The notes under the pieces: generated by a model
Told to the model about the DNA's origin: nothing
Database searches by the model: none
What the model saw: only the letters and a program-made list of their open reading frames with translations
Made by a program: the position numbers and the translations under genes
Assembly (NCBI GenBank): GCA_017437745.1
Contig: JAFRYI010000007.1
Coordinates: 62,001-126,000 of the forward strand
Direction: 5' to 3'
From: Bacillota bacterium
GTDB lineage: Bacteria > Bacillota > Clostridia > Peptostreptococcales > Anaerovoracaceae
Length of the DNA stretch: 64,000 nt
Shown: one piece after another, positions 1 through 64,000 of the stretch
Position numbering within the stretch: the first letter of the stretch is position 1
Layout of the letters: every line of letters begins with the position of its first letter

Positions 1-681
1 TCTGAGTGGAGCTACACTATCGATGTTGCCGCAAACGGAACCGCTCCTGCAGCGAAGACCATGACAGGTACTGTAACCAACAGCAAGGATACAGTCACCT
101 TCGGACCGTTCAGCTTCACAGAGCCCGGCGAATTCACTTACACTGTGAAAGAGACCGGAACCGTTAAGGGTGTTACCAACGATAAGGAAGCCGCCGGCAA
201 GACCGTGACAGTAAAAGTAATTGATAACGGAGACGGAACGCTCAAAGCTACACCGAGTGTAAGCGATGAGTCACCGCTTAAGTTCACAAATACTTACGCA
301 GTAGAGCCTACGACGGCAAGCTTCCCGGTCAAGAAGGTCATCGATGTTCCTAAGGGACTCACCGGACCTAAGACCTGGAGCTTCACTATCGACGTTGCTG
401 CAAACGGAAGTGCTCCTGTGGCAAAGACCATGACAGGTACTGTTGATCAGAATAACGACACAGTCACCTTCGGAGACTTCACTTATACCGAACCTGGAAC
501 CTATACTTACAAGGTTACAGAGACCGGAACCGTTAAGGGTGTGACCAACGATAAGGATGCTGCCAGCGGCAAGACCGTGACTGTTACCGTAAAGGATAAC
601 GGAGACGGAACACTCACAGCTACAGCTGACTCTACTGCGGACAAGCCGATCGAGTTCACTAACACTTACAGTGTTGAGCCT
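1..681 (+). repeat. Near-identical tandem repeat inside the pilin gene
   Basis: The stretch from base 1 recurs 369 bases later (for example ATGACAGGTACTGT at 61 and at 430; the T-E-T-G-T-V-K-G-V-T-N-D-K run at 151 and 520). The second copy has one extra codon (A-S-G-K against A-G-K). The third and fourth protein repeats have diverged too far to show in the DNA. Confidence 0.8.
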
Positions 682-1530
682 GTAAAGGTCGACCCGCCGG
701 TAAAGAAGAATATCGATGGTAATGAGTCGCTCTACAACAAGGGAGACTTCACATTCAAGATCGAGTGCACGAAGATGCCTGCCGGAGTTGAGAAGGCCCC
801 GATGCCTGACAAGACTGAGGTCAAGAATGTCAAGGCTGATGAGCATCCGGAGAAGAAGGGTTACTATGAATTCGGCTGGATCACCTTCACGGTGCCCGGA
901 GAATATATCTACACAGTGACCGAGTCCGGAAGCGCTCCCGGAGTTACAAACGATTCGGAGGCTACCAAGACTCTGAAGTTCACAGTAACTGATGGCGGCG
1001 AAGGCGTTCTCGAGATCACACCGACCTCTGATAGTGCGGTATTCGAATTTACCAACACTTATGGTACGAAGGGCGAATTCGTTCCGGAAGTCACCAAGGT
1101 ACTGGACGGACGCACTCTGAAGGCGGGTGAATTCAAGTTCACACTGTCTGACAGCGACGGCAAGGTTATCGACACCAAGACCAATGCTGCGGACGGAAAG
1201 GTCACATTCGATGCATTGAGCTTCACCGGAGCCGATGACGGAAAGACCTACACCTATACGATCACTGAGGTTAAGGGAACTGACAAAGACGTAGTTTATG
1301 ATACTCACACCGTGACCCTGACAGTCAGCGTGAAGGACAATGGAGACGGAACGATGACGGCAACAGGCACCTACAACGGCGACCAGAAGTTCATAAACAC
1401 CATTGAAGCTCCGGATACCGGCGATCACAGCCAGATAGCTCTCTGGTCCGGCATACTGATCGTATCCCTGCTTGGAATAGCGCTCCTGGCAGTAATCAAG
1501 CGCAAGAAGCCCGCAAAGCACAGCAGATAA
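1..1530 (+). CDS. Spy0128/FctA-type pilin or adhesin with cell-wall sorting signal (5' partial)
   Basis: The frame is open from base 1, so the gene starts outside the window; 509 residues are visible. They form four tandem beta-sandwich repeats of the streptococcal pilin isopeptide type (roughly residues 1-99 partial, 100-227, 228-352, 353-468). Each has a Lys near its start (V-K-K-x-I-D in the first two complete ones), a T-E-T-G or similar Glu strand and a closing F-T-N-T-Y or F-I-N-T Asn. These are the Lys, Glu and Asn expected for intramolecular isopeptide bonds. The C terminus is a sorting signal: PDTG at residues 471-474, a hydrophobic stretch and a K-R-K-K tail, so a sortase should cut it and link it to the wall or to a pilus. 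A class B sortase lies far away at 59679. The first two repeats are nearly identical in DNA. A terminator follows at 1578. Shaft versus tip pilin cannot be decided without the 5' part. Confidence 0.85.
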   Translation, partial: SEWSYTIDVAANGTAPAAKTMTGTVTNSKDTVTFGPFSFTEPGEFTYTVKETGTVKGVTNDKEAAGKTVTVKVIDNGDGTLKATPSVSDESPLKFTNTYAVEPTTASFPVKKVIDVPKGLTGPKTWSFTIDVAANGSAPVAKTMTGTVDQNNDTVTFGDFTYTEPGTYTYKVTETGTVKGVTNDKDAASGKTVTVTVKDNGDGTLTATADSTADKPIEFTNTYSVEPVKVDPPVKKNIDGNESLYNKGDFTFKIECTKMPAGVEKAPMPDKTEVKNVKADEHPEKKGYYEFGWITFTVPGEYIYTVTESGSAPGVTNDSEATKTLKFTVTDGGEGVLEITPTSDSAVFEFTNTYGTKGEFVPEVTKVLDGRTLKAGEFKFTLSDSDGKVIDTKTNAADGKVTFDALSFTGADDGKTYTYTITEVKGTDKDVVYDTHTVTLTVSVKDNGDGTMTATGTYNGDQKFINTIEAPDTGDHSQIALWSGILIVSLLGIALLAVIKRKKPAKHSR

Positions 1531-1577
1531 TGCAGGTGCCTGCAAAGTAAAAACACTAAGATTCCCATAGTGATACA

Positions 1578-1608
1578 GAAGAGCCGCACACGTGCGGCTC
1601 TTCTTTTA
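1578..1608 (+). terminator. Intrinsic terminator of the pilin gene
   Basis: A perfect 12-bp stem (1578-1589 with 1592-1603) enclosing two bases is followed by TTTTATT. Confidence 0.85.
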
Positions 1609-1637
1609 TTGTTTATTTCGCATCCGTTTGATATAAT
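1609..1637 (+). promoter_or_regulatory. Promoter for the glycerate-pathway genes
   Basis: TTGTTT at 1609-1614 and TATAAT at 1632-1637 are 17 bases apart, directly behind the pilin terminator and about 80 bases before the garR start. Confidence 0.6.
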
Positions 1638-1715
1638 TTTATTCGGAAAGATAAAAGCATCAGAATGGATCATCAGGCGCCGGCGCGGCGCAGGTCAGGC
1701 AGAAAGGTGAGAGCA

Positions 1716-2600
1716 ATGAAGATCGGTTTCATAGGATTGGGCATCATGGGCAGACCCATGGCAAAGAACATCATTAAGAAGGGTTATACGGACCTTCTGG
1801 TTACCGACCATCATCAGGAGAACATAGACGAGCTGGTCGCCTGCGGCGCAAAACAGGCGACGGAAAAGGAGATAGGACAGACCTGCGACGTCGTCATGAC
1901 GATGCTCCCGAACTCTCCCCACGTAAAGTCCGTAATGCTCGGCGAAAGCGGCATTGTCAATTGCATGAGGGCAGGCCAGGTCTTCATAGACATGAGCTCC
2001 ATCAACCCCGTAGCCAGCAAGGAGATAGCTGCCGAGCTGGCCAAGAAGGGCGTGGAGATGCTGGACGCTCCGGTCTCCGGAGGAGAGCCCAAGGCAATAG
2101 ACGGAACGCTGGCGTTCATGGTGGGCGGAAAGCAGGAAGTGTTCGATAAGTACAAGCCGCTGCTTCAGACCATGGGAACGTCCGTCGTCCTCTGCGGAGA
2201 CGTAGGCGCGGGCAACACCACAAAGCTGGCCAACCAGATGATAGTGGCCTGCAACATACGCGCCGTGGCGGAGGCTCTGACTCTTGCGCAGATGGCAGGA
2301 GTCGATCCTCAGAAAGTATACGAAGCCATAAGGAGCGGCCTTGCGGGATCCACGGTCCTGGACGCCAAGGGAACGATGATGATAGCCGGAAACGACAAGC
2401 CCGGATTTAAGATAGACCTTCACATTAAGGACCTTACCAACGCGCTGGACTGCGGACACTCCGTGGGAGCGCCCATGCCCATGACGGCTTCCGTACGGGA
2501 AGTGATGGAATGGATGCACAGCCACGAGGGCGGCGGAAAGGATCACAGCGCCATAGCCCAGTACTACGAGTACCTTACGGGCATAAAGATCGGACGCTGA
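1716..2600 (+). CDS. garR: 2-hydroxy-3-oxopropionate (tartronate semialdehyde) reductase
   Basis: This 294-residue protein belongs to the beta-hydroxyacid dehydrogenase family, which reduces tartronate semialdehyde to D-glycerate with NAD(P)H. The N terminus has the dinucleotide fold G-F-I-G-L-G-I-M-G, followed by the substrate-binding D-A-P-V-S-G-G and the catalytic-lysine segment G-N-T-T-K-L-A-N-Q. The ATG at 1716 is preferred over an in-frame ATG at 1665 because AAAGGTGAG lies just upstream and the family starts at this Met. The next gene encodes glycerate 2-kinase, so the pair would take tartronate semialdehyde to 2-phosphoglycerate. 3-Hydroxyisobutyrate dehydrogenase is the main alternative; the kinase neighbour favours the glycerate role. 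Confidence 0.85.
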   Translation: MKIGFIGLGIMGRPMAKNIIKKGYTDLLVTDHHQENIDELVACGAKQATEKEIGQTCDVVMTMLPNSPHVKSVMLGESGIVNCMRAGQVFIDMSSINPVASKEIAAELAKKGVEMLDAPVSGGEPKAIDGTLAFMVGGKQEVFDKYKPLLQTMGTSVVLCGDVGAGNTTKLANQMIVACNIRAVAEALTLAQMAGVDPQKVYEAIRSGLAGSTVLDAKGTMMIAGNDKPGFKIDLHIKDLTNALDCGHSVGAPMPMTASVREVMEWMHSHEGGGKDHSAIAQYYEYLTGIKIGR

Positions 2601-2621
2601 TATTATCGGATGATCGACCGG

Positions 2622-2655
2622 GGCCGGCTGAGCTTAAGCCGGCCTTGAGATTTTT
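2622..2655 (+). terminator. Possible weak terminator or processing hairpin between garR and the kinase
   Basis: GGCCGGCT (2622-2629) pairs with AGCCGGCC (2637-2644), and TTTTT follows at 2651-2655 after six mixed bases. It could reduce readthrough into the kinase gene. Confidence 0.4.
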
Positions 2656-2667
2656 GTGAGGACACAA

Positions 2668-3987
2668 ATGGACGATGCTCTCAGAAAAGACGCGGAAGCG
2701 ATAGTGCGGGAAAGCATAGCGGCGGTACTTCCGGACGAAGCGGTCAGGAAGACGCTTAAGAACTACCGCGCCTCCGCGGGACGGACGATCCTGGTCGCCG
2801 CGGGTAAAGCCGCGTGGCAGATGGCTAAGGCTGCGGCGGACGTCCTGGACCGTGTGGACGGCGGCATTGTAATAACCAAATACGACCACGTAATGGGGGA
2901 GATCCCCGGTGTGGAATGCTTCGAGGCAGGACATCCCGTCCCGGACGAAAACAGCTTCGCCGCGACCGCGAAGGCGCTGGAACTGGTGCGCGGACTGACC
3001 GCGGACGACACGGTCGTATTCCTGCTGTCCGGAGGCGGCAGCGCTCTGTTCGAACTGCCTAAGATCCCCGGAGAAGAACTGCAGGACATTACCCGGCAGC
3101 TTCTCGCCAGCGGGGCCGACATAGTGGAGATGAACACCATACGCAAACGCCTGAGCAACGTTAAGGGAGGGCGCTTCGCCCTTGCCTGCGAACCTGCAAG
3201 GGTGCTGAGCATAGTCCTGAGCGACGTTCTGGGGGACCCCCTGGACATGATAGCCAGCGGACCTGCGTACCCGGACGCAAGCACTTGCGAAGAGGCTCTG
3301 GCCATAGCAGAAAAGTACGGGCTGAAGCTTTCCGGAAAAGCGCTGGAACTGCTTAAGGAAGAGACGCCCAAGGAACTTCATAACGTAGAGACGCATGTAA
3401 ACGGATCGGTCCGGGAACTCTGCAGAGCCGCGGCAAAGGCGGCGGAAAAGCTCGGATACGAACCGGTGTTCCTTACGGATAAGCTCAGCTGCGAAGCCAG
3501 GGACGTCGGAAAGATGCTTGCGGAGAAGATCAGGGAACGCGCGGCAGGGAAAAAACAAGCAGCGGAGAAACGCGGCGGGTCGAAGCGCTCCGACGGTCCT
3601 GTTTCCGGCGGCGGACCGATAGCCTTCATTGCGGGCGGCGAGACCGTCGTCCATCTTACCGGGAACGGACTGGGAGGCAGAAACCAGGAGATCGCGCTGG
3701 CAGCCGCGCCGCTGATAGCGGGAATCGACGGCGCCGCGGTGTTCTCCGTGGGAAGCGACGGCACTGACGGCCCCACGGACGCGGCCGGAGGTTACGTGGA
3801 CTGCGATAGCCTTAAGGAGTTGGAGGCCGCCGGACTGTCCGTTTCGGATGTGCTTGGGAACAACGACGCGTACAACGCGCTGAAGGCCATAGATGGACTG
3901 ATATTCACCGGACCCACCGGTACGAACGTCAACGACGTTTCGGTGGCGCTGCTTCGCTTGAATGATCTGCCGACGCACGTTGCCTGA
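2668..3987 (+). CDS. Glycerate 2-kinase (MOFRL family)
   Basis: The 439-residue product matches the GckA/TtuD family of ATP-dependent glycerate 2-kinases, which make 2-phosphoglycerate. Visible family segments are the N-terminal G-K-A-A-W-Q-M-A, the glycine-rich L-S-G-G-G-S-A-L-F, the hinge G-L-G-G-R-N-Q-E-I-A-L-A, and the C-terminal MOFRL part with D-G-T-D-G-P-T-D-A-A-G and G-P-T-G-T-N-V-N-D. The ATG at 2668 is chosen over a GTG at 2656 because GAGG lies 6 bases before it. A low-complexity K/R/G linker (about residues 295-312) sits between the two lobes. The product would feed into the phosphoglycerate mutase step encoded at 58093. Confidence 0.88.
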   Translation: MDDALRKDAEAIVRESIAAVLPDEAVRKTLKNYRASAGRTILVAAGKAAWQMAKAAADVLDRVDGGIVITKYDHVMGEIPGVECFEAGHPVPDENSFAATAKALELVRGLTADDTVVFLLSGGGSALFELPKIPGEELQDITRQLLASGADIVEMNTIRKRLSNVKGGRFALACEPARVLSIVLSDVLGDPLDMIASGPAYPDASTCEEALAIAEKYGLKLSGKALELLKEETPKELHNVETHVNGSVRELCRAAAKAAEKLGYEPVFLTDKLSCEARDVGKMLAEKIRERAAGKKQAAEKRGGSKRSDGPVSGGGPIAFIAGGETVVHLTGNGLGGRNQEIALAAAPLIAGIDGAAVFSVGSDGTDGPTDAAGGYVDCDSLKELEAAGLSVSDVLGNNDAYNALKAIDGLIFTGPTGTNVNDVSVALLRLNDLPTHVA

Positions 3988-4021
3988 TCAGAAAGCGTGC
4001 CGCTTCGATCACCCGCTTCGC

Positions 4022-4049
4022 TTGCCAAACAACGCAAAAACGATATAAT
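4022..4049 (+). promoter_or_regulatory. Promoter of the AAA ATPase gene
   Basis: TTGCCA (4022-4027) and TATAAT (4044-4049) with 16-base spacing lie 45 bases upstream of the start codon. Confidence 0.6.
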
Positions 4050-4093
4050 TCAAATATATACAACAACCGGACGATCATATAAACAAGAAATCA

Positions 4094-5488
4094 ATGAAGA
4101 CCGATTACATCAAGACTCTGCATACGAATTACCAGAACACGCTCAACTCTTTCATGAGGGAGATTCCCGACAAGAGCCTTGTGGACTTTGCGTCCATAGA
4201 CGCGTTCGTCCGTTCCTGCGCTTTCAGCATCTGGGCCAAGGGAGCCGCTGATCCGGAGGATTGCCGCGCGGTCCTTGCCGAGATCTATTCGCTTCCGGCG
4301 AACCGCAGGTTCTACGACCGCGGCGAGGTGGATAAGACTCTGGAGTTCTACAGGACCCACAACGCGGACATGTCCGTACCGGATTTCTTTGTAAAGATCG
4401 CGAAGTACGACGTTCTGCACAAGACCAGCTTCAGCCGTTTGCTGGCAGAGATCTTCGAGGTGCTGTTCATACAGTTCGCCGTCATAGACGAGCGCATGGA
4501 GTACGAAGAGGCGACGCAGATCACCGCGCTCTACGAAAAGCTTACGTACCACTGCAATCTCAATGATGTTGCCGCGCGCCGCACTAAGGACCTGGATCCG
4601 TACAGTCTGGTGGAAGGCGGCAGGAAAGTGGACCTGACCGACACCACGCCCATACAGATAGGCGGCGAAGGCAAGGATCCGGACGCGTTGCAAGAGCTCG
4701 AGGAGCTGGTCGGTCTGGAGAACGTAAAGACAGAGATCAGAAGCATAGTCAATTTCGCCAAGATACAGGCCATCCGCAGGAAAAGGGGACTTAAGCTGTT
4801 CCCGATATCCTACCATCTGGTGTTCATCGGCAACCCCGGTACGGGCAAGACCACGGTCGCCAGGATAGTCGCAAAGATATACAATCAGCTTGGACTGCTG
4901 TCCAAAGGGCATCTTGTGGAGGTGGACAGAAGCGGGCTCGTTGCGGGCTACGTAGGGCAGACCGCCATCAAGACCCAGGAAGTAATAAAAAAAGCCATGG
5001 GCGGTATCCTGTTCATAGACGAGGCGTACATGCTGAGCAGCGAGCGCGACGTGTTCGGGCAGGAAGCGATAGACACTCTCCTTAAGGCGATGGAGGATCA
5101 CAGGGACGACCTTATCGTGATCGTAGCAGGTTACGAGTCCCTGATGGAAAAGTTCGTAGCGTCCAACCCCGGCCTTAAGTCCAGATTCAACAGGTTCATC
5201 CATTTCGATGATTATTCTCCGGAGCAGCTGTTCCTGATCTTCTCCGGATTCTGCAGCAAGAACCAGTACATTCTGTCGGAGGAAGCGGAAGCGCTTGTAA
5301 AGGATTACTTCCGTCAGATATTCGAGCTGCGGACCGAGAGCTTCGGAAACGCGCGCGCAGTAAGGAACTGCTTCGAAAAGATGATCACCAACCAGGCGAA
5401 TAGGGTGGCGCAGCTGAGCGAAGCCACAATCGAACAGATCCAGACCATAGAAACAGAGGATCTGGCGTTCCTGCAGACAGGCAGGTAG
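4094..5488 (+). CDS. CbxX/CfqX (SpoVK-like) AAA+ ATPase
   Basis: The 464-residue protein has an alpha-helical N-terminal half of about 200 residues without a recognisable domain. A single AAA+ module follows: Walker A G-N-P-G-T-G-K-T at 246-253, the pore-loop-like G-Y-V-G-Q-T, Walker B I-L-F-I-D-E-A at 305-311, and an arginine-finger region S-R-F-N-R. This is the arrangement of CbxX/CfqX and SpoVK proteins, which remodel partner proteins as hexamers. The upstream sequence AACAAGAAATCA is a poor ribosome site. The gene has its own promoter and terminator and no obvious partner gene, so the substrate is unknown. Confidence 0.8.
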   Translation: MKTDYIKTLHTNYQNTLNSFMREIPDKSLVDFASIDAFVRSCAFSIWAKGAADPEDCRAVLAEIYSLPANRRFYDRGEVDKTLEFYRTHNADMSVPDFFVKIAKYDVLHKTSFSRLLAEIFEVLFIQFAVIDERMEYEEATQITALYEKLTYHCNLNDVAARRTKDLDPYSLVEGGRKVDLTDTTPIQIGGEGKDPDALQELEELVGLENVKTEIRSIVNFAKIQAIRRKRGLKLFPISYHLVFIGNPGTGKTTVARIVAKIYNQLGLLSKGHLVEVDRSGLVAGYVGQTAIKTQEVIKKAMGGILFIDEAYMLSSERDVFGQEAIDTLLKAMEDHRDDLIVIVAGYESLMEKFVASNPGLKSRFNRFIHFDDYSPEQLFLIFSGFCSKNQYILSEEAEALVKDYFRQIFELRTESFGNARAVRNCFEKMITNQANRVAQLSEATIEQIQTIETEDLAFLQTGR

Positions 5489-5533
5489 CGTATACCTGCG
5501 TAACGGCTGAGGGGTCCGTGTAAAACTGGAATA

Positions 5534-5563
5534 AAAAAGGCTCCGTGGCTGCGGGGCCTTTTT
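5534..5563. terminator. Bidirectional terminator
   Basis: AAAAAGGCTCC (5534-5544) pairs with GGGGCCTTTTT (5553-5563). The A-run and T-run let it serve the + ATPase gene and the converging minus-strand membrane gene. Confidence 0.8.
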
Positions 5564-5574
5564 GGTTATCGAAA

Positions 5575-6144
5575 TCAGGCTTCGACCTTTTTCTTTCTGA
5601 CGGCAAACAGCAAGGCCGAGAGTATGGTGCCGAGCACCGATCCGGCTGCAGTAAGGACCAGCTGCAGCGGCCATTTGGCAGCTCCGTCGGGGAGTTGTCC
5701 GCGGCGCACGAAGAACCACACAACGAACAGAACTACTGCGAATATGCAAAGAGCCAGATCACTGCGCTTGATGAAACACGCCAAAGCCAGGAACAGAAAT
5801 GCCAGAAGCATCAGCGCCGTAGTTATGATAAGGCTGCGGAAGCCTTTCTTTCCTTCATCCGGGAGATCCTGCTGCATATTCATGATATAAACATATATCG
5901 AATAGCCTGCTTGGAGTACATAAATTACGGATCCCAGGCCGATCACAACGCGCGAGCCCAGCAGCGCGCCGATCACTATGAAAAGGCCTGCGATGACCGG
6001 CAGCAGCGCGACTACCATTGCAAGTATGTTGCCGGATTCGTATGTTTTGCTGGAGATGAAATACCTTACTCCGTTTACGGGCAGCCATATGAAGCAGACC
6101 GCTATCAGTATTCTCAGAACCATGTTCTTGCTTGTCTTTTCCAT
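5575..6144 (-). CDS. Small integral membrane protein, unrecognised
   Basis: The 189-residue product has about six hydrophobic segments and a K/R-rich C terminus (V-R-K-K-K-V-E-A), as expected for a polytopic inner-membrane protein with a cytoplasmic tail. I recognise no family. Two start codons are possible in M-A-M-E-K; the second ATG (6144) sits 8 bases after a perfect AGGAGG (complement of 6153-6158) while the first (6150) sits only 2 bases after it, so the second is preferred. The gene stands alone with its own strong promoter. Confidence 0.65.
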   Translation of the reverse strand: MEKTSKNMVLRILIAVCFIWLPVNGVRYFISSKTYESGNILAMVVALLPVIAGLFIVIGALLGSRVVIGLGSVIYVLQAGYSIYVYIMNMQQDLPDEGKKGFRSLIITTALMLLAFLFLALACFIKRSDLALCIFAVVLFVVWFFVRRGQLPDGAAKWPLQLVLTAAGSVLGTILSALLFAVRKKKVEA

Positions 6145-6170
6145 CGCCATGTCCTCCTGATAATATATAT

Positions 6171-6199
6171 ATTATAGCACAACTGACGCGCCGTGTCTT
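6171..6199 (-). promoter_or_regulatory. Promoter with extended -10 for the small membrane protein
   Basis: On the minus strand AAGACA (6199-6194) is 17 bases from TATAAT (6176-6171), which is preceded by TGC, giving an extended -10. Confidence 0.6.
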
Positions 6200-6246
6200 T
6201 TTTTATATACCTTTCGGGTTCGACTCCACCAGTCCCTCCCAACTGA

Positions 6247-6270
6247 AAAACCCACCTGGCGGTGGGTTTT
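6247..6270 (-). terminator. Terminator downstream of tRNA-Glu
   Basis: AAAACCCACC (6247-6256), TGGC loop and GGTGGGTTTT (6261-6270) form a 10-bp stem just 3' of the tRNA on the minus strand, with further T residues after it. Confidence 0.8.
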
Positions 6271-6274
6271 CATT

Positions 6275-6349
6275 TGGTAGTGCCTAGGGGAGTCGAACCC
6301 CTGATTCCAGCGTGAGAGGCTAGCGTCTTGACCACTTGACCAAGGCACC
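6275..6349 (-). tRNA. tRNA-Glu(CUC)
   Basis: The minus strand folds as a 75-nt tRNA with encoded CCA (6277-6275). The anticodon loop C-T-C-T-C-A-C gives anticodon CUC, reading GAG (Glu). The anticodon stem is CTAGC/GCTGG, the T arm AGGGG-TTCGACT-CCCCT, and the acceptor GGTGCCT/AGGCACT. The first acceptor pair is G1-U72, a wobble where G-C is usual. Confidence 0.93.
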
Positions 6350-6471
6350 GTATTCTGTTGGTCTCCGAAACGGAGCAATAGAGATTATACAGACAATTCG
6401 CGGGTTTGTCTACTGTTTTTTTGAGCAGTTTCAGGCTTTTTGCAGGGAGCCGGCGATGGCTGCGGCATGGT

Positions 6472-8109
6472 TCAATGCGTTTGTTCCGCTATCTTTACAG
6501 CGATGCGTACGCCGTCGGCTGCCGCGGACATTATTCCTCCGGCGTAGCCCGCGCCTTCGCCCGCAGGGTAGAGGCCTTTGATCGCGGCGGTGTCCCCGGA
6601 AGGACCGGACGCGAAAGCTTCCAGCGTTTCCGGGTCTCTTTTTACGCGCACGGGGCTGCTGGAGCGGCTCTCGACGGCGGTCATGAGAGCGTCCGGCGAG
6701 TCGAAGCCTTTAAGCTTTCTGCCGAGTTTCGGCATGGCTTCGCGGAGAGCGCCGGAAACGAATCCCGGCAGGCATCCGTCTATGCCGGGCTGAGTTTTAT
6801 CCATGAAGGATCCTACTGTTTGCTTAGGCGGTTTTCCGCCTCCGAGTTCGAACGCCAGACGTTCGTACTTTTCCTGGAACGCCACGCCGGCAAGGGGGTG
6901 GTCGGAATCGTAATCTTCCGGCAGCACGTCCGCAAGCAGAGCGGAATTAGCCGTGCCCGAACCGCGGTCGGAGTTGCTCATGCCGTTGACGGCAAGCATT
7001 CCCGGAACCGAGGACGCGTCGATCACATAGCCGCCGGGGCACATGCAGAAGGTGTAGACTCCGCGTCCGGAAGCAGTCTTTACGTTAAGTTTGTAGTCCG
7101 CCGGACCTATGCCCAGCTCTTCGTGCGGAGCGCCGTACTGCGCAAGGTCTATCAGCCTCTGCGGATGTTCTATGCGAACGCCCATGGAGAAGGGCTTCTG
7201 CTCCATTCTGATGCCTTCCGCGCAGAGCGCGCGGATGGTGTCGCGGGCGGAATGGCCGAGGGCCAGTATCACAGTGTCTGTAACCAGCGTCTTCTCCGTT
7301 CCGTTCTGCATGTATCTAACGCCGCGCACCGCGCCGTTTTCGATAAGTACTTCCGTCAGCCTGCAGCCGAAGCGTACTTCGCCGCCCAGGGCTTCCGTAT
7401 TTTTGCGTAGGTTAACGACAACGCTGCGCAGGACGTCCGTCCCGATGTGCGGCTTCTGCTTTATCAGTATGTCCGGCGACGCTCCCGCGTCCACAAAGTT
7501 CTCCAGTATCCAGCGGGAGTAGGGCGACTTCGTGCCTGTGGTCAGTTTGCCGTCGGAGAAAGTGCCTGCGCCGCCCTCGCCGAACTGCACGTTGCATTCG
7601 GGATCCAGCGGTCCGCCGTTCCAGAAGCGCTCCACCGCAGCGACGCGTTCTTTCATGCGGCCGCCTCTTTCCAGGACTACCGGCCTAAGGCCGTATTCCG
7701 CCAGAGCCAGCGCCGCGAATATGCCGCAGGGGCCGTAGCCTACCACTATCGGACGGGGCACATCGTCTCCGCCGGTCGTTTTTGCTTCGCCGGGCTTCGC
7801 CTTCAGGTCGGAAGACGCTTCCGTATGCCTCTGTAACGCCCTTATTTCGAATCTGACGGGGTTTTCCGCGGTATACCGGGTATTTGTCCTATTGCAGGCT
7901 TCGATAAGCGATTCGTCCGTTTTTTGGCTTATGAGCTCCAGGCTGAACACACGGTAGAGCACCGGTTTTTCGCGCGCGTCCAGGGACTCCTTCACTATCC
8001 TTACGGAATCGATCGCGCCCAATTCAAGACCCAGCTGCCTTTCCGCTTTGCGGAGCAGCTTTCCCGTGTCCTGCCCAAGCTTAAGTTTTATTCCGTGGAT
8101 GATGATCAT
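6472..8109 (-). CDS. FAD-dependent dehydrogenase (COG2509-type NAD(P)/FAD oxidoreductase)
   Basis: The 545-residue protein has an N-terminal alpha/beta extension of about 115 residues, then the FAD-binding V-V-G-Y-G-P-C-G-I-F-A-A-L and an E-R-G-G strand end. Family signatures further on are F-G-E-G-G-A-G-T-F-S-D-G-K-L and, near the C terminus, G-L-Y-P-A-G-E-G-A-G-Y-A-G-G-I. These are typical of a widespread bacterial family annotated only as FAD-dependent dehydrogenase, with no established substrate. The ATG at 8109 follows AAGGAGACCGC. It is transcribed divergently from the flavoprotein at 8252. Confidence 0.82.
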   Translation of the reverse strand: MIIIHGIKLKLGQDTGKLLRKAERQLGLELGAIDSVRIVKESLDAREKPVLYRVFSLELISQKTDESLIEACNRTNTRYTAENPVRFEIRALQRHTEASSDLKAKPGEAKTTGGDDVPRPIVVGYGPCGIFAALALAEYGLRPVVLERGGRMKERVAAVERFWNGGPLDPECNVQFGEGGAGTFSDGKLTTGTKSPYSRWILENFVDAGASPDILIKQKPHIGTDVLRSVVVNLRKNTEALGGEVRFGCRLTEVLIENGAVRGVRYMQNGTEKTLVTDTVILALGHSARDTIRALCAEGIRMEQKPFSMGVRIEHPQRLIDLAQYGAPHEELGIGPADYKLNVKTASGRGVYTFCMCPGGYVIDASSVPGMLAVNGMSNSDRGSGTANSALLADVLPEDYDSDHPLAGVAFQEKYERLAFELGGGKPPKQTVGSFMDKTQPGIDGCLPGFVSGALREAMPKLGRKLKGFDSPDALMTAVESRSSSPVRVKRDPETLEAFASGPSGDTAAIKGLYPAGEGAGYAGGIMSAAADGVRIAVKIAEQTH

Positions 8110-8251
8110 GCGGTCTCCTTTTCGACCTTTTTATAATATCATAAGCGGCGGAAAAATGATAAAATATATCTGTAACATAAAGACTGCAGCCAGGCTAGTC
8201 CGGCGGAGGACGCGGACATGTCCGGCTGATGACAGGGAAAGGAATAAAGCA

Positions 8252-8869
8252 ATGAAAGTACTTATGATAAACGGAAGCCCCCGCGCCAACGGCAACACAC
8301 AGATGGCGCTGGAGGAGATGGGAAAGGTCTTCGAAAAGAACGGCGTGGAATACGAGATCGTGTCCCTGAGCGGACAGAAGATCAGCGGCTGCATGGCCTG
8401 CGGAGCCTGCGCCAAGCTGGGCCGCTGCGTTATGGACGACATGGTCAACGAGATCGCGCCGAAGCTCCGCGAGTGCGACGGATTTGTAGTAGGCACTCCG
8501 GTATACTACGCGTCGGCCAACGGCACGCTGATATCCCTGCTCGACAGGCTCTTCCGCAGCAGGAACGCAAACCTTACCATGAAGGTCGGCGCGTGCGTAA
8601 CGGCTGCAAGGCGCGGCGGATCGGCTGTCACTTTCGACGAGATCAACAAATACTTCGCCGTGAGCGGAATGCCCATAGCGTCCTCCGAGTACTGGAACAT
8701 GGTCTTCGGCGCCAAGCCCGGCGAAGCGTCGGAGGACCTCGAAGGCATGCGCACCATGCGCGTACTGGCGGAAAACATGACCTTCCTTATGAAGTCCATA
8801 GCCCTGGGCAAAGAAAAGTACGGCCTGCCGGAACGCGAACAGCCCGTCATCACAAATTTCGTAAGGTAG
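8252..8869 (+). CDS. Iron-sulfur flavoprotein / NADPH-dependent FMN reductase family
   Basis: The 205-residue protein begins with the flavodoxin-like M-I-N-G-S-P-R-A-N-G-N-T and carries Cys47, 50, 53 and 59 (CX2CX2CX5C), the [4Fe-4S] spacing of Isf-type proteins. The FMN loop G-T-P-V-Y-Y-A-S-A-N-G follows. Such proteins shuttle electrons in the cytoplasm of anaerobes, often against oxygen species. The ATG at 8252 is chosen because AAAGGA lies 8 bases upstream and the fold begins there; the frame is open further upstream but overlaps the divergent gene. A terminator follows at 8891. Confidence 0.85.
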   Translation: MKVLMINGSPRANGNTQMALEEMGKVFEKNGVEYEIVSLSGQKISGCMACGACAKLGRCVMDDMVNEIAPKLRECDGFVVGTPVYYASANGTLISLLDRLFRSRNANLTMKVGACVTAARRGGSAVTFDEINKYFAVSGMPIASSEYWNMVFGAKPGEASEDLEGMRTMRVLAENMTFLMKSIALGKEKYGLPEREQPVITNFVR

Positions 8870-8890
8870 ACTGAAAGATTCATGAATGAT

Positions 8891-8923
8891 AAAGATGCTT
8901 CCCGGTCGGGGGAAGCATCTTTT
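8891..8923. terminator. Bidirectional terminator between flavoprotein and mrp
   Basis: A perfect 13-bp stem (8891-8903 with 8910-8922), flanked by an A-run and T-run, separates convergent genes. Confidence 0.85.
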
Positions 8924-8955
8924 GTTTCGGTATTTATGCAGACCGCTTTGAATAT

Positions 8956-9774
8956 TTACAGTATCTCTTTCGCGAACTGCTCCAGCGGGTTGTCCGCTAT
9001 CTCTTCTATGCGGCCTTCGTCAACTGCCTTCGCAAGTTCCGGGTCGATCGCCATCTCCGCCACGTGCGGGATTCCGTACTGCACCGCCAGCTTCTTAATG
9101 TGGCTCTCGCCGAAGGGGCGGATGATCTTTCCGCAGTCCGGGCACTTGATGTAGCTCATGTTCTCCACAAGACCGATCACCGGGATGTTCATCAGATTGG
9201 CCATCTTTACGGCCTTCTCGACTATCATTCCCACAAGCTCCTGCGGGCTCGTAACGACTACGATGCCTTCAAGCGGCAGACTCTGGAAGATGGTGAGCGC
9301 AACGTCGCCGGTCCCCGGCGGCATGTCTATGAACATTACGTCCTCGTCTTCCCACAGGACCTCGGACCAGAACTGCTTTACGACTCCGCCGAGTATGGGA
9401 CCGCGCCAGACGACAGGATCCGACTTGTCCTCCAGCAGCAGGTTGAGCGACACCACGTCTATGCCGAGTTTGGTGACGGCGGGTATCATGCCGGATTCGC
9501 TGCCGGCAAGCTGTTCCGTAAGTCCGAAAGCGGTAGGTATGGACGGGCCGGTTATGTCCGCGTCCATTACGGCTGTCTTAAGGCCCGCCTTTACAGCCGC
9601 GCATGCCAGCAGGCCGGTGATCATGCTCTTGCCGACGCCTCCCTTTCCGGAGACGACGCCGAATACTTTCTTTACGCTGGACTTTTCGTTTAGATATGCC
9701 CTGAAATCTGTCTCGGGGCGTTCGCCGCAGCCTTCCACGCCGCAGTTGGAACAATTGTGATCGCAGTCTGTCAT
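8956..9774 (-). CDS. mrp: Mrp/NBP35-type Fe-S cluster carrier ATPase
   Basis: The 272-residue P-loop protein has the deviant Walker A G-K-G-G-V-G-K-S at 43-50, D-A-D-I-T-G-P-S and F-I-D-M-P-P-G-T-G-D, and a C-terminal C-P-D-C pair, which binds the bridging cluster in the dimer. The N terminus carries four cysteines (4, 8, 11, 16), the Nbp35-like N-terminal cluster site found in archaeal and clostridial forms. It would hold and transfer [4Fe-4S] clusters; several Fe-S proteins are encoded nearby. The ATG follows AAGGAGGT with 7-base spacing. Confidence 0.92.
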   Translation of the reverse strand: MTDCDHNCSNCGVEGCGERPETDFRAYLNEKSSVKKVFGVVSGKGGVGKSMITGLLACAAVKAGLKTAVMDADITGPSIPTAFGLTEQLAGSESGMIPAVTKLGIDVVSLNLLLEDKSDPVVWRGPILGGVVKQFWSEVLWEDEDVMFIDMPPGTGDVALTIFQSLPLEGIVVVTSPQELVGMIVEKAVKMANLMNIPVIGLVENMSYIKCPDCGKIIRPFGESHIKKLAVQYGIPHVAEMAIDPELAKAVDEGRIEEIADNPLEQFAKEIL

Positions 9775-9882
9775 GACGCAGACCTCCTTTTATAAGATTT
9801 GAACGGCCGGCCGCTTTGCAGCCGGACCGTATTCAGCGTTATTTGCGCGCCGTCCGCTTTGCGGCCCGGCTCGCCCGACCGA

Positions 9883-10443
9883 TCAGTCGTTGAACAGTAT
9901 GCAGGAACTGTAGGTCAGGGTGTTGGGTCCGTAATTGTACTCCAGTCCGGCCTTTTTGCACTCCGCCGCAACGAACAGTCCGTAGGCTTCCATGGACGTG
10001 AACGCCTTGTCCGGGAACCTGCAGGGCTCGTCCGGATAGGTGCATTTCCTGCAGAGATTGCAGCCTCCGGCTCCCATGGGAAGGCAGTCCGGGTCGTACC
10101 CTCGCATAAGATCCACGGCCTGCGAGAAGCGTTTCTTGTGGCTCTCCGCGGCTTCCATCATGGTCTCTATGTCGAAGCTGTCCTCCAGCTGACGCGTGGT
10201 CTGCATCATTACGGCCTTCTTGAATTTCTTCGCCTTTTCGACGGACTTGGATACGTCTCCGCAGGCGGGCGGGCACACCCAGCAGCGGTCGTACATGTGG
10301 CACTTGTCGGCGGTGCACATGTCGCGGACGTCCTGCCGGAAGTCCAGCTGGGCCGGGTCGAAGAATATTGCGTGCTCGAATCCTATCTCCAGGATCTTAT
10401 CCTGCGACGGGACGGCCTTTTCAGTCTGTTTCTTTCCGGGCAT
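9883..10443 (-). CDS. DUF2284 predicted metal-binding protein
   Basis: The 186-residue protein is rich in cysteines in clusters: C-x4-C-x5-C-x2-C-P-P-A-C near residues 43-61 and C-N-L-C-R-K-C-x5-P-C near residues 128-141. This is the pattern of the DUF2284 family, thought to bind an Fe-S cluster or zinc; its function is not known. The ATG follows AAAGGAGG. The gene starts 12 bases after the yhbY stop codon, so the two are probably cotranscribed; mrp follows about 110 bases downstream on the same strand. Confidence 0.75.
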   Translation of the reverse strand: MPGKKQTEKAVPSQDKILEIGFEHAIFFDPAQLDFRQDVRDMCTADKCHMYDRCWVCPPACGDVSKSVEKAKKFKKAVMMQTTRQLEDSFDIETMMEAAESHKKRFSQAVDLMRGYDPDCLPMGAGGCNLCRKCTYPDEPCRFPDKAFTSMEAYGLFVAAECKKAGLEYNYGPNTLTYSSCILFND

Positions 10444-10455
10444 GGCGGCCTCCTT

Positions 10456-10746
10456 TCAGCGGGGCAGGGTTATCCTGCGTTCTCTGCTTGCTCTGTACAG
10501 CACGAACCTGCGTCCCATGGACTGCACGTACTCGGCGCGGAGCTTTACGGCCGTTACGTTAGCGGCCTCCTTGGGCTCCGTTTCCGCGCCTTCCTGGACC
10601 TTTACCTTTACCAGTTCGTGGGCGGTAAGGTAGTCGTCGATCTCCTTAAGGACTGTTTCCGTAATGCCGGCTTTTCCGATGTATACCGCCGGCTGGAGAT
10701 CCATGGCCAGGCCTTTAAGATAAGCTCTCTGTTTTCCTGTAAGCAT
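10456..10746 (-). CDS. yhbY: YhbY/CRM-domain RNA-binding protein
   Basis: The 96-residue protein is a complete CRS1-YhbY domain: L-T-G-K-Q-R-A-Y-L-K at the start, the conserved G-K-A-G-I-T loop and the C-terminal Y-R-A-S-R-E. Family members bind pre-50S ribosomal RNA. The ATG follows GGAGGAACGAT on the minus strand. It is the first gene of a minus-strand group leading to the DUF2284 gene and mrp. Confidence 0.9.
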   Translation of the reverse strand: MLTGKQRAYLKGLAMDLQPAVYIGKAGITETVLKEIDDYLTAHELVKVKVQEGAETEPKEAANVTAVKLRAEYVQSMGRRFVLYRASRERRITLPR

Positions 10747-10833
10747 ATCGTTCCTCCGGTTACATTATACCATAGGGGAAGGCTGTCCACGTTATTAATT
10801 TGCTTCGGCGCACGGTAACGCGCGCCTCGCAAG

Positions 10834-10862
10834 TTGAGAATGTCGCGGATCTGCGGTACAAT
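10834..10862 (+). promoter_or_regulatory. Promoter of the molybdopterin oxidoreductase operon
   Basis: TTGAGA (10834-10839) and TACAAT (10857-10862) are spaced by 17 bases, about 75 bases before the GTG start. Confidence 0.6.
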
Positions 10863-10935
10863 AGTATTATAATTATAAAAGACGGGTGCGGCATGGAGCG
10901 GGATGTCCCGCCGGCGCCGCCCGGAGGAGAGCAAA

Positions 10936-13044
10936 GTGACAGAAACAGAAAAGCGCGCCGCCGCGAAGATCCCCGGCGAAGACACGGGCATAGAGATAAA
11001 AAAGAGCGTATGCCCGGTATGCGACAGGGGCTGCGGCATAAACGCCTACGTTAAGGACGGAAAGATAATAAAGATAGAGGGCTGCGAAACGCACCCGGCG
11101 AGCAAGGGTCTGCTCTGTCCCAGAGGCATATCGGCCAGGGGCTACATATACAAGAAGGACCGCGTGCTGTACCCGCTGAAACGCGTCGGAGAGCGCGGCG
11201 AAGGGAAGTTCGAGCGCATAAGCTGGGACGAAGCATACCGAACCATAGCGGAGAAGCTGGGAGCGGTAAAGGCGGAGTACGGACCGCAGGCCGTAACGGT
11301 CTACAGCGGCCATACCAAGTGGTACAGGACCTTCGTCCAGAGGTTCGCGTATTCGTTCGGAACGCCAAACTACGCAACGGAATCCAGCTGCTGCTTTACC
11401 CACGGATACATGGCGGGCAAATCGGTCCTGGGCTTCAACGTAGGTCCGGACATGAAGAACGCCGGCGTGTTCCTGGGGTGGTCGTACTGTCCGCACAGAG
11501 ATCCCCGCGACCTTAAGGCGGTACTGGGCTTCAAGAAGAACGGCGGAAAACTGATAGTAGTGGACTGCAGACGCACTCAGGCCGCTGAGATAGCGGACAT
11601 CTTCCTTCAGCCCATCCCCGGAACGGACCTTGCGATAATACTCTGCATGGCCAACATCCTCATTGAGAACGGATGGATAGATAAAGAATACATAGATAGA
11701 TACGTCTACGGCTTCGACAAGTTCAAGGAAGCGGCGGCTAAATACGGAAAGGACAACATAGAGGAGCTCTCCGGAGTAAAATACGAGGATATCTATAAGG
11801 CCTGCGAACTTATCCACGGACACCTGCCCATGGCCATCAACAAGTTCAACGGACACCACGTTAACGGCTTCAACGCCAACAGGGCCCTTTACGCGCTCTC
11901 GGCCATAACCGGCTGCTACGACAGAAAGGGCGGTCAGTCGCCCAAACCATTCGCGTTCCAGCACATGGGAGGAGGATTCAAGACTCTGGACAGGGAGTTC
12001 TGCGAGGAGAAAAGACCGCTGTCGCCTCTGCCTATAGGCGGCGACAGGTTCCCGCTGTGGAACTGGTACGAGCACGAGGCTCAGGCGATAAGCATTCCGG
12101 ACTCCGTGCTGGACGGACAGCCTTACGAGACCAGAGCAATACTGGGCTTCGGACTGAACTACCGCATGTGGCCGGATTCGCAGCGCATGAAAAAAGCGCT
12201 CGGCAAGCTGGATTTCTTCGCTGACATGGACCTGTTCCTTACGGATACCGCTAAGATGGCGGACATAGTGCTTCCGGCGGTAACGACCGTGGAGCGCAGC
12301 GACCTTAAGTTCTACCCCGGAGGGTACATGTGGTATCCGGCGCCGGTGATAGAGCCGCTGGGCGAATCCAGATCGGACGAGCAGGTGGTGTGCGATCTTG
12401 CGGAGATGATGGATCTGGACGATCCCGTGCTGAGGGCGGGGATAGTGCCGACCTACGATCACATACTAAGAGACCTATCGTTCAAGGTGAAGGACGTAAG
12501 CGGTCCTGAACCTGTAAAAGTCGCTGACTTCAAGCCGTGGCAGCCGATGCAGGCGCTTACGGAGGGGCTTCCGACGCCCACAGGAAAGATAGAACTGTCC
12601 TGTTCGGTCATAGAGAAGCATCCGGAATGGAGACTGTGTTCCGTGCCGGATTACCTGCCCGCGTTCGACGAAAAGGAAGCCGCGGAATATCCGCTGGTGC
12701 TGGTCGCCGGGGCAAGGAACAAGAACCGCTTCCACTCCAGGCTCACCAATCATCCCTGGGAGACCGCGGCCGCAGGCGAGATAGACGTTCAGATCCATCC
12801 GGACGACGCTGCGGAGCTGGGGATAAAGGACGGCGACAGGGTGGTCGTGGAGACCCGCACCGGCAGCATAGAGCTTAAGGCAAGCGTAACGGAGATCTCG
12901 CGGAGGGGCAGCGTAAACATCTACCACGACGATCCGTCCGCGCCGGCCAACGACATAATTCCTTCGGACCGCAGGGATCCGTACACCGGCTTCCCCGCGT
13001 TCAAATCGTCCAGGTGCAGGGTAAGAAAGGCGACAGCCAGATGA
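10936..13044 (+). CDS. Soluble molybdopterin-dependent oxidoreductase, catalytic subunit
   Basis: The 702-residue protein belongs to the DMSO-reductase superfamily. It has an N-terminal [4Fe-4S] site (Cys26, 29, 33 and 61), a likely Mo-ligand cysteine in E-S-S-C-C-F (152 or 153), and the C-terminal cofactor-binding domain with N-R-F-H-S-R-L-T-N and I-H-P-D-D-A-A-E-L-G. No twin-arginine signal is present, so it should be cytoplasmic. The GTG at 10936 is chosen because GGAGG lies 8 bases upstream; an ATG at 10903 has only a poor site. The gene overlaps the ferredoxin subunit by ATGA. The substrate cannot be told from sequence; a thiosulfate, polysulfide or formate enzyme are options. Confidence 0.85.
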   Translation: MTETEKRAAAKIPGEDTGIEIKKSVCPVCDRGCGINAYVKDGKIIKIEGCETHPASKGLLCPRGISARGYIYKKDRVLYPLKRVGERGEGKFERISWDEAYRTIAEKLGAVKAEYGPQAVTVYSGHTKWYRTFVQRFAYSFGTPNYATESSCCFTHGYMAGKSVLGFNVGPDMKNAGVFLGWSYCPHRDPRDLKAVLGFKKNGGKLIVVDCRRTQAAEIADIFLQPIPGTDLAIILCMANILIENGWIDKEYIDRYVYGFDKFKEAAAKYGKDNIEELSGVKYEDIYKACELIHGHLPMAINKFNGHHVNGFNANRALYALSAITGCYDRKGGQSPKPFAFQHMGGGFKTLDREFCEEKRPLSPLPIGGDRFPLWNWYEHEAQAISIPDSVLDGQPYETRAILGFGLNYRMWPDSQRMKKALGKLDFFADMDLFLTDTAKMADIVLPAVTTVERSDLKFYPGGYMWYPAPVIEPLGESRSDEQVVCDLAEMMDLDDPVLRAGIVPTYDHILRDLSFKVKDVSGPEPVKVADFKPWQPMQALTEGLPTPTGKIELSCSVIEKHPEWRLCSVPDYLPAFDEKEAAEYPLVLVAGARNKNRFHSRLTNHPWETAAAGEIDVQIHPDDAAELGIKDGDRVVVETRTGSIELKASVTEISRRGSVNIYHDDPSAPANDIIPSDRRDPYTGFPAFKSSRCRVRKATAR

Positions 13045-13457
13045 AGAAGATAGTTTTCAGAGAAGAAAAATGCGTAGGCTGCAATATTTGCTCCATAGCC
13101 TGCATGGATCAGAACGACTACGATCCTTCGTGGGGAACGGAACCGTTCAGGACTTCCGGCTGCGTGCTTAAGGAAGGAAAATACAGGAACTGGTCTACGG
13201 CCTGCGTGCACTGCGGGCTGTGCATAGACGTCTGCCCGCTTACATGCATAAGCCGCGACGAAGAGACCGGCATGGTGATAGTGGACGGCACGGACTGCAT
13301 AGGCTGCGGAGCCTGCAGCGACGCCTGCCCGGTGTCCGCGCCTAAGATCGTGGACGGCAAGATGCGCAAGTGCGACGGCTGCAACGAAAGAATAAAGGCC
13401 GGGATGATCCCGGCCTGCGTAAGGGCATGCCCCACGGGCGCGCTGTCCTTCGAATAG
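13041..13457 (+). CDS. Four-cluster ferredoxin subunit of the molybdopterin oxidoreductase
   Basis: The 138-residue protein shows four [4Fe-4S] motifs of the DmsB/HycB kind: C-V-G-C-N-I-C-S-I-A-C, C-V-H-C-G-L-C-I-D-V-C-P, C-I-G-C-G-A-C-S-D-A-C-P and a split fourth ending C-V-R-A-C-P. It would wire electrons to or from the catalytic subunit. Its ATG overlaps the upstream TGA. An in-frame ATG at 13014 lies inside the upstream gene and lacks support. No membrane-anchor gene (DmsC/NrfD type) follows, so the partner is probably a soluble carrier. Confidence 0.9.
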   Translation: MKKIVFREEKCVGCNICSIACMDQNDYDPSWGTEPFRTSGCVLKEGKYRNWSTACVHCGLCIDVCPLTCISRDEETGMVIVDGTDCIGCGACSDACPVSAPKIVDGKMRKCDGCNERIKAGMIPACVRACPTGALSFE

Positions 13458-13901
13458 TTATTTAAGCTCTATAGTTAAAACGTTTTTCACATCGCGCTTG
13501 GCGTTGCTGTCCGACAGCACCACCAGGCGCGGTTTGTTTTCTTCGCCTATTATCAGGTAGACGTTCTTTTCCGTCTGCAGTTCGTCCGCCTTTATCTCAG
13601 CGGTGTAATTGTCTTCAGCGGAGACCGTAAGGGTGGTGTAGCCGCTGTATTTTTCCAGCAGTTTGCGCAGCTCCAGGCCTTTGGCGTCGATCTCCAGCGT
13701 CTTGCCGTTTGCCCGCGTTACCGTGGCCTTAACGTCCGTAAGATCCAGCTTGCCTAGATCCACTTTGGTCTGCTTTCCGTTCTGTACGATGATCACCTCG
13801 CTCACGGCTTTCTGCGGCTGGTTTTTGGAAATAATAACGGCGAGCACTGCGGCCAGGACCACCAGCACGGCCAGGATGATGAGCAGAGTCTTTTTCTTCA
13901 T
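13458..13901 (-). CDS. Membrane-anchored small protein resembling a sulfite-oxidase-fold (molybdopterin-binding) domain
   Basis: The 147-residue protein has a K-K-K start and one hydrophobic segment (about 5-25), so it is probably anchored with its body outside. The rest resembles short versions of the oxidoreductase molybdopterin-binding fold: a G-L-E-L-R-K-L-L-E-K-Y helix, then T-V-S-A-E-D-N-Y strands and a closing V-K-N-V-L-T-I-E-L. No cofactor cysteine is seen. The start overlaps the upstream gene by 4 bases (ATGA), and its stop abuts that of the converging ferredoxin subunit. The fold assignment is from memory of the family and is uncertain. Confidence 0.6.
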   Translation of the reverse strand: MKKKTLLIILAVLVVLAAVLAVIISKNQPQKAVSEVIIVQNGKQTKVDLGKLDLTDVKATVTRANGKTLEIDAKGLELRKLLEKYSGYTTLTVSAEDNYTAEIKADELQTEKNVYLIIGEENKPRLVVLSDSNAKRDVKNVLTIELK

Positions 13902-14464
13902 GTTTCGGGACCTTCTTTCTTAACGTTCTGTCTGTCGTTCGCGAATACCGGCCGCAGACGTTTGCAGAGGAAGGCAGCGATGAAGCCGCAGATGATGCCG
14001 CTGATGCAGGCTGTGCAGCAGTAGAGAGCAAGCACCGGTCCCACCAGGCCGAACACTATCACGTTGGCCGTAAGGCTTGCGGCAACGGAGGCCAGAGCGC
14101 AGCACACGACGATCTGCACGTCTTCGGACATGCCGGTCCGTCCTGATAGAAGCACGCAGAGGTCTATCACCAGGCCGGGGATAAGGTATCCCAGCGGCGC
14201 AAGCGCTCCCATGCTTCCTACGCTTCCCAGAAGGAATGCTATGCCGCTCTGTACCAGCCCCATAAGCATTCCCGCGCCGAACCGCTTAACGATAAAAGCT
14301 GCCGTTACCAGAAACAGCAGCGAAAAAGCAGTCCCGATCCCGCCGGGAATGTGGAGATTGTCCGTAATAAGGTTTGCCGCGGGCGCTATCAGCTTCTTCG
14401 CGATAATGCCAAGATCGCAGCATACGGCCATGAAGATAAGGTTCTTAAGGCTTATGCGCTTCAA
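13898..14464 (-). CDS. ECF-transporter S-component-like membrane protein
   Basis: The protein (188 residues from the TTG at 14464, 195 from a GTG at 14485) has about six hydrophobic segments with conserved glycine-rich loops such as H-I-P-G-G-I-G-T-A and G-A-L-A-P-L-G-Y-L. These resemble substrate-binding S components of energy-coupling-factor importers. The TTG is preferred because AAAAGGAAG precedes it; the GTG has no ribosome site. It is translationally coupled to the 147-residue gene and lies downstream of mobA, so a molybdenum-related or cofactor-related substrate is a reasonable guess only. No EcfA or EcfT gene is present in the window. Confidence 0.6.
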   Translation of the reverse strand: MKRISLKNLIFMAVCCDLGIIAKKLIAPAANLITDNLHIPGGIGTAFSLLFLVTAAFIVKRFGAGMLMGLVQSGIAFLLGSVGSMGALAPLGYLIPGLVIDLCVLLSGRTGMSEDVQIVVCCALASVAASLTANVIVFGLVGPVLALYCCTACISGIICGFIAAFLCKRLRPVFANDRQNVKKEGPET

Positions 14465-14609
14465 CTGATCTTCCTTTTCAAACACGGAAGGTCGGGTTGT
14501 TTCCGGCCCGGCCCCGGCCGGGGGACCGTAGCAGAAGCCTTAGGTCCGAGGGCTCGGAGGATCGTGTATTCGTTTTTTTCAGGGATATGTCCCTGATAAG
14601 GTCATTATA

Positions 14610-15209
14610 TTACTGTTGGCGTTCTGCCGCAAGTGCGGTAAACTTTTCCAGGTCTTCCGGAGTGTTGCAGTTGAGGAGCTCCGGCGAGTCGTCGGAAAGT
14701 TCCAGAAGCATGGGCGGATGATCCAGGAACAGCTCCCTTACAGAAAGCCGGCCGCTGTTTACAAGCGCCAGCGCGTCTTCCGCCAGGGACTTTTTGTAGA
14801 CTCCTATGAGCGGCTGGAGCCCGGAAGGCGAGGCCAGTATCACTATCTCTGCGGTGCTTTCTTCCGCGGTCCGCATAAGCTTTCCGACGGTGTCAGCGCT
14901 TACGGCAGCGGCGTCCACGCTGAGTATGACGCAGCATTCCGCGCTCGAGGCGCTGAGCGCCGAAGCTATGGCGCACAGGGGCCCTTTGTCCGGCTGCAGA
15001 TCTTCCACCAGCCTTGCGCCGCAAGGGATGATTCTGCGGTTTCCCGGCGCGTCGCAGACCATCAGGTCCTGTATTCCCGCGGCTCTCAGCTTGTCCAGCT
15101 GCATATCAAGAAGAGACCTGCCGCCGATGACCAGCGAGGCCTTGTCTTTTCCCATCCTTTTGGATCTTCCGCCGGCGAGCACCGCGCCGGAGAACTGTTT
15201 CTTTTCCAT
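14610..15209 (-). CDS. mobA: Molybdenum cofactor guanylyltransferase
   Basis: The 199-residue protein shows the nucleotidyltransferase start L-A-G-G-R-S-K-R-M-G-K-D-K-A, with a Mg-binding Asp near residue 99 in L-S-V-D-A-A. MobA attaches GMP to molybdopterin to make the guanine dinucleotide cofactor used by DMSO-reductase-family enzymes such as that at 10936. The usual C-D-M-P after the central strand is changed here to V-D-A-A, so the protein is divergent. The start has no clear ribosome site. It is transcribed divergently from the FAD protein at 15306. Confidence 0.82.
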   Translation of the reverse strand: MEKKQFSGAVLAGGRSKRMGKDKASLVIGGRSLLDMQLDKLRAAGIQDLMVCDAPGNRRIIPCGARLVEDLQPDKGPLCAIASALSASSAECCVILSVDAAAVSADTVGKLMRTAEESTAEIVILASPSGLQPLIGVYKKSLAEDALALVNSGRLSVRELFLDHPPMLLELSDDSPELLNCNTPEDLEKFTALAAERQQ

Positions 15210-15305
15210 TGCTTTTTCAGTATATCATCCTTTGCGGATATGATAAAATAAAATATCAGAGCATATCACCCGAGGCCGGAGGACCGGAACGGAGGATGAC
15301 GGAAA

Positions 15306-16484
15306 ATGACAACATACGATGTATTGATAATAGGAGCCGGAGCGTCTGGGCTTGCGGCAGCGGCCGCTGCGCTGGAGAAGGGCGCAAGGACCGCGGTCCT
15401 GGAAAGGAACGACGAGCCGGGCAGAAAGATACGCGCCACGGGCAACGGAAGGTGCAACTACAGCAACGTCGACGCGCCGCGGAGCGCTTACGTCGTGGAT
15501 CGCTTAAGACAGCTGGCGGGCATAGAGCCGGCCGTGGAAGAAGGCAGGATATACCCGCGGAGCTTCGAGGCCGCGACGGTGGCGGAAGCTCTGGCGAAAG
15601 CAGCCTCCGGGGCGGACATGTTCCTCGGAACGAAGGCGGTCTCGGCGAAGAAAGACGTAGATCTTTTCGCCGTGGAGACCGAAGACGGCAGGTCCTTCGT
15701 TTCCCGCGCTCTGATACTTGCCTGCGGCGGAAAGGCCGGCATCCAGTACGGATGCTACGGCGACGGCTACAAGCTCGCTAAGGCCTTCGGACACAGCGTA
15801 GAAAGACCTATCCCCGCGCTGGACGCTATGGTCTGCGCGGAGGATCTGGAGGCGCTGCACGGCGTAAGAGCGCAGGCTAAGGCAACGCTTTCAAAGGAGA
15901 GCGGAGTCACCTGCGGCGGAGAATTCTGCAGCATCTACGTAACTAAGGATCCGGAAGGATCTGCGGTCGGCAAAACTCCGGAGACCGCGCTTCCTGTTTC
16001 GGAAAGCGGCGAAGTGCAGTTCACCAGGAACGGCATCTCGGGCATACCGGTAATGGACCTCAGCAGATATCTGAAACTGGAGGCGGGAAGCGTCTTCACG
16101 CTGAGTCTGGACTTCTTCCCGGAGCTTTCCGCGGAGGAGCTTGACGGTCTGCTTAACGAAAGAAAACAAAGCTTCGGGATGGGGCTTAAGGGCCTGCTTC
16201 CCGAAAAGCTGGCGGAATACATAGAAGAGCCGGGCAAGGGCCGCTCGGCCAAGGATCTTTGCTTCCCGGTAACGGGCACCAGAGGCTGGAAGACCGCTCA
16301 GGTGACCCGCGGAGGAGTGCGCCTGGAAGAGGTCGACCCTGAATCTTTCGAGTCCTCGCTTTGCAAAGGACTGTACATTACGGGAGAGCTTCTGGACTAC
16401 GACGGGCCCTGCGGAGGCTTCAACCTTAACTGGGCGTTTTACACCGGACTTGCTGCCGGCGGCAGCGCCGGAAAGGAAGGCTGA
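15306..16484 (+). CDS. BaiN/HI0933-type FAD-binding flavoprotein
   Basis: The 392-residue protein has the FAD motif I-I-G-A-G-A-S-G-L-A and E-R-N-D-E-P-G-R-K-I, the family hallmark A-T-G-N-G-R-C-N-Y-S-N, and the C-terminal G-E-L-L-D-Y-D-G-P-C-G-G-F-N-L-N-W-A. These define the HI0933/BaiN group of flavoproteins; BaiN in bile-acid-converting clostridia reduces bile-acid intermediates, but most members have no known substrate. The ATG is preceded by GGAGG with 9-10 base spacing. The gene ends 2 bases before addA. Confidence 0.88.
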   Translation: MTTYDVLIIGAGASGLAAAAAALEKGARTAVLERNDEPGRKIRATGNGRCNYSNVDAPRSAYVVDRLRQLAGIEPAVEEGRIYPRSFEAATVAEALAKAASGADMFLGTKAVSAKKDVDLFAVETEDGRSFVSRALILACGGKAGIQYGCYGDGYKLAKAFGHSVERPIPALDAMVCAEDLEALHGVRAQAKATLSKESGVTCGGEFCSIYVTKDPEGSAVGKTPETALPVSESGEVQFTRNGISGIPVMDLSRYLKLEAGSVFTLSLDFFPELSAEELDGLLNERKQSFGMGLKGLLPEKLAEYIEEPGKGRSAKDLCFPVTGTRGWKTAQVTRGGVRLEEVDPESFESSLCKGLYITGELLDYDGPCGGFNLNWAFYTGLAAGGSAGKEG

Positions 16485-16486
16485 CC

Positions 16487-19400
16487 ATGGGCGAAAAAGT
16501 ATGGACGTCCCAGCAGAAGAAGGCCATAGACGAAAGGGGTCGCAACCTGCTGGTATCCGCCGCGGCGGGCTCCGGCAAGACTGCCGTGCTCTCCGAAAGG
16601 GTCGCGAGGCTCGTAAAAGAAGGCACGGATCTGGACTCTATGCTGATCATAACCTTTACGACCGCGGCCGCGGCCGAGATGCGCTCCCGCATACTTGAGG
16701 GCGTGGACGATCCGCTGTTCTCCAGGACGCACATCAGCACCTTCAGCTCGCTGGCGCTGGAGATATACAAACAGTACTACCACGTGATCGACGTCCCGCC
16801 GGGACTGTCGGTCTGCGACGATTACAAGCAGAACATACTTAAGAAGGAAGTCCTGGACGGAATGTTCGAAGAGCTTTTCGAGAAGGACGACGCGGACTTC
16901 AAGGACTTCCTGCTCCACAACTGTTCCCCTAAAAGCAACGAAGCCGCAAGGCAGATGATACTCCGGCTGCACACCTTCATACAGAGCATGCCGGATCCTT
17001 TCGCGTGGCTGGACCGCGTGGAAGCGGGCGAGTTCCTGGACCCGCGGAAGCTTATGGCCGAAGCGGCCGGAAACGCTGCCGACAAGCTCCGCGAGGCTCT
17101 GGGCTGTTTCGATCAGGCTTCCGGGCTGCTAAGAGATCCGCTGGTCGACGGGGCGGATCCTCTGCCCAGACTCGCGGAAAAGATAGAAGACTACAGCAAT
17201 AAGGTGCGCGGAGTTCTGTCGCTCTTCGGCAGCGGGGACGTAAGCCGCGCGTTTGCCGCGCTCTCGGAACTTGCCGGGACCTCCATGGACCAGCTCAGAC
17301 CTAACAACGCTGAAAGACCCTCCTTCGAGAAGGTAGCGGAGGAGGTAAAGGCCTACCGCGACGACGGCAAGGCGTCCGTTAAGGAAGCGGCCTCCATGAC
17401 AGGGTCGATGTCAGTCGGGGCGCTGGAAAAGGAGAACGCGCTGCTTCTTGAGCAGCTCCGGAAACTGTGCCGCCTTACCAGGGAGTTCGCCGCGCGTTAC
17501 GACAAAAAGAAGCTGGCGGCGGGGCTGATGGACTTTTCCGACGCCGACCATTTCGCTCTGCGCATACTGGATGATCCGGCCGTGCGAGAAGAGCTCCGCA
17601 GCCAGTTCAAATACATCTTCGTCGACGAATACCAGGACAGCAACTATGTCCAGGAAGAGCTGGTAAACCGCATAAGCCGCGGCAACAACGTCTTCATGGT
17701 CGGCGACGTAAAGCAGAGCATATACAAATTCAGGCTCGCCGAGCCGGAGATATTCATAAATAAGTACAAGGATTATTCCGCGGGGACGGATCCGGACTCG
17801 GAGGTCATAGACCTTAACATGAACTTCCGCAGCAAGAGGCCTGTCATAGACTTCGTCAACAAAGTCTTCGGTGAGGTGATGACCGAACGCACCGTAGGCC
17901 TGGACTACGACGAACGCTCCAAGCTGCACGAAGGCCCCGCCGCCGCGGACGGTCCCCTGTACGAGCCGGAGATGCATCTGATCTCCAAAAAACCGGCGGA
18001 AGACAGCGACGCGGACGAGGAGATCGCGGATCTTAAGTCCACGGAACTGGAAGCCATGAACGCAGCCGAGGTAATAAAGAAATACCACGGAAAGCCGGTC
18101 TCGTCCGACGGAAAGACGCTGAAGTACTCCGACATGGCGGTGCTGCTTCGTTCCGCGAAAGGCCGCGCCGACACTTTCCACAAGACGTTCACCGACATGG
18201 GCATCCCTGCCTACCTGGCCGGAGGCGAGGGTTATTTCGATACGCCCGAGATACAGATATTCCTTAATTTCCTGCGGGTAACGGACAATCCGTCGCAGGA
18301 CATCCCGCTGATCTCCGTGATGCATTTTTCCGGAACGGGCTTCTCCGCGTCGGATCTGGCAAGGATAAGACTGGAGTCCGGGGCGGGCCGCAAATGCTCG
18401 TATTACGAAGCGCTGAGGACGTTCGCGGCTCAGGCAAGCTCGCGCCCCGAGGATCCGCTTGTAATAAAAGCAGCCGCGTTCCTGGACAGGCTCTGCGAAT
18501 GGAGGAAGAAGGCCGCGGCGCTTCCGCTGGCGGACTTCATATGGGAGCTTCTGGCGGAGAGCGGAGTAGCGGACTTCGCGAGGGCTCTCACCGGCGGACG
18601 TCAGAAGATGGCAAACCTGCGCTCCATGGCTGACAGGGCGGAAGCCTTCGAAAAGGAGTCCGCGGAAGGCATAGGAGGGTTCGTAGCCTACATGGAGCTG
18701 CTGGCCTCCAGGGAGAGCGTCGGTACCGGACAGGCGTCCGTCCTCTCGGAAAACGACGACGTCGTAAAGATAATGACCATACACAAGAGCAAGGGCCTGG
18801 AATTCCCCTTCGTCTATCTGGCGGAGATGGGCAGCGCAAGGGACCGCAGCCAGGACAGGGGTGCTCTGCGCCTCCACAAGGATCTGGGCGTTTCGCTCAA
18901 ACTTAAGGACGTGCGGACAGGCATGTCCGCCGTGCCGCTGAGCAGCAAGCTCATAGAGCAGCGCGGAAAGCGCGAGGATCTGGCGGAAGAGATAAGGGTG
19001 CTCTACGTAGCCCTTACCCGCGCCATGAACATACTCGTAATGAGCGCCTCGGTGGACGACGCAAGGGAGTACGCCCGCTCCGCAGTCAGCCGCAGGAACA
19101 AGCTGAAGTCGTACCTGAACATGGTCTACGACTCCGTCTCCAAAGACAAGTTGTCCATACGCGACAAGGAGTCCTTCGCGAGCGTAAAGGAAGACCCGCG
19201 CAAGGCGGAAGTAGTGCATGGCATACGTTACGGTTTCGACGTGGACGAGTCCGGACTCCCGATGAGCATGGACGAACTGCGCGAGAGGCTGGGATACAAG
19301 TACGAGCCGGATCCGGACGAGCTGCTAAAGAGAAAATACAGCGTATCGGAGATCTCCGAGCTTGCGGCGGGAACGCTCAGAACGCGGAGCGGCATAAGGA

Positions 19401-19921
19401 CGTCTTCCGCGGCCGCCTCGGACGCGATAGCCAGGGGCAACGCGTACCACAAGGTGATGGAGCACATACCGTTCACGCCGGAAGGCAAGAGCGCGGAGGA
19501 CATCGCCGCGTTCATGGCAGAACTGAAAGAAAGGAACATCCTCAGCGAGAAAGAGGCTTCGCTGGTGGAGCCGGAGCGCGTAGCTGCGTTCTTCGCTTCG
19601 GAGCTCGGCAGAAGGGCCGTGGCCTCGGACGACATGCGCAAGGAGTCGCCTTTCATACTGCGCACGGAATTCGATGGCAGGTCCGTTGTCGTGCAGGGCG
19701 TCATAGACTGTTATTTCCGCGAAGGGGACAGCTACGTTCTGGTGGATTACAAGAGCAGCTACGTGGACCCGCGGGATCCCGAAGCCGCAAAGGAGATGCT
19801 TCTGGAACGCTACGCCATGCAGCTGGACCTCTACAAAAAGGCTCTGGAGACCATAGGAGAGATACCGGTCAGCGGAGCTTATCTGTACCTTTTCGGCTCC
19901 GGAGACTGGGTCGTTAGGTAA
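16487..19921 (+). CDS. addA: ATP-dependent helicase/nuclease subunit A
   Basis: The 1144-residue protein is a UvrD-type helicase (Walker A S-A-A-A-G-S-G-K-T at 24-32, V-D-E-Y-Q-D-S and V-G-D-V-K-Q-S-I-Y-K-F-R in the middle, M-T-I-H-K-S-K-G-L-E-F-P later). It is fused to a C-terminal PD-(D/E)XK nuclease with V-Q-G-V-I-D and V-L-V-D-Y-K-S. This is AddA, which with AddB resects double-strand breaks for RecA. It is slightly shorter than the Bacillus protein. The start follows AAAGGAAGG by 6 bases. AddB normally sits directly upstream but is not there or elsewhere in the window. Confidence 0.93.
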   Translation: MGEKVWTSQQKKAIDERGRNLLVSAAAGSGKTAVLSERVARLVKEGTDLDSMLIITFTTAAAAEMRSRILEGVDDPLFSRTHISTFSSLALEIYKQYYHVIDVPPGLSVCDDYKQNILKKEVLDGMFEELFEKDDADFKDFLLHNCSPKSNEAARQMILRLHTFIQSMPDPFAWLDRVEAGEFLDPRKLMAEAAGNAADKLREALGCFDQASGLLRDPLVDGADPLPRLAEKIEDYSNKVRGVLSLFGSGDVSRAFAALSELAGTSMDQLRPNNAERPSFEKVAEEVKAYRDDGKASVKEAASMTGSMSVGALEKENALLLEQLRKLCRLTREFAARYDKKKLAAGLMDFSDADHFALRILDDPAVREELRSQFKYIFVDEYQDSNYVQEELVNRISRGNNVFMVGDVKQSIYKFRLAEPEIFINKYKDYSAGTDPDSEVIDLNMNFRSKRPVIDFVNKVFGEVMTERTVGLDYDERSKLHEGPAAADGPLYEPEMHLISKKPAEDSDADEEIADLKSTELEAMNAAEVIKKYHGKPVSSDGKTLKYSDMAVLLRSAKGRADTFHKTFTDMGIPAYLAGGEGYFDTPEIQIFLNFLRVTDNPSQDIPLISVMHFSGTGFSASDLARIRLESGAGRKCSYYEALRTFAAQASSRPEDPLVIKAAAFLDRLCEWRKKAAALPLADFIWELLAESGVADFARALTGGRQKMANLRSMADRAEAFEKESAEGIGGFVAYMELLASRESVGTGQASVLSENDDVVKIMTIHKSKGLEFPFVYLAEMGSARDRSQDRGALRLHKDLGVSLKLKDVRTGMSAVPLSSKLIEQRGKREDLAEEIRVLYVALTRAMNILVMSASVDDAREYARSAVSRRNKLKSYLNMVYDSVSKDKLSIRDKESFASVKEDPRKAEVVHGIRYGFDVDESGLPMSMDELRERLGYKYEPDPDELLKRKYSVSEISELAAGTLRTRSGIRTSSAAASDAIARGNAYHKVMEHIPFTPEGKSAEDIAAFMAELKERNILSEKEASLVEPERVAAFFASELGRRAVASDDMRKESPFILRTEFDGRSVVVQGVIDCYFREGDSYVLVDYKSSYVDPRDPEAAKEMLLERYAMQLDLYKKALETIGEIPVSGAYLYLFGSGDWVVR

Positions 19922-19948
19922 AAACGGTACACACATATATCCGTTTCG

Positions 19949-19977
19949 TTGACACTGATATACAGAGATGCTACGAT
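19949..19977 (+). promoter_or_regulatory. Strong promoter upstream of the PC4-domain gene
   Basis: Consensus TTGACA (19949-19954) is 17 bases from TACGAT (19972-19977), which is preceded by TGC as an extended -10. Confidence 0.7.
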
Positions 19978-20019
19978 ACCTTTGCTTTTGATCCATGCGG
20001 GGAGGAAACGGAGGATAAA

Positions 20020-20337
20020 ATGTCAGAAGCACAGGTCGGAGCAGGCTCAGCCGTCCGTTCCGCAGGCGGTACCGCGGCGGAAAACAACGAAGCTATCAGC
20101 TTCACGATACTGGAGCACCTGGGGGTCTTAAGGGCCAGCGCGTCGGGCTGGGCAAGAGAACTCAATTACATCTCCTGGTGCGACAGACCGGCAAGGTTCG
20201 ACATCCGGGACTGGACGCCGGATCACAAGAAGAGCTCCCGGGGCATAACTCTTACGGATTACGAAATGAACAAGATCTGCGAATGGGTAAGCCGCAGGAA
20301 CTCAGCCGCAGCCTCTACTCAGGATGAAAGCCGGTAA
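20020..20337 (+). CDS. YdbC/PC4-family single-stranded-nucleic-acid-binding protein
   Basis: The 105-residue protein contains a PC4-like domain at about 27-90, with E-H-L-G-V-L, W-A-R-E-L-N, D-I-R-D-W and the closing G-I-T-L-T-D-Y-E, which match the Firmicutes YdbC family. YdbC dimers bind single-stranded DNA. It has short extra tails at both ends. The ATG follows GGAGG by 5 bases. Lying between addA and pcrA, it may act in DNA repair or transcription. Confidence 0.82.
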   Translation: MSEAQVGAGSAVRSAGGTAAENNEAISFTILEHLGVLRASASGWARELNYISWCDRPARFDIRDWTPDHKKSSRGITLTDYEMNKICEWVSRRNSAAASTQDESR

Positions 20338-20845
20338 GAATTCCGAAAACATCTTCGGAAGTTCTTCGGAATATAAAATGCTCGTCTTAAAGATCTCCGA
20401 GTATCCGCTCAACAAGGAACTGCTAAGGCTGTACATGATGGACATCGCCCCTGCGGGCAGTTTCGTAAGGGAAGCTCCTCTGAAAAGATACGGCGCAAGG
20501 CCGACGGAGGACAAGGCCCTTAGGATAGCGGATCTTAAAAGACGAATATCAGAGGTGGAGAAAGCCCTGCTCAGTATCCCGGAGGAATACAGGAGCGGGG
20601 TCTTGTATCATACGGTATACCACGGATGCAAGGGCATCCAGGGAGGAAAGGGGAGCGCCTGGTCCGACGACGCGTTCTCCTTCGCGCACCCCAACACCTG
20701 GAAGAAATGGAAGACGCGCTTCATTCTGGAATACGCGTCCATCATCGGGGAAAAGGACCACATTGAGCTGCTGAACGAGTACCGGCCGGCTGTCAGGCAG
20801 CCGCCCGATATCTATGGATATTTCGACCCCGGTGTGGTAAAATAG
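20324..20845 (+). CDS. Unrecognised protein with possible helix-turn-helix
   Basis: The 173-residue protein overlaps the PC4-domain gene by 14 bases. The middle holds a charged helix (D-L-K-R-R-I-S-E-V-E-K-A-L) followed by I-P-E-E-Y-R-S-G-V and then H-P-N-T-W-K-K-W-K-T-R-F, a layout reminiscent of ArpU/RinA-like or sigma-like regulators, but I cannot assign a family. An in-frame ATG at 20378 is an alternative start; neither has a strong ribosome site. A regulatory DNA-binding role is only a guess. Confidence 0.6.
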   Translation: MKAGKNSENIFGSSSEYKMLVLKISEYPLNKELLRLYMMDIAPAGSFVREAPLKRYGARPTEDKALRIADLKRRISEVEKALLSIPEEYRSGVLYHTVYHGCKGIQGGKGSAWSDDAFSFAHPNTWKKWKTRFILEYASIIGEKDHIELLNEYRPAVRQPPDIYGYFDPGVVK

Positions 20846-20876
20846 ACTTGCAGAAAAAAGGTCGGAATAACTGAAA

Positions 20877-23126
20877 ATGCAGGACTATTTAGAGAAACTC
20901 AATCCTCAGCAGTACGAGGCCGCCACGCATACCGAGGGGCCTCTTCTTATACTGGCCGGAGCCGGTTCCGGCAAGACCAACACCATGACGCACCGCATCG
21001 CCTACATGATAAAGGACTGCGGCGTTAACCCATACTCTATCTTAGCGGTAACGTTTACCAACAAGGCCGCCGCGGAGATGCGCGAAAGGGTGGAGAAGCT
21101 GGTCGGGGCAAAGCCCGGCATGTGGATCCAGACCTTCCATTCGGCCTGCCTCAGGATACTCAGATACGAGGCGGACAAGCTCGGTTTCGAAAAGAGCTTC
21201 GCCGTCTACGACCCCGTGGACCAGAAGTCCGTAGTAAAAAAGATAATAAAGGACATGCAGCTGGACGAGAAGCGCTTCGCTCCGGCATATGTGCTCACCG
21301 TCATTTCCGACTGCAAAGAAAAGGAAAAGAGCCCGGAGGACTACGCCGGGGAGGACGGACAGTTCAACCCGGTCTACAAGACCATGGCGGAGATCTACGA
21401 CCGCTACGAAGGCACGCTGAAGCAGTGCAACGCCATGGATTTCGACGACCTGATACTCAACGCCGTAAGGCTGTTCGAAAGATATCCGGAGGTCCTGGAG
21501 GAGTACCGCCGGAGATTCAGATACATAATGGTGGACGAGTACCAGGACACCAACATGCTGCAGTATAAGCTGATCCACCTGCTCGGAAGCGGGCACCGCA
21601 ACGTCTGCGTGGTCGGAGACGACGACCAGTGCATATACGAGTGGCGCGGCGCGGACATACGCAACATCCTGGAGTTCGAGAAGGACTTCCCTGGCGCCAA
21701 GGTAATAAAGCTGGAACAGAACTACAGGTCCAAGGGAAACATACTTTCCGCGGCCCACAGCGTCATAAGCCGCAACCGCGCCAGAAAGGACAAGAAGCTC
21801 TGGACCGAAGCAGACGAAGGCGACAAGGTGCAGTACTACCGCGCGGAAGACGACCACGAGGAAGCCCGCTGGACCGCCGCCAAGATAAAGGAACTTATGC
21901 GCAAGGACCCGGATCTAAAGTATTCGGATTTCGCGGTTCTCTACCGCACCAACGTGCAGAGCAGGCGTTTCGAGGAACAGTTCGCCGCCAAGGGCGTACC
22001 GTATCAGGTGCTCTCCGGCACGCGTTTCTACGACCGCAAGGAAATAAAGGACATGCTCTGCTACATGAGGCTGGTGCAGGATCCGCTGGACGACGTCAGC
22101 CTGCGCAGGGTCATCAACGAGCCGAAGCGCGGCATAGGCGACAAGACCATGGCTCTCATAGAGCGCTGCGCAAGCGTAAACGGATGGAGCCTGCTGGAGT
22201 CCATAGCCAGCGACGCCGTTCAGGACGATCTGGGCGCAAAAGCCGCCTCGGAGCTTAAGAAGCTTTCGGAACTGATACAGTCGCTCAACGCGCAGAAGGA
22301 CAGCATGCCCGTGGCGGACATCTACGATACTCTGCTTGTGCGTTCGGACTATCTGTCCGCGCTGGAGAACCAGGTGTCGATAGAGGCGGAAGGCCGCATA
22401 GAGAACCTTCTGGAATTCAAGTCGGTAATCGCGGAAAAGCAGGCGGACGCGGAAAAGCTCGGCGAAACGCTAACGCTGGAAAACTTCATGGAGGGCATAG
22501 CCCTCGTTTCGGACATAGACAGCCACGACCCGGATCAGGACGCCGTGGTGCTTATGACGCTCCACTCCGCAAAGGGGCTGGAGTTCCCTGTGGTGTTCAT
22601 GCCGGGCATGGAAACGGGGCTCTTCCCCAGTTACCGCTCGCTCGAAAAGAACGGCGATCCGGAGGAGGAGAGGCGTCTCTGCTACGTAGGTATGACCCGC
22701 GCCAAGGAAAGGCTCTTCCTTACCAGCGCGGAAACGCGCATGCTCTACGGAAAGACGGACTATACCTCGGAGAGCATGTTCCTTAAGGAGATAGACCGCA
22801 GATTCATGGGCGGCACGCCGCTCTACGACAAGAAAGGCCTGGGCATGTCCTACGACAAGTACAGATCCTCCGCGGAAGGCAGCTATTCGCACGGGGAGTA
22901 CCTTTCCCCGATAAAGCAGATATATGCCGTAAAGCAGAGCAGCGACCTGCTTAAGAAGGAAGCGACTCTGGCTAACGAGGTCGTAAAGCCCGGAGAACGG
23001 GTGAACCACCCCAAGTTCGGCGACGGCACCATAATAACGGTAAACGGCACCGTGCTGACTATAGTATTCGATCTCTTCGGCACAAAGAAACTGGCCAAGG
23101 ATCTTGCGCCGCTGAAGAGGATATAG
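20877..23126 (+). CDS. pcrA: ATP-dependent DNA helicase PcrA/UvrD
   Basis: The 749-residue superfamily-1 helicase has the Q-motif L-N-P-Q-Q-Y-E-A, Walker A G-A-G-S-G-K-T at 28-34, V-D-E-Y-Q-D-T-N, the G-D-D-D-Q-C-I-Y-E-W-R motif and M-T-L-H-S-A-K-G-L-E-F-P. The last 50 residues (G-E-R-V-N-H-P-K-F-G-D-G-T-I) form the small beta-barrel that binds RNA polymerase in PcrA. It acts in nucleotide excision repair and removes RecA or stalled polymerase. It is followed 54 bases later by ligA, the common Firmicutes order pcrA-ligA. Confidence 0.95.
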   Translation: MQDYLEKLNPQQYEAATHTEGPLLILAGAGSGKTNTMTHRIAYMIKDCGVNPYSILAVTFTNKAAAEMRERVEKLVGAKPGMWIQTFHSACLRILRYEADKLGFEKSFAVYDPVDQKSVVKKIIKDMQLDEKRFAPAYVLTVISDCKEKEKSPEDYAGEDGQFNPVYKTMAEIYDRYEGTLKQCNAMDFDDLILNAVRLFERYPEVLEEYRRRFRYIMVDEYQDTNMLQYKLIHLLGSGHRNVCVVGDDDQCIYEWRGADIRNILEFEKDFPGAKVIKLEQNYRSKGNILSAAHSVISRNRARKDKKLWTEADEGDKVQYYRAEDDHEEARWTAAKIKELMRKDPDLKYSDFAVLYRTNVQSRRFEEQFAAKGVPYQVLSGTRFYDRKEIKDMLCYMRLVQDPLDDVSLRRVINEPKRGIGDKTMALIERCASVNGWSLLESIASDAVQDDLGAKAASELKKLSELIQSLNAQKDSMPVADIYDTLLVRSDYLSALENQVSIEAEGRIENLLEFKSVIAEKQADAEKLGETLTLENFMEGIALVSDIDSHDPDQDAVVLMTLHSAKGLEFPVVFMPGMETGLFPSYRSLEKNGDPEEERRLCYVGMTRAKERLFLTSAETRMLYGKTDYTSESMFLKEIDRRFMGGTPLYDKKGLGMSYDKYRSSAEGSYSHGEYLSPIKQIYAVKQSSDLLKKEATLANEVVKPGERVNHPKFGDGTIITVNGTVLTIVFDLFGTKKLAKDLAPLKRI

Positions 23127-25175
<2,049 letters not shown>

Positions 25176-25249
25176 ATACCGGCCGTGCTGTAAATGCGCC
25201 GCCGTATGCCCGGAAGAATCGGGTATTACACGCCTCAGGCCCGGAAGTA

Positions 25250-25278
25250 TTGATTATTAAAGGCCGCTGGGGTATAAT
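25250..25278 (+). promoter_or_regulatory. Promoter of the SRP RNA
   Basis: TTGATT (25250-25255) and TATAAT (25273-25278) are spaced by 17 bases, placing the transcript start close to the RNA 5' end at about 25290. Confidence 0.75.
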
Positions 25279-25293
25279 TCAATAGTATCAGGA

Positions 25294-25418
25294 TGTGCCG
25301 GCCCGCAGCCGGGCTTCCGCGCAATAGGAATCTGCGAACCATGTCAGGTCCGGAAGGAAGCAGCATTAAGCGGAGCCGCCTATGTGCCGCGGGCAGAGCT
25401 CGGCTGCGGACCGGCACA
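25294..25418 (+). ncRNA. ffs: Signal recognition particle RNA, small bacterial type
   Basis: The core contains the invariant helix-8 region (ATGTCAGGTCC, the GGAA tetraloop, then GGAAGCAGCA) that binds Ffh. The ends pair: TGTGCCGGCCCGCAGCCGGGC (first 20 bases from 25294) with the GC-rich 3' arm ending at 25418. At about 125 nt it has only the S-domain hairpin and no Alu domain, unlike the long RNAs of Bacillus and many Clostridia. It sits before dnaX, a common placement. Confidence 0.93.
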
Positions 25419-25509
25419 GTTTATTAAGTGATCAAGGATACGCTACGCAGGCGTTCCGGCGCTGCCGGCTGACGGCGGCCGGGACGCAGCCACCCTAAGG
25501 GAGAACAGG

Positions 25510-26583
25510 ATGTATCAGGCATTGTACAGGGCCTTCAGGCCGGAAACGTTCGACGATCTGATCGGACAGGACCACATCGTAAAGATCCTCAAAAACCAGA
25601 TAGCTTCGGATACCGTGGGTCACGCCTACCTTTTCTGCGGAACGCGCGGAACAGGCAAGACCACCACGGCAAGGCTCCTGGCCAAAGCCCTCAACTGCAC
25701 TTCGGATGGGGAGCGTCCCTGCGGCGAGTGCGACGCGTGCAGGGCCATAGCAGCCGGAACGTTCATAGACGTTACGGAGCTGGACGCCGCGTCCAACAAC
25801 TCCGTGGACGACATCCGCACCCTCCGCGAGGAAGTAAACTTCCCGCCTGCCGTAGGCAGAAAGAAAGTCTATATAATCGACGAAGTCCACATGCTCTCCA
25901 CGCAGGCTTTCAACGCGTTCCTTAAGACGCTGGAGGAGCCGCCGAAGGACACGGTCTTCATACTCTGCACCACGGATCCCAACAAGCTTCCCGCAACCAT
26001 ACAGTCCAGGTGCATACGTCTGGATTTCCGCCGCGTTCCGGAGAGCGTCATAAGGGCAAGGTTCCGCGACATCTGCGCCAGGATAGGCGTTAAGGCGGAC
26101 GAGGACGCCCTTGCGCTTCTTGCGGGCAGCGCGGACGGTTCCGTAAGAGACGGTCTGTCGCTTCTGGATCTTTGCATAGGAAGCGGAGACAGACTTACGA
26201 GGGAGGATGTCCTGGATCTTCTGGGCATGGCGCCGTCGGAGCTTTTCGTAAAGCTTACGGACTGCGTCCGCACGGGAGACGCCGCCGGAGCTCTTACCGC
26301 CTTTGCCGAAACGCTTTCGGAAGGCAAGGAGGCTCTGCAGGTGGGCCGCGACTGGCTGGATCACTTCCGCAGCCTCATGATAATAAAGTTCTCGGACGAG
26401 CCGCAGAACATACTCAACCTTTCCGCGGAGAACATAGAAAGGCTCAAGGTCCAGGCGCAGGCTACGGACATGGCTTTCATCTCCGCGTCCATAAAGACAC
26501 TTTCGCAGGCTCTTCTGGACGCGCGCTGGGCGGCAAGGCCCAGGACTCTGATAGAGCTTGCCATCATAGAAATGTGCCGTTAG
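25510..26583 (+). CDS. dnaX: DNA polymerase III clamp-loader subunit DnaX, short form
   Basis: The 357-residue protein has the clamp-loader AAA+ core: Walker A G-T-R-G-T-G-K-T at 44-51, zinc-binding Cys63, 71, 74 and 77, the sensor region D-E-V-H-M-L, and S-R-C arginine finger. The collar domain follows and the protein stops at about residue 357, just after R-T-L-I-E-L-A-I-I-E-M. Most Firmicutes DnaX proteins run past 500 residues; the tau-specific C-terminal domains are absent, and the next gene begins 60 bases later, leaving no room for them. The ribosome site is AAGGGAG before the ATG. The usual downstream partners yaaK (EbfC) and recR are not here. Confidence 0.93.
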   Translation: MYQALYRAFRPETFDDLIGQDHIVKILKNQIASDTVGHAYLFCGTRGTGKTTTARLLAKALNCTSDGERPCGECDACRAIAAGTFIDVTELDAASNNSVDDIRTLREEVNFPPAVGRKKVYIIDEVHMLSTQAFNAFLKTLEEPPKDTVFILCTTDPNKLPATIQSRCIRLDFRRVPESVIRARFRDICARIGVKADEDALALLAGSADGSVRDGLSLLDLCIGSGDRLTREDVLDLLGMAPSELFVKLTDCVRTGDAAGALTAFAETLSEGKEALQVGRDWLDHFRSLMIIKFSDEPQNILNLSAENIERLKVQAQATDMAFISASIKTLSQALLDARWAARPRTLIELAIIEMCR

Positions 26584-26643
26584 GCACCGCTTCGCGGACC
26601 CGGGCGTACCGGCCGCAAAGACCGTTACCGTCAAGGAGCAATA

Positions 26644-27591
26644 ATGGGTAATACGTTTTATTTTCAGTGGGAAGTAGCGCTCATGGAGTCCATCCAGGCG
26701 CATCTGGGCAGCTTCGGAGTAAAGCTGGCGTCGTTCATAAGCATGTTCGGCGAGGAGCTGGTGCTTATATTGGTGCTGGGCTTCCTGTACTGGTCCTACG
26801 ACAAGAAGATAGGCCGCAAGGTAGGCCTCAGCATCACGATGGGGCTGGTATGGAACCCGCTCATCAAGAACATCGCGTGCCGCAGGCGCCCGTACTTCGA
26901 CAACGAAGGCATAAAGTGCCTTAAGCCGGTGGACAGTTCCGCCAGCATCTACGACGTAAAGGCGCAGGGCTGGTCGTTCCCGAGCGGTCATTCCACGAAC
27001 TCCACCATAGCTTACGGCTCGCTGGCGTATTTCTTTAAGAATAAGGCTGTAAGGATAATATGCATAATTCTGCCGCTGCTCGTGGGAATATCCAGGTTCT
27101 GCGTGGGCGTCCACTATCCTACGGACGTGCTCTGCGGCTGGATACTGGGCGCCGTTATCGTGTTCCTGATGCCGTGGCTTCTGGACAGGGCCAGGCACAA
27201 GTGGCTGCTCTATCTGGTGATATTCGTCGTGTCGCTGGCAGGCTGCGTCTGGAGCAGGACAAACGACTACTACACCGGCATAGGCATGATGGCCGGATTC
27301 TTCCTGGGCGACTTGTTCGAGGAAAAGGTTGTGCGTTTCGAGAACACCAGAGTGTGGTGGCGCATGATACTGCGCGTGCTGCTTGGCGGAGCCATCTACT
27401 TCGCGGTGAACACGCTGCTTAAGATGCCTTTCCCGGACACGGTGCTGCAGGCGGAGAACGCGCTGGGCTATTCCATAAGGGCGGTGCGCTACTGCATAGT
27501 GATGTTTGTTGAAGTCGGGCTCTACCCGATGGCATTCAGGATAATAGGAAACAAAAAGAAAGCAGAGACCAAGGAAGGGGAAGCAAAGTGA
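26644..27591 (+). CDS. PAP2-family membrane phosphatase
   Basis: The 315-residue protein has about eight membrane segments and the three PAP2 motifs: K-N-I-A-C-R-R-R-P, P-S-G-H-S, and S-R-F-C-V-G-V-H-Y-P-T-D. It should remove phosphate from a lipid such as undecaprenyl diphosphate or phosphatidic acid at the outer membrane face. A second four-helix half and a K-K-K tail follow the catalytic domain. The ATG follows AAGGAG. Its stop overlaps the GTG of the next gene (GTGA). Confidence 0.88.
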   Translation: MGNTFYFQWEVALMESIQAHLGSFGVKLASFISMFGEELVLILVLGFLYWSYDKKIGRKVGLSITMGLVWNPLIKNIACRRRPYFDNEGIKCLKPVDSSASIYDVKAQGWSFPSGHSTNSTIAYGSLAYFFKNKAVRIICIILPLLVGISRFCVGVHYPTDVLCGWILGAVIVFLMPWLLDRARHKWLLYLVIFVVSLAGCVWSRTNDYYTGIGMMAGFFLGDLFEEKVVRFENTRVWWRMILRVLLGGAIYFAVNTLLKMPFPDTVLQAENALGYSIRAVRYCIVMFVEVGLYPMAFRIIGNKKKAETKEGEAK

Positions 27592-28520
27592 ACATAGTTT
27601 TTCTTGACCGCGAGAGCATAGGCGGCGACGTGGATCTGAGCGAATTCGAAGCGCTCGGAAACGTTACCATGTACGATTACTCCACTCCGGAGGAAGCGCG
27701 CGAACGCATAAAGGACGCGGACATAATAATCATCAACAAGATACCCGTCAACGAATCCACCATAGGCGGCGCGGACAAGCTTAAGCTGGTCTGCGTAAGC
27801 GCTACCGGTACCAACAATCTGGACAAGGCCTACCTTGCCGAGAGGAAGATAGAATGGCGCAATGTGGCCGGATACTCCACGGAGAGCGTAGCGCAGCACA
27901 CCTTCGCGCTGCTGTTCTACGTCTGGGAGCATCTGCGCTACTACGACGACTACGTAAAGGAAGGCCGCTACGCGGACGACAGGCTGTTCACCCACTTTGC
28001 CGAGACCTTCCGCGAACTGTCCGGCAAGACCTGGGGCATAATAGGCCTGGGGACCATAGGCCGCAAGGTAGCCGGTATCGCGAGCGCTTTCGGCTGCAAG
28101 GTGCAGTACTATTCGACTTCCGGCCGCAACAGCACGGACGATTACAAGCGCGTAAGCTTCGAGGAGCTGCTTGCGACTTCCGACATAGTATCCATACACG
28201 CTCCGCTCAACGAGCAGACCGAAGGCCTGATCAACGCCGCAGCGCTTAAGCAGATGAAAAAGACCGCCGTCCTGATCAACGTTGGACGCGGTCCCATAAT
28301 CGTGGAAAAGGATCTGCTGGAGGCCATTCAGAACGGCACCATCGCAGGCGCAGGACTGGATGTTCTTTCCGTGGAGCCTATGAGCAAGCAGAGCCCGTTC
28401 TACGGCGTAAACGACAGCCGTCTGTACATCACTCCGCATATCGCCTGGGCGTCCATAGAGGCCCGCACCAGGCTCATGGACATAATAGCGGATCAGATCC
28501 GGGAATTCATCACGCAATGA
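27588..28520 (+). CDS. D-2-hydroxyacid dehydrogenase (glycerate/hydroxypyruvate type)
   Basis: The 310-residue protein has the NAD-binding G-L-G-T-I-G and the catalytic set of the D-2-hydroxyacid family: Arg in N-V-G-R-G-P-I, Glu in D-V-L-S-V-E-P and His in T-P-H-I-A-W. The A-T-G-T-N-N segment and length fit glycerate dehydrogenases (HprA type), which reduce hydroxypyruvate; other 2-keto acids are possible. The GTG start overlaps the PAP2 stop and follows GGAAGGGG. Its own stop overlaps the next ATG, so the three genes are translationally coupled. Confidence 0.87.
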   Translation: MNIVFLDRESIGGDVDLSEFEALGNVTMYDYSTPEEARERIKDADIIIINKIPVNESTIGGADKLKLVCVSATGTNNLDKAYLAERKIEWRNVAGYSTESVAQHTFALLFYVWEHLRYYDDYVKEGRYADDRLFTHFAETFRELSGKTWGIIGLGTIGRKVAGIASAFGCKVQYYSTSGRNSTDDYKRVSFEELLATSDIVSIHAPLNEQTEGLINAAALKQMKKTAVLINVGRGPIIVEKDLLEAIQNGTIAGAGLDVLSVEPMSKQSPFYGVNDSRLYITPHIAWASIEARTRLMDIIADQIREFITQ

Positions 28521-29278
28521 ACGACTGGCTGAAGATAACTGCCATAGATGTGGGCAAGGGCGACTGTATCTTGCTGCAGCGCGGGGATCATGCGGTTCTG
28601 ATAGACACAGGCTACGAGGATACTGCCGGGAAAGTGCTGGGCGAACTGGGCGCGGCCGGCGTAAAAAAGCTGGAGGCTCTTATACTTACGCATTTCCACA
28701 AGGACCACATCGGCGGTGTTTCTGCTGTCCTAAAGTCTTTCGGCGCCTGCCGGATCTACATGCCCGATTTCGTAAAGGACAGCGAGCATTTCTATACGCT
28801 GGTAAGGACTGCGGAGGATCTGAACACGGAGATTATAAGAGTCGTCTCGGATCGGCGGACGGACTTCTTCGGGGCGCAGATCCGCATGTTCCCTTCGCCT
28901 TTCGTTTACGACGGTACCAACGAGAACGACTGCTCTATGGTCTGCGCACTTAGCTTCGGCAGAGTTTCGTTCCTCTTTGCCGCAGATCTTCAGAAAGACG
29001 GCATCGCAGCGTTTCTGAAGGACCGCGAAGAACACTTCGACGTACTGAAAGTGCCCCACCACGGCAACAAAAAGGAAGGCATGGCAGAATTGCTTGCGGC
29101 AGTAAAGCCTTCTGTGGCTGTCATTACGGACAGCGCGGCCAAGCCTGCGGACGATTCGGTGCTGGAGATGCTCCGTGCATGCGGCGCAGCTGTCTTCCGG
29201 ACCTCGGTGCAGGGCAGCATCGCCATCGAATGCGGCACGGACAGCATGGTTGTAATAAGAAAAGACCGGAATGGATGA
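28517..29278 (+). CDS. Metallo-beta-lactamase-fold hydrolase (ComEC C-terminal-like)
   Basis: The 253-residue protein has the metal-binding T-H-F-H-K-D-H-I-G-G, an A-A-D-L-Q Asp ligand strand and a V-P-H-H-G-N ligand site. Together with the start I-D-V-G-K-G-D-C-I-L this matches the stand-alone version of the ComEC/Rec2 beta-lactamase domain, often a nuclease or phosphodiesterase. There is no membrane part or signal peptide. It overlaps the upstream gene by ATGA and ends within a terminator stem. Confidence 0.85.
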   Translation: MNDWLKITAIDVGKGDCILLQRGDHAVLIDTGYEDTAGKVLGELGAAGVKKLEALILTHFHKDHIGGVSAVLKSFGACRIYMPDFVKDSEHFYTLVRTAEDLNTEIIRVVSDRRTDFFGAQIRMFPSPFVYDGTNENDCSMVCALSFGRVSFLFAADLQKDGIAAFLKDREEHFDVLKVPHHGNKKEGMAELLAAVKPSVAVITDSAAKPADDSVLEMLRACGAAVFRTSVQGSIAIECGTDSMVVIRKDRNG

Positions 29279-29290
29279 ACCCGGTCTTTA
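29261..29290. terminator. Bidirectional terminator
   Basis: AAAGACCGG (29261-29269) pairs with CCGGTCTTT (29281-29289) between convergent genes; the stem overlaps the end of the upstream coding region. Confidence 0.8.
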
Positions 29291-29313
29291 TTCTTTTGGT
29301 TTTCAGGTACTTA

Positions 29314-30060
29314 TTATAGTTTTTTCAGATATTCCATTTCTGCCTGAGTAAGCTTCCGGTAGCCGCCTTCCTTCGTTCGCCCCAGCTTTATCTCTCCGAT
29401 GGCGGTACGCTGAAGAGCCAGCACTCGCAGCCCTATGGCCTCGGCCATCTTTCTTATCTGGCGGTTCTTGCCTTCGGATATCTTTATCTCCAGAACGCAC
29501 TCGCGCGCGGCCTGCGACACCATGGTAACGGAGGCGGGGCGGGTCTTGTATTTGCGCGTATAGCGTTTGCCCGTAGCGGGATCCTTTTCTTCCAGATCTA
29601 TCTCCACGCCGCTGCGCAGCATCCTCAGCTGCCTGTCCGTAGGCGTGCCGTTGAGCCTGGCAAGATAGGTCTTTTCCAGGTGGGAGGAGGGCTTTGCTAT
29701 GCGGTTGGCCAGCTCGCCGTCGTTAGTAAGGAGCAGCAGTCCGCAGCTGTCGTAGTCCAGCCTGCCTACCGGGAACACGTTTACGCTTACGTCAGAAAGC
29801 AGGTCCATGACAGTGGGTCTGCCTTTCTCGTCCTTTCTTGTCGTGACGTAGCCTGCGGGCTTGTTGAGCGCGTAGTAGCAGAGCTTCTCCGGCTCGGGCA
29901 GGGGCCTGCCGTTCACCGTTACTCTGTCGCCTTCCTGAACGTCGTATCCGGGTTCCTTAAGGACTGCGCCGTTTACCGACACATTACCGTTTTTTATAAG
30001 ATCGTCCGCGCCTCTGCGGGAGCTTATCCCCGCCTGCGCGATGTACTTGTTGAGTCTCAT
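29314..30060 (-). CDS. rluB: Ribosomal large-subunit pseudouridine synthase, RluB/RsuA family
   Basis: The 248-residue protein starts with an S4 RNA-binding domain (M-R-L-N-K-Y-I-A-Q-A-G-I-S-S-R-R) and continues with the catalytic G-R-L-D-Y-D-S-C-G-L-L-L-L-T-N-D, where the Asp is the nucleophile. The closing G-K-N-R-Q-I-R-K-M motif is typical. It modifies 23S rRNA uridines. The start follows AAGGAAGG. It is transcribed away from the AT-rich region at 30.2 kb. Confidence 0.93.
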   Translation of the reverse strand: MRLNKYIAQAGISSRRGADDLIKNGNVSVNGAVLKEPGYDVQEGDRVTVNGRPLPEPEKLCYYALNKPAGYVTTRKDEKGRPTVMDLLSDVSVNVFPVGRLDYDSCGLLLLTNDGELANRIAKPSSHLEKTYLARLNGTPTDRQLRMLRSGVEIDLEEKDPATGKRYTRKYKTRPASVTMVSQAARECVLEIKISEGKNRQIRKMAEAIGLRVLALQRTAIGEIKLGRTKEGGYRKLTQAEMEYLKKL

Positions 30061-30230
30061 ACCGGCCTTCCTTTTCTGTCTCCGGTTATTCTACCACAGA
30101 CTGCCGCCCGATGATAGTGCGCAGTCTGATCGGATCGTACGGAGAACGCTGCCGGGCCCCGCCGAAGCATACTGCGTTATTTATTAACAGGATGAATAAT
30201 CGGACAGTTGTTCCGCAAAAAAACAGCGGA

Positions 30231-30600
30231 AAAATAAATAAAACTTTTTTATTTTTGAATGGCAAAATGTTTACTGTGTAAAATTAACGATTCTGTGGAA
30301 AACTTGTGTATTGACAAATGGCTCGGCGCTGTTTAGCGTTGAAATCTCAACGGTTTTCAGCCATGGAAGTTTTCCACAGTTTTTGTTGAAAAAAAGTGGA
30401 AAACGATTTTTACACTTGTTTCGCGGGCTACCGATTTTCCGTTGAATTCAAAGGTTTTCCGGCTTGTTGATAATTGTTCGCGAACAAGTATTTCCCACAT
30501 GTGGATGTTAACATAATCGAATGTTCTTAAAAAAATATTTCCGTGGTTATTTCGGTTAATATTCTTTATGCCGAAACTGTTTCTGTGCATAAAAATCTGG
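30231..30600. other. AT-rich intergenic cluster of DnaA-box-like sites
   Basis: In an otherwise GC-rich window this gene-free stretch has an A/T run (30231-30260) and four exact matches to TTWTNCACA: 30275-30283 and 30294-30302 (both reversed), 30370-30378, and 30584-30592 (reversed, TTATGCACA). One-mismatch sites lie at 30395-30403, 30408-30416 and 30491-30499. A 14-bp perfect palindrome lies at 30474-30487. This is the make-up of an origin or a DnaA-binding locus. No dnaA or dnaN is near, and gene direction does not switch clearly here, so the role is open. Confidence 0.45.
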
Positions 30601-30622
30601 ACCAATATGCTTTCGCCCGGCC

Positions 30623-30651
30623 TTGACGCTGGACCCCGGAAAAGCTATAAT
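30623..30651 (+). promoter_or_regulatory. Promoter of pyrR-uraA
   Basis: TTGACG (30623-30628) and TATAAT (30646-30651) are 17 bases apart; transcription should begin near 30658, giving a leader of about 100 nt. Confidence 0.8.
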
Positions 30652-30675
30652 ATCCGTAGGAAAACATATCTTTAA

Positions 30676-31310
<635 letters not shown>

Positions 31311-31327
31311 AGTAAGGAGATTTCAAA

Positions 31328-32677
31328 ATGAGTGAGAAAAACGGAGCGATCTACAACGCCAGAGAGCTTGGAACAGGCAAGACTCTGGTACTGGGACTGC
31401 AGCATCTGTTCGCCATGTTCGGCGCTACCGTGCTCGTCCCCATCATCACCGGCCTCAGCGTTTCGGCTACGCTGCTCTTCGCGGGCATAGCAACGCTGTT
31501 CTGCCACCTTGTTACCGGAGGAAAGGTACCTGTATTCCTTGGTTCCTCCTTCGCGTTCCTGGGCGGATACGCAGCAATAGCGCCGACACAGCTTGCCGAC
31601 GGTTCCCCTAACCCGGAACTGTCCAGACTTCTGCCCTATGCGTGCGTAGGCGTTGCCTGCGCAGGACTTCTCTATCTGATCCTTGCTCTCATCTGCAAGG
31701 CGGTAGGAAGCCACAGGGTAATGAAGTTCTTCCCGCCGGTAGTCACAGGCCCGATAATCATAGCGATAGGCCTCAACCTTGCGCCTTCCGCCATCAACAA
31801 CTGCGACGACAACTGGTGGATAGCTCTGGTAGCCATAGTTGTAGTAATAGTCTGCAACATCTGGGGCAAGGGCATGATCAAGATCATCCCCATACTTCTG
31901 GGCGTTCTTGCTTCCTATGTAGTAGCCGCAGTCACCGGCAACGTGGACTGGACTCCGGTAGCCCAGGCTAAGTGGGTAGGCCTTCCGGTAGCAATGGAGA
32001 ACACCGTGTTCGGCCTCTTCAAGGGCGGCGTTGACGGCAACCTTATCGTAAGCGCCATCATCACCATCGTTCCCATCGCTGTAGCCACCATGATGGAGCA
32101 TGTAGGAGACATCTCCGCCATCGGCTCCACCGTAGGCAAGAACTTCATAGACGATCCGGGCCTGCACAGGACCCTCATCGGAGACGGCGTAGGAACCACC
32201 ATTGCGGCTCTGTTCGGAGCTCCGGCAAACACCACCTACGGCGAGAACACCGGCGTCCTGGCCCTCACCAAGGTCTACGATCCGTTTGTGATAAGGCTTG
32301 CGGCCATCTACGCCATAGTGCTCAGCTTCTGCCCGAAGTTCGCCGCGGTCATCAAGGCCATGCCCTCCGCTACCATCGGCGGCGTATCCCTGATCCTCTA
32401 TGGAATGATCTCCGCAGTAGGCGTACGCAACGTAGTCGAGAACAAGACCAACTTCCAGGAGAGCCGCAACGTAATCGTAGCAGCGCTCATCCTTGGCCTT
32501 GCGATAGGCATCGGTTACAGCGAAGCCGGCTCCATAGCGATCGGCTCCGTACACCTCTCCGGCCTTGCGGTTGCTTCCATCGTAGGACTCGTGCTCAACG
32601 CGGTCCTGCCCGGAAAGGACACCACATTCGCCGAGAACCCCAACGACCAGCTCTCCGGCTCCCTCGGAAAGTACTGA
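31328..32677 (+). CDS. uraA: Uracil/xanthine permease (NCS2 family)
   Basis: The 449-residue polytopic membrane protein has NCS2 hallmarks: [10 protein letters not shown] near the start, a long run of hydrophobic segments (about 12-14), the substrate-site region [10 protein letters not shown] and [13 protein letters not shown]. It imports uracil with protons. It starts 17 bases after pyrR with AAGGAGA upstream, so both share the attenuator; imported uracil becomes UMP through PyrR's enzyme activity or another phosphoribosyltransferase. Confidence 0.94.
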
Positions 32678-32728
32678 TATAATTCGGGGACGGTTCCTGA
32701 GTTACAAAGCATATATCAATAGTATTCT

Positions 32729-32758
32729 AAAGGCGGGTCCGCAAGGATCCGCCTTTTT
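32729..32758 (+). terminator. Terminator of pyrR-uraA
   Basis: A 12-bp stem (32729-32740 with 32745-32756, one G-U pair) with loop GCAA is followed by a T-run. Confidence 0.85.
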
Positions 32759-32767
32759 GCGCGGTAT

Positions 32768-32796
32768 TTGCAATATTACCGGTCAGCGTATAGAAT
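32768..32796 (+). promoter_or_regulatory. Promoter of the FlaR-like gene
   Basis: TTGCAA (32768-32773) and TAGAAT (32791-32796) are 17 bases apart, 40 bases before the start codon. Confidence 0.5.
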
Positions 32797-32835
32797 CATA
32801 ATTGCAAAACATCTGACTTCGGAGACGATACAGGC

Positions 32836-33339
32836 ATGAAGATACTGGTCATAGGCAGCCCAGGTTCCGGCAAAAGCACTTTTGCCAGAAAGCTCAGGGA
32901 TATCACCGGCCTGCCGCTGCATTATCTGGACATGATCTTCCACCGCCCGGACAGAACGACGGTGGACAGGGATGAGTTCGACAAAGCGCTTAATGAGATA
33001 CTCGCCGGGGACGAGTGGATAATAGACGGCAACTATTTAAGGACGCTGCCGCTAAGGCTTTCCGCTGCGGAAAAGGTGTTCTTTTTCGATCTTCCCGTGG
33101 AGGAGTGCCTTAAGGGCGCGGAGAGCAGGATAGGGACCAAAAGGGAGGACCTCCCGTGGACGGAGACCGAATTCGACGAGGATTTCCGGCGCTACATAAT
33201 CGACTTCCCTAAAGACCAGCTGCCGAAGATCGAACGGCTTCTGGAAGATTGTAAGGACGCAAAAGACATAGTAGTATTCAGGTCCCGCGAAGAAGCGGAC
33301 CAGTACCTTGAAACGTTGTCTGCGAAAAATATGAATTGA
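32836..33339 (+). CDS. FlaR-like P-loop nucleotide kinase (adenylate-kinase-related)
   Basis: The 167-residue protein begins with the P-loop I-G-S-P-G-S-G-K-S-T, followed by L-P-L-H-Y-L-D and W-I-I-D-G-N-Y, the pattern of the family named after FlaR (DNA topology modulation protein). These are small P-loop kinases whose true substrate is not settled. The ribosome site is weak. The gene has its own promoter and converges on the VWA gene. Confidence 0.8.
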   Translation: MKILVIGSPGSGKSTFARKLRDITGLPLHYLDMIFHRPDRTTVDRDEFDKALNEILAGDEWIIDGNYLRTLPLRLSAAEKVFFFDLPVEECLKGAESRIGTKREDLPWTETEFDEDFRRYIIDFPKDQLPKIERLLEDCKDAKDIVVFRSREEADQYLETLSAKNMN

Positions 33340-33380
33340 TAAGTTGACCGCAGTTTCCGAAAGCCGGAGACCGGTCTATT

Positions 33381-34652
33381 CTACCCCAGGGCCAGCTTCC
33401 TGCACTCTCTGGCAAGCTCGGAAAGGGTGCTGCACGGCACCATCTTGCAGAGGACGGACATGGTCCGTATGCTCCTTAGGTGCTCCCATTTCCTCTGCGG
33501 GATGGGGTTCATCCAGATGATCTCGCCGGCAAGAGACGCGGCGCGGATGACGCTCTTCTGAGCATCCTCCAGCCTTACGGTCTTGGCGTCGGAGATTATA
33601 AGAAGGGTGGTCTTCTGGTCCAGTACGGGAGGCTTAACGGCGCAGATCCTGTCCAGCGCGGATCCCAGATCCGTGCCCTTGCCGTAGAGGCCTGTGCGCC
33701 TTACGTAGCTTACGAACTGGTCCATGTCCTGCAGCGCGAAGGGATCCACCTCCGCGGTCTCCTCGGAGAAGAGGAACACCCTGGAGCTTTCCGAAACGTC
33801 GGACATGCTCTTAATGAAGCGCAGGGCGAATTCCGAGAATTGTATCATGGAGCCGGACACGTCGCAGAGCAGCACCAGCCTGCGGTGTTTCGGCCTTTTT
33901 CTTTTGTATTTGAGCCTTATAAGGCTTCCGCCTGTCTCAAGGCCTTTGCGGATGGTGCGTTTTATGTCCAGCGCTCCCGCGGACGAGGACTTGTTCTTCC
34001 TGGCGGAGAGTTCCCCGTTTATCTGGCGGCTGATGCGCTGTATCATGGCTACGGCTCGGGGCATCTCGGCATCGCTTATCTGCGAGATGTCGCGGAAAAG
34101 AAGTCCAAGGTCCGGGTCCGTCTCCTGTACGCCAAGATCCGCGTCCTCCATCATAAGCTGCTGCTCCATGATGGACTTCATGAACACGGAACGTATGAAG
34201 CCTTCGTATAACTGGGGGTTGCGCTCCGCGTTGTCGCGGAATTTGTTTAAGAACCTGCGCAGGCGGTCTTTTTCTTCCTCCGGAAGCGCTGCGTAGCCGC
34301 CGATGAAGTCGTCGTCCGCTTTAAGAAAACTGTGCTTCTTAAGCTCTTCCGCCGCTTCCGCGCGCCTTTTTTCCAGTTCCTGCTGATCCTCCATGGCCTT
34401 CTTAAGGTTGGCCAGCTTTTGCTCGGAACTTACGAAGAAAGCGTCGAACAGTCTGTCGAACGCGGAACACTCCGCCTGGGATTTGGCGCAGATGGTCCTG
34501 AGCGCCGCCTTTACGCTTTCCCTTTCGGCAAAACCGGTAAGTTCCAGCGCTCTGCAGGCGTCCTCGGCCTCTTTTGTCCCGACAGAAAGACCCTCCCGGG
34601 ACAGGAGACGCACAAATTCAGCTATTCTGGATAGATAAAGATCGTGGTCCAT
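33381..34652 (-). CDS. VWA domain protein, CoxE-like
   Basis: The 423-residue protein has a charged helical N-terminal half (about 1-250), then a von Willebrand A domain whose metal site D-V-S-G-S lies at 264-268, with a T-G-L-Y-G-K-G-T-D-L second element. This is the CoxE-type architecture that works with MoxR ATPases in assembling or activating metal enzymes or complexes. It begins 12 bases after the moxR stop, with no clear ribosome site, so translation is probably coupled. No target enzyme is adjacent. Confidence 0.88.
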   Translation of the reverse strand: MDHDLYLSRIAEFVRLLSREGLSVGTKEAEDACRALELTGFAERESVKAALRTICAKSQAECSAFDRLFDAFFVSSEQKLANLKKAMEDQQELEKRRAEAAEELKKHSFLKADDDFIGGYAALPEEEKDRLRRFLNKFRDNAERNPQLYEGFIRSVFMKSIMEQQLMMEDADLGVQETDPDLGLLFRDISQISDAEMPRAVAMIQRISRQINGELSARKNKSSSAGALDIKRTIRKGLETGGSLIRLKYKRKRPKHRRLVLLCDVSGSMIQFSEFALRFIKSMSDVSESSRVFLFSEETAEVDPFALQDMDQFVSYVRRTGLYGKGTDLGSALDRICAVKPPVLDQKTTLLIISDAKTVRLEDAQKSVIRAASLAGEIIWMNPIPQRKWEHLRSIRTMSVLCKMVPCSTLSELARECRKLALG

Positions 34653-34664
34653 GGAATGGAACCG

Positions 34665-35633
34665 TCAGTTGTGGTGATGGTGGCAGTGGTGTCCCTCGTT
34701 GCCGGTACAAGCAGTGCCGTCCGCGTGGACATGTCCTTCGCAAGGCGTGCCGTCAGCGTGAACGTGGCCGGCGCAACCGCAGCCGGTATCCAGCTGGGCT
34801 ATGTCTTCCTCGTTCTTAAGGATGAAGCCTGCGGTAAGTCCGGCGGCCTCCGGTGTAAGATCGGGAATTCCAAGAGCCTCCAGCGCCGCTATCCAGTCCA
34901 GGGTCTCGGCTATGGAGGGCTTCTTCATGATATTGTCGTTCTCGCGGAGGTCGTGGACGGCCTGCGCAACGGCAAGAGCCAGCCTGTCGGATACGTTGGG
35001 CATCTTGGCCTTTATTATGGCTACTTCCTTCTCTATGTCCGGATAGTTTATGAAAAGATAGGCGCAGCGGCGCCTTAAAGCCTCGGAAAGAGGTCTTGTG
35101 CGGTTGGACGTAAGCACCACGAAGGGCGTGCTCTTGGCCTTTACGGTGCCTATCTCGGGGATCGTAAGCTGGAGCTCGGAAAGCATCTCCAGAAGGAAGG
35201 CCTCGAACTCTTCGTCGGCCTTGTCTATCTCGTCTATGAGAAGCACTACGGGCTTTTCGGAACGTATTGATTTAAGGAGCGGCCTTTCCAGAAGGTACTC
35301 TTCGCTGAATACGGACTTGGTGAGCTCCGTCTTGTTCTGCGGCTGGGCCTGACCCATGCCTACCTGTATGGAAAGGAGCTGCTTCTGATAGTTCCACTCG
35401 TATATGGACTTGCTCTCGTCCAGTCCTTCGTAGCACTGCAGCCTTACCAGCTCTCTTCCAAGAGCGTAGGCCATTACCTTGGCTACCTCGGTCTTTCCTA
35501 CGCCGGCGGCGCCCTCTATCAGAAGGGGCCTTCCAAGCGCCAGGGACACTACCAAAGTGGTTATGAGAGTCTCGTCGTATATGTAGCCGGCTTCGTCCAG
35601 CTTTTTCTTAAGTTCTTCGGGGGATATTATCAT
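34665..35633 (-). CDS. MoxR-family AAA+ ATPase with Cys/His-rich C-terminal tail
   Basis: The 322-residue protein has MoxR features: Walker A G-A-A-G-V-G-K-T at 41-48, Walker B L-L-I-D-E-I-D at 131-137 and the T-S-N-R-T-R sensor. After the lid domain a tail (283-322) holds 5 Cys and 10 His, including a repeated G-H-V-H-A-D-G-T-x-C and a terminal His run, so it very likely binds a metal ion. The ATG directly follows the TAA of aroA, and the VWA gene follows, making a three-gene operon. CoxD-type MoxR proteins build the Mo-Cu site of carbon monoxide dehydrogenase; here the client is unknown. Confidence 0.9.
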   Translation of the reverse strand: MIISPEELKKKLDEAGYIYDETLITTLVVSLALGRPLLIEGAAGVGKTEVAKVMAYALGRELVRLQCYEGLDESKSIYEWNYQKQLLSIQVGMGQAQPQNKTELTKSVFSEEYLLERPLLKSIRSEKPVVLLIDEIDKADEEFEAFLLEMLSELQLTIPEIGTVKAKSTPFVVLTSNRTRPLSEALRRRCAYLFINYPDIEKEVAIIKAKMPNVSDRLALAVAQAVHDLRENDNIMKKPSIAETLDWIAALEALGIPDLTPEAAGLTAGFILKNEEDIAQLDTGCGCAGHVHADGTPCEGHVHADGTACTGNEGHHCHHHHN

Positions 35634-36872
35634 TTAGAGTATTTCGTACTTTCCGCCCAGGGCCGCGAAGTCCTTCAGGAAGTTCCTGTAGATCTTCTCC
35701 GGGGTGTATTCGCTGTCCAGTATTATCGGCTTTACGAACTTGGGCGACGCAAGGGCCATGGACATGAATATCCACGGATCCCTGTGGCAGTTTATCTTAA
35801 TATCTTCCGGATATTCCGGCTTGCCCGTTCCTTCAATGCGTATGCCGTCTTTTGTGAGCTCCGCTTTCTGGCCGAGAGCTCCGCAGATCTCCTTCATTAC
35901 GGCGAGTCTGTCGGACTCCTTGCTGCGCAGCTGGGGCACTCCGCTTATTGTAACGGAGGCTCCCTTGACCGCGGACATCGCCGCGTAGAAGGTCGCAAGA
36001 CTTGGACAGGTGGACGCGTCCAGATCCAGCTCGGCGTAGTCCTGAGCTATGAACGGGAACTCCTTGGCCACGTCCCTGTAGAGCTGTGGAGAATCCGCCG
36101 GCAGCTGGGTTATGACAACGTCTCCGCTGCGTTCGCCGCTGGCCGCTCCGGCCGCCACCCACAGAGCCGCGAGGCCCCAGTCGTTCTCGGTGGTAATCTC
36201 GCCGGGGGAGTGGTAGTACTGTCTGCCGGGTATACGGTAACCGTAATCGGTCTTTTCTATGGTAACTCCGAAGTCCGCCATGGATCTTATGGTAAGATCT
36301 ACGAAAGAGCTGTCCACGAGCGGGGAGGCGAGCTTAAGCGTGCTGTCGCCGACAAGCAGCGGAAGCGCCATCAGCAGCGCGCTTATGAACTGCGAGCCTT
36401 CGTCGCCCTCGAACACGTATTCGCCGGGCTCCAGCTTTCCCTGCATGGTAAACGGCATGGAGAACTTGGAGAAGCGCACTCCGCGTATGGCCATCCTGCC
36501 GGTAAGCGGGAACAGCGCCCTTCTGGGAAGATTTCCGCCGGCCTTGCACTCCGCGCGTATTCCGAAAGCCGCCGCCAGGGCTATCGCTATCCTGGAAGTG
36601 GTGGCGCTCTGTCCGAAGTTGAACTCCGCTATCTGCCCCATCACTCCCTTGGGGAAGGGTGTTACGGTTACGTCGCTGCCGTTTCTGTCCACTACGCAGC
36701 CCAGAGCTTCCAGACAGTTTACTGTAGCGTCCACGTCCTCGCAGTCCGGAACGTTATGCACGGTGGTGGGCTTGGCCGGTATGCAGGACATGAAAAGAAG
36801 CCTCTGCGCGTGCGCGTGCGACGCGGGGGCTTTAAGCTGTCCGCTGAATACCGAAGGATAAATTCTGATCAT
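35634..36872 (-). CDS. aroA: EPSP-synthase-family protein (AroA-like) with altered active site
   Basis: The 412-residue protein has the two-lobed EPSP-synthase pattern: G-S-Q-F-I-S-A-L-L-M-A at 159-169, the Asp285 region D-A-S-T-C-P, and R-S-K-E-S-D-R-L at 316-323. The N-terminal substrate motif reads A-P-A-S-H-A-H-A-Q-R (15-24), so the catalytic Lys is replaced by His19, and the usual G-T-x-x-R reads A-T-T-S-R. The C-terminal Lys before the last helix is also absent. It may be a weak, specialised or non-shikimate enzyme. The start follows GGAGG, and the gene heads the moxR-VWA operon; no other shikimate gene is in the window. Confidence 0.8.
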   Translation of the reverse strand: MIRIYPSVFSGQLKAPASHAHAQRLLFMSCIPAKPTTVHNVPDCEDVDATVNCLEALGCVVDRNGSDVTVTPFPKGVMGQIAEFNFGQSATTSRIAIALAAAFGIRAECKAGGNLPRRALFPLTGRMAIRGVRFSKFSMPFTMQGKLEPGEYVFEGDEGSQFISALLMALPLLVGDSTLKLASPLVDSSFVDLTIRSMADFGVTIEKTDYGYRIPGRQYYHSPGEITTENDWGLAALWVAAGAASGERSGDVVITQLPADSPQLYRDVAKEFPFIAQDYAELDLDASTCPSLATFYAAMSAVKGASVTISGVPQLRSKESDRLAVMKEICGALGQKAELTKDGIRIEGTGKPEYPEDIKINCHRDPWIFMSMALASPKFVKPIILDSEYTPEKIYRNFLKDFAALGGKYEIL

Positions 36873-36889
36873 GGTCTTCCTCCCAAGCG

Positions 36890-36918
36890 ATTATACTATT
36901 TTTTCAACGCAAAGACAA
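36890..36918 (-). promoter_or_regulatory. Promoter of the aroA-moxR-VWA operon
   Basis: On the minus strand TTGTCT (36918-36913) is 17 bases from TATAAT (36895-36890), just upstream of the GGAGG ribosome site. Confidence 0.65.
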
Positions 36919-36941
36919 TCAGCATTAAAATGTGCTATAAT
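36912..36941 (+). promoter_or_regulatory. Promoter of the fructose-bisphosphatase gene
   Basis: AAGACA (36912-36917) and TATAAT (36936-36941) are 18 bases apart, with TGC before the -10. Its -35 overlaps that of the divergent aroA promoter. Confidence 0.6.
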
Positions 36942-36970
36942 TAATTAACTATGCGGAAAAGGAGGCGGAC

Positions 36971-38860
36971 ATGCAGATAAGCGAAAGCAAACTGGAGTAT
37001 CTTAAGCTTCTGGCAAGGACCTACAGGTCGGAGAACGAGACCGAAGCCGAGATAGTAAACCTCATGACCATACAGAACCTGCCCAAGGGCACGGACTACT
37101 TCATGAGCGACATCCACGGAGAGTACGAAGCCTTCGTGCACATTCTCCGGAACGCCTCCGGAACCATAAAACGCAGGATAGACGAGATCTTCCCGGAGAT
37201 GGACGATGCGGAGCGCAGATCCTTCGCCACCCTGGTCTATTACCCCAGCGAAAAGCTGGAGATGATACTGCCGGAGATAAAGGACAAGAACGAGTTCTAC
37301 AGGACGACGCTCAGGAGGCTTGTAAAGCTCCTGGAGATATCCACGTTCAAATTCACAAGATCCTACGTCAGAAAACGCATTCCCGAAAAGTACGCCTACA
37401 CCGTGGAGGAGCTCCTCTACGGAACCAGCGGCGAAAGCTCCTACGGCGGCATAAACCACAGGGATTACATCATAGATTCCATCATAGACGTGGGCTGCGC
37501 GGACGACTTCATAAGGGTCCTCTGCGGTACCATAGCCAGAGTTTCCATATTCCGCATGCACATACTGGGAGACCTCTACGACAGAGGCCCCGCGGGCGAG
37601 AGGATAATCGATACCCTCATGCTCTACGACAACGTGGACATACAGTGGGGCAACCACGACATCCTCTGGATGGGAGCCGCTGCCGGCAACCGCGCCTGCA
37701 TCGCCAACGTCGTAAGGAACTGCACCAAGTACGACAACATCCACACTCTGGAGGTGGGTTACGGAATAAGCCTGCGCAAGCTGGAGACCTTCGCTCTGCG
37801 CAACTATCCCAAGGCGGACAACCCGATGATGATCGCCGCCGCCATGATCCAGTTCAAGGTGGAAGGACAGCTCATAAAGAAGCACAGGCACTACGAGATG
37901 GAGTCGCTGCTGCTTCTGGACAAGATAGACTACGAAAAGCACACAATAAACATAGACGGCAGGACCTACAAGCTCAACAGCTGGGAGTTCCCGACCGTGG
38001 ATCCGGCGGATCCCTACAGGCTCACGGGCGAGGAAGAAGAGCTTATGCAGGATCTGGAGAGGGAGTTCGCGGAGAGCCGCATCCTCCAGCAGCACACAAG
38101 GTTCATGTTCGACCACGGCAGCTTCTACAAGGTGCTTAACGGCAACCTGCTGTTCCACGGCTGCATCCCTCTTACGGAAGACGGCGAGTTCGATCCGATA
38201 AACACGGATGACGGCTACAAGTACGGCAGGGAATGGTTCGACTACGCGGAGAAGCTGGTGCGCACCGGCTACTTCAGCAAGGGCGGCAGGGACAAGCAGC
38301 GCGGAGTGGACCTGTTCTGGTATCTGTGGTGCGGATATAAGAGCCCCATGTTCGGCAAGGAGAAGATAACCACCTTCGAGAGGCTCTTCATAGACGACAA
38401 GGAGACCCACGTAGAGAAGAAGAACCCGTACTACGACCTCTACGACCGCGTGGATGTAGTAGAAAAGCTTCTTAAGGAGTTCGGCGGCGATCCGGAGAAC
38501 GGAATAGTAATAAACGGCCACGTTCCGGTAAAGAAGGGCAGCAGCCCCGTCCACGCCGGCGGCAGGCTGATAGTGATAGACGGAGGCTTCGCCAAGGCCT
38601 ACCAGAAGACCACAGGCATTGCGGGCTACACGCTTGTACAGAATTCCAACGGCTTCCTGCTCTCCGCCCACGACGCTTTCACCACGAAGGAGAGAGCCAT
38701 CGCGGAGGAGCTGGACATAAAGACCGTACCGGTACAGGAAGAGCCCGTAAAGAACAGGATAAGGAACAAGGACACGGACGCCGGCAGGGCAAGGCAGGCA
38801 GAGATAGAGAACCTGAAACTGCTGCTCGAGGCGTACAAGGCGGGTCTCATAAAGCAGTAA
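36971..38860 (+). CDS. fbp: Fructose-1,6-bisphosphatase, class III
   Basis: The 629-residue protein has the Firmicutes class III phosphatase metal sites: M-S-D-I-H-G-E-Y, G-D-L-Y-D-R-G-P and W-G-N-H-D-I-L-W-M-G, and later I-N-G-H-V-P-V-K. It removes a phosphate from fructose 1,6-bisphosphate in gluconeogenesis, opposite to the phosphofructokinase encoded at 55703. Length is near the family norm of 640-670. The ATG follows AAGGAGG. Confidence 0.95.
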   Translation: MQISESKLEYLKLLARTYRSENETEAEIVNLMTIQNLPKGTDYFMSDIHGEYEAFVHILRNASGTIKRRIDEIFPEMDDAERRSFATLVYYPSEKLEMILPEIKDKNEFYRTTLRRLVKLLEISTFKFTRSYVRKRIPEKYAYTVEELLYGTSGESSYGGINHRDYIIDSIIDVGCADDFIRVLCGTIARVSIFRMHILGDLYDRGPAGERIIDTLMLYDNVDIQWGNHDILWMGAAAGNRACIANVVRNCTKYDNIHTLEVGYGISLRKLETFALRNYPKADNPMMIAAAMIQFKVEGQLIKKHRHYEMESLLLLDKIDYEKHTINIDGRTYKLNSWEFPTVDPADPYRLTGEEEELMQDLEREFAESRILQQHTRFMFDHGSFYKVLNGNLLFHGCIPLTEDGEFDPINTDDGYKYGREWFDYAEKLVRTGYFSKGGRDKQRGVDLFWYLWCGYKSPMFGKEKITTFERLFIDDKETHVEKKNPYYDLYDRVDVVEKLLKEFGGDPENGIVINGHVPVKKGSSPVHAGGRLIVIDGGFAKAYQKTTGIAGYTLVQNSNGFLLSAHDAFTTKERAIAEELDIKTVPVQEEPVKNRIRNKDTDAGRARQAEIENLKLLLEAYKAGLIKQ

Positions 38861-38932
38861 AGTCCCGGGCGCAGGCAGGGCTGCGCGGTTCCGGGGGCTG
38901 AAGATAAGCATCAAAAGGGTAATTTACGGTAA

Positions 38933-40537
38933 ATGTCGGAAGATAACAGAGCTAAAAAAACATTCGTTGCCGGCGCGGCGCTTCTGGGCGTCGCGGGAAT
39001 ACTGGTAAAAGTGCTGGGGGTGTTCTTCAGGATACCCCTGACCAACATCATAAGCGCCAACGGAATGGGATACTACCAGACGGCCTATCCCATGTACATT
39101 CTAATGCTTACGATCTCGTCGTCGGGACTGCCCACGGCGATATCCCGCATGATCTCCGAAAGGCGTTCCACGGGCGAGTATTACGAGGCGTACAGGGTAT
39201 TCAGGATCTCCTTCAAGGTAATGGCTGCCCTGGGCGTTGCCACGGCTGTTATAGTATTCATCTTCGCGCCCTGGATAACCAGGCTGCAGGGCGAACCGGA
39301 CGCGGTATACGCGCTAAGGACCACTGTTCCGGCGCTGCTGCTGTGCCCCATCATGAGCTGCTACCGCGGCTTCTTCCAGGGACAGAAGTCCATGGGTCCG
39401 ACCGCCGTATCGCAGGTCGTGGAGCAGGTGTTCCGCGTAGGCATAGGTCTGGCGCTGGCGGCGCTTCTTATGTCCAAAGGGCTTCCCCATGCCGCTGCCG
39501 GAGCAAGCTTCGGAGCAAGCGCGGGCGCTCTGTTCGGACTTATAGCGGTCCTGTTCATATTCGTCCACAACAAGCCTGTCATGATGTCGGAGATAAAGGA
39601 GTCCGGACGCAAGCCCATACAGCCTTCCTCCGGCATAGTGCGCGACCTGTTCGCCATAGCCATACCCATCACCATAGGCGCCTGCATAATGCCTATCCTA
39701 AACTGGATAGACACCCTGATAGTAAAGAACGTTCTGATGGACATAGGCTACACGGACGCAGCCGCCAGAACGCTATACGGCGAGCTTTCCGGCATGGCCT
39801 CCCCGATAATCAACTTCCCGCAGGTGCTTGCGCAGGCCATATGCTTAAGCCTGGTACCTGTCATCACGGACGCTTTCAAGCGCGACGACATGGACTTCGT
39901 CCGCACGAACAGCGCGCTGGGCATGCGCTACGCAGCGCTGATAGGTCTTCCGTGCTCTATAGGCATGATAGTTTTGGCAAGGCCCATAATGCTGCTCTTC
40001 TACCGCAGCCAGCAGGACAGCATAGCCAACGCAGCGTCCTGTCTGTCGTTCTACGCTGTGGGACTGTTCTTCCTTGCTTCGGTCCACGCGCTTACGGGCG
40101 TGCTGCAGGGCATAGGAAGGCAGGGCATACCGGTAAAGAATCTGTTCATAGGCGCTGTGGTAAAGGTAGTCATAACGTACGTTCTTACCAGGATCCCCGC
40201 GGTCAACGTAAGGGGAGCCGCCATAGGCACTACCTGCGCCTACATAGTGGCTGCTTGGCTGAACCTCGTTGCCGTAAGGCGCTACACAGGCATGAAGTTC
40301 GATCTGAAACTGATGTTCATGGGGCCGCTGATCTCTTCCCTGGTCATGGGTGCCGCTGCGTTCGGCGTGTACAGGATCCTCTCCGCAAGGATGGGCAACG
40401 CGGTGTCGACTCTGGCAGCCGTTTTCATAGGCGTCGTTATCTACGTGATAATGGTCTTCCTGACACGTTCCATAAAGCCGGAGGAGCTGTCCTCCGCACC
40501 CGGTTTCAGAAGGCTGAGCAGGATTTTCAGGAAGTAG
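38933..40537 (+). CDS. SpoVB/MurJ-type lipid flippase
   Basis: The 534-residue protein has about 14 membrane segments and the polysaccharide-export (MOP) fold, with the N-terminal G-V-F-F-R-I-P-L-T-N-I and the first-half sequence Y-R-G-F-F-Q-G, typical of SpoVB and YtgP-like lipid II flippases. It would move lipid-linked cell-wall precursors outward. The ribosome site is weak (AAAAGGG, 14 bases away). Vegetative versus sporulation use cannot be decided here. Confidence 0.88.
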   Translation: MSEDNRAKKTFVAGAALLGVAGILVKVLGVFFRIPLTNIISANGMGYYQTAYPMYILMLTISSSGLPTAISRMISERRSTGEYYEAYRVFRISFKVMAALGVATAVIVFIFAPWITRLQGEPDAVYALRTTVPALLLCPIMSCYRGFFQGQKSMGPTAVSQVVEQVFRVGIGLALAALLMSKGLPHAAAGASFGASAGALFGLIAVLFIFVHNKPVMMSEIKESGRKPIQPSSGIVRDLFAIAIPITIGACIMPILNWIDTLIVKNVLMDIGYTDAAARTLYGELSGMASPIINFPQVLAQAICLSLVPVITDAFKRDDMDFVRTNSALGMRYAALIGLPCSIGMIVLARPIMLLFYRSQQDSIANAASCLSFYAVGLFFLASVHALTGVLQGIGRQGIPVKNLFIGAVVKVVITYVLTRIPAVNVRGAAIGTTCAYIVAAWLNLVAVRRYTGMKFDLKLMFMGPLISSLVMGAAAFGVYRILSARMGNAVSTLAAVFIGVVIYVIMVFLTRSIKPEELSSAPGFRRLSRIFRK

Positions 40538-40561
40538 TTTTTATACAGTTGTTTAGCTACT

Positions 40562-40593
40562 CGCCGCTCTCTTTAAGGGGGCGGCGGTTTTAT
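40562..40593 (+). terminator. Terminator of the flippase gene
   Basis: CGCCGC (40562-40567) pairs with GCGGCG (40581-40586), extended by weaker pairs, then GTTTTAT. Confidence 0.7.
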
Positions 40594-40669
40594 GTAAATC
40601 AGTTTTGCGGACGCAGGGCAAAAATCCCGATAAATGTTGATTTTTTAAGCCTTTTCGGCGTTTTTGAGG

Positions 40670-40697
40670 TTGACTTATTTGGTGAAATCAGTACAAT
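40670..40697 (+). promoter_or_regulatory. Promoter of the HU gene
   Basis: TTGACT (40670-40675) and TACAAT (40692-40697) have 16-base spacing. Confidence 0.7.
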
Positions 40698-40762
40698 AAT
40701 AGGTGAACGAAAGTTGTATCGAAAAGGCGTTTTTACAGCCAATAAAAAATAGGAGGAATAAA

Positions 40763-41044
40763 ATGAATAAGTCTGAATTAGTAGCAAGCGTAGCAGCTAA
40801 GACCGGTCTTACCAAGAAGGATACGGAGATCACCGTTAACGCGGCGCTGGAAGCACTCGAGGCAGAGCTCAAGAAGGGCGGAAAGGTACAGCTGATCGGC
40901 TTCGGTACCTTCGAAGTTAAGGCTCGCAAGGCTCGTCAGGGCAGAAACCCGCAGAAGCCGGGCGAAGTAGTTAAGATCCCCGCCAGCAAGGCTCCCGTAT
41001 TCAAGGCCGGCAAGGCTCTCAAGGACGCTGTAAACAAGAAGTAA
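40763..41044 (+). CDS. hup: DNA-binding protein HU
   Basis: The 93-residue protein is a full-length [10 protein letters not shown] at the start, I-G-F-G-T-F at the dimer core, the DNA-clamping arm [11 protein letters not shown] and the closing [11 protein letters not shown]. It compacts and bends DNA as a dimer. The ATG at 40763 follows TAGGAGGAATAAA; an upstream in-frame start at 40703 is not credible. Confidence 0.97.
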
Positions 41045-41059
41045 TATAGGCTGTTCTTT

Positions 41060-41090
41060 AAAGGGCGGACCGAAAGGCCCGCTCTTTTTT
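41060..41090 (+). terminator. Terminator of the HU gene
   Basis: AAAGGGCGGACC pairs with GGCCCGCTCTTT around a GAAA loop with one mismatch, followed by TTT. Confidence 0.85.
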
Positions 41091-41124
41091 ATTGTTTCGC
41101 GCAGGCCGCATCGTTGCCATTGCC

Positions 41125-41154
41125 TTGCGCAGAATTAAGTCAAAGTGCTATACT
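41125..41154 (+). promoter_or_regulatory. Promoter of the dehydratase/activase genes
   Basis: TTGCGC (41125-41130) is 18 bases from TATACT (41149-41154), which has TGC before it; an overlapping TATAAT (41154-41159) is an alternative -10. Confidence 0.5.
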
Positions 41155-41221
41155 ATAATCTAATACCTATATATAACTATATATAGAAAAGCGGTCGAGG
41201 ACCGCAGAAAGGCAAGTCTTA

Positions 41222-42466
41222 ATGGGGCCGGATTTCACTAAGAAAATGAAGGAAGAATACACCATAATCGCGCCGGATATCTTTCCGACGCACATGGAGC
41301 TGATCGAGGCTGCCTTCAGGATCTACGGCTACAAGGTGGTGGCGGTGCACTACGAAGGCAAGAAGGTCATCGACACCGGCCTTAAGTATCTTCACAACGA
41401 TGTCTGCTACCCGGCGATCTGTTCTCTGGGGCAGCAGCTCTACGCTCTGTCCTGCGGCGATTTCGACCCGGACAAGTCTGCCCTCATAATGTTCCAGACA
41501 GGCGGCGGCTGCAGGGCGTCCAACTACATAATGCTCCTTCGCAAGGCCCTTAAGAACATGGGCATGGAGCACGTTCCGGTAATTTCCGTAAGCTTCGGCC
41601 AGCTGGAAAAATACAGCGGCTTTAAGATAACTCCGGCCATGGCGCTTACGGCGCTGCGCTGCCTCATATACGGCGACATGCTGCTCCTGCTTAAGAACCA
41701 GACTTTGCCTTACGAGATCAACAAGGGCGACACCAGGCGTGTAGTGGACAAGTGGATAAAGGAACTGACGGAACAGCTTGCGCATAAGAAAGGCCTTACG
41801 AGCCGCGCCATGAAGAAGAACCTTGCCGCCATAGCGAAGGATTTCCACGACATTCCCCGCGAAAAGAAGGACCTTGTAAAGGTCGGCATCGTGGGCGAGA
41901 TATACGTAAAATACGCGTCCCTGGGCAACAACGGCCTGGAGGAGTTCCTGCTGTCTCAGGGCTGCGAGTACATGGTGCCCGGCGTGCTGGGCTTCTTCCA
42001 GTACTGCTTCGCCAACATGGAGAAGGACCACGAGTACTACGGCGGAGGCCTGGGCGCTCTGTGGGGCGGCCGCATAGCCGGTAAGATCTCCGACCGCTGG
42101 GAGAAAGCCATGCTGGACGCGCTGGAGCCCTATCCGGAGTTCGTCAAGCCCGTTCATTTCGGCAAGGTGGAGGAGCTTGCGGACACGATACTGGACCGCG
42201 GAGTAAAGATGGGCGAAGGGTGGCTCCTGCCCGGCGAGACCGCGGAGCTGATAGAAAAAGGCTATACTAACGTAATATGCGCCCAGCCCTTCGGCTGCCT
42301 GCCGAACCACATAGTGGGCAAGGGCACTATCAGAAGGCTGCGGGAGCTCTATCCCAAGGCCAACATATTCCCGGTGGACTACGACTCCGGAGCCTCCAAG
42401 GTGAACCAGGAGAACCGCATCAAACTGATGCTCGCGATAGCCCGCGAACAGGAGGGCAAATCATGA
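41222..42466 (+). CDS. 2-hydroxyacyl-CoA dehydratase-like protein (COG3581 type)
   Basis: The 414-residue protein resembles the stand-alone dehydratase-like component that accompanies large activases in Clostridia. It has conserved cysteine-containing segments H-N-D-V-C-Y-P-A, Q-T-G-G-G-C-R-A-S-N and Q-P-F-G-C-L-P-N-H, which could hold a [4Fe-4S] cluster as in HgdAB-type dehydratases. Its biological reaction is unknown, and it need not be an acyl-CoA dehydratase. The ATG follows AGAAAGG. Its TGA overlaps the ATG of the activase gene. Confidence 0.82.
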   Translation: MGPDFTKKMKEEYTIIAPDIFPTHMELIEAAFRIYGYKVVAVHYEGKKVIDTGLKYLHNDVCYPAICSLGQQLYALSCGDFDPDKSALIMFQTGGGCRASNYIMLLRKALKNMGMEHVPVISVSFGQLEKYSGFKITPAMALTALRCLIYGDMLLLLKNQTLPYEINKGDTRRVVDKWIKELTEQLAHKKGLTSRAMKKNLAAIAKDFHDIPREKKDLVKVGIVGEIYVKYASLGNNGLEEFLLSQGCEYMVPGVLGFFQYCFANMEKDHEYYGGGLGALWGGRIAGKISDRWEKAMLDALEPYPEFVKPVHFGKVEELADTILDRGVKMGEGWLLPGETAELIEKGYTNVICAQPFGCLPNHIVGKGTIRRLRELYPKANIFPVDYDSGASKVNQENRIKLMLAIAREQEGKS

Positions 42467-45432
42467 AGAAGCTCGGCATAGACGTAGGTTCCACAACCTT
42501 AAAATGCGTGGTGATGGACGCGGACGGAAAGCTTCTTTTCGCCAGGTATCTGCGCCATCTTTCCAAGATAGACGAGTGCCTGGGCGAGATGCTGTCCCAG
42601 GTAAGTGCGGAGCTTCCGGGCGAGACTTTCGAGCTTGCGATGTCCGGTTCCGCCGGCATGGGCCTGGCGGAGAGCATGGGCCTTCCGTTCGTGCAGGAAG
42701 TGTACGCGGAGAGGGTGGCCGTAAAGCGCCTGGCTCCGGGCACGGACGTTGTTATAGAGCTGGGCGGCGAGGACGCCAAGATACTCTTCCTTACCGGCGG
42801 TTTCGAGATGCGAATGAACGGCACCTGCGCCGGCGGCACGGGAGCTTTCATAGATCAGATGGCCTCGCTGATGCAGGTCCCCACGGAGCAGATGGACGCT
42901 CTGGCGGCAAAGCACGAGAAGCTCTACACCATAGCCAGCCGCTGCGGCGTTTTCGCCAAGTCCGACGTTCAGCCGCTGCTCAACCAGGGCGCCAGAAAGG
43001 AAGACATCGCCGCGAGCATTTTCTACGCTGTTGTCAACCAGACCATAGCCGGCCTTGCTCAGGGCAGGGAGATAAAGGGAAACATTCTCTACCTGGGCGG
43101 ACCACTTACATACATTCCGCAGCTTAGGGCTGCGTTCGACGACGTTCTGGGATCAAAGGGAACCTGCCCGGAGAATTCGCTCTACTACGTGGCCATGGGA
43201 GCCGCGTGGGCCGGAAGCGGGGAGACCATAGACATACCGCAGCTTCTGGACAAGCTCGCGAACCGCGGGACCGGCAAAGGCTACACCGCCTGCACCCCTC
43301 TGTTTACAAGCGAAGAGGAGTATGCAGAGTTTACCGAAAGGCACAGGAAAGCATCCGAAGGAATAAGCGAGATAAGCGCTCCGGAGCTGGAGATGTTCCT
43401 TGGAATAGACGCGGGATCCACCACGGTAAAGCTGGTGCTTACGGACAGGAAAGGCAACGTCTTCCGTCCTCTGTACACCCCCAACAACGGCAACCCGGTG
43501 CCCATAGTAAAGAGCTATCTGCAGCAGCTCTACAGGGACTATCCGGGGATAAGGATACTGGGCTCCGCCGTCACAGGCTACGGCGAGGAGATAATACGCA
43601 ACGCGTTCTGCGTGGGCACGGGCGTGGTCGAGACCGTGGCGCACTATACCGCCGCGAAGAAGTTCTGCCCGGACGTGGACTTCATACTGGACATAGGCGG
43701 ACAGGACATAAAGTGCTTCCAGATAAGGGGAGGCGCGATAGACAGCATATATCTTAACGAGGCTTGCTCTTCCGGCTGCGGATCCTTCCTGCAGACCTTC
43801 GCGGGGGCGCTCGGTTACAGCCCGGCGGAGTTCGCTAAGCTTGGGCTCTACGCGGAAAAGCCCGTGGACCTGGGTTCGCGCTGCACGGTATTCATGAACA
43901 GCTCCGTAAAGCAGGCCCAAAAAGACGGCGCCGCGGTGGAAGACATCGCCGCGGGCCTTTCCATAAGCGTAGTAAAGAACGCCCTCTACAAGGTGATACG
44001 CTGCGCAAGCGCGGAGTCCCTGGGAAAGAACATAGTCGTCCAGGGAGGAACGTTCCTGAACGATTCGGTGCTGAGGGCATTCGAACAGGAGATAGGCGCG
44101 GAAGTCATCCGTCCTGCCTTCGCTCCGCTGATGGGAGCGTACGGCGCGGCCCTCTACGCCATGCAGCACGAAGATACGTCCAGAGGCGCTCTGCTCAACG
44201 CGGAGCAGCTGGAAGCCTTCGTACACAACGTAAAGACAGCGAGCTGCGGTCTGTGCACCAACAACTGCAGCCTTACCATAAACGATTTCGGCGGCGGCAG
44301 GCGTTTCATAGCCGGCAACCGCTGCGAACGCCCCATAAAAGGCGAGGGCGTAAAGGAGCACTACGACCTCTACAAGTACAAGCAGCAGCTTTTAGGCGAG
44401 CTGATGTCGGACATCCGCGACCCGAACAGGAAGACCATAGGCATACCCATGGGGCTCAACAACTACGAGCTCCTGCCGTTCTGGCACGCCTTCTTTAAGG
44501 ATCTGGGCTTCAACGTTCTGGTGTCGCCGTTCTCCACAAGAAGGATATACCTCAGCGGACAGCACACGATCCCTTCCGATACGGCCTGCTATCCGGCCAA
44601 ACTGATGCACGGTCACCTGGAGTACCTGCTCCAGCAGCAGCCGGACGCCATATTCTACCCCAACATGAGCTACAACACGGAGGAAGGCCTGGGCGTTAAT
44701 CACTTCAACTGCCCGGTCGTGGCCTACTATCCGCAGCTTCTTAAGCTCAACACCGCGGATTTCAAGGGTATAACCTTCATAGACGATTTCATGAGCCTGG
44801 CGGATAAAAAGCAGTTTACCGGGCGCGTGTCAAAGATACTTCCGGGCTATTTCCCGGAGCTTAAGAAAGGGCAGATAAAGGCCGCCGCGGACAAGGCCTA
44901 CGAGGCTCTGGCGGATTACTTCAGGAAGGTACGCGCCAAGGCTGACGAGTACATAAAGATCGCGGAAGAAAAGGACATGCCCGTGATAGTCCTCGCGGGC
45001 AGACCTTACCATGTTGACCCGGAGATAAACCACGGCATAGACACGCTGATCTGCCGTCTGGGAGCGGTGGTCATAACCGAGGACAGCCTCAGCAGCCGCA
45101 TAGAACCGTTCGCGGTCAACGTGCGCAACCAGTGGACCTACCACGCAAGGCTGTACGCCGCCGCCAAATACATAGCGCAGCTGCCCGCAGGGACCCGCAT
45201 GGACCTGGTGCAGCTGGTGTCATTCGGATGCGGCGTGGACGCCATTACCACGGACGAGGTCCGCTCCATACTGGAGAGCGCCGGCAAGCTGTACACGCAG
45301 ATCAAGATAGACGAGATCTCCAACATGGGAGCCATAACCATAAGGCTGCGCAGCCTGTTCTCCGCGGCGGGAGACAAGGAAAAGAAAGCCCGGGAAGCGG
45401 GCGGCTCCGCAGCTGCGCGGAAAAAAGCTTAG
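42463..45432 (+). CDS. Large acyl-CoA dehydratase activase (two ASKHA domains plus DUF2229)
   Basis: The 989-residue protein starts with an ASKHA ATPase domain (G-I-D-V-G-S-T-T near residue 4) and has a second (G-I-D-A-G-S-T-T near residue 315). Cluster-ligand motifs S-R-C-G-V-F-A (about 159) and S-R-C-T-V-F-M (about 471) match those of HgdC activators. A C-terminal DUF2229-like region follows, with I-P-S-D-T-A-C-Y-P-A-K. Such proteins use ATP to push an electron into an Fe-S partner, presumably the protein at 41222. The ATG at 42463 follows AGGAGGGC; the longer upstream frame is a shadow. In many Clostridia all parts are one polypeptide; here the partner is separate and upstream. Confidence 0.87.
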   Translation: MKKLGIDVGSTTLKCVVMDADGKLLFARYLRHLSKIDECLGEMLSQVSAELPGETFELAMSGSAGMGLAESMGLPFVQEVYAERVAVKRLAPGTDVVIELGGEDAKILFLTGGFEMRMNGTCAGGTGAFIDQMASLMQVPTEQMDALAAKHEKLYTIASRCGVFAKSDVQPLLNQGARKEDIAASIFYAVVNQTIAGLAQGREIKGNILYLGGPLTYIPQLRAAFDDVLGSKGTCPENSLYYVAMGAAWAGSGETIDIPQLLDKLANRGTGKGYTACTPLFTSEEEYAEFTERHRKASEGISEISAPELEMFLGIDAGSTTVKLVLTDRKGNVFRPLYTPNNGNPVPIVKSYLQQLYRDYPGIRILGSAVTGYGEEIIRNAFCVGTGVVETVAHYTAAKKFCPDVDFILDIGGQDIKCFQIRGGAIDSIYLNEACSSGCGSFLQTFAGALGYSPAEFAKLGLYAEKPVDLGSRCTVFMNSSVKQAQKDGAAVEDIAAGLSISVVKNALYKVIRCASAESLGKNIVVQGGTFLNDSVLRAFEQEIGAEVIRPAFAPLMGAYGAALYAMQHEDTSRGALLNAEQLEAFVHNVKTASCGLCTNNCSLTINDFGGGRRFIAGNRCERPIKGEGVKEHYDLYKYKQQLLGELMSDIRDPNRKTIGIPMGLNNYELLPFWHAFFKDLGFNVLVSPFSTRRIYLSGQHTIPSDTACYPAKLMHGHLEYLLQQQPDAIFYPNMSYNTEEGLGVNHFNCPVVAYYPQLLKLNTADFKGITFIDDFMSLADKKQFTGRVSKILPGYFPELKKGQIKAAADKAYEALADYFRKVRAKADEYIKIAEEKDMPVIVLAGRPYHVDPEINHGIDTLICRLGAVVITEDSLSSRIEPFAVNVRNQWTYHARLYAAAKYIAQLPAGTRMDLVQLVSFGCGVDAITTDEVRSILESAGKLYTQIKIDEISNMGAITIRLRSLFSAAGDKEKKAREAGGSAAARKKA

Positions 45433-45441
45433 ACCAGAAGG

Positions 45442-46554
45442 ATGCTTAAAGATCATTACGAAACGATAATAGTCGGCGCCGGCCCGGCCGGACTTGCCTG
45501 CGCGCTTAAGCTTAAGGAACTGGGCGCGGAGGACTTCGTTGTGCTGGAGCGTTTCGAATTCCCAAGGGATAAGTGCTGCGCGGGATACATCACCGGCAAG
45601 ACCCGGCTCGTGTACGAGTCGCTTGGCCTGAACATAGAAAAGTGTCATTACTCGTTCATAGAGGACTTCGGGATATGGTACGACGGCGCGGAGCGCCAGA
45701 AGATACTCAACCGCTTCCTCTACACGAACGACCGAATAGACAGGGTGGAACTGGACCACGCGTTCTTTAAGCTTGCGCGCGAAAAAGGCGTGGCGATAGA
45801 GGAGAACGCTAGGGTAAGCGCCGTGGATCTGTCCAGCCGCACGGTAACGGTAAACGACAGCATCACCGTGGGCTTCGGCAGTCTGGTGTTCGCGGACGGC
45901 ACCGTGGGCATAGGAAGCAAACTGCAGGAAGCGGAAGACCCGCGCTTAGGCAGAAAAAAGAACATCGCCATGCAGATGATCTTCGAAAGCGATCGCCCGG
46001 ACAGCATAGAGCTGCATTTCGGCATTGCGCCCAAGGGCTACGGCTGGATAAGCAGCTGCGGCGGCGTCACTAACGCCGGAATAACGGACGAGTTCCGCAG
46101 GGACGCGGACTATCACGAGCTTTTCGCGGATTATTTAAGGCGGACCGGCTTCGATCCGGACGCTTTGCGGGCGACGGAAGACAGGGCTGCGGCTCCGGAC
46201 GGAAAGCCCCAGCTCCACGCGGCGTTCACACCCATAGGTCTCAGGAAGCCTGTCATCGGAGGATGCGTCTACTACGCCGGCGACGCTCTGGGAGCCTGCG
46301 ACCCGTTCACTCTTTCCGGCCTCCGTTACGGACTTAAGAGCGGCCAGCTTGCGGCGGAAGCCATAGTATCCGGAGACGCTAGACCGCTTAAAAGCTACGT
46401 GCGCGGCCTTAAGGCAAAGTACGGTTTCTCCAGGTTCCTGATGAAGCTCTTCTACGTCCGTCCGATCACGTCCCTGGTCCTTAAGGTGGGATGCAGATGG
46501 TTCGGCGGAATAGTATCCTTTACTTTCAACAACTTCTTCATAAACAAAAAGTGA
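45442..46554 (+). CDS. Geranylgeranyl-reductase-family FAD oxidoreductase
   Basis: The 370-residue flavoprotein has the FAD motif I-V-G-A-G-P-A-G-L-A, the family segment P-R-D-K-C-C-A-G-Y-I-T and the later G-D-A-L-G-A-C-D-P-F-T-L-S-G-L-R-Y-G. These match the geranylgeranyl reductase family, which reduces isoprenoid double bonds; clostridial members have other or unknown substrates. It starts 9 bases after the activase stop, so it may be cotranscribed. The C-terminal region is hydrophobic and basic, suggesting contact with the membrane. A terminator follows at 46621. Confidence 0.82.
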   Translation: MLKDHYETIIVGAGPAGLACALKLKELGAEDFVVLERFEFPRDKCCAGYITGKTRLVYESLGLNIEKCHYSFIEDFGIWYDGAERQKILNRFLYTNDRIDRVELDHAFFKLAREKGVAIEENARVSAVDLSSRTVTVNDSITVGFGSLVFADGTVGIGSKLQEAEDPRLGRKKNIAMQMIFESDRPDSIELHFGIAPKGYGWISSCGGVTNAGITDEFRRDADYHELFADYLRRTGFDPDALRATEDRAAAPDGKPQLHAAFTPIGLRKPVIGGCVYYAGDALGACDPFTLSGLRYGLKSGQLAAEAIVSGDARPLKSYVRGLKAKYGFSRFLMKLFYVRPITSLVLKVGCRWFGGIVSFTFNNFFINKK

Positions 46555-46620
46555 TCCGCAGGGGTCCGCGGCAGACCAGGATCGTCCTCCGCGGCCGGGA
46601 TGGGCTGCCGGATGATAAAT

Positions 46621-46651
46621 AACAAACAGGCGTTCCTGTTTGTTTTTTTAT
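46621..46651 (+). terminator. Terminator after the flavoprotein gene
   Basis: AACAAACAGG (46621-46630) pairs with CCTGTTTGTT (46635-46644), followed by T residues; the -35 of the next promoter is embedded in it. Confidence 0.85.
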
Positions 46652-46667
46652 GCATCTGTGATATAAT
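46640..46667 (+). promoter_or_regulatory. Promoter of the cobalamin-riboswitch operon
   Basis: TTGTTT (46640-46645) and TATAAT (46662-46667) are spaced by 16 bases. Confidence 0.6.
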
Positions 46668-46682
46668 CGAAATACAAATCAC

Positions 46683-46850
46683 TGTTCAGGTGCCCCGGCG
46701 CTGCCGGGGATAATAGGGAAACGGGTGCAAATCCCGTACGATCCGGTCACTGTAACGGAGAGCTTAAGCGCAACATGCCATTGCCTTAAAGGTGAGAAGG
46801 CGCGCCACGCGAAGACCCGAAGTCAGGAGACCTGCCTGAACGGAACGATA
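46683..46850 (+). promoter_or_regulatory. Cobalamin riboswitch
   Basis: The leader has the conserved parts of the B12 aptamer: AGGTGCC at the start, GGGAAACGGGTGCAAATCCC, GGTCACTGTAACGG and the B12 box AAGTCAGGAGACCTGCC (46820-46836). The outer stem pairs TTCAGG (46685-46690) with CCTGAA (46835-46840). It precedes a BtuFCD-like importer. A terminator at 46931 is the likely expression platform, so transport should be off when cobalamin is plentiful. Confidence 0.92.
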
Positions 46851-46930
46851 AGTATCTTCCGGAGAAAGTATCTTGTCTGAACATGGTTTTTCGAGCGGGC
46901 TTTTTGAGTTCGCAGGACTACGATGATCTG

Positions 46931-46963
46931 CGCTTTCCGGAAGATGACGGAAAGCGATTTTTA
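46931..46963 (+). terminator. Terminator of the riboswitch expression platform
   Basis: CGCTTTCCG (46931-46939) pairs with CGGAAAGCG (46948-46956), followed by ATTTTTATT, just ahead of the ribosome site of the first gene. Confidence 0.8.
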
Positions 46964-46989
46964 TTGGTTCTTAAGAAAAGGAGAAAAGA

Positions 46990-48036
46990 ATGAAGACCAG
47001 AAAGATCATCGCGCTCGTGCTCGCGCTCGTAATGGCACTCGGTATGCTTACGGCGTGCGGAACTTCGGGCAACACCACACCGGCGAACAACGCCAACAAT
47101 TCCAACACAGAGCCGGTCGCGAGCCACTACCCCGTGACCATCGACACCTTCAACTATGCCAAGGAGCAGATAAAGGTGACCTTCGATAAGATGCCCGAAA
47201 AGGTAGTCTGCACCAACCAGACCCAGACAGAGCTTATGCTCTACTTCGGCCTTGACAAGTACATCGCCGGAATGGCTTATCTCGACGGTGCCGTAAGGTC
47301 CGACCTTCAGGCTCAGTATGATGCCCTCAAGGCAGCAGGCAAGGAGCTTACCGTAAAGGGCTATCCCTCCAAGGAAGTAGTGCTCGCGCTTGAGCCGGAC
47401 TTCATCTTCGGATGGAGGAGCGCTTTTGCGGACAAGTCCCTGGGTGACGTTTCCGAGTGGCACAAGCTCGGCACCAACACCATGATACTCCGCTGCTCAA
47501 ACAACACTGTAAACAAGAGGGATCTTGATGCCGTACTGGCCGACATCGCGGACATCGGAGCCATATTCGACATAGAAGACAAGACCGACAAGTACATTGC
47601 GGACACCAAAGCACTCATCCAGAAGATAGACGAGAAGGTAGCGAGCCTCGACAGGTCACCCTACAGAGCCGTCATCATAGAACCCATGGGCGAAGGCAGC
47701 TGGTACTGCTGGGGCAGCAATACCCTTACCGGTAACCTCGTAGTCAAGGCGGGCGGCGAGTACGCTCTTCCTGCAGGCGGAGATCTCTCCATAGAGGACA
47801 TAGTTAAGATCAATCCGGAAGTCATAATCATCGACTACATGGAAGAAGAGGGCAAGACGACCGCTGAGTGCGAGGCTGCAGCTATCGCTACCGTTACCGG
47901 CGTAGAAGCGCTGGCCGAAGTTCCTGCCGTTAAGAACGGCAAAGTAATGGCGGTGAACCTGACCGATGTGTACGGCGGCGGCATCCGTATGGTGCCCTCC
48001 GTAGAAGCCATGTTCAACTTCATGTACAGTAAATGA
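46990..48036 (+). CDS. Cobalamin-type ABC transporter substrate-binding lipoprotein
   Basis: The 348-residue protein has a lipoprotein signal (K-T-R-K then a hydrophobic run, lipobox M-L-T-A-C with Cys23) and a short Asn/Thr-rich linker. The rest is a BtuF/FhuD-type binding fold with F-D-K-M-P-E-K-V-V-C and L-G-L-D-K-Y-I-A-like first-lobe segments. Family relatives bind cobalamin, haem or siderophores; the riboswitch upstream points to cobalamin or another corrinoid. The ATG follows AAAAGGAG. It is coupled to the permease by ATGA. Confidence 0.9.
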   Translation: MKTRKIIALVLALVMALGMLTACGTSGNTTPANNANNSNTEPVASHYPVTIDTFNYAKEQIKVTFDKMPEKVVCTNQTQTELMLYFGLDKYIAGMAYLDGAVRSDLQAQYDALKAAGKELTVKGYPSKEVVLALEPDFIFGWRSAFADKSLGDVSEWHKLGTNTMILRCSNNTVNKRDLDAVLADIADIGAIFDIEDKTDKYIADTKALIQKIDEKVASLDRSPYRAVIIEPMGEGSWYCWGSNTLTGNLVVKAGGEYALPAGGDLSIEDIVKINPEVIIIDYMEEEGKTTAECEAAAIATVTGVEALAEVPAVKNGKVMAVNLTDVYGGGIRMVPSVEAMFNFMYSK

Positions 48037-49154
48037 GCAAAGAATCACTGATAAACAGGAAGCACATAGTTTTAAGGATGATGATAATAGTCTTTATCAT
48101 CATCCTTGTGCTGTCCATATTGCTTGCGGTGACCATCGGTGCCGTTAAGATACCCTTCGGCGATGTATACCGCATAGTTCTATATAACGCCACACACTTT
48201 AAGATAGGTTCCCTCGAGACCGGCATTCTGATAGGAGATCTGGACTTTGCGTCTAAGGGTACAATGTACGAGATAGTCTGGAATGTAAGGATGCCCAGAG
48301 TAATGATGGGTGCGATAGTCGGCGTCCTCCTCGCCATGTGCGGTGTGGTGATGCAGGCTACAGTGCAGAACCCGCTTGCTGACCCGTATATTCTGGGCAT
48401 CTCCTCCGGAGCTTCTCTGGGCGCGACATTCTCAATAATGATAGGCGCGTCGGCGATCTTTACGGGATTCCTGGCCACCATGGGCACTGCATTCTGGGCC
48501 TTTTTGGGAGCGCTGGGCGCCATGGCGCTTGTCATGACTCTTGCGCACATAGGCGGCGGAAGGATCACATCTGCCAAACTGGTTTTGGCGGGCTGTGTGG
48601 TAGGAAGCCTTTGCGGAGCTTTTACGAACATCATAGTGTATATAGGTCAGGACGCGGAGAACATGAAGAACGTCACCTATTGGCTGATGGGCAGCATGAC
48701 GGCGGCAAGATGGCACAATCTTCCGCTGCCGGGCATATGCGCCGCTGCAGGGCTGCTGTTCTTCCTGACACAGCTTAGGACCATGAATACACTGCTTTTG
48801 GGAGACGAGGCGGCAATAACTCTGGGCATAGACCTGGGTAAGAGGCGCAGGTTATACATGCTCATAACCTCGCTGCTCTCGGCGGTTGCGGTATGTACGT
48901 GCGGCATAGTGGGTTTTGTGGGCCTTATGGTGCCGCACATCGTAAGAGGCTTCGTGGGCTCGGACCACAGGTTCCTCCTTCCGATAGCGGCTCTTTCCGG
49001 CGGAATATTCCTGATATGGACGGATGTGCTGGCCAGGGTAGTAATGCCCAACTCGGAGATTCCTATAGGAGTCATAACCTCCGCGATAGGCGCGCCGATC
49101 TTCGTCTACATGATGATCAAGAAGTCCTACGGATTCGGGGGTGGCGACAGATGA
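48033..49154 (+). CDS. btuC: FecCD/BtuC-type ABC transporter permease
   Basis: The 373-residue protein has about ten membrane segments and FecCD features: R-M-P-R-V-M-M-G, V-Q-N-P-L-A-D-P-Y-I-L-G-I-S-S-G-A-S, and G-F-V-G-L-M-V-P-H-I-V-R, the last contacting the ATPase. With its neighbours it should import cobalamin or another corrinoid. Starts and stops overlap by ATGA on both sides. Confidence 0.92.
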   Translation: MSKESLINRKHIVLRMMIIVFIIILVLSILLAVTIGAVKIPFGDVYRIVLYNATHFKIGSLETGILIGDLDFASKGTMYEIVWNVRMPRVMMGAIVGVLLAMCGVVMQATVQNPLADPYILGISSGASLGATFSIMIGASAIFTGFLATMGTAFWAFLGALGAMALVMTLAHIGGGRITSAKLVLAGCVVGSLCGAFTNIIVYIGQDAENMKNVTYWLMGSMTAARWHNLPLPGICAAAGLLFFLTQLRTMNTLLLGDEAAITLGIDLGKRRRLYMLITSLLSAVAVCTCGIVGFVGLMVPHIVRGFVGSDHRFLLPIAALSGGIFLIWTDVLARVVMPNSEIPIGVITSAIGAPIFVYMMIKKSYGFGGGDR

Positions 49155-49927
49155 AGCTGGAAACAAAAGACGTCGTCGTTACCCTGTCAAGGAAAGACAT
49201 CGTAAAGAAAGTCTCCCTGCAGGTGAAGAACAACGATTTCGTGGGTCTTCTCGGCCCCAACGGAAGCGGCAAGACCACGCTCCTGAAAAGCATATACAGG
49301 GTCCTTAAGCCTTCCGCGGGATATATCTATCTTGATGATGCCGACATCAGCCGCCTGGACTACAGACAGACCGCAAAGCGCATGGGCGTAGTCAGCCAGT
49401 TCAACAACCTGGCCTTCGATTTTACAGTCGAGGACATGGTCCTCATGGGAAGGGCCCCTCACAAGAAAGCCTTCGAAAAGGATACCGAAGAGGACTATGC
49501 CATTGCTCATGAGGCGCTTCGCAAAGTTGACATGATGGACTTTAAGGACAGGAGCTTTCTGACGCTTTCAGGGGGAGAGAAGCAGAGGATAATACTTGCA
49601 AGGACACTTGCCCAGCAGGTGGAGATGCTTATACTTGACGAACCCACCAACCACCTGGACATAAAGTATCAGATCCAGATAATGGATGTGGTGAAGTCTC
49701 TGGGAGTGGGAGTGCTTGCAGCGCTTCACGACCTCAATCTTACGCTTATGTATTGCAATTATGTTTACGTTCTGAAGGACGGCTGCATAGTGGCTCACGG
49801 ACCTACCGAGGAGATAATCACCGAGGAGCTTATAAGGAACGTATACGAGGTGGAGTGCTCTGTTGAAAGACACCCCAGGAGCGGCAAGCTGCACGTAACG
49901 TTCTTCTCTAATCTGAAGGAGGCTTAG
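49151..49927 (+). CDS. btuD: BtuD-type ABC transporter ATPase
   Basis: The 258-residue protein has Walker A G-P-N-G-S-G-K-T-T, the signature L-S-G-G-E-K-Q-R, Walker B M-L-I-L-D-E-P-T-N-H-L-D and an H-loop A-L-H-D-L-N. It powers the importer. The ATG at 49151 overlaps the permease stop; the longer frame upstream (from 48893) lies inside the permease gene and is discarded. Confidence 0.93.
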   Translation: MKLETKDVVVTLSRKDIVKKVSLQVKNNDFVGLLGPNGSGKTTLLKSIYRVLKPSAGYIYLDDADISRLDYRQTAKRMGVVSQFNNLAFDFTVEDMVLMGRAPHKKAFEKDTEEDYAIAHEALRKVDMMDFKDRSFLTLSGGEKQRIILARTLAQQVEMLILDEPTNHLDIKYQIQIMDVVKSLGVGVLAALHDLNLTLMYCNYVYVLKDGCIVAHGPTEEIITEELIRNVYEVECSVERHPRSGKLHVTFFSNLKEA

Positions 49928-49930
49928 GCA

Positions 49931-50263
49931 ATGAAGATAGCAATGATAAACTGCCTTAAGGCCAATGATGTCTGTACGGGCGCGGGCTGCCTTAAGGCGT
50001 TCAACGGCAGAACGAAGCATTTTGAACAGTATGCGGGGACGGACCTGGAGCTTGTTGCCATGGCCCGCTGCAACGGCTGCGAGGCCGGGATCGACGAAGG
50101 CTTTAAGGAAAAGCTGGACCGCATAGTATCCATAGGCACGGAGGTGTGCCATGTAGGCGTATGTACCGTGCGCAAAGACCTTGGTAAGGAATGCCCCGTC
50201 ATTACCGAAGCTCTTGATTATCTTCAGGAGCGCGGTGTAAAGGTCATAAGGGGCACCCACTGA
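49931..50263 (+). CDS. CGGC-domain putative metal-binding protein
   Basis: The 110-residue protein matches the CGGC domain: M-K-I-A-M-I-N-C-L-K at the start, C-T-G-A-G-C, then R-C-N-G-C-E (in place of C-G-G-C), and V-C-H-V-G-V-C before the end. Eight cysteines suggest an Fe-S cluster or other metal site. The function of the family is unknown. It begins 4 bases after btuD with GAAGGAGG upstream, so it is the fourth gene of the cobalamin operon and may handle corrinoid or cobalt. Confidence 0.82.
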   Translation: MKIAMINCLKANDVCTGAGCLKAFNGRTKHFEQYAGTDLELVAMARCNGCEAGIDEGFKEKLDRIVSIGTEVCHVGVCTVRKDLGKECPVITEALDYLQERGVKVIRGTH

Positions 50264-50347
50264 TATTTGTTTTTTAATCATTGCGGTCATTCGGAGATAA
50301 CGAAAGACGGTCTGATAGACTTTGCTCTGTTCGAGAAAAAAGAATGA
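50264..50347 (+). other. Short in-frame coding-like remnant after the CGGC gene
   Basis: The CGGC frame reopens after its TGA and reads on for 27 codons to a TGA at 50345; the later part, N-H-C-G-H-S-E-I-T-K-D-G-L-I-D-F-A, looks like real protein. There is no good start codon or ribosome site. It may be the tail of a lost gene, or chance. Confidence 0.3.
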
Positions 50348-50359
50348 GTTCTGACGATC

Positions 50360-50390
50360 CCGGCCCGCGTCCGCGGGCCGGTTTTTTATT
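50360..50390 (+). terminator. Terminator of the cobalamin operon
   Basis: A perfect 10-bp stem (50360-50369 with 50372-50381) is followed by TTTTTTATT. Confidence 0.88.
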
Positions 50391-50417
50391 GCCTTAAACA
50401 GATAAAAAGGCTACAAT
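50389..50417 (+). promoter_or_regulatory. Promoter of the phosphohexomutase gene
   Basis: TTGCCT (50389-50394) and TACAAT (50412-50417) are 17 bases apart. Confidence 0.6.
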
Positions 50418-50463
50418 TATAATGGGAAAAAGCAATGCGGCACACGGGTGCCGGGAGGATACG

Positions 50464-52038
50464 ATGAAAGATTACAAAGCGCTGCAGAACGGCTCCGACA
50501 TTCGCGGAGTGGCCATGAAAACAGAGGGCGGCAAGCCCGTGAACCTTACGGACGAGGCGGTAACGGACCTTGCCCGGGGATTCGCGGAATGGCTGCGCGC
50601 GAAATACCCGGACAAGGACCCGGGTTCCTTCAGCGTGGCTGTGGGAAGGGATTCCAGACTTACCGGAGAGTTCCTTCAGCAGGTATTCTGCACGTCGATG
50701 GCGGCTCAGGGTTTTTCCGTGCTGAACTGCGGCATGGCCACCACGCCCGCCATGTTCATGGCTACCGTAAACGACGAGATAGCGCCTGAAGGCGCCGTCA
50801 TGATAACCGCCAGCCACCTGCCCAGCGAGAGGAACGGCCTTAAGTTCTTCACCCGCGACGGCGGCCTGGACAAGAAGGACATAGCGGAGATCATCAGGAT
50901 CGCGGAGAGCGAGTCCGCAACCGGCTTTTTCTGCGCTCCCGGGGACGACTGCTGCTGCGGTCAGCCCTTCGGAGAGGTCTATGAATACGACCTAATGAAG
51001 TTCTACTCCACCCACCTTAAGCGCATCATCTGCAAGGGACTGGGCGCGGAACCCGGTATAGATAAAAAGACCGGAGCGGAAGTCTTCGGCAAGCCGCTTG
51101 CAGGCCTAAAGATAGCGGTCGACGCGGGCAACGGAGCCGGCGGATTCTACGTTTCCAACGTACTGAAGCCTCTTGGCGCGGACTGCGGAGGCAGCCAGTT
51201 CCTGGACCCGGACGGAACCTTCCCGAACCACATACCCAACCCGGAAAACAAAGAAGCAATGGAAAGCATCTGCGCCGCCGTAAAGGCCTCCGGCGCGGAC
51301 CTGGGAATAATATTCGACACGGACGTGGACCGCTCCGCGGCAGTGGACGAGCACGGACGCGAGATAGCGCGCAACCGTATAGTTGCCCTGGCGGCGGCTC
51401 TGGCGAGCGAAGGCCACCCGGGCACCACGATAGTTACGGACAGCATCACCAGCACCCAGCTCGGCGTCTTCCTGAAGGAAGAACTGGGGCTTAAGCACCT
51501 GCGCTTCAAGAGGGGCTACAAGAACGTCATTAACAAGGGACTGGAACTGAACGCCGCGGGCACCGACTGTCAGCTTGCAATAGAGACCTCCGGCCACGCC
51601 GCCATGAAGGAGAACTATTTCCTGGACGACGGCGCTTACCTGGCCACGCGCATAGTAATAAAGTCCGCTCAGCTGAAGGCGAAAGGCCTTGGAATATCCA
51701 GCGTTCTGGAGAAACTGGAGGATCCTCTGGAGGCGAAGGAATACCGCTTCGCCATAAAGGCGGAGAATTTCGCGGACTACGCCCAGACCGTACTGGACCG
51801 CGCGCAGAGCGCTGTAGAAAAAGGCGAGCTCCCCGGAACGTCGCTGGAGCTACCCAACTACGAAGGAGTGCGTATCAACTTCGACAAGGAACACGGCGAC
51901 GGCTGGCTGCTGATCCGCAAGTCCCTGCACGACCCTGTCATGCCCATGAACGTAGAGAGCAACATCCCCGGCGGAGTTCAGCGCATCTACGATGGCTTCC
52001 TGACCGTCCTTAAGGAGTACGATCAGCTGGAACTCTAG
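50464..52038 (+). CDS. Phosphomannomutase/phosphoglucomutase family protein
   Basis: The 524-residue protein belongs to the alpha-D-phosphohexomutase superfamily. The active-site serine is in T-A-S-H-L-P-S-E-R-N-G, the Mg-binding loop is D-T-D-V-D-R-S and the sugar-binding loop is E-T-S-G-H. The N-terminal G-S-D-I-R-G is also typical. It interconverts hexose 1- and 6-phosphates; glucose versus mannose specificity is not evident. The ATG at 50464 follows GGGAGG; the in-frame ATG at 50422 is less well supported. Confidence 0.9.
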   Translation: MKDYKALQNGSDIRGVAMKTEGGKPVNLTDEAVTDLARGFAEWLRAKYPDKDPGSFSVAVGRDSRLTGEFLQQVFCTSMAAQGFSVLNCGMATTPAMFMATVNDEIAPEGAVMITASHLPSERNGLKFFTRDGGLDKKDIAEIIRIAESESATGFFCAPGDDCCCGQPFGEVYEYDLMKFYSTHLKRIICKGLGAEPGIDKKTGAEVFGKPLAGLKIAVDAGNGAGGFYVSNVLKPLGADCGGSQFLDPDGTFPNHIPNPENKEAMESICAAVKASGADLGIIFDTDVDRSAAVDEHGREIARNRIVALAAALASEGHPGTTIVTDSITSTQLGVFLKEELGLKHLRFKRGYKNVINKGLELNAAGTDCQLAIETSGHAAMKENYFLDDGAYLATRIVIKSAQLKAKGLGISSVLEKLEDPLEAKEYRFAIKAENFADYAQTVLDRAQSAVEKGELPGTSLELPNYEGVRINFDKEHGDGWLLIRKSLHDPVMPMNVESNIPGGVQRIYDGFLTVLKEYDQLEL

Positions 52039-52174
52039 CGCATATCCTTCTATCTTAAAAATAATATTTATGATATAATATTACGTCTAACGTATTTTAG
52101 ATATTATTGATCAGCATGTCATCAGCGCGAGCGTGTCCGTAAGCACTGATAACACGCGGAACAAAAGTAGATAT

Positions 52175-55100
52175 ATGGCGTTCACACACCTACACGTACA
52201 TACCGAATACAGCCTTCTCGACGGAGCCTGCCGCATAGACAAACTGATGGCCAGGGCCCGCGAGCTTGGCATGGATTCGATAGCCATAACGGACCACGGC
52301 GTAATGTTCGGCGCGGTGCGTTTCTTCGAGGAAGCTAAGAGCGCCGGCATCAAGCCGATCATAGGCTGCGAATGCTACGTGGCGCCCCGCACGCGCTTCG
52401 ACAAGGACCCGCAGAAGGACCGTCATCAGCATCACCTGGTGCTCCTTGCCAAGGACGAGACCGGCTATAAGAACCTTATAAAGATGGTCTCCCTGGGCTA
52501 CAAGGAAGGCTATTACTACAAGCCGCGCATAGACCACGAGCTGCTGGAAAAGCATCACGAGGGTCTGGTCTGCCTGTCCGCCTGCCTCGCGGGCAAGGTG
52601 CAGCACGAACTTCTGGAAGGCAACTACGAGGCCGCTAAGGAAGAAGCGCTATTCTTCAAGAACCTCTTCGGCGACGACTACTACCTGGAGCTTCAGGACC
52701 AGGGTCTGGAAGAGGAGATAGGCGTAAACGAAGGCCTGCGCAGGCTTTCCGCGGAGCTCGGCATAAAGATGGTCGCCACCAACGACGTCCACTACATCCA
52801 CCAGGAGGACGCCAAGGCGCACGACGTACTGCTCTGCATAGGCACCAAGAACTTCCTGTCCGAAGACGACCGCATGACCTTCCCCAACGACCAGTTCTAC
52901 CTGAAGTCCGAGGAAGAGATGCGCCGCATCTTCAGCGAAGTCCCGGAAGCCATAGACAACACTCAGGAGATCGTGGACAAGTGCAATTTCCGGTTCGAGT
53001 TCGGCAAGTACCACATCCCCAAATTCAAGGTGCCGGAAGGCTATACGGAGTTCAGCTACTTCGAGTATCTTTGCTGGTCAGGTCTGGAATACCGTTACGG
53101 AAGCAAGGAAAGCAGACCCTCCGCTTCCAGAGGATACCCGATGGTCCCCCCGCAGGACATGGAGTCCCTTGCTCCCACCGTCTCCGAGGAACTTAAGGAG
53201 CGCATGCGCTACGAGATCCGCACCATAGAGAAGATGGGCTACGTAGGCTACTTCCTTATCGTCTGGGACTTCGTAAACTACGCCAAGGGCAACGGCATAA
53301 TGGTGGGCCCCGGAAGAGGCTCCGCCGCAGGTTCCATAGTCTCCTACACTCTGGAGATAACGGACATAGACCCGATAAGATTCAGCCTTATCTTCGAGCG
53401 CTTCCTTAACAGCGAGCGAGTATCCATGCCGGATATCGACATGGACTTCTGCATAGAGCGCCGCGGCGAGGTCATCGACTACGTAAAGCGCCGCTACGGC
53501 GAGGACAACGTATCGCAGATATCCACCTTCGGAACGCTCAAGGCAAGGGCCGCCTTCAAGGATGTAGCCCGCGTCTACGAGCTTCCGTTCAACAGGTCGC
53601 TGGAGATCTCCAAGACCATTCCGGACGACCTAAAGATAACGCTGGACAAGGCCCTGGACGGCAGCCCGGACTTCCGCGCCGCCTACGATTCGGATCCGCT
53701 GGTCCACCAGATTGTGGACTCCGCCAGGATACTGGAAGGCCTTTCCAGGAACGTCGGCACCCACGCCGCCGGAGTCGTAATATCCTCCGAGCCCGTGGAC
53801 GACGTAGTACCGCTGGTGGCTTCCGACAAGGGATTCGCCACCCAGTACACGATGACGGAGATAGAGCACCTGGGTCTTCTTAAGATGGACTTCCTGGGCC
53901 TGCGCAACCTTACCGCCATCCAGGACTGCCTGCGCATGGTGAAGAAGGACACCGGCGTGGACGTGGATCTGCAGAAGATACCCTACGACGATCCCAAGGT
54001 CTACAAGACCATCGCGGACGGCAACACGGTAGGCATATTCCAGCTGGAATCCGGCGGAATGACAAGCTTCATGAAGGACCTCCAGCCGGACTGTCTGGAA
54101 GACCTCATAGCGGGTATATCGCTCTACAGACCCGGTCCCATGGACTCCATACCCACCTACGTGGAGTGCAAGAAGAACCCTAAGAAAGTAAAGTACCTTG
54201 TTCCGGAGCTAAAGCCCATACTGTCGCCGACCTACGGCTGCATAGTGTACCAGGAGCAGGTAATGGACATAGTGCGCTCGCTCGCCGGCTACTCCTACGG
54301 CAGGGCGGACCTTGTGCGCAGGGCCATGTCGAAGAAAAAAGCGGACGTAATGGCCAAGGAAAGGGAGTACTTCGTAAACGGCAAGCTCAACGAAGACGGC
54401 AGCATAGACGTTCCCGGATGCATCAGGAACGGCATACCGGAGAAAGCGGCAAACACCATCTTCGATGAGATGACGAGCTTCGCGGCCTACGCGTTCAACA
54501 AGTCGCACGCGGCGGCATACGCCGTGGTCGCGTACCAGACCGCGTGGCTTAAGACTTATTATCCGGCGCAGTTCATGGCGAGCCTCATGACCTACCCGGC
54601 GGGCAACGACGCGGTGGCGGGCCTCATCCGCAACGCTAACGACATGGGCATCAAGGTGCTTCCGCCGGACGTCAACAGGAGCCAAAAGCACTTCGAGTCC
54701 GAGAACGGCTCCATACGCTACGGACTGCTCGGAATAAAGCACGTGGGCGAAGCCATAGTGGACGAGATAATACGCGCCAGAAACGTAAAGATGCCTTCGG
54801 ACATATTCGAATTCATAGACGGTCTGGACGTTAAGCAGGTAAACAGGCAGGCCATGGAAGCGCTCATCAAAGCAGGCGCTCTGGACTGCTTCCCCGGAAA
54901 CAGAGCCCAGAAGCTCGTAACCGTCGGGGACCTGATAGACAGCGCCCAGGCAACGGCAAAGAAAACGCTCGAGGGGCAGATAAGCCTCTTCTCCATGGAC
55001 GATTCCACGCCGGGCATCAGCCTTAAGAGGACCATGACCCCCATGTCGGAGTTCCTCCGCGAGGACCTGATGCGCATGGAAAAGGAGATGCTGGGCATAT

Positions 55101-55693
55101 ACCTTACGGACCACCCGCTGAACGACGTCAGGGAGACGATACTCCAGGTCATAAACATGGACACGGAGATCCTGACCAACCCGGACAAGGTCGTTAACGT
55201 CAAGAACGGCAGCATAGTAACCATGGCGGGCCTGATCACGAGCATCAAGAAGCTGATCACCAAGAAGGGCTCGCAGATGGCGTTCCTGTCGGTGGAAGAT
55301 CTCTACGGACAGCTGGAAGTAGTAGTCTTCCCCAAGGTGTTCGAGGCCTACAGGCAGAACCTGGAAGAGGACCGGATAGTGGTGATCCGCGGCAAACTTG
55401 ACCTGGCGGAGGAAGGCGCGCCCAAACTGCTGGCGGAATCCGTTCTGAAGCTGGAGCAGGCCGTTACAAAGACCGCAATGGTAAAGATAGTCATCCCGGC
55501 CGGCTACACGGACCAGGAAGGACTGAACAGATTCAGGAGCATAGCAAGGCAGCACCTGGGCGACATGCCCGTGGCGATACTTGTTACGGATACAGGACAT
55601 AAGTTCAAGCCGGACTACGACCTGTGGGTCGATCCGTGCGACGAGTTCTACGAAAAACTGCACGAGGCGTTCGGCGAGAACTGTCTCAGATAG
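52175..55693 (+). CDS. dnaE: DNA polymerase III alpha subunit DnaE
   Basis: The 1172-residue protein starts with a PHP domain (F-T-H-L-H-V-H-T-E-Y-S-L-L-D-G). The catalytic site P-D-I-D-M-D-F lies near residues 418-424, with G-P-G-R-G-S-A-A-G-S before it, and a C-terminal OB fold (V-T-M-A-G-L-I, about 1010-1070) completes the DnaE1 layout. There is no proofreading domain. Start at ATG 52175 fits the family; an in-frame GTG at 52133 is unlikely. It is the replicative or primer-extending polymerase; a PolC is not in the window. It is followed 9 bases later by pfkA, as in many Firmicutes. Confidence 0.96.
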   Translation: MAFTHLHVHTEYSLLDGACRIDKLMARARELGMDSIAITDHGVMFGAVRFFEEAKSAGIKPIIGCECYVAPRTRFDKDPQKDRHQHHLVLLAKDETGYKNLIKMVSLGYKEGYYYKPRIDHELLEKHHEGLVCLSACLAGKVQHELLEGNYEAAKEEALFFKNLFGDDYYLELQDQGLEEEIGVNEGLRRLSAELGIKMVATNDVHYIHQEDAKAHDVLLCIGTKNFLSEDDRMTFPNDQFYLKSEEEMRRIFSEVPEAIDNTQEIVDKCNFRFEFGKYHIPKFKVPEGYTEFSYFEYLCWSGLEYRYGSKESRPSASRGYPMVPPQDMESLAPTVSEELKERMRYEIRTIEKMGYVGYFLIVWDFVNYAKGNGIMVGPGRGSAAGSIVSYTLEITDIDPIRFSLIFERFLNSERVSMPDIDMDFCIERRGEVIDYVKRRYGEDNVSQISTFGTLKARAAFKDVARVYELPFNRSLEISKTIPDDLKITLDKALDGSPDFRAAYDSDPLVHQIVDSARILEGLSRNVGTHAAGVVISSEPVDDVVPLVASDKGFATQYTMTEIEHLGLLKMDFLGLRNLTAIQDCLRMVKKDTGVDVDLQKIPYDDPKVYKTIADGNTVGIFQLESGGMTSFMKDLQPDCLEDLIAGISLYRPGPMDSIPTYVECKKNPKKVKYLVPELKPILSPTYGCIVYQEQVMDIVRSLAGYSYGRADLVRRAMSKKKADVMAKEREYFVNGKLNEDGSIDVPGCIRNGIPEKAANTIFDEMTSFAAYAFNKSHAAAYAVVAYQTAWLKTYYPAQFMASLMTYPAGNDAVAGLIRNANDMGIKVLPPDVNRSQKHFESENGSIRYGLLGIKHVGEAIVDEIIRARNVKMPSDIFEFIDGLDVKQVNRQAMEALIKAGALDCFPGNRAQKLVTVGDLIDSAQATAKKTLEGQISLFSMDDSTPGISLKRTMTPMSEFLREDLMRMEKEMLGIYLTDHPLNDVRETILQVINMDTEILTNPDKVVNVKNGSIVTMAGLITSIKKLITKKGSQMAFLSVEDLYGQLEVVVFPKVFEAYRQNLEEDRIVVIRGKLDLAEEGAPKLLAESVLKLEQAVTKTAMVKIVIPAGYTDQEGLNRFRSIARQHLGDMPVAILVTDTGHKFKPDYDLWVDPCDEFYEKLHEAFGENCLR

Positions 55694-55702
55694 GAGGAAT
55701 AA

Positions 55703-56665
55703 ATGAGAGTAGGAATACTTACCAGCGGCGGAGACGCCCCCGGAATGAACGCTTGCATAAGGGCGGTCGTAAGAGGCGGTCTTTACTACGGCATGGAGAT
55801 CTTCGGGATACAGCAGGGATACGAAGGTCTTATAAACGGCGAGTTCGTGCAGATGAGCACGGCTTCCGTCGCCGACATAATCCACAGGGGCGGAACCATT
55901 CTGCAGACAGCCAGAAGCATAGCGTTCATGGAGGACGCAGGCATAAAGAAGGCTTACGAACAGCTGCAGAAGCATAAGATAGACGCGCTGGTCGTAATAG
56001 GCGGAGACGGTACCCTTACCGGCGCACAGAGGCTCAACGAGCTTACCGGAATGCGCGTGTTCGGACTGCCCGGCACCATAGACAACGACCTGGCCTACAC
56101 GGACTTCACCATCGGTTTCGATACGTCGGTAAACACGGTCCTTTCAGCGATCGGTAACATTCGCGACACGTCAAGTTCACACGGCAGGACCACAATAATA
56201 GAGGTAATGGGCCGTCAGTGCGGAGACATAGCTCTGCACGCGGGGCTTGCCGGCGGAGCCGAGACCATAATGATCCCGGAAAAGTCCTACGATCTGGACG
56301 CTATCGTCAGGAAGCTGCAGGCCGGACGCGAAAGAGGCAAGCGCCACTCCATAATCATAAAGGCGGAGGGCGTGGACATCAGCGCCGAAGATCTTGCCAA
56401 GATCCTTGCCGAACGCATGGGCGGCGTGGAAGTCAAGGTCGTCATCCTGGGATACATCCAGCGCGGAGGAAGCCCCACAGCCCGCGACAGGATACTTGCC
56501 AGCCGCACCGGCGTGCGCTGCATAGAACTGATCCGCGAAGGCGTAAACAACGCGGCGGTAGGAATAAAGGGCGACACCGTGGTGGATTATCCGCTGGCGG
56601 TGGCTCTTGCCATGGAGAAGGACAGCCATCTGGAGTACCAGAGGATCTGCGACATACTGCTGTAA
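55703..56665 (+). CDS. pfkA: ATP-dependent 6-phosphofructokinase
   Basis: The 320-residue protein matches bacterial PfkA: T-S-G-G-D-A-P-G-M-N at the start, the ATP-type G-G-D-G-T, the catalytic P-G-T-I-D-N-D, and E-V-M-G-R and Q-R-G-G-S-P-T effector or substrate sites. The G-G-D-G-T sequence points to ATP rather than pyrophosphate as donor. It commits fructose 6-phosphate to glycolysis. The ATG follows TAGGAGGAATAA. Confidence 0.96.
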   Translation: MRVGILTSGGDAPGMNACIRAVVRGGLYYGMEIFGIQQGYEGLINGEFVQMSTASVADIIHRGGTILQTARSIAFMEDAGIKKAYEQLQKHKIDALVVIGGDGTLTGAQRLNELTGMRVFGLPGTIDNDLAYTDFTIGFDTSVNTVLSAIGNIRDTSSSHGRTTIIEVMGRQCGDIALHAGLAGGAETIMIPEKSYDLDAIVRKLQAGRERGKRHSIIIKAEGVDISAEDLAKILAERMGGVEVKVVILGYIQRGGSPTARDRILASRTGVRCIELIREGVNNAAVGIKGDTVVDYPLAVALAMEKDSHLEYQRICDILL

Positions 56666-56676
56666 GGCATCCGCGC

Positions 56677-56705
56677 TTGCTTTAGATCCTCTCAGAAAGT
56701 ATAAT
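56677..56705 (+). promoter_or_regulatory. Promoter at the start of the DUF308 gene
   Basis: TTGCTT (56677-56682) and TATAAT (56700-56705) are 17 bases apart, so transcription should begin within a few bases of the ATG at 56714. Confidence 0.6.
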
Positions 56706-56713
56706 AGGTTGCT

Positions 56714-58096
56714 ATGAGATTACTTACAGTTATATTAGGAATATTGATCACCCTCTCCGGAGTGTTCTGTTTCGCGGTCTACATAAACCCGTTCTCGGAC
56801 GTGGCTTTCCTGCTGGGACTGGTAATGATGCTCGCCGGAATAATGCTTTCGATATCGTATCTGATATCCGGCAGGGGTGAAAGAAGACTTACCGACACGG
56901 CGCTGGTCGAAGGACTGGTAACGTTCATGTACGGGTTCGCCGTCATGAATAACCAGGTAAACGACAACATTCTGATCATGTTCTTCGGGACCTGGCTTAC
57001 GCTGTGCGGAATAACCCGCGTGTCGCAGTCTCTGTACATAAGCCGCTTCGACAGAAAGCACTGGGCAAGGGTAATGCCCCTGGGCATAGTCGCCGCGATG
57101 CTGGGCATAGTAATGATGATGCCCAGCCTTGTAAGCACCATAATGCCGCTGATGCTTGTCGGTGGAGCCTTCGTTCTGAACGGCCTGAGCATGCTGGTGT
57201 ACGCTATGTTCATGCGCAGGAAGGACGCCGAGGCTTCCGGCACGGAGCTCTCCGCAAGGGAAAGGGCCGAGGCCAGAAGGCAGCTCAAGAAGGCCGCGAA
57301 GCAGGAGAAAGCGGCTCTCAAGGCAATGTCCGCCGAAGAGCGCGCCGCCGCGAAGGCAAAGAAACTGGAAGACCAGCGCATGCTCTACGCGAGCAAGGAA
57401 GCGGAAAAGAGGGCGAAGAAGGAAGCCCGCAAGGCAAAGAAGGCCGCCGAGGCTCTGGAGTCCGGCCTTACCGTAATGGTATCCAAGTCCGACGTCGATA
57501 ACATAGTCAGCCAGGCTCCGGCCGAGCAGCTTAAGGAAGACGCGGCAGTGCTCGCCGCCGCTAAGCAGGCGGCCGCCGTTACCGCAGCAGAGCCGAAGAC
57601 CGCCAAGTCCGAGGATTCCGTACCCATCGTGGTATCGGAGTCCGCCATACTTACGGCAGCGGCGGAAGCTGCAGCCAAGGTCAGCCTGAAGCTGCCCAAG
57701 GACATCCCCACCGTAAAGGTGGAACTGGAAAAGCCGGAAGAGATAGAGCTCCGCGAGATGAAGGAAGCTTCGGCCGACATAAAGATAGCCGCGGTAAATC
57801 TGGAAGAGATAGAAAAGGCTCCGGAAGTGGAGCTGCCAGCCGTGGAACTTCCAAAACTGGACCTTGCTTCGGAGAACGTCAAGGTGGACAGAGAGGAAGT
57901 CATCTCCCAGATAGAGAACGTCGCTGTTCCGGAGGCGGAAGTGGTGGACTACACCCCGCTGGATCTGGACGAGCTTTTCGCGGACATTCCCGCGAAGGAG
58001 ATCGACGAAAAAGAACTTCAGAAAGAAAAGACGAGATTTACTCAGGTGCTCAGCTTCGACTGGGCGGAGCCTGATTTTACGGAGGTAAAACTGTGA
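56714..58096 (+). CDS. DUF308 membrane protein with long charged cytoplasmic tail
   Basis: The 460-residue protein has about six membrane segments in its first 165 residues, the HdeD/DUF308 pattern with paired glycine-rich helices (G-V-F-C-F, M-L-G-I-V-M-M). Then comes a tail of almost 300 residues, first a K/A/E/R coiled coil (about 175-250) and then an acidic, proline-poor stretch. No ribosome site precedes the ATG. The function is unknown; the tail could bind partners or the envelope machinery. Its stop overlaps the GTG of gpmI (GTGA), so the glycolytic enzyme and the sortase depend on it. Confidence 0.8.
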   Translation: MRLLTVILGILITLSGVFCFAVYINPFSDVAFLLGLVMMLAGIMLSISYLISGRGERRLTDTALVEGLVTFMYGFAVMNNQVNDNILIMFFGTWLTLCGITRVSQSLYISRFDRKHWARVMPLGIVAAMLGIVMMMPSLVSTIMPLMLVGGAFVLNGLSMLVYAMFMRRKDAEASGTELSARERAEARRQLKKAAKQEKAALKAMSAEERAAAKAKKLEDQRMLYASKEAEKRAKKEARKAKKAAEALESGLTVMVSKSDVDNIVSQAPAEQLKEDAAVLAAAKQAAAVTAAEPKTAKSEDSVPIVVSESAILTAAAEAAAKVSLKLPKDIPTVKVELEKPEEIELREMKEASADIKIAAVNLEEIEKAPEVELPAVELPKLDLASENVKVDREEVISQIENVAVPEAEVVDYTPLDLDELFADIPAKEIDEKELQKEKTRFTQVLSFDWAEPDFTEVKL

Positions 58097-59682
58097 GCGC
58101 ACGCAGACCTGTAATGCTTCTTATACTGGACGGTTTCGGAATAGCCCCCGCAGGGCCCGGCAATGCCATAGAAGCCGCCAAGATGCCCAACATACGCAAA
58201 CTGCGTTCCGAGTGGCCGCACGCCGAGCTTCAGGCCAGCGGCAGGGCCGTAGGTCTTCCGGAGGGCCAGATGGGCAACTCCGAGGTAGGCCACACCAACA
58301 TCGGCGCCGGACGCGTGGTATGGCAGGAGCTCTCCAGGATCAGCAACGCCGTGGACGACGGCAGCTTCTTTAAGAACGAAGAGCTTGTAAAGGCCATGGA
58401 CAACGCGGCGAATGGACACGCCCTGCACCTTATGGGTCTTCTGTCTGACGGAGGCGTGCACTCCCACAACGAGCACCTCTACGCCCTGATAAAGATGGCC
58501 GCGGAGCGCGGTCTTAAGGAAGTGTACGTGCACTGCATACTGGACGGAAGAGACGTTCCCCCGGCCTGCGCGGAGAAGTACATAGCCGAGCTTCAGGAGA
58601 AGTTCAAAGAGTACGGCACGGGCGAGATCGCTACCATAGCCGGACGCTTCTACACCATGGACAGAGACAAGCGCTGGGACCGCGTGGAAGCCTCCTACGA
58701 CCTCTACACCCTGGGCGAAGGCTACAAGGAAGCCACACCGGAAGCCCTTATGGAGAGGGCCAGAAAAGACGGTGAGAACGACGAGTTCGTAAAGCCCGGC
58801 ATCGTTGCCGAGTGCGGCACCTGCGAAGGCGGCCGGGAGGACAGCTGCAGCATACACCGCCACACCGTACACGACGGCGATTCCATCATATTCTTTAATT
58901 TCAGGCCGGACAGGGCAAGGGAGATAACCCGCTGCTTCGTGGATCCGGACTTCGACGGATTCGCTAGGAAAGTAGTCCTGAAGGACCTGTGCTATGTATG
59001 CTTCACCACTTACGACGCCACCATCCCCAACGTTTCCATAGCGTTCAAGCCGCAGACACTGCGCAATACCATGGGCGAATACATTTCCGGGCTTGGACTT
59101 AAGCAGCTGCGCATAGCCGAGACGGAAAAGTACGCTCACGTAACGTTCTTCTTCAACGGCGGAGTGGAGCAGCCCTACGAAGGCGAGGAGCGCGTACTGG
59201 TGCCGTCTCCCAAGGTCGCCACTTACGATCTTAAGCCGGAGATGAGCGCCTACGAGGTTACGGAAAAGGCCGTGGAGCGCATAGGAAGCGGCGAACTGGA
59301 CCTGATAATAATGAATCTCGCGAACTGCGACATGGTTGGCCACACAGGCGTTTTCGACGCTGCGGTGGCAGCCGTGGAAGCGGTGGACGAGTGCGTAGGA
59401 AAGATAGCCAAAGCCATAAAGAAGGCGGACGGCATACTGATAATAACGGCGGATCACGGCAACGCGGACGAGATGCTGGACGCGGAAGGCAACATAGTCA
59501 CCGCCCACTCCACCAACCCCGTTCCGGTGATCCTTTTCAACGGACCGACCAACGCGGACGGAAGCCTTGTGGGGCTGATGGACGGCGCTCTCTGCGACCT
59601 GGCTCCCACGCTGCTGCGTCTTATGCATCTGGACGTTCCGAAGGAGATGGAGGGCAGATCTCTGCTGACTTACTCAAGATGA
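58093..59682 (+). CDS. gpmI: Phosphoglycerate mutase, cofactor-independent
   Basis: The 529-residue enzyme has the alkaline-phosphatase-fold sites: L-I-L-D-G-F-G at the start, the phosphoserine loop G-N-S-E-V-G-H, and the late metal site T-A-D-H-G-N-A-D. It interconverts 3- and 2-phosphoglycerate with manganese. The GTG start overlaps the upstream TGA and follows GGAGG by 7 bases. Its stop overlaps the srtB ATG. Confidence 0.96.
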   Translation: MSARRPVMLLILDGFGIAPAGPGNAIEAAKMPNIRKLRSEWPHAELQASGRAVGLPEGQMGNSEVGHTNIGAGRVVWQELSRISNAVDDGSFFKNEELVKAMDNAANGHALHLMGLLSDGGVHSHNEHLYALIKMAAERGLKEVYVHCILDGRDVPPACAEKYIAELQEKFKEYGTGEIATIAGRFYTMDRDKRWDRVEASYDLYTLGEGYKEATPEALMERARKDGENDEFVKPGIVAECGTCEGGREDSCSIHRHTVHDGDSIIFFNFRPDRAREITRCFVDPDFDGFARKVVLKDLCYVCFTTYDATIPNVSIAFKPQTLRNTMGEYISGLGLKQLRIAETEKYAHVTFFFNGGVEQPYEGEERVLVPSPKVATYDLKPEMSAYEVTEKAVERIGSGELDLIIMNLANCDMVGHTGVFDAAVAAVEAVDECVGKIAKAIKKADGILIITADHGNADEMLDAEGNIVTAHSTNPVPVILFNGPTNADGSLVGLMDGALCDLAPTLLRLMHLDVPKEMEGRSLLTYSR

Positions 59683-60545
59683 CCGAAATTACCGAAGAAA
59701 AACTCTATACCGAAGAAAAACTCAACACAGAAGAAACGACCGATACCACCGTCGCCGAACAGCCTGCTCCGAAGAAAAAAAAGAAGTACAGGATAAACGT
59801 ACTTAGGATGGCGATCTTCGTGATCTGCTTAGGTGTTGCTTGTTTCAGCGCTGTTAAGCTGATCGGAATCCTTAAGGAATACAAGAAGGGCTCAGACACA
59901 TACAGCGAAGTGGAAGAAGTTGCTTTCATTCCGTCCGGACACGACTCATCGGACGAGCCGGACGCCAGCGAGAGCCTTATCCCGAACGTGGATTTCGTTG
60001 CTCTTAAGCAGATAAGCGACAAAGCCGTGGGCTGGCTCTACAGTCCGGGCACCGTCATCAACTATCCGGTGGCCAAGACGAACAACAACGACTACTACCT
60101 TACGCACCTGATCGACGGCACGTCCAACGCCAACGGCTGCTTCTTCGTGGACTATCGCAATTCGGACGGATTCACCGATCAGAACACCATAATCTACGGC
60201 CACAGGATGAAAAACGGCGCGATGCTCTCCAGCATAGCCAAATATAACAAGCAGGAGTATTACGACGAGCATCCGGTAATGTACCTGATAACCCCGGACG
60301 GCAAGTACGAGCTTCAGATATTCTCGGCATACATTACCGAGTCCACGTCCAACGCTTACAAGAGAACTTTCGAATCCGACGCCAAGTTTACGGAGTGGTT
60401 AAACAACGCGGTAAGACACTCGTATGTTAAGACCGACGTAAAGGTAGGACCGGAAGACCATGTGGTAACGCTGTCCACCTGCGTAAAGTCCGAGGATACC
60501 AGGCGCTTCATAGCGCTCGGCAAGCTGGTAAAGATCGAAGATTGA
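59679..60545 (+). CDS. srtB: Class B sortase
   Basis: The 288-residue protein has an acidic then lysine-rich N terminus, one membrane segment at about 42-64, and a catalytic domain with His175 (I-Y-G-H-R), Cys268 (T-L-S-T-C) and Arg275/276. It should cut sorting signals such as the PDTG of the pilin at 1-1530 and attach proteins to the cell wall or build pili. Its ATG overlaps the gpmI stop codon, so translation is coupled to it. A longer frame upstream is inside gpmI. Confidence 0.93.
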   Translation: MTEITEEKLYTEEKLNTEETTDTTVAEQPAPKKKKKYRINVLRMAIFVICLGVACFSAVKLIGILKEYKKGSDTYSEVEEVAFIPSGHDSSDEPDASESLIPNVDFVALKQISDKAVGWLYSPGTVINYPVAKTNNNDYYLTHLIDGTSNANGCFFVDYRNSDGFTDQNTIIYGHRMKNGAMLSSIAKYNKQEYYDEHPVMYLITPDGKYELQIFSAYITESTSNAYKRTFESDAKFTEWLNNAVRHSYVKTDVKVGPEDHVVTLSTCVKSEDTRRFIALGKLVKIED

Positions 60546-60591
60546 TCTGATCCTCAAAGCAGCATCCGGCAATCGATAAAGCAATAAAAGA

Positions 60592-60622
60592 CCGACCTGT
60601 CCGGCAGGCCGGTTTTGTTTTG
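60592..60622 (+). terminator. Terminator of the gpmI-srtB transcript
   Basis: ACCGACCTG (60592-60600) pairs with CAGGCCGGT (60606-60614), followed by TTTGTTTTG. Confidence 0.8.
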
Positions 60623-60634
60623 AGTTAAGCAAAG

Positions 60635-60661
60635 CCCCGCGGTTTCCGCGGGGCATTTTTT
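60635..60661. terminator. Bidirectional terminator before the decarboxylase end
   Basis: GCCCCGCGG (60635-60643) pairs with CCGCGGGGC (60647-60655), with T residues on the + side and A/T on the other, between convergent genes. Confidence 0.85.
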
Positions 60662-62109
60662 TACTCTATTATCTGCAGCGTGTTCAGGTCCGGGTCGGCG
60701 GGGCCGTGCAGGTGTCCCTTGCGCAGACGCACTTCCTCCAGGTAGTCCCAGACTTCCTGCGACATGCGCTCGCCCGGGTAGATGACCGGAATTCCCGGCG
60801 GGTAGGGGGCTATCATCTCTCCGGAGATGTGGCCTACCGCGTCTTCCCACCAGATGGGCTTGGTCTCTCCGAAGTAGGCCGCGCGGGGCGAGAGCACGTA
60901 CTCCGGCTGCGGCGGCAGCGGGCTTGCCTTGGGCAGCGGCTTGCCGTCCTTGTAGGTGGCCGCTATGTCCGTAAGGGAAGCTACCAGACGGTCCAGATCC
61001 TCCCTGCGGTTGGCGAAGGTTACTATCGCCAGAGCGTTGCGGTAGTCCGCCAGCTCCACGTCCACGTTGTATTCCTCGAAGAGCATCTTCTTAAGCGCGA
61101 AGCCGGTGATGCCGATCTCCGCGGCGCTTATCGTAAGACGCGTCTCGTCCAGTTTATATATTCCTGCGTGTCCTTCTATCTCCTTGCCGGCGCAGCGCAG
61201 TCCGCGTATCATGTTTATCTCCGCCCTGGCGTCGTGGGCCAGTTCGAAAGCCTCGTCCACCATTTCCGCGCCTCTCATCGCCATGTCGTGGCGCGCCATG
61301 TCCAGGGACGTCATAAGCAGGTAGGAGGGGCTGGTGCTCTGCACAAGATGCAGGTTTGCTTCCAGGAAAGCGCGGTCTACAAGTCTGCTGTTTACGTGCA
61401 GCATGGAGCTCTGTGTAAAGGAACCGGTTACCTTGTGTATGCTCTGAACGCACATGTCGGCCCCGGCCTGAATGCCGCCCTTGGGCAGCCTGTCGGAGAA
61501 GTAGCAGTGCGCTCCGTGGGCCTCGTCAACCATCAGCACGGCGCCGTGTCTGTGGCACACTTCCGCAAGTCCCTCTATGTCGGAGATGACTCCGTAGTAG
61601 GTGGGGCTTACCACCATCAGTCCGCGGCAATCCGGGTGCTCCCGGAACATCTCTTCCGCCTGCTCGGGTGTTATTCCGCCGTGCAGGCCCCATTCTTCCT
61701 CTATCTGGGGCATTATGTACACAGGCTTTCCGCCGCCTATGATAAGTCCCATGAGCGCGGATTTGTGAGCGTTGCGGGGTATGCAGACCTTCTGGCCGTG
61801 GTTGGCCGTGGTGATTATCATGGTCTGGTTTCCGCAGGTGCTGCCGTTTACAAGGAAGTGGGTGTATTCTGCGCCCCACAGATCCGCAGCCAGCTCCTCG
61901 GCTTCCTTAATGGCGCCGGAGGCGTTGTGCAGGTCGTCCGTAAGAGGCGTTTCGGTAAGATCCATCTTGAAGATCTCGTCGCCCACGCGTTCGCGGAACT
62001 TGGGGTCTATGCCGTTCTCGAAACGGTGCCCCGGTATGCGGAAATACGCGGGACGGCGTTCGTCGTACTCGGATATAGCATCGAAAAGGGGAGTGCGGTC
62101 CTGATCCAT
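60661..62109 (-). CDS. Orn/Lys/Arg decarboxylase, SpeA-like
   Basis: The 482-residue PLP enzyme has the group III decarboxylase sites: I-P-G-H near the start, G-S-T-C-G-N-Q, the cofactor Asp195 in V-D-E-A-H-G-A-H and the Schiff-base Lys226 in S-I-H-K-V-T-G-S. It fits the Bacillus SpeA/YaaO size class, which includes arginine and lysine decarboxylases that make polyamine precursors. The ATG at 62109 follows AAGGAGA; an in-frame start further upstream is not used. Substrate choice is not evident. Confidence 0.9.
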   Translation of the reverse strand: MDQDRTPLFDAISEYDERRPAYFRIPGHRFENGIDPKFRERVGDEIFKMDLTETPLTDDLHNASGAIKEAEELAADLWGAEYTHFLVNGSTCGNQTMIITTANHGQKVCIPRNAHKSALMGLIIGGGKPVYIMPQIEEEWGLHGGITPEQAEEMFREHPDCRGLMVVSPTYYGVISDIEGLAEVCHRHGAVLMVDEAHGAHCYFSDRLPKGGIQAGADMCVQSIHKVTGSFTQSSMLHVNSRLVDRAFLEANLHLVQSTSPSYLLMTSLDMARHDMAMRGAEMVDEAFELAHDARAEINMIRGLRCAGKEIEGHAGIYKLDETRLTISAAEIGITGFALKKMLFEEYNVDVELADYRNALAIVTFANRREDLDRLVASLTDIAATYKDGKPLPKASPLPPQPEYVLSPRAAYFGETKPIWWEDAVGHISGEMIAPYPPGIPVIYPGERMSQEVWDYLEEVRLRKGHLHGPADPDLNTLQIIE

Positions 62110-62339
62110 TGTGGTCTCCTTCCTGATACCTGAGAACTCTTGTGGTCGCCGCGGAAAACGGCCGGACCTCTTGTTATATGTTTGGCAAGAAAAAGTATAG
62201 CATCTGCAAGGCCCGTCGGCTATGTTTTTTTTAATAATTTTTGCGGCAAGGCTCCGCATATGTTATTCTTTAGTTGTAAAAGGATAGAGAAAAGAACGGC
62301 GGCGCGGAACGCAAGGCGCCGCGGAAAGGAAGGACCGGT

Positions 62340-63473
62340 ATGCACGGACACAGCGCAGAAGAAATGTTCAAGCTGGGCTTCGGCCTGATGAGGCTGCCCA
62401 AACTTGCTGACGGCAGCATAGACGTTGAGCAGGTAAAAGAGATGGCGGACCTGTTCCTTAAGGGCGGCGGCACCTACTTCGACACCGCCTACGTATACGA
62501 CAACGGCGCCTCGGAGGAGGCCTTCCGCAAAGCGGTGGTGGAGCGCCACCCGCGCGAAAGCTTTACCGTATGCACCAAGATGAACGCCTGGCTGGGCCAT
62601 CCGGACAAGGAGACCACAAGGAAGCAGTTCGGTATAAGCCTGGATCGCACCGGCGCCGGATTCTTCGACTTCTACCTGCTCCACGCTCTGCAGGCGGACA
62701 ACATAGACATCTACGAGAAATACGGCCTGTGGGACTTCGTAAAGGAGCAGCGCGACAAAGGCCTTATAAAGCACTGGGGCTTTTCGTTCCACTCCACCCC
62801 GGAGGATCTGGAGAAACTGCTTACAAAGCACCCGGACGTGGACTTCGTGCAGCTTCAGATAAACTACGCGGACTGGAACAGCAGCAGCGTCCACTCCGGA
62901 GACATCTACAAGGTAGCAAGGGACCACAACAAGCCCATAGTGATAATGGAACCCGTAAAGGGCGGCACTCTGGCCAAGCCCCCGAAGAAGGTGGAGGAAC
63001 TGTTCAGGGCGGCGGATCCCAAAGCCAGCTGCGCGTCCTGGGCCATACGCTTCGCGGCGTCGCTGCCCGGAGTAATGACTGTCCTCTCCGGCATGTCCAA
63101 CGTGGAGCAGATGAAGGACAACCTCAGCTACATGAGCGGTTTCAAGCCGCTCTCCGAGGGGGAGAACGCCATAGTTCTAAGGGCCCGCTCCATAATAGAG
63201 AACGACATCTCCATACCCTGCACGGCCTGCCATTACTGCACGGACGGCTGCCCCATGCAGATACCCATTCCGGAGATATTCAAGGTCTACAACAGCAACC
63301 TGCTCAGCCGCAAGAACCCGCGCGCCCGCAAAGCTTACATAGCTGCCACGGAAGGCAAAGGCAAGGCTTCCGAGTGCGTGCACTGCGGCCAGTGCGAAGG
63401 CGCCTGCCCGCAGCAGCTGCCGATAATGAGTCTGCTGGAAGAATGTGTGGACATGGAAAGCGGAATGATGTAA
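62340..63473 (+). CDS. Aldo/keto reductase with C-terminal ferredoxin domain
   Basis: The 377-residue protein starts with an aldo/keto-reductase barrel (G-F-G-L-M-R-L-P, Y-F-D-T-A-Y-V-Y, L-L-H-A-L and F-S-F-H) and ends with two [4Fe-4S] motifs, C-T-A-C-H-Y-C-T-D-G-C-P and C-V-H-C-G-Q-C-E-G-A-C-P. This fused family is common in anaerobes and probably links a carbonyl substrate to ferredoxin. The substrate is unknown. The ATG follows GGAAAGGAAGG. It is transcribed divergently from the decarboxylase. Confidence 0.9.
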   Translation: MHGHSAEEMFKLGFGLMRLPKLADGSIDVEQVKEMADLFLKGGGTYFDTAYVYDNGASEEAFRKAVVERHPRESFTVCTKMNAWLGHPDKETTRKQFGISLDRTGAGFFDFYLLHALQADNIDIYEKYGLWDFVKEQRDKGLIKHWGFSFHSTPEDLEKLLTKHPDVDFVQLQINYADWNSSSVHSGDIYKVARDHNKPIVIMEPVKGGTLAKPPKKVEELFRAADPKASCASWAIRFAASLPGVMTVLSGMSNVEQMKDNLSYMSGFKPLSEGENAIVLRARSIIENDISIPCTACHYCTDGCPMQIPIPEIFKVYNSNLLSRKNPRARKAYIAATEGKGKASECVHCGQCEGACPQQLPIMSLLEECVDMESGMM

Positions 63474-63538
63474 AATACGTATGCGCGATCGCTTGCGGTC
63501 TTTCCGGCCGCAGCGAATCGATCCGATGCGAAGATAGG

Positions 63539-63567
63539 AAAAACGGGGCCTCTGCGGCCTCGTTTTT
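63539..63567 (+). terminator. Terminator of the aldo/keto reductase gene
   Basis: AAAAACGGGGCC (63539-63550) pairs with GGCCTCGTTTTT (63556-63567) with one G-U pair. Confidence 0.82.
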
Positions 63568-63684
63568 CTTAAATGTCGCACGCCGGGCGACCCAAAGTTA
63601 AAGACGTGGTATATAATGGTATCGTAAACAGGACGGACTTACAGGAACCGCGAAGCGCCGGACAGGCAGAAGGAGACGGAAGAC

Positions 63685-64000
63685 ATGGCAAAAAAGACCC
63701 CTACCAACTACGGACAGACAGGCATCATAGAGGAGATCGGATTCTTCAGAGGCGATAAGAAGACCGCGGAAGAGATCGAGGGATTCAAGAAGGAACTGAC
63801 GGACAGGATCTGCGAATACATTCGCGGCATGGAAGACGGCGAAGAAGCGACCTTGTTCGAGATCGCCGGAAAAGTGTGCCCCAAGGAAGCGGCCAAGGCG
63901 GAACCGCTGCTTATGGACGTATACTACGACGTACGCGATGCTTTGGAAGAAGAGCTGACACTGGACATCAGCAAGCACTCCGACATGATAACCGGCATGC
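63685..64000 (+). CDS. Unrecognised protein, 3' partial
   Basis: An ATG at 63685 follows AAGGAG and opens a frame that stays open to the window end (105 codons). It reads M-A-K-K-T-P-T-N-Y-G-Q-T-G-I-I-E-E-I and continues with charged helices; a TATAAT at 63612-63617 may be its -10. No family is recognised, and no motif lies in the visible part. Confidence 0.6.
   Translation, partial: MAKKTPTNYGQTGIIEEIGFFRGDKKTAEEIEGFKKELTDRICEYIRGMEDGEEATLFEIAGKVCPKEAAKAEPLLMDVYYDVRDALEEELTLDISKHSDMITGM

Follow-up and report, generated by a model that had tools for sequence, protein, structure and literature searches.

A conserved DnaA-box element of the Anaerovoracaceae that looks like an extra-origin replication-control site

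A DnaA-box cluster between rluB and pyrR

The window, the whole 64-kb stretch of DNA that was analyzed, contains an intergenic region between rluB and pyrR in which four exact TTWTNCACA DnaA boxes lie within 318 bp. The 370-bp region around them has a GC content of 34%, compared with ~56% for the window, and five exact sites were found in the whole window against 1.68 expected. When this AT-rich region was itself dinucleotide-shuffled 5,000 times, no shuffle reached four exact sites (the maximum was three, obtained once); since the region's own shuffles never match it, AT-richness alone was ruled out as the cause of the cluster. The box cluster described in the original prediction is therefore real, and the near matches claimed with it are present as well (Table 1). 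The conserved part of the region is narrower than had been proposed, spanning ~30275-30499, so that the outlying exact box and the A/T runs fall outside it. The flanking genes had been correctly named, but the description of genes on both sides as mostly pointing the same way needs care, as the immediate neighbors are divergent.

Table 1. Features of the element and its surroundings in the window
Feature	Position	Strand	Basis or remark
rluB, left neighbor	29314..30060	-	S4 + PseudoU_synth_2 domains
DnaA box TTTTACACA, just left of core	30275..30283	-	exact match; absent from family consensus
Conserved element, model R1 match	30283..30498	+	121 bits
Conserved element, model R2 match	30290-30489		98 bits; sole strong match in genome
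DnaA box 1, TTTTCCACA	30294..30302	-	exact match; nearly invariant across family
TTGACAA motif	30311..30317	+	TTGAC conserved 8-10 bp past box 1
Central palindrome CGTTGAAATCTCAACG (family consensus CTTGnAATTnCAAG)	30337..30352	.	alignments
DnaA box 2, TTTTCCACA	30370..30378	+	exact match; 76 bp start to start from box 1
Weak DnaA box TTTTCAACA	30384..30392	-	near match; aligns with TGTGGATAA position of relatives
Weak DnaA box TTTTCCACT	30395..30403	-	near match
TTTTACACT	30408..30416	+	near match; near site of ATTGTATACAAT in most other genera
DnaA-box-like TTATCAACA	30465..30473	-	near match at conserved TGTtGAaAA position
Closing palindrome GTTCGCGAAC	30476..30485	.	alignments
Near-match box TTTCCCACA	30491	+	near match
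Exact box TTATGCACA, outside conserved element	30584..30592	-	exact match
Sigma-70-like promoter TTGACG-17-TATAAT, probably pyrR's; outside element	30623..30651	+	context
pyrR, right neighbor	30759..31310	+	Pribosyltran domain and position

The draft genome (1.63 Mb) has 74 exact TTWTNCACA sites, and clusters of at least three exact boxes in ~400 bp occur only at the two halves of oriC (contig C18) and at the present site (contig C19). A similar box density elsewhere, which the original prediction had named as evidence against itself, was seen genome-wide only at the oriC halves, and the site is a beyond-chance box cluster outside oriC, as the term extra-origin DnaA-box cluster requires. The cluster is part of an element of ~200 bp whose layout is fixed: two outward-facing boxes 76 bp apart enclose a TTGAC motif and a TTGAAATTTCAA-type palindrome and are followed by more boxes and TTCGCGAA. 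No conserved -10 sequence was seen by eye after TTGACA in the family alignments, and a promoter reading of this motif was rejected. The sequence TTAACATAA at 30508 resembles half a dif site; the second half was not seen, and this candidate was dropped.

Downstream of the element, positions 30623-30760 hold a sigma-70-like promoter with perfect spacing and then a leader resembling a PyrR-binding site (28 bits against Rfam RF00515, below the threshold of 54), which suggests pyrimidine attenuation of pyrR. Elsewhere, the window carries a cobalamin riboswitch (46671-46853, +), a molybdenum cofactor riboswitch (14455-14571, -), and a small SRP RNA ahead of dnaX (25308-25407).

The element and the chromosomal origin

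The dnaA gene lies on contig C18, with boxes upstream (7668-7762) and downstream (9251-9291) that form a bipartite oriC; the oriC of B. subtilis is likewise bipartite, with boxes on both sides of dnaA (PMC5295017). GC skew passes from slightly negative values ahead of dnaA to positive values beyond it, a turn that is thinly sampled because only ~8 kb of C18 precedes the gene. At the element, cumulative GC skew has no turning point and rises through the site on C19, so the skew turn beside dnaA that marks an oriC is missing there. Boxes are found without the conserved AT-rich unwinding region that would adjoin them at an origin: in many relatives a coding sequence starts about 20-60 bp away, leaving the element alone to fill the intergenic space, with little room for unwinding. 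A second or back-up origin, to which a box array in AT-rich DNA might point, is therefore very improbable, and we rejected the element as an origin on the grounds of oriC at dnaA, the turnless skew, and the lack of a conserved AT-rich flank. The origin option of the original prediction was not borne out, while its own doubt on this point was upheld by the location of dnaA and by the cumulative skew.

Conservation across the Anaerovoracaceae

In a relative from the same genus, the region upstream of rluB has two boxes that also face outward and also start 76 bp apart. The pattern TGTGGAAAA-N52-82-TTTTCCACA was present in 32 of 297 family genomes from 13 genera, including 10 of 11 from the window's genus, and the reversed control pattern in 1 of 297. 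The cores found in this way were mostly 82 to 86 bp long, with TTGAC 6-8 bp past the first box and the CTTGnAATTnCAAG palindrome in mid-core; a few matches without TTGAC or the palindrome, some of them origins, were left out of the set. Conservation extends rightward through further boxes, a TTGAAAtt motif, TGTtGAaAA, and TTCGCGAACAAA.

A sequence-only model (R1) built from 20 elements matched 264 of the 297 sampled family genomes, representing 80 of 92 genera, at an E value of ≤1e-3. About 226 of the 264 matches had E values of ≤1e-7, beyond the reach of the window genome's oriC, and those between 1e-7 and 1e-3 may include cross-matches to origins; model E values are rough, the family sample carries no phylogenetic weighting, and most of the genomes are draft or metagenome assemblies. 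R1 scored element loci at 26 to 146 bits, lowest in genera remote from the training set, and oriC loci at ≤26 bits, mostly through partial alignments to the model. In a sample of the order (394 genomes), the only two matches beyond the family came from family f9. A second model (R2), built from 51 diverse elements and run on 391 genomes of the class, gave E values of ≤1e-9 for eight family members, while the other matches were weak (≥3e-7) and mostly partial; with looser filters it found the element in 23 of 24 chosen family genomes, including several missed by R1, and in both f9 genomes. A named Family XIII contig bears the element, and an rluB-based scan of named genomes, which reached mostly distant relatives, returned it at only two loci. 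The element is almost absent outside the sampled family, which is taken to be the Anaerovoracaceae (Clostridiales Family XIII) from that contig and the closest rluB matches.

The window genome has a single copy, the next-best R2 match being at oriC with 25 bits, and one copy per genome is usual across the family. Genus g71 (G071, G165, G193, and G129; loci L159, L170, L157, L172, L161, L171, L155, and L169) has two extra strong copies far from oriC, which in three closed genomes lie on opposite arms and each point with the fork; one extra copy adjoins a whiA-like gene. One other genome carries a tandem pair ~2 kb apart (G196:C1:4605871-4608079) and a third copy elsewhere.

Intergenic conservation together with an inverted repeat might also point to a noncoding RNA or leader, and the region gave a sub-threshold Rfam match to STnc410 (24 bits; threshold, 50). 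RNAalifold predicted 0 consensus pairs on the 51 elements, the region had no Rfam match at threshold, and DnaA boxes on both strands make up the conserved words. We rejected a structured RNA, and the RNA reading as a whole appears highly unlikely.

Three observations point indirectly to DnaA as the protein bound. First, the strongest conserved words of the element are DnaA boxes. Second, the proportion of TTT to TTA boxes in the element varies with that in oriC among 34 genomes (Spearman rho = 0.74, P = 4e-7, uncorrected for kinship or base composition). In genome G126, the element and oriC both use TTTTGCACA, which in its relative G067 occurs on both sides of the element. Third, the central palindrome is shared with some origins: exact TTGAAATTTCAA is present in 5 of 40 oriC loci, and in 4 it lies no more than about 25 bp from an exact box. 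In the window genome, the 389 kb examined contained only two exact copies, so nothing points to a regulon, and TTGAAATTTCAA as the site of a genome-wide regulator was rejected. These copies lie after a tRNA gene and after guaA beside an integrase-like gene, settings that resemble terminators or integration sites. At the former (C19:264205-264323; L031:4205-4323), the tRNA gene is followed by a long, perfect, terminator-like palindrome, CCCCTTGAAATTTCAAGGGG, which shares the element's central palindrome. At the latter (C18:91880-93514; L016:11880-13514), excisionase-like and tyrosine-integrase-like open reading frames (ORFs) directly follow guaA, with TTGAAATTTCAA ahead of them, and probably represent a mobile element integrated at the guaA 3′ end.

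A second palindrome, centered on GTATAC and typically ATTGTATACAAT, follows box 2 in 36 of the 51 aligned elements. It looks element specific, since TTGTATACAA/GA had zero occurrences in 691 kb flanking the elements in 20 genomes. It is prominent in most of the family and missing in the window's clade (g1, g46, g67, g70, and g44). In G196, GCATGC replaces GTATAC; the symmetry of this change would suit a putative dimeric binding protein. A literature search on DnaA in Anaerovoracaceae and on TTGTATACAA returned nothing relevant.

Neighbors, direction, and proposed role

The nearest flanking ORFs occur in all four orientation combinations (20, 16, 14, and 12). In most of the window's genus, rluB and pyrR adjoin the element; many other genera have an alanyl-tRNA-editing-like gene and a gene without a Pfam match in their place, and others have an amidase gene. 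A protein of ~400 to 430 amino acids with the motif NTRLMGV is encoded to the right in many genera (L166, L160, L152, L158, and L284); one member that was scanned had no Pfam match. These data bear on the idea that the element is a site through which DnaA regulates transcription of its neighbors, here rluB and/or pyrR. The divergent arrangement in the window's genus would suit such a role, and B. subtilis DnaA does act as a transcription factor at intergenic sites (PMC4447404). However, neighbors and their orientation change between genera while the layout of the element stays constant, and in G067 and G070 it sits beyond the 3′ end of the right-hand gene. Because neighbors differ between genera, regulation of pyrR and rluB is unlikely to be the sole role, and we regard the transcriptional reading in general as quite unlikely.

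Where dnaA shares a contig with the element, 20 of 22 copies face in the direction of fork travel if the two arms are taken as equal. In 20 drafts, orientation agrees with local GC skew in 17, disagrees in 2, and meets a skew of about zero in 1. The copies are not independent for these counts, since many probably descended in place. Such a bias, left unexplained by the orientation of flanking genes, could reflect a chromosome-organization or fork-related site (segregation, fork pausing, or passage sensing) at which direction matters, DnaA is one of several proteins, and initiation control is secondary; a palindrome with no occurrence in the flanking DNA would be in keeping with this. Direction exceptions (G231, G270, and G076), copies that are mostly single and far from the terminus, and DnaA boxes as the strongest conserved words speak against it, and we consider it unlikely.

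The element is probably an extra-origin DnaA-binding replication-control locus of the Anaerovoracaceae, with control of initiation via DnaA as its main role. Of the options in the original prediction, a DnaA-binding control or titration site is the best-supported reading because the architecture is conserved family-wide; DnaA occupancy, partner proteins, and an effect on initiation are inferred. DnaA would first occupy boxes 1 and 2, which face outward, and next the weaker boxes on their right, and one or more partner proteins would bind the palindromes between boxes and shape the complex. The complex might take DnaA from oriC by titration or alter its ATP/ADP state; because replication would reach the element at a fixed interval after initiation, the element would feed back on initiation timing. 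Several findings count against a control locus: the direction bias is partly inherited in place, ATTGTATACAAT is missing in the window's clade, the element adjoins two genes in the window's genus whose expression could be affected, and the main copy lies anywhere between about 8% (G088) and 38% (G161) of the chromosome away from dnaA, whereas datA and DARS keep a conserved relative distance from oriC.

The element can be placed in the loosely defined class of extra-origin DnaA-box clusters, although its architecture is more constrained than that term implies. In B. subtilis, deletion of six such clusters (DBCs) is reported to lead to early initiation (Okumura et al. 2012, as cited in PMC5295017 and PMC13220808). 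In both cases, DnaA boxes cluster away from oriC in a genome of the Bacillota; the present element differs in being usually single copy, fixed in spacing, equipped with extra palindromes, and family-wide. E. coli datA, which uses IHF and promotes DnaA-ATP hydrolysis (PMC13220808, PMC4585315), is also a noncoding multibox DnaA locus away from oriC with a site for another protein (predicted here), and some family genomes place the element about 8 to 10% of the chromosome from oriC; its other motifs differ from those of datA, and this distance is not kept. DARS1 and DARS2 of E. coli likewise combine a DnaA-box core with further sequence or protein-site needs and are lineage conserved and off oriC. 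DARS2 needs Fis and IHF sites (PMC4585315), whereas the other motifs here are TTGAC, two palindromes, and TTCGCGAA. The element may work like datA/DARS or the B. subtilis clusters, a likeness of proposed working and not of sequence relation. We do not file it as datA or DARS because their position rule does not hold and the biochemical likeness is putative.

According to a 2026 review, B. subtilis lacks datA and DARS, and it is unknown whether the species has regulators that balance DnaA-ATP and DnaA-ADP (PMC13220808). The element seems to be a previously undescribed site with a part in the timing of chromosome replication. More tentatively, and with some doubt, it could be a family-wide DnaA-cycle control locus in Bacillota at which dedicated partners of CTTGnAATTnCAAG (shared with some origins) and ATTGTATACAAT act, DnaA is switched or sequestered, and fork direction matters, making it an independent counterpart of datA/DARS. 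A precisely spaced, family-wide, usually single-copy Clostridia element is a small, deletable candidate for DnaA-ATP/ADP control that can be tested in vitro, and its palindromes (ATTGTATACAAT and CTTGAAATTTCAAG) offer bait for putative replication regulators. If the proposal is true, a counterpart of datA/DARS would have evolved independently in a phylum whose model species is without them.
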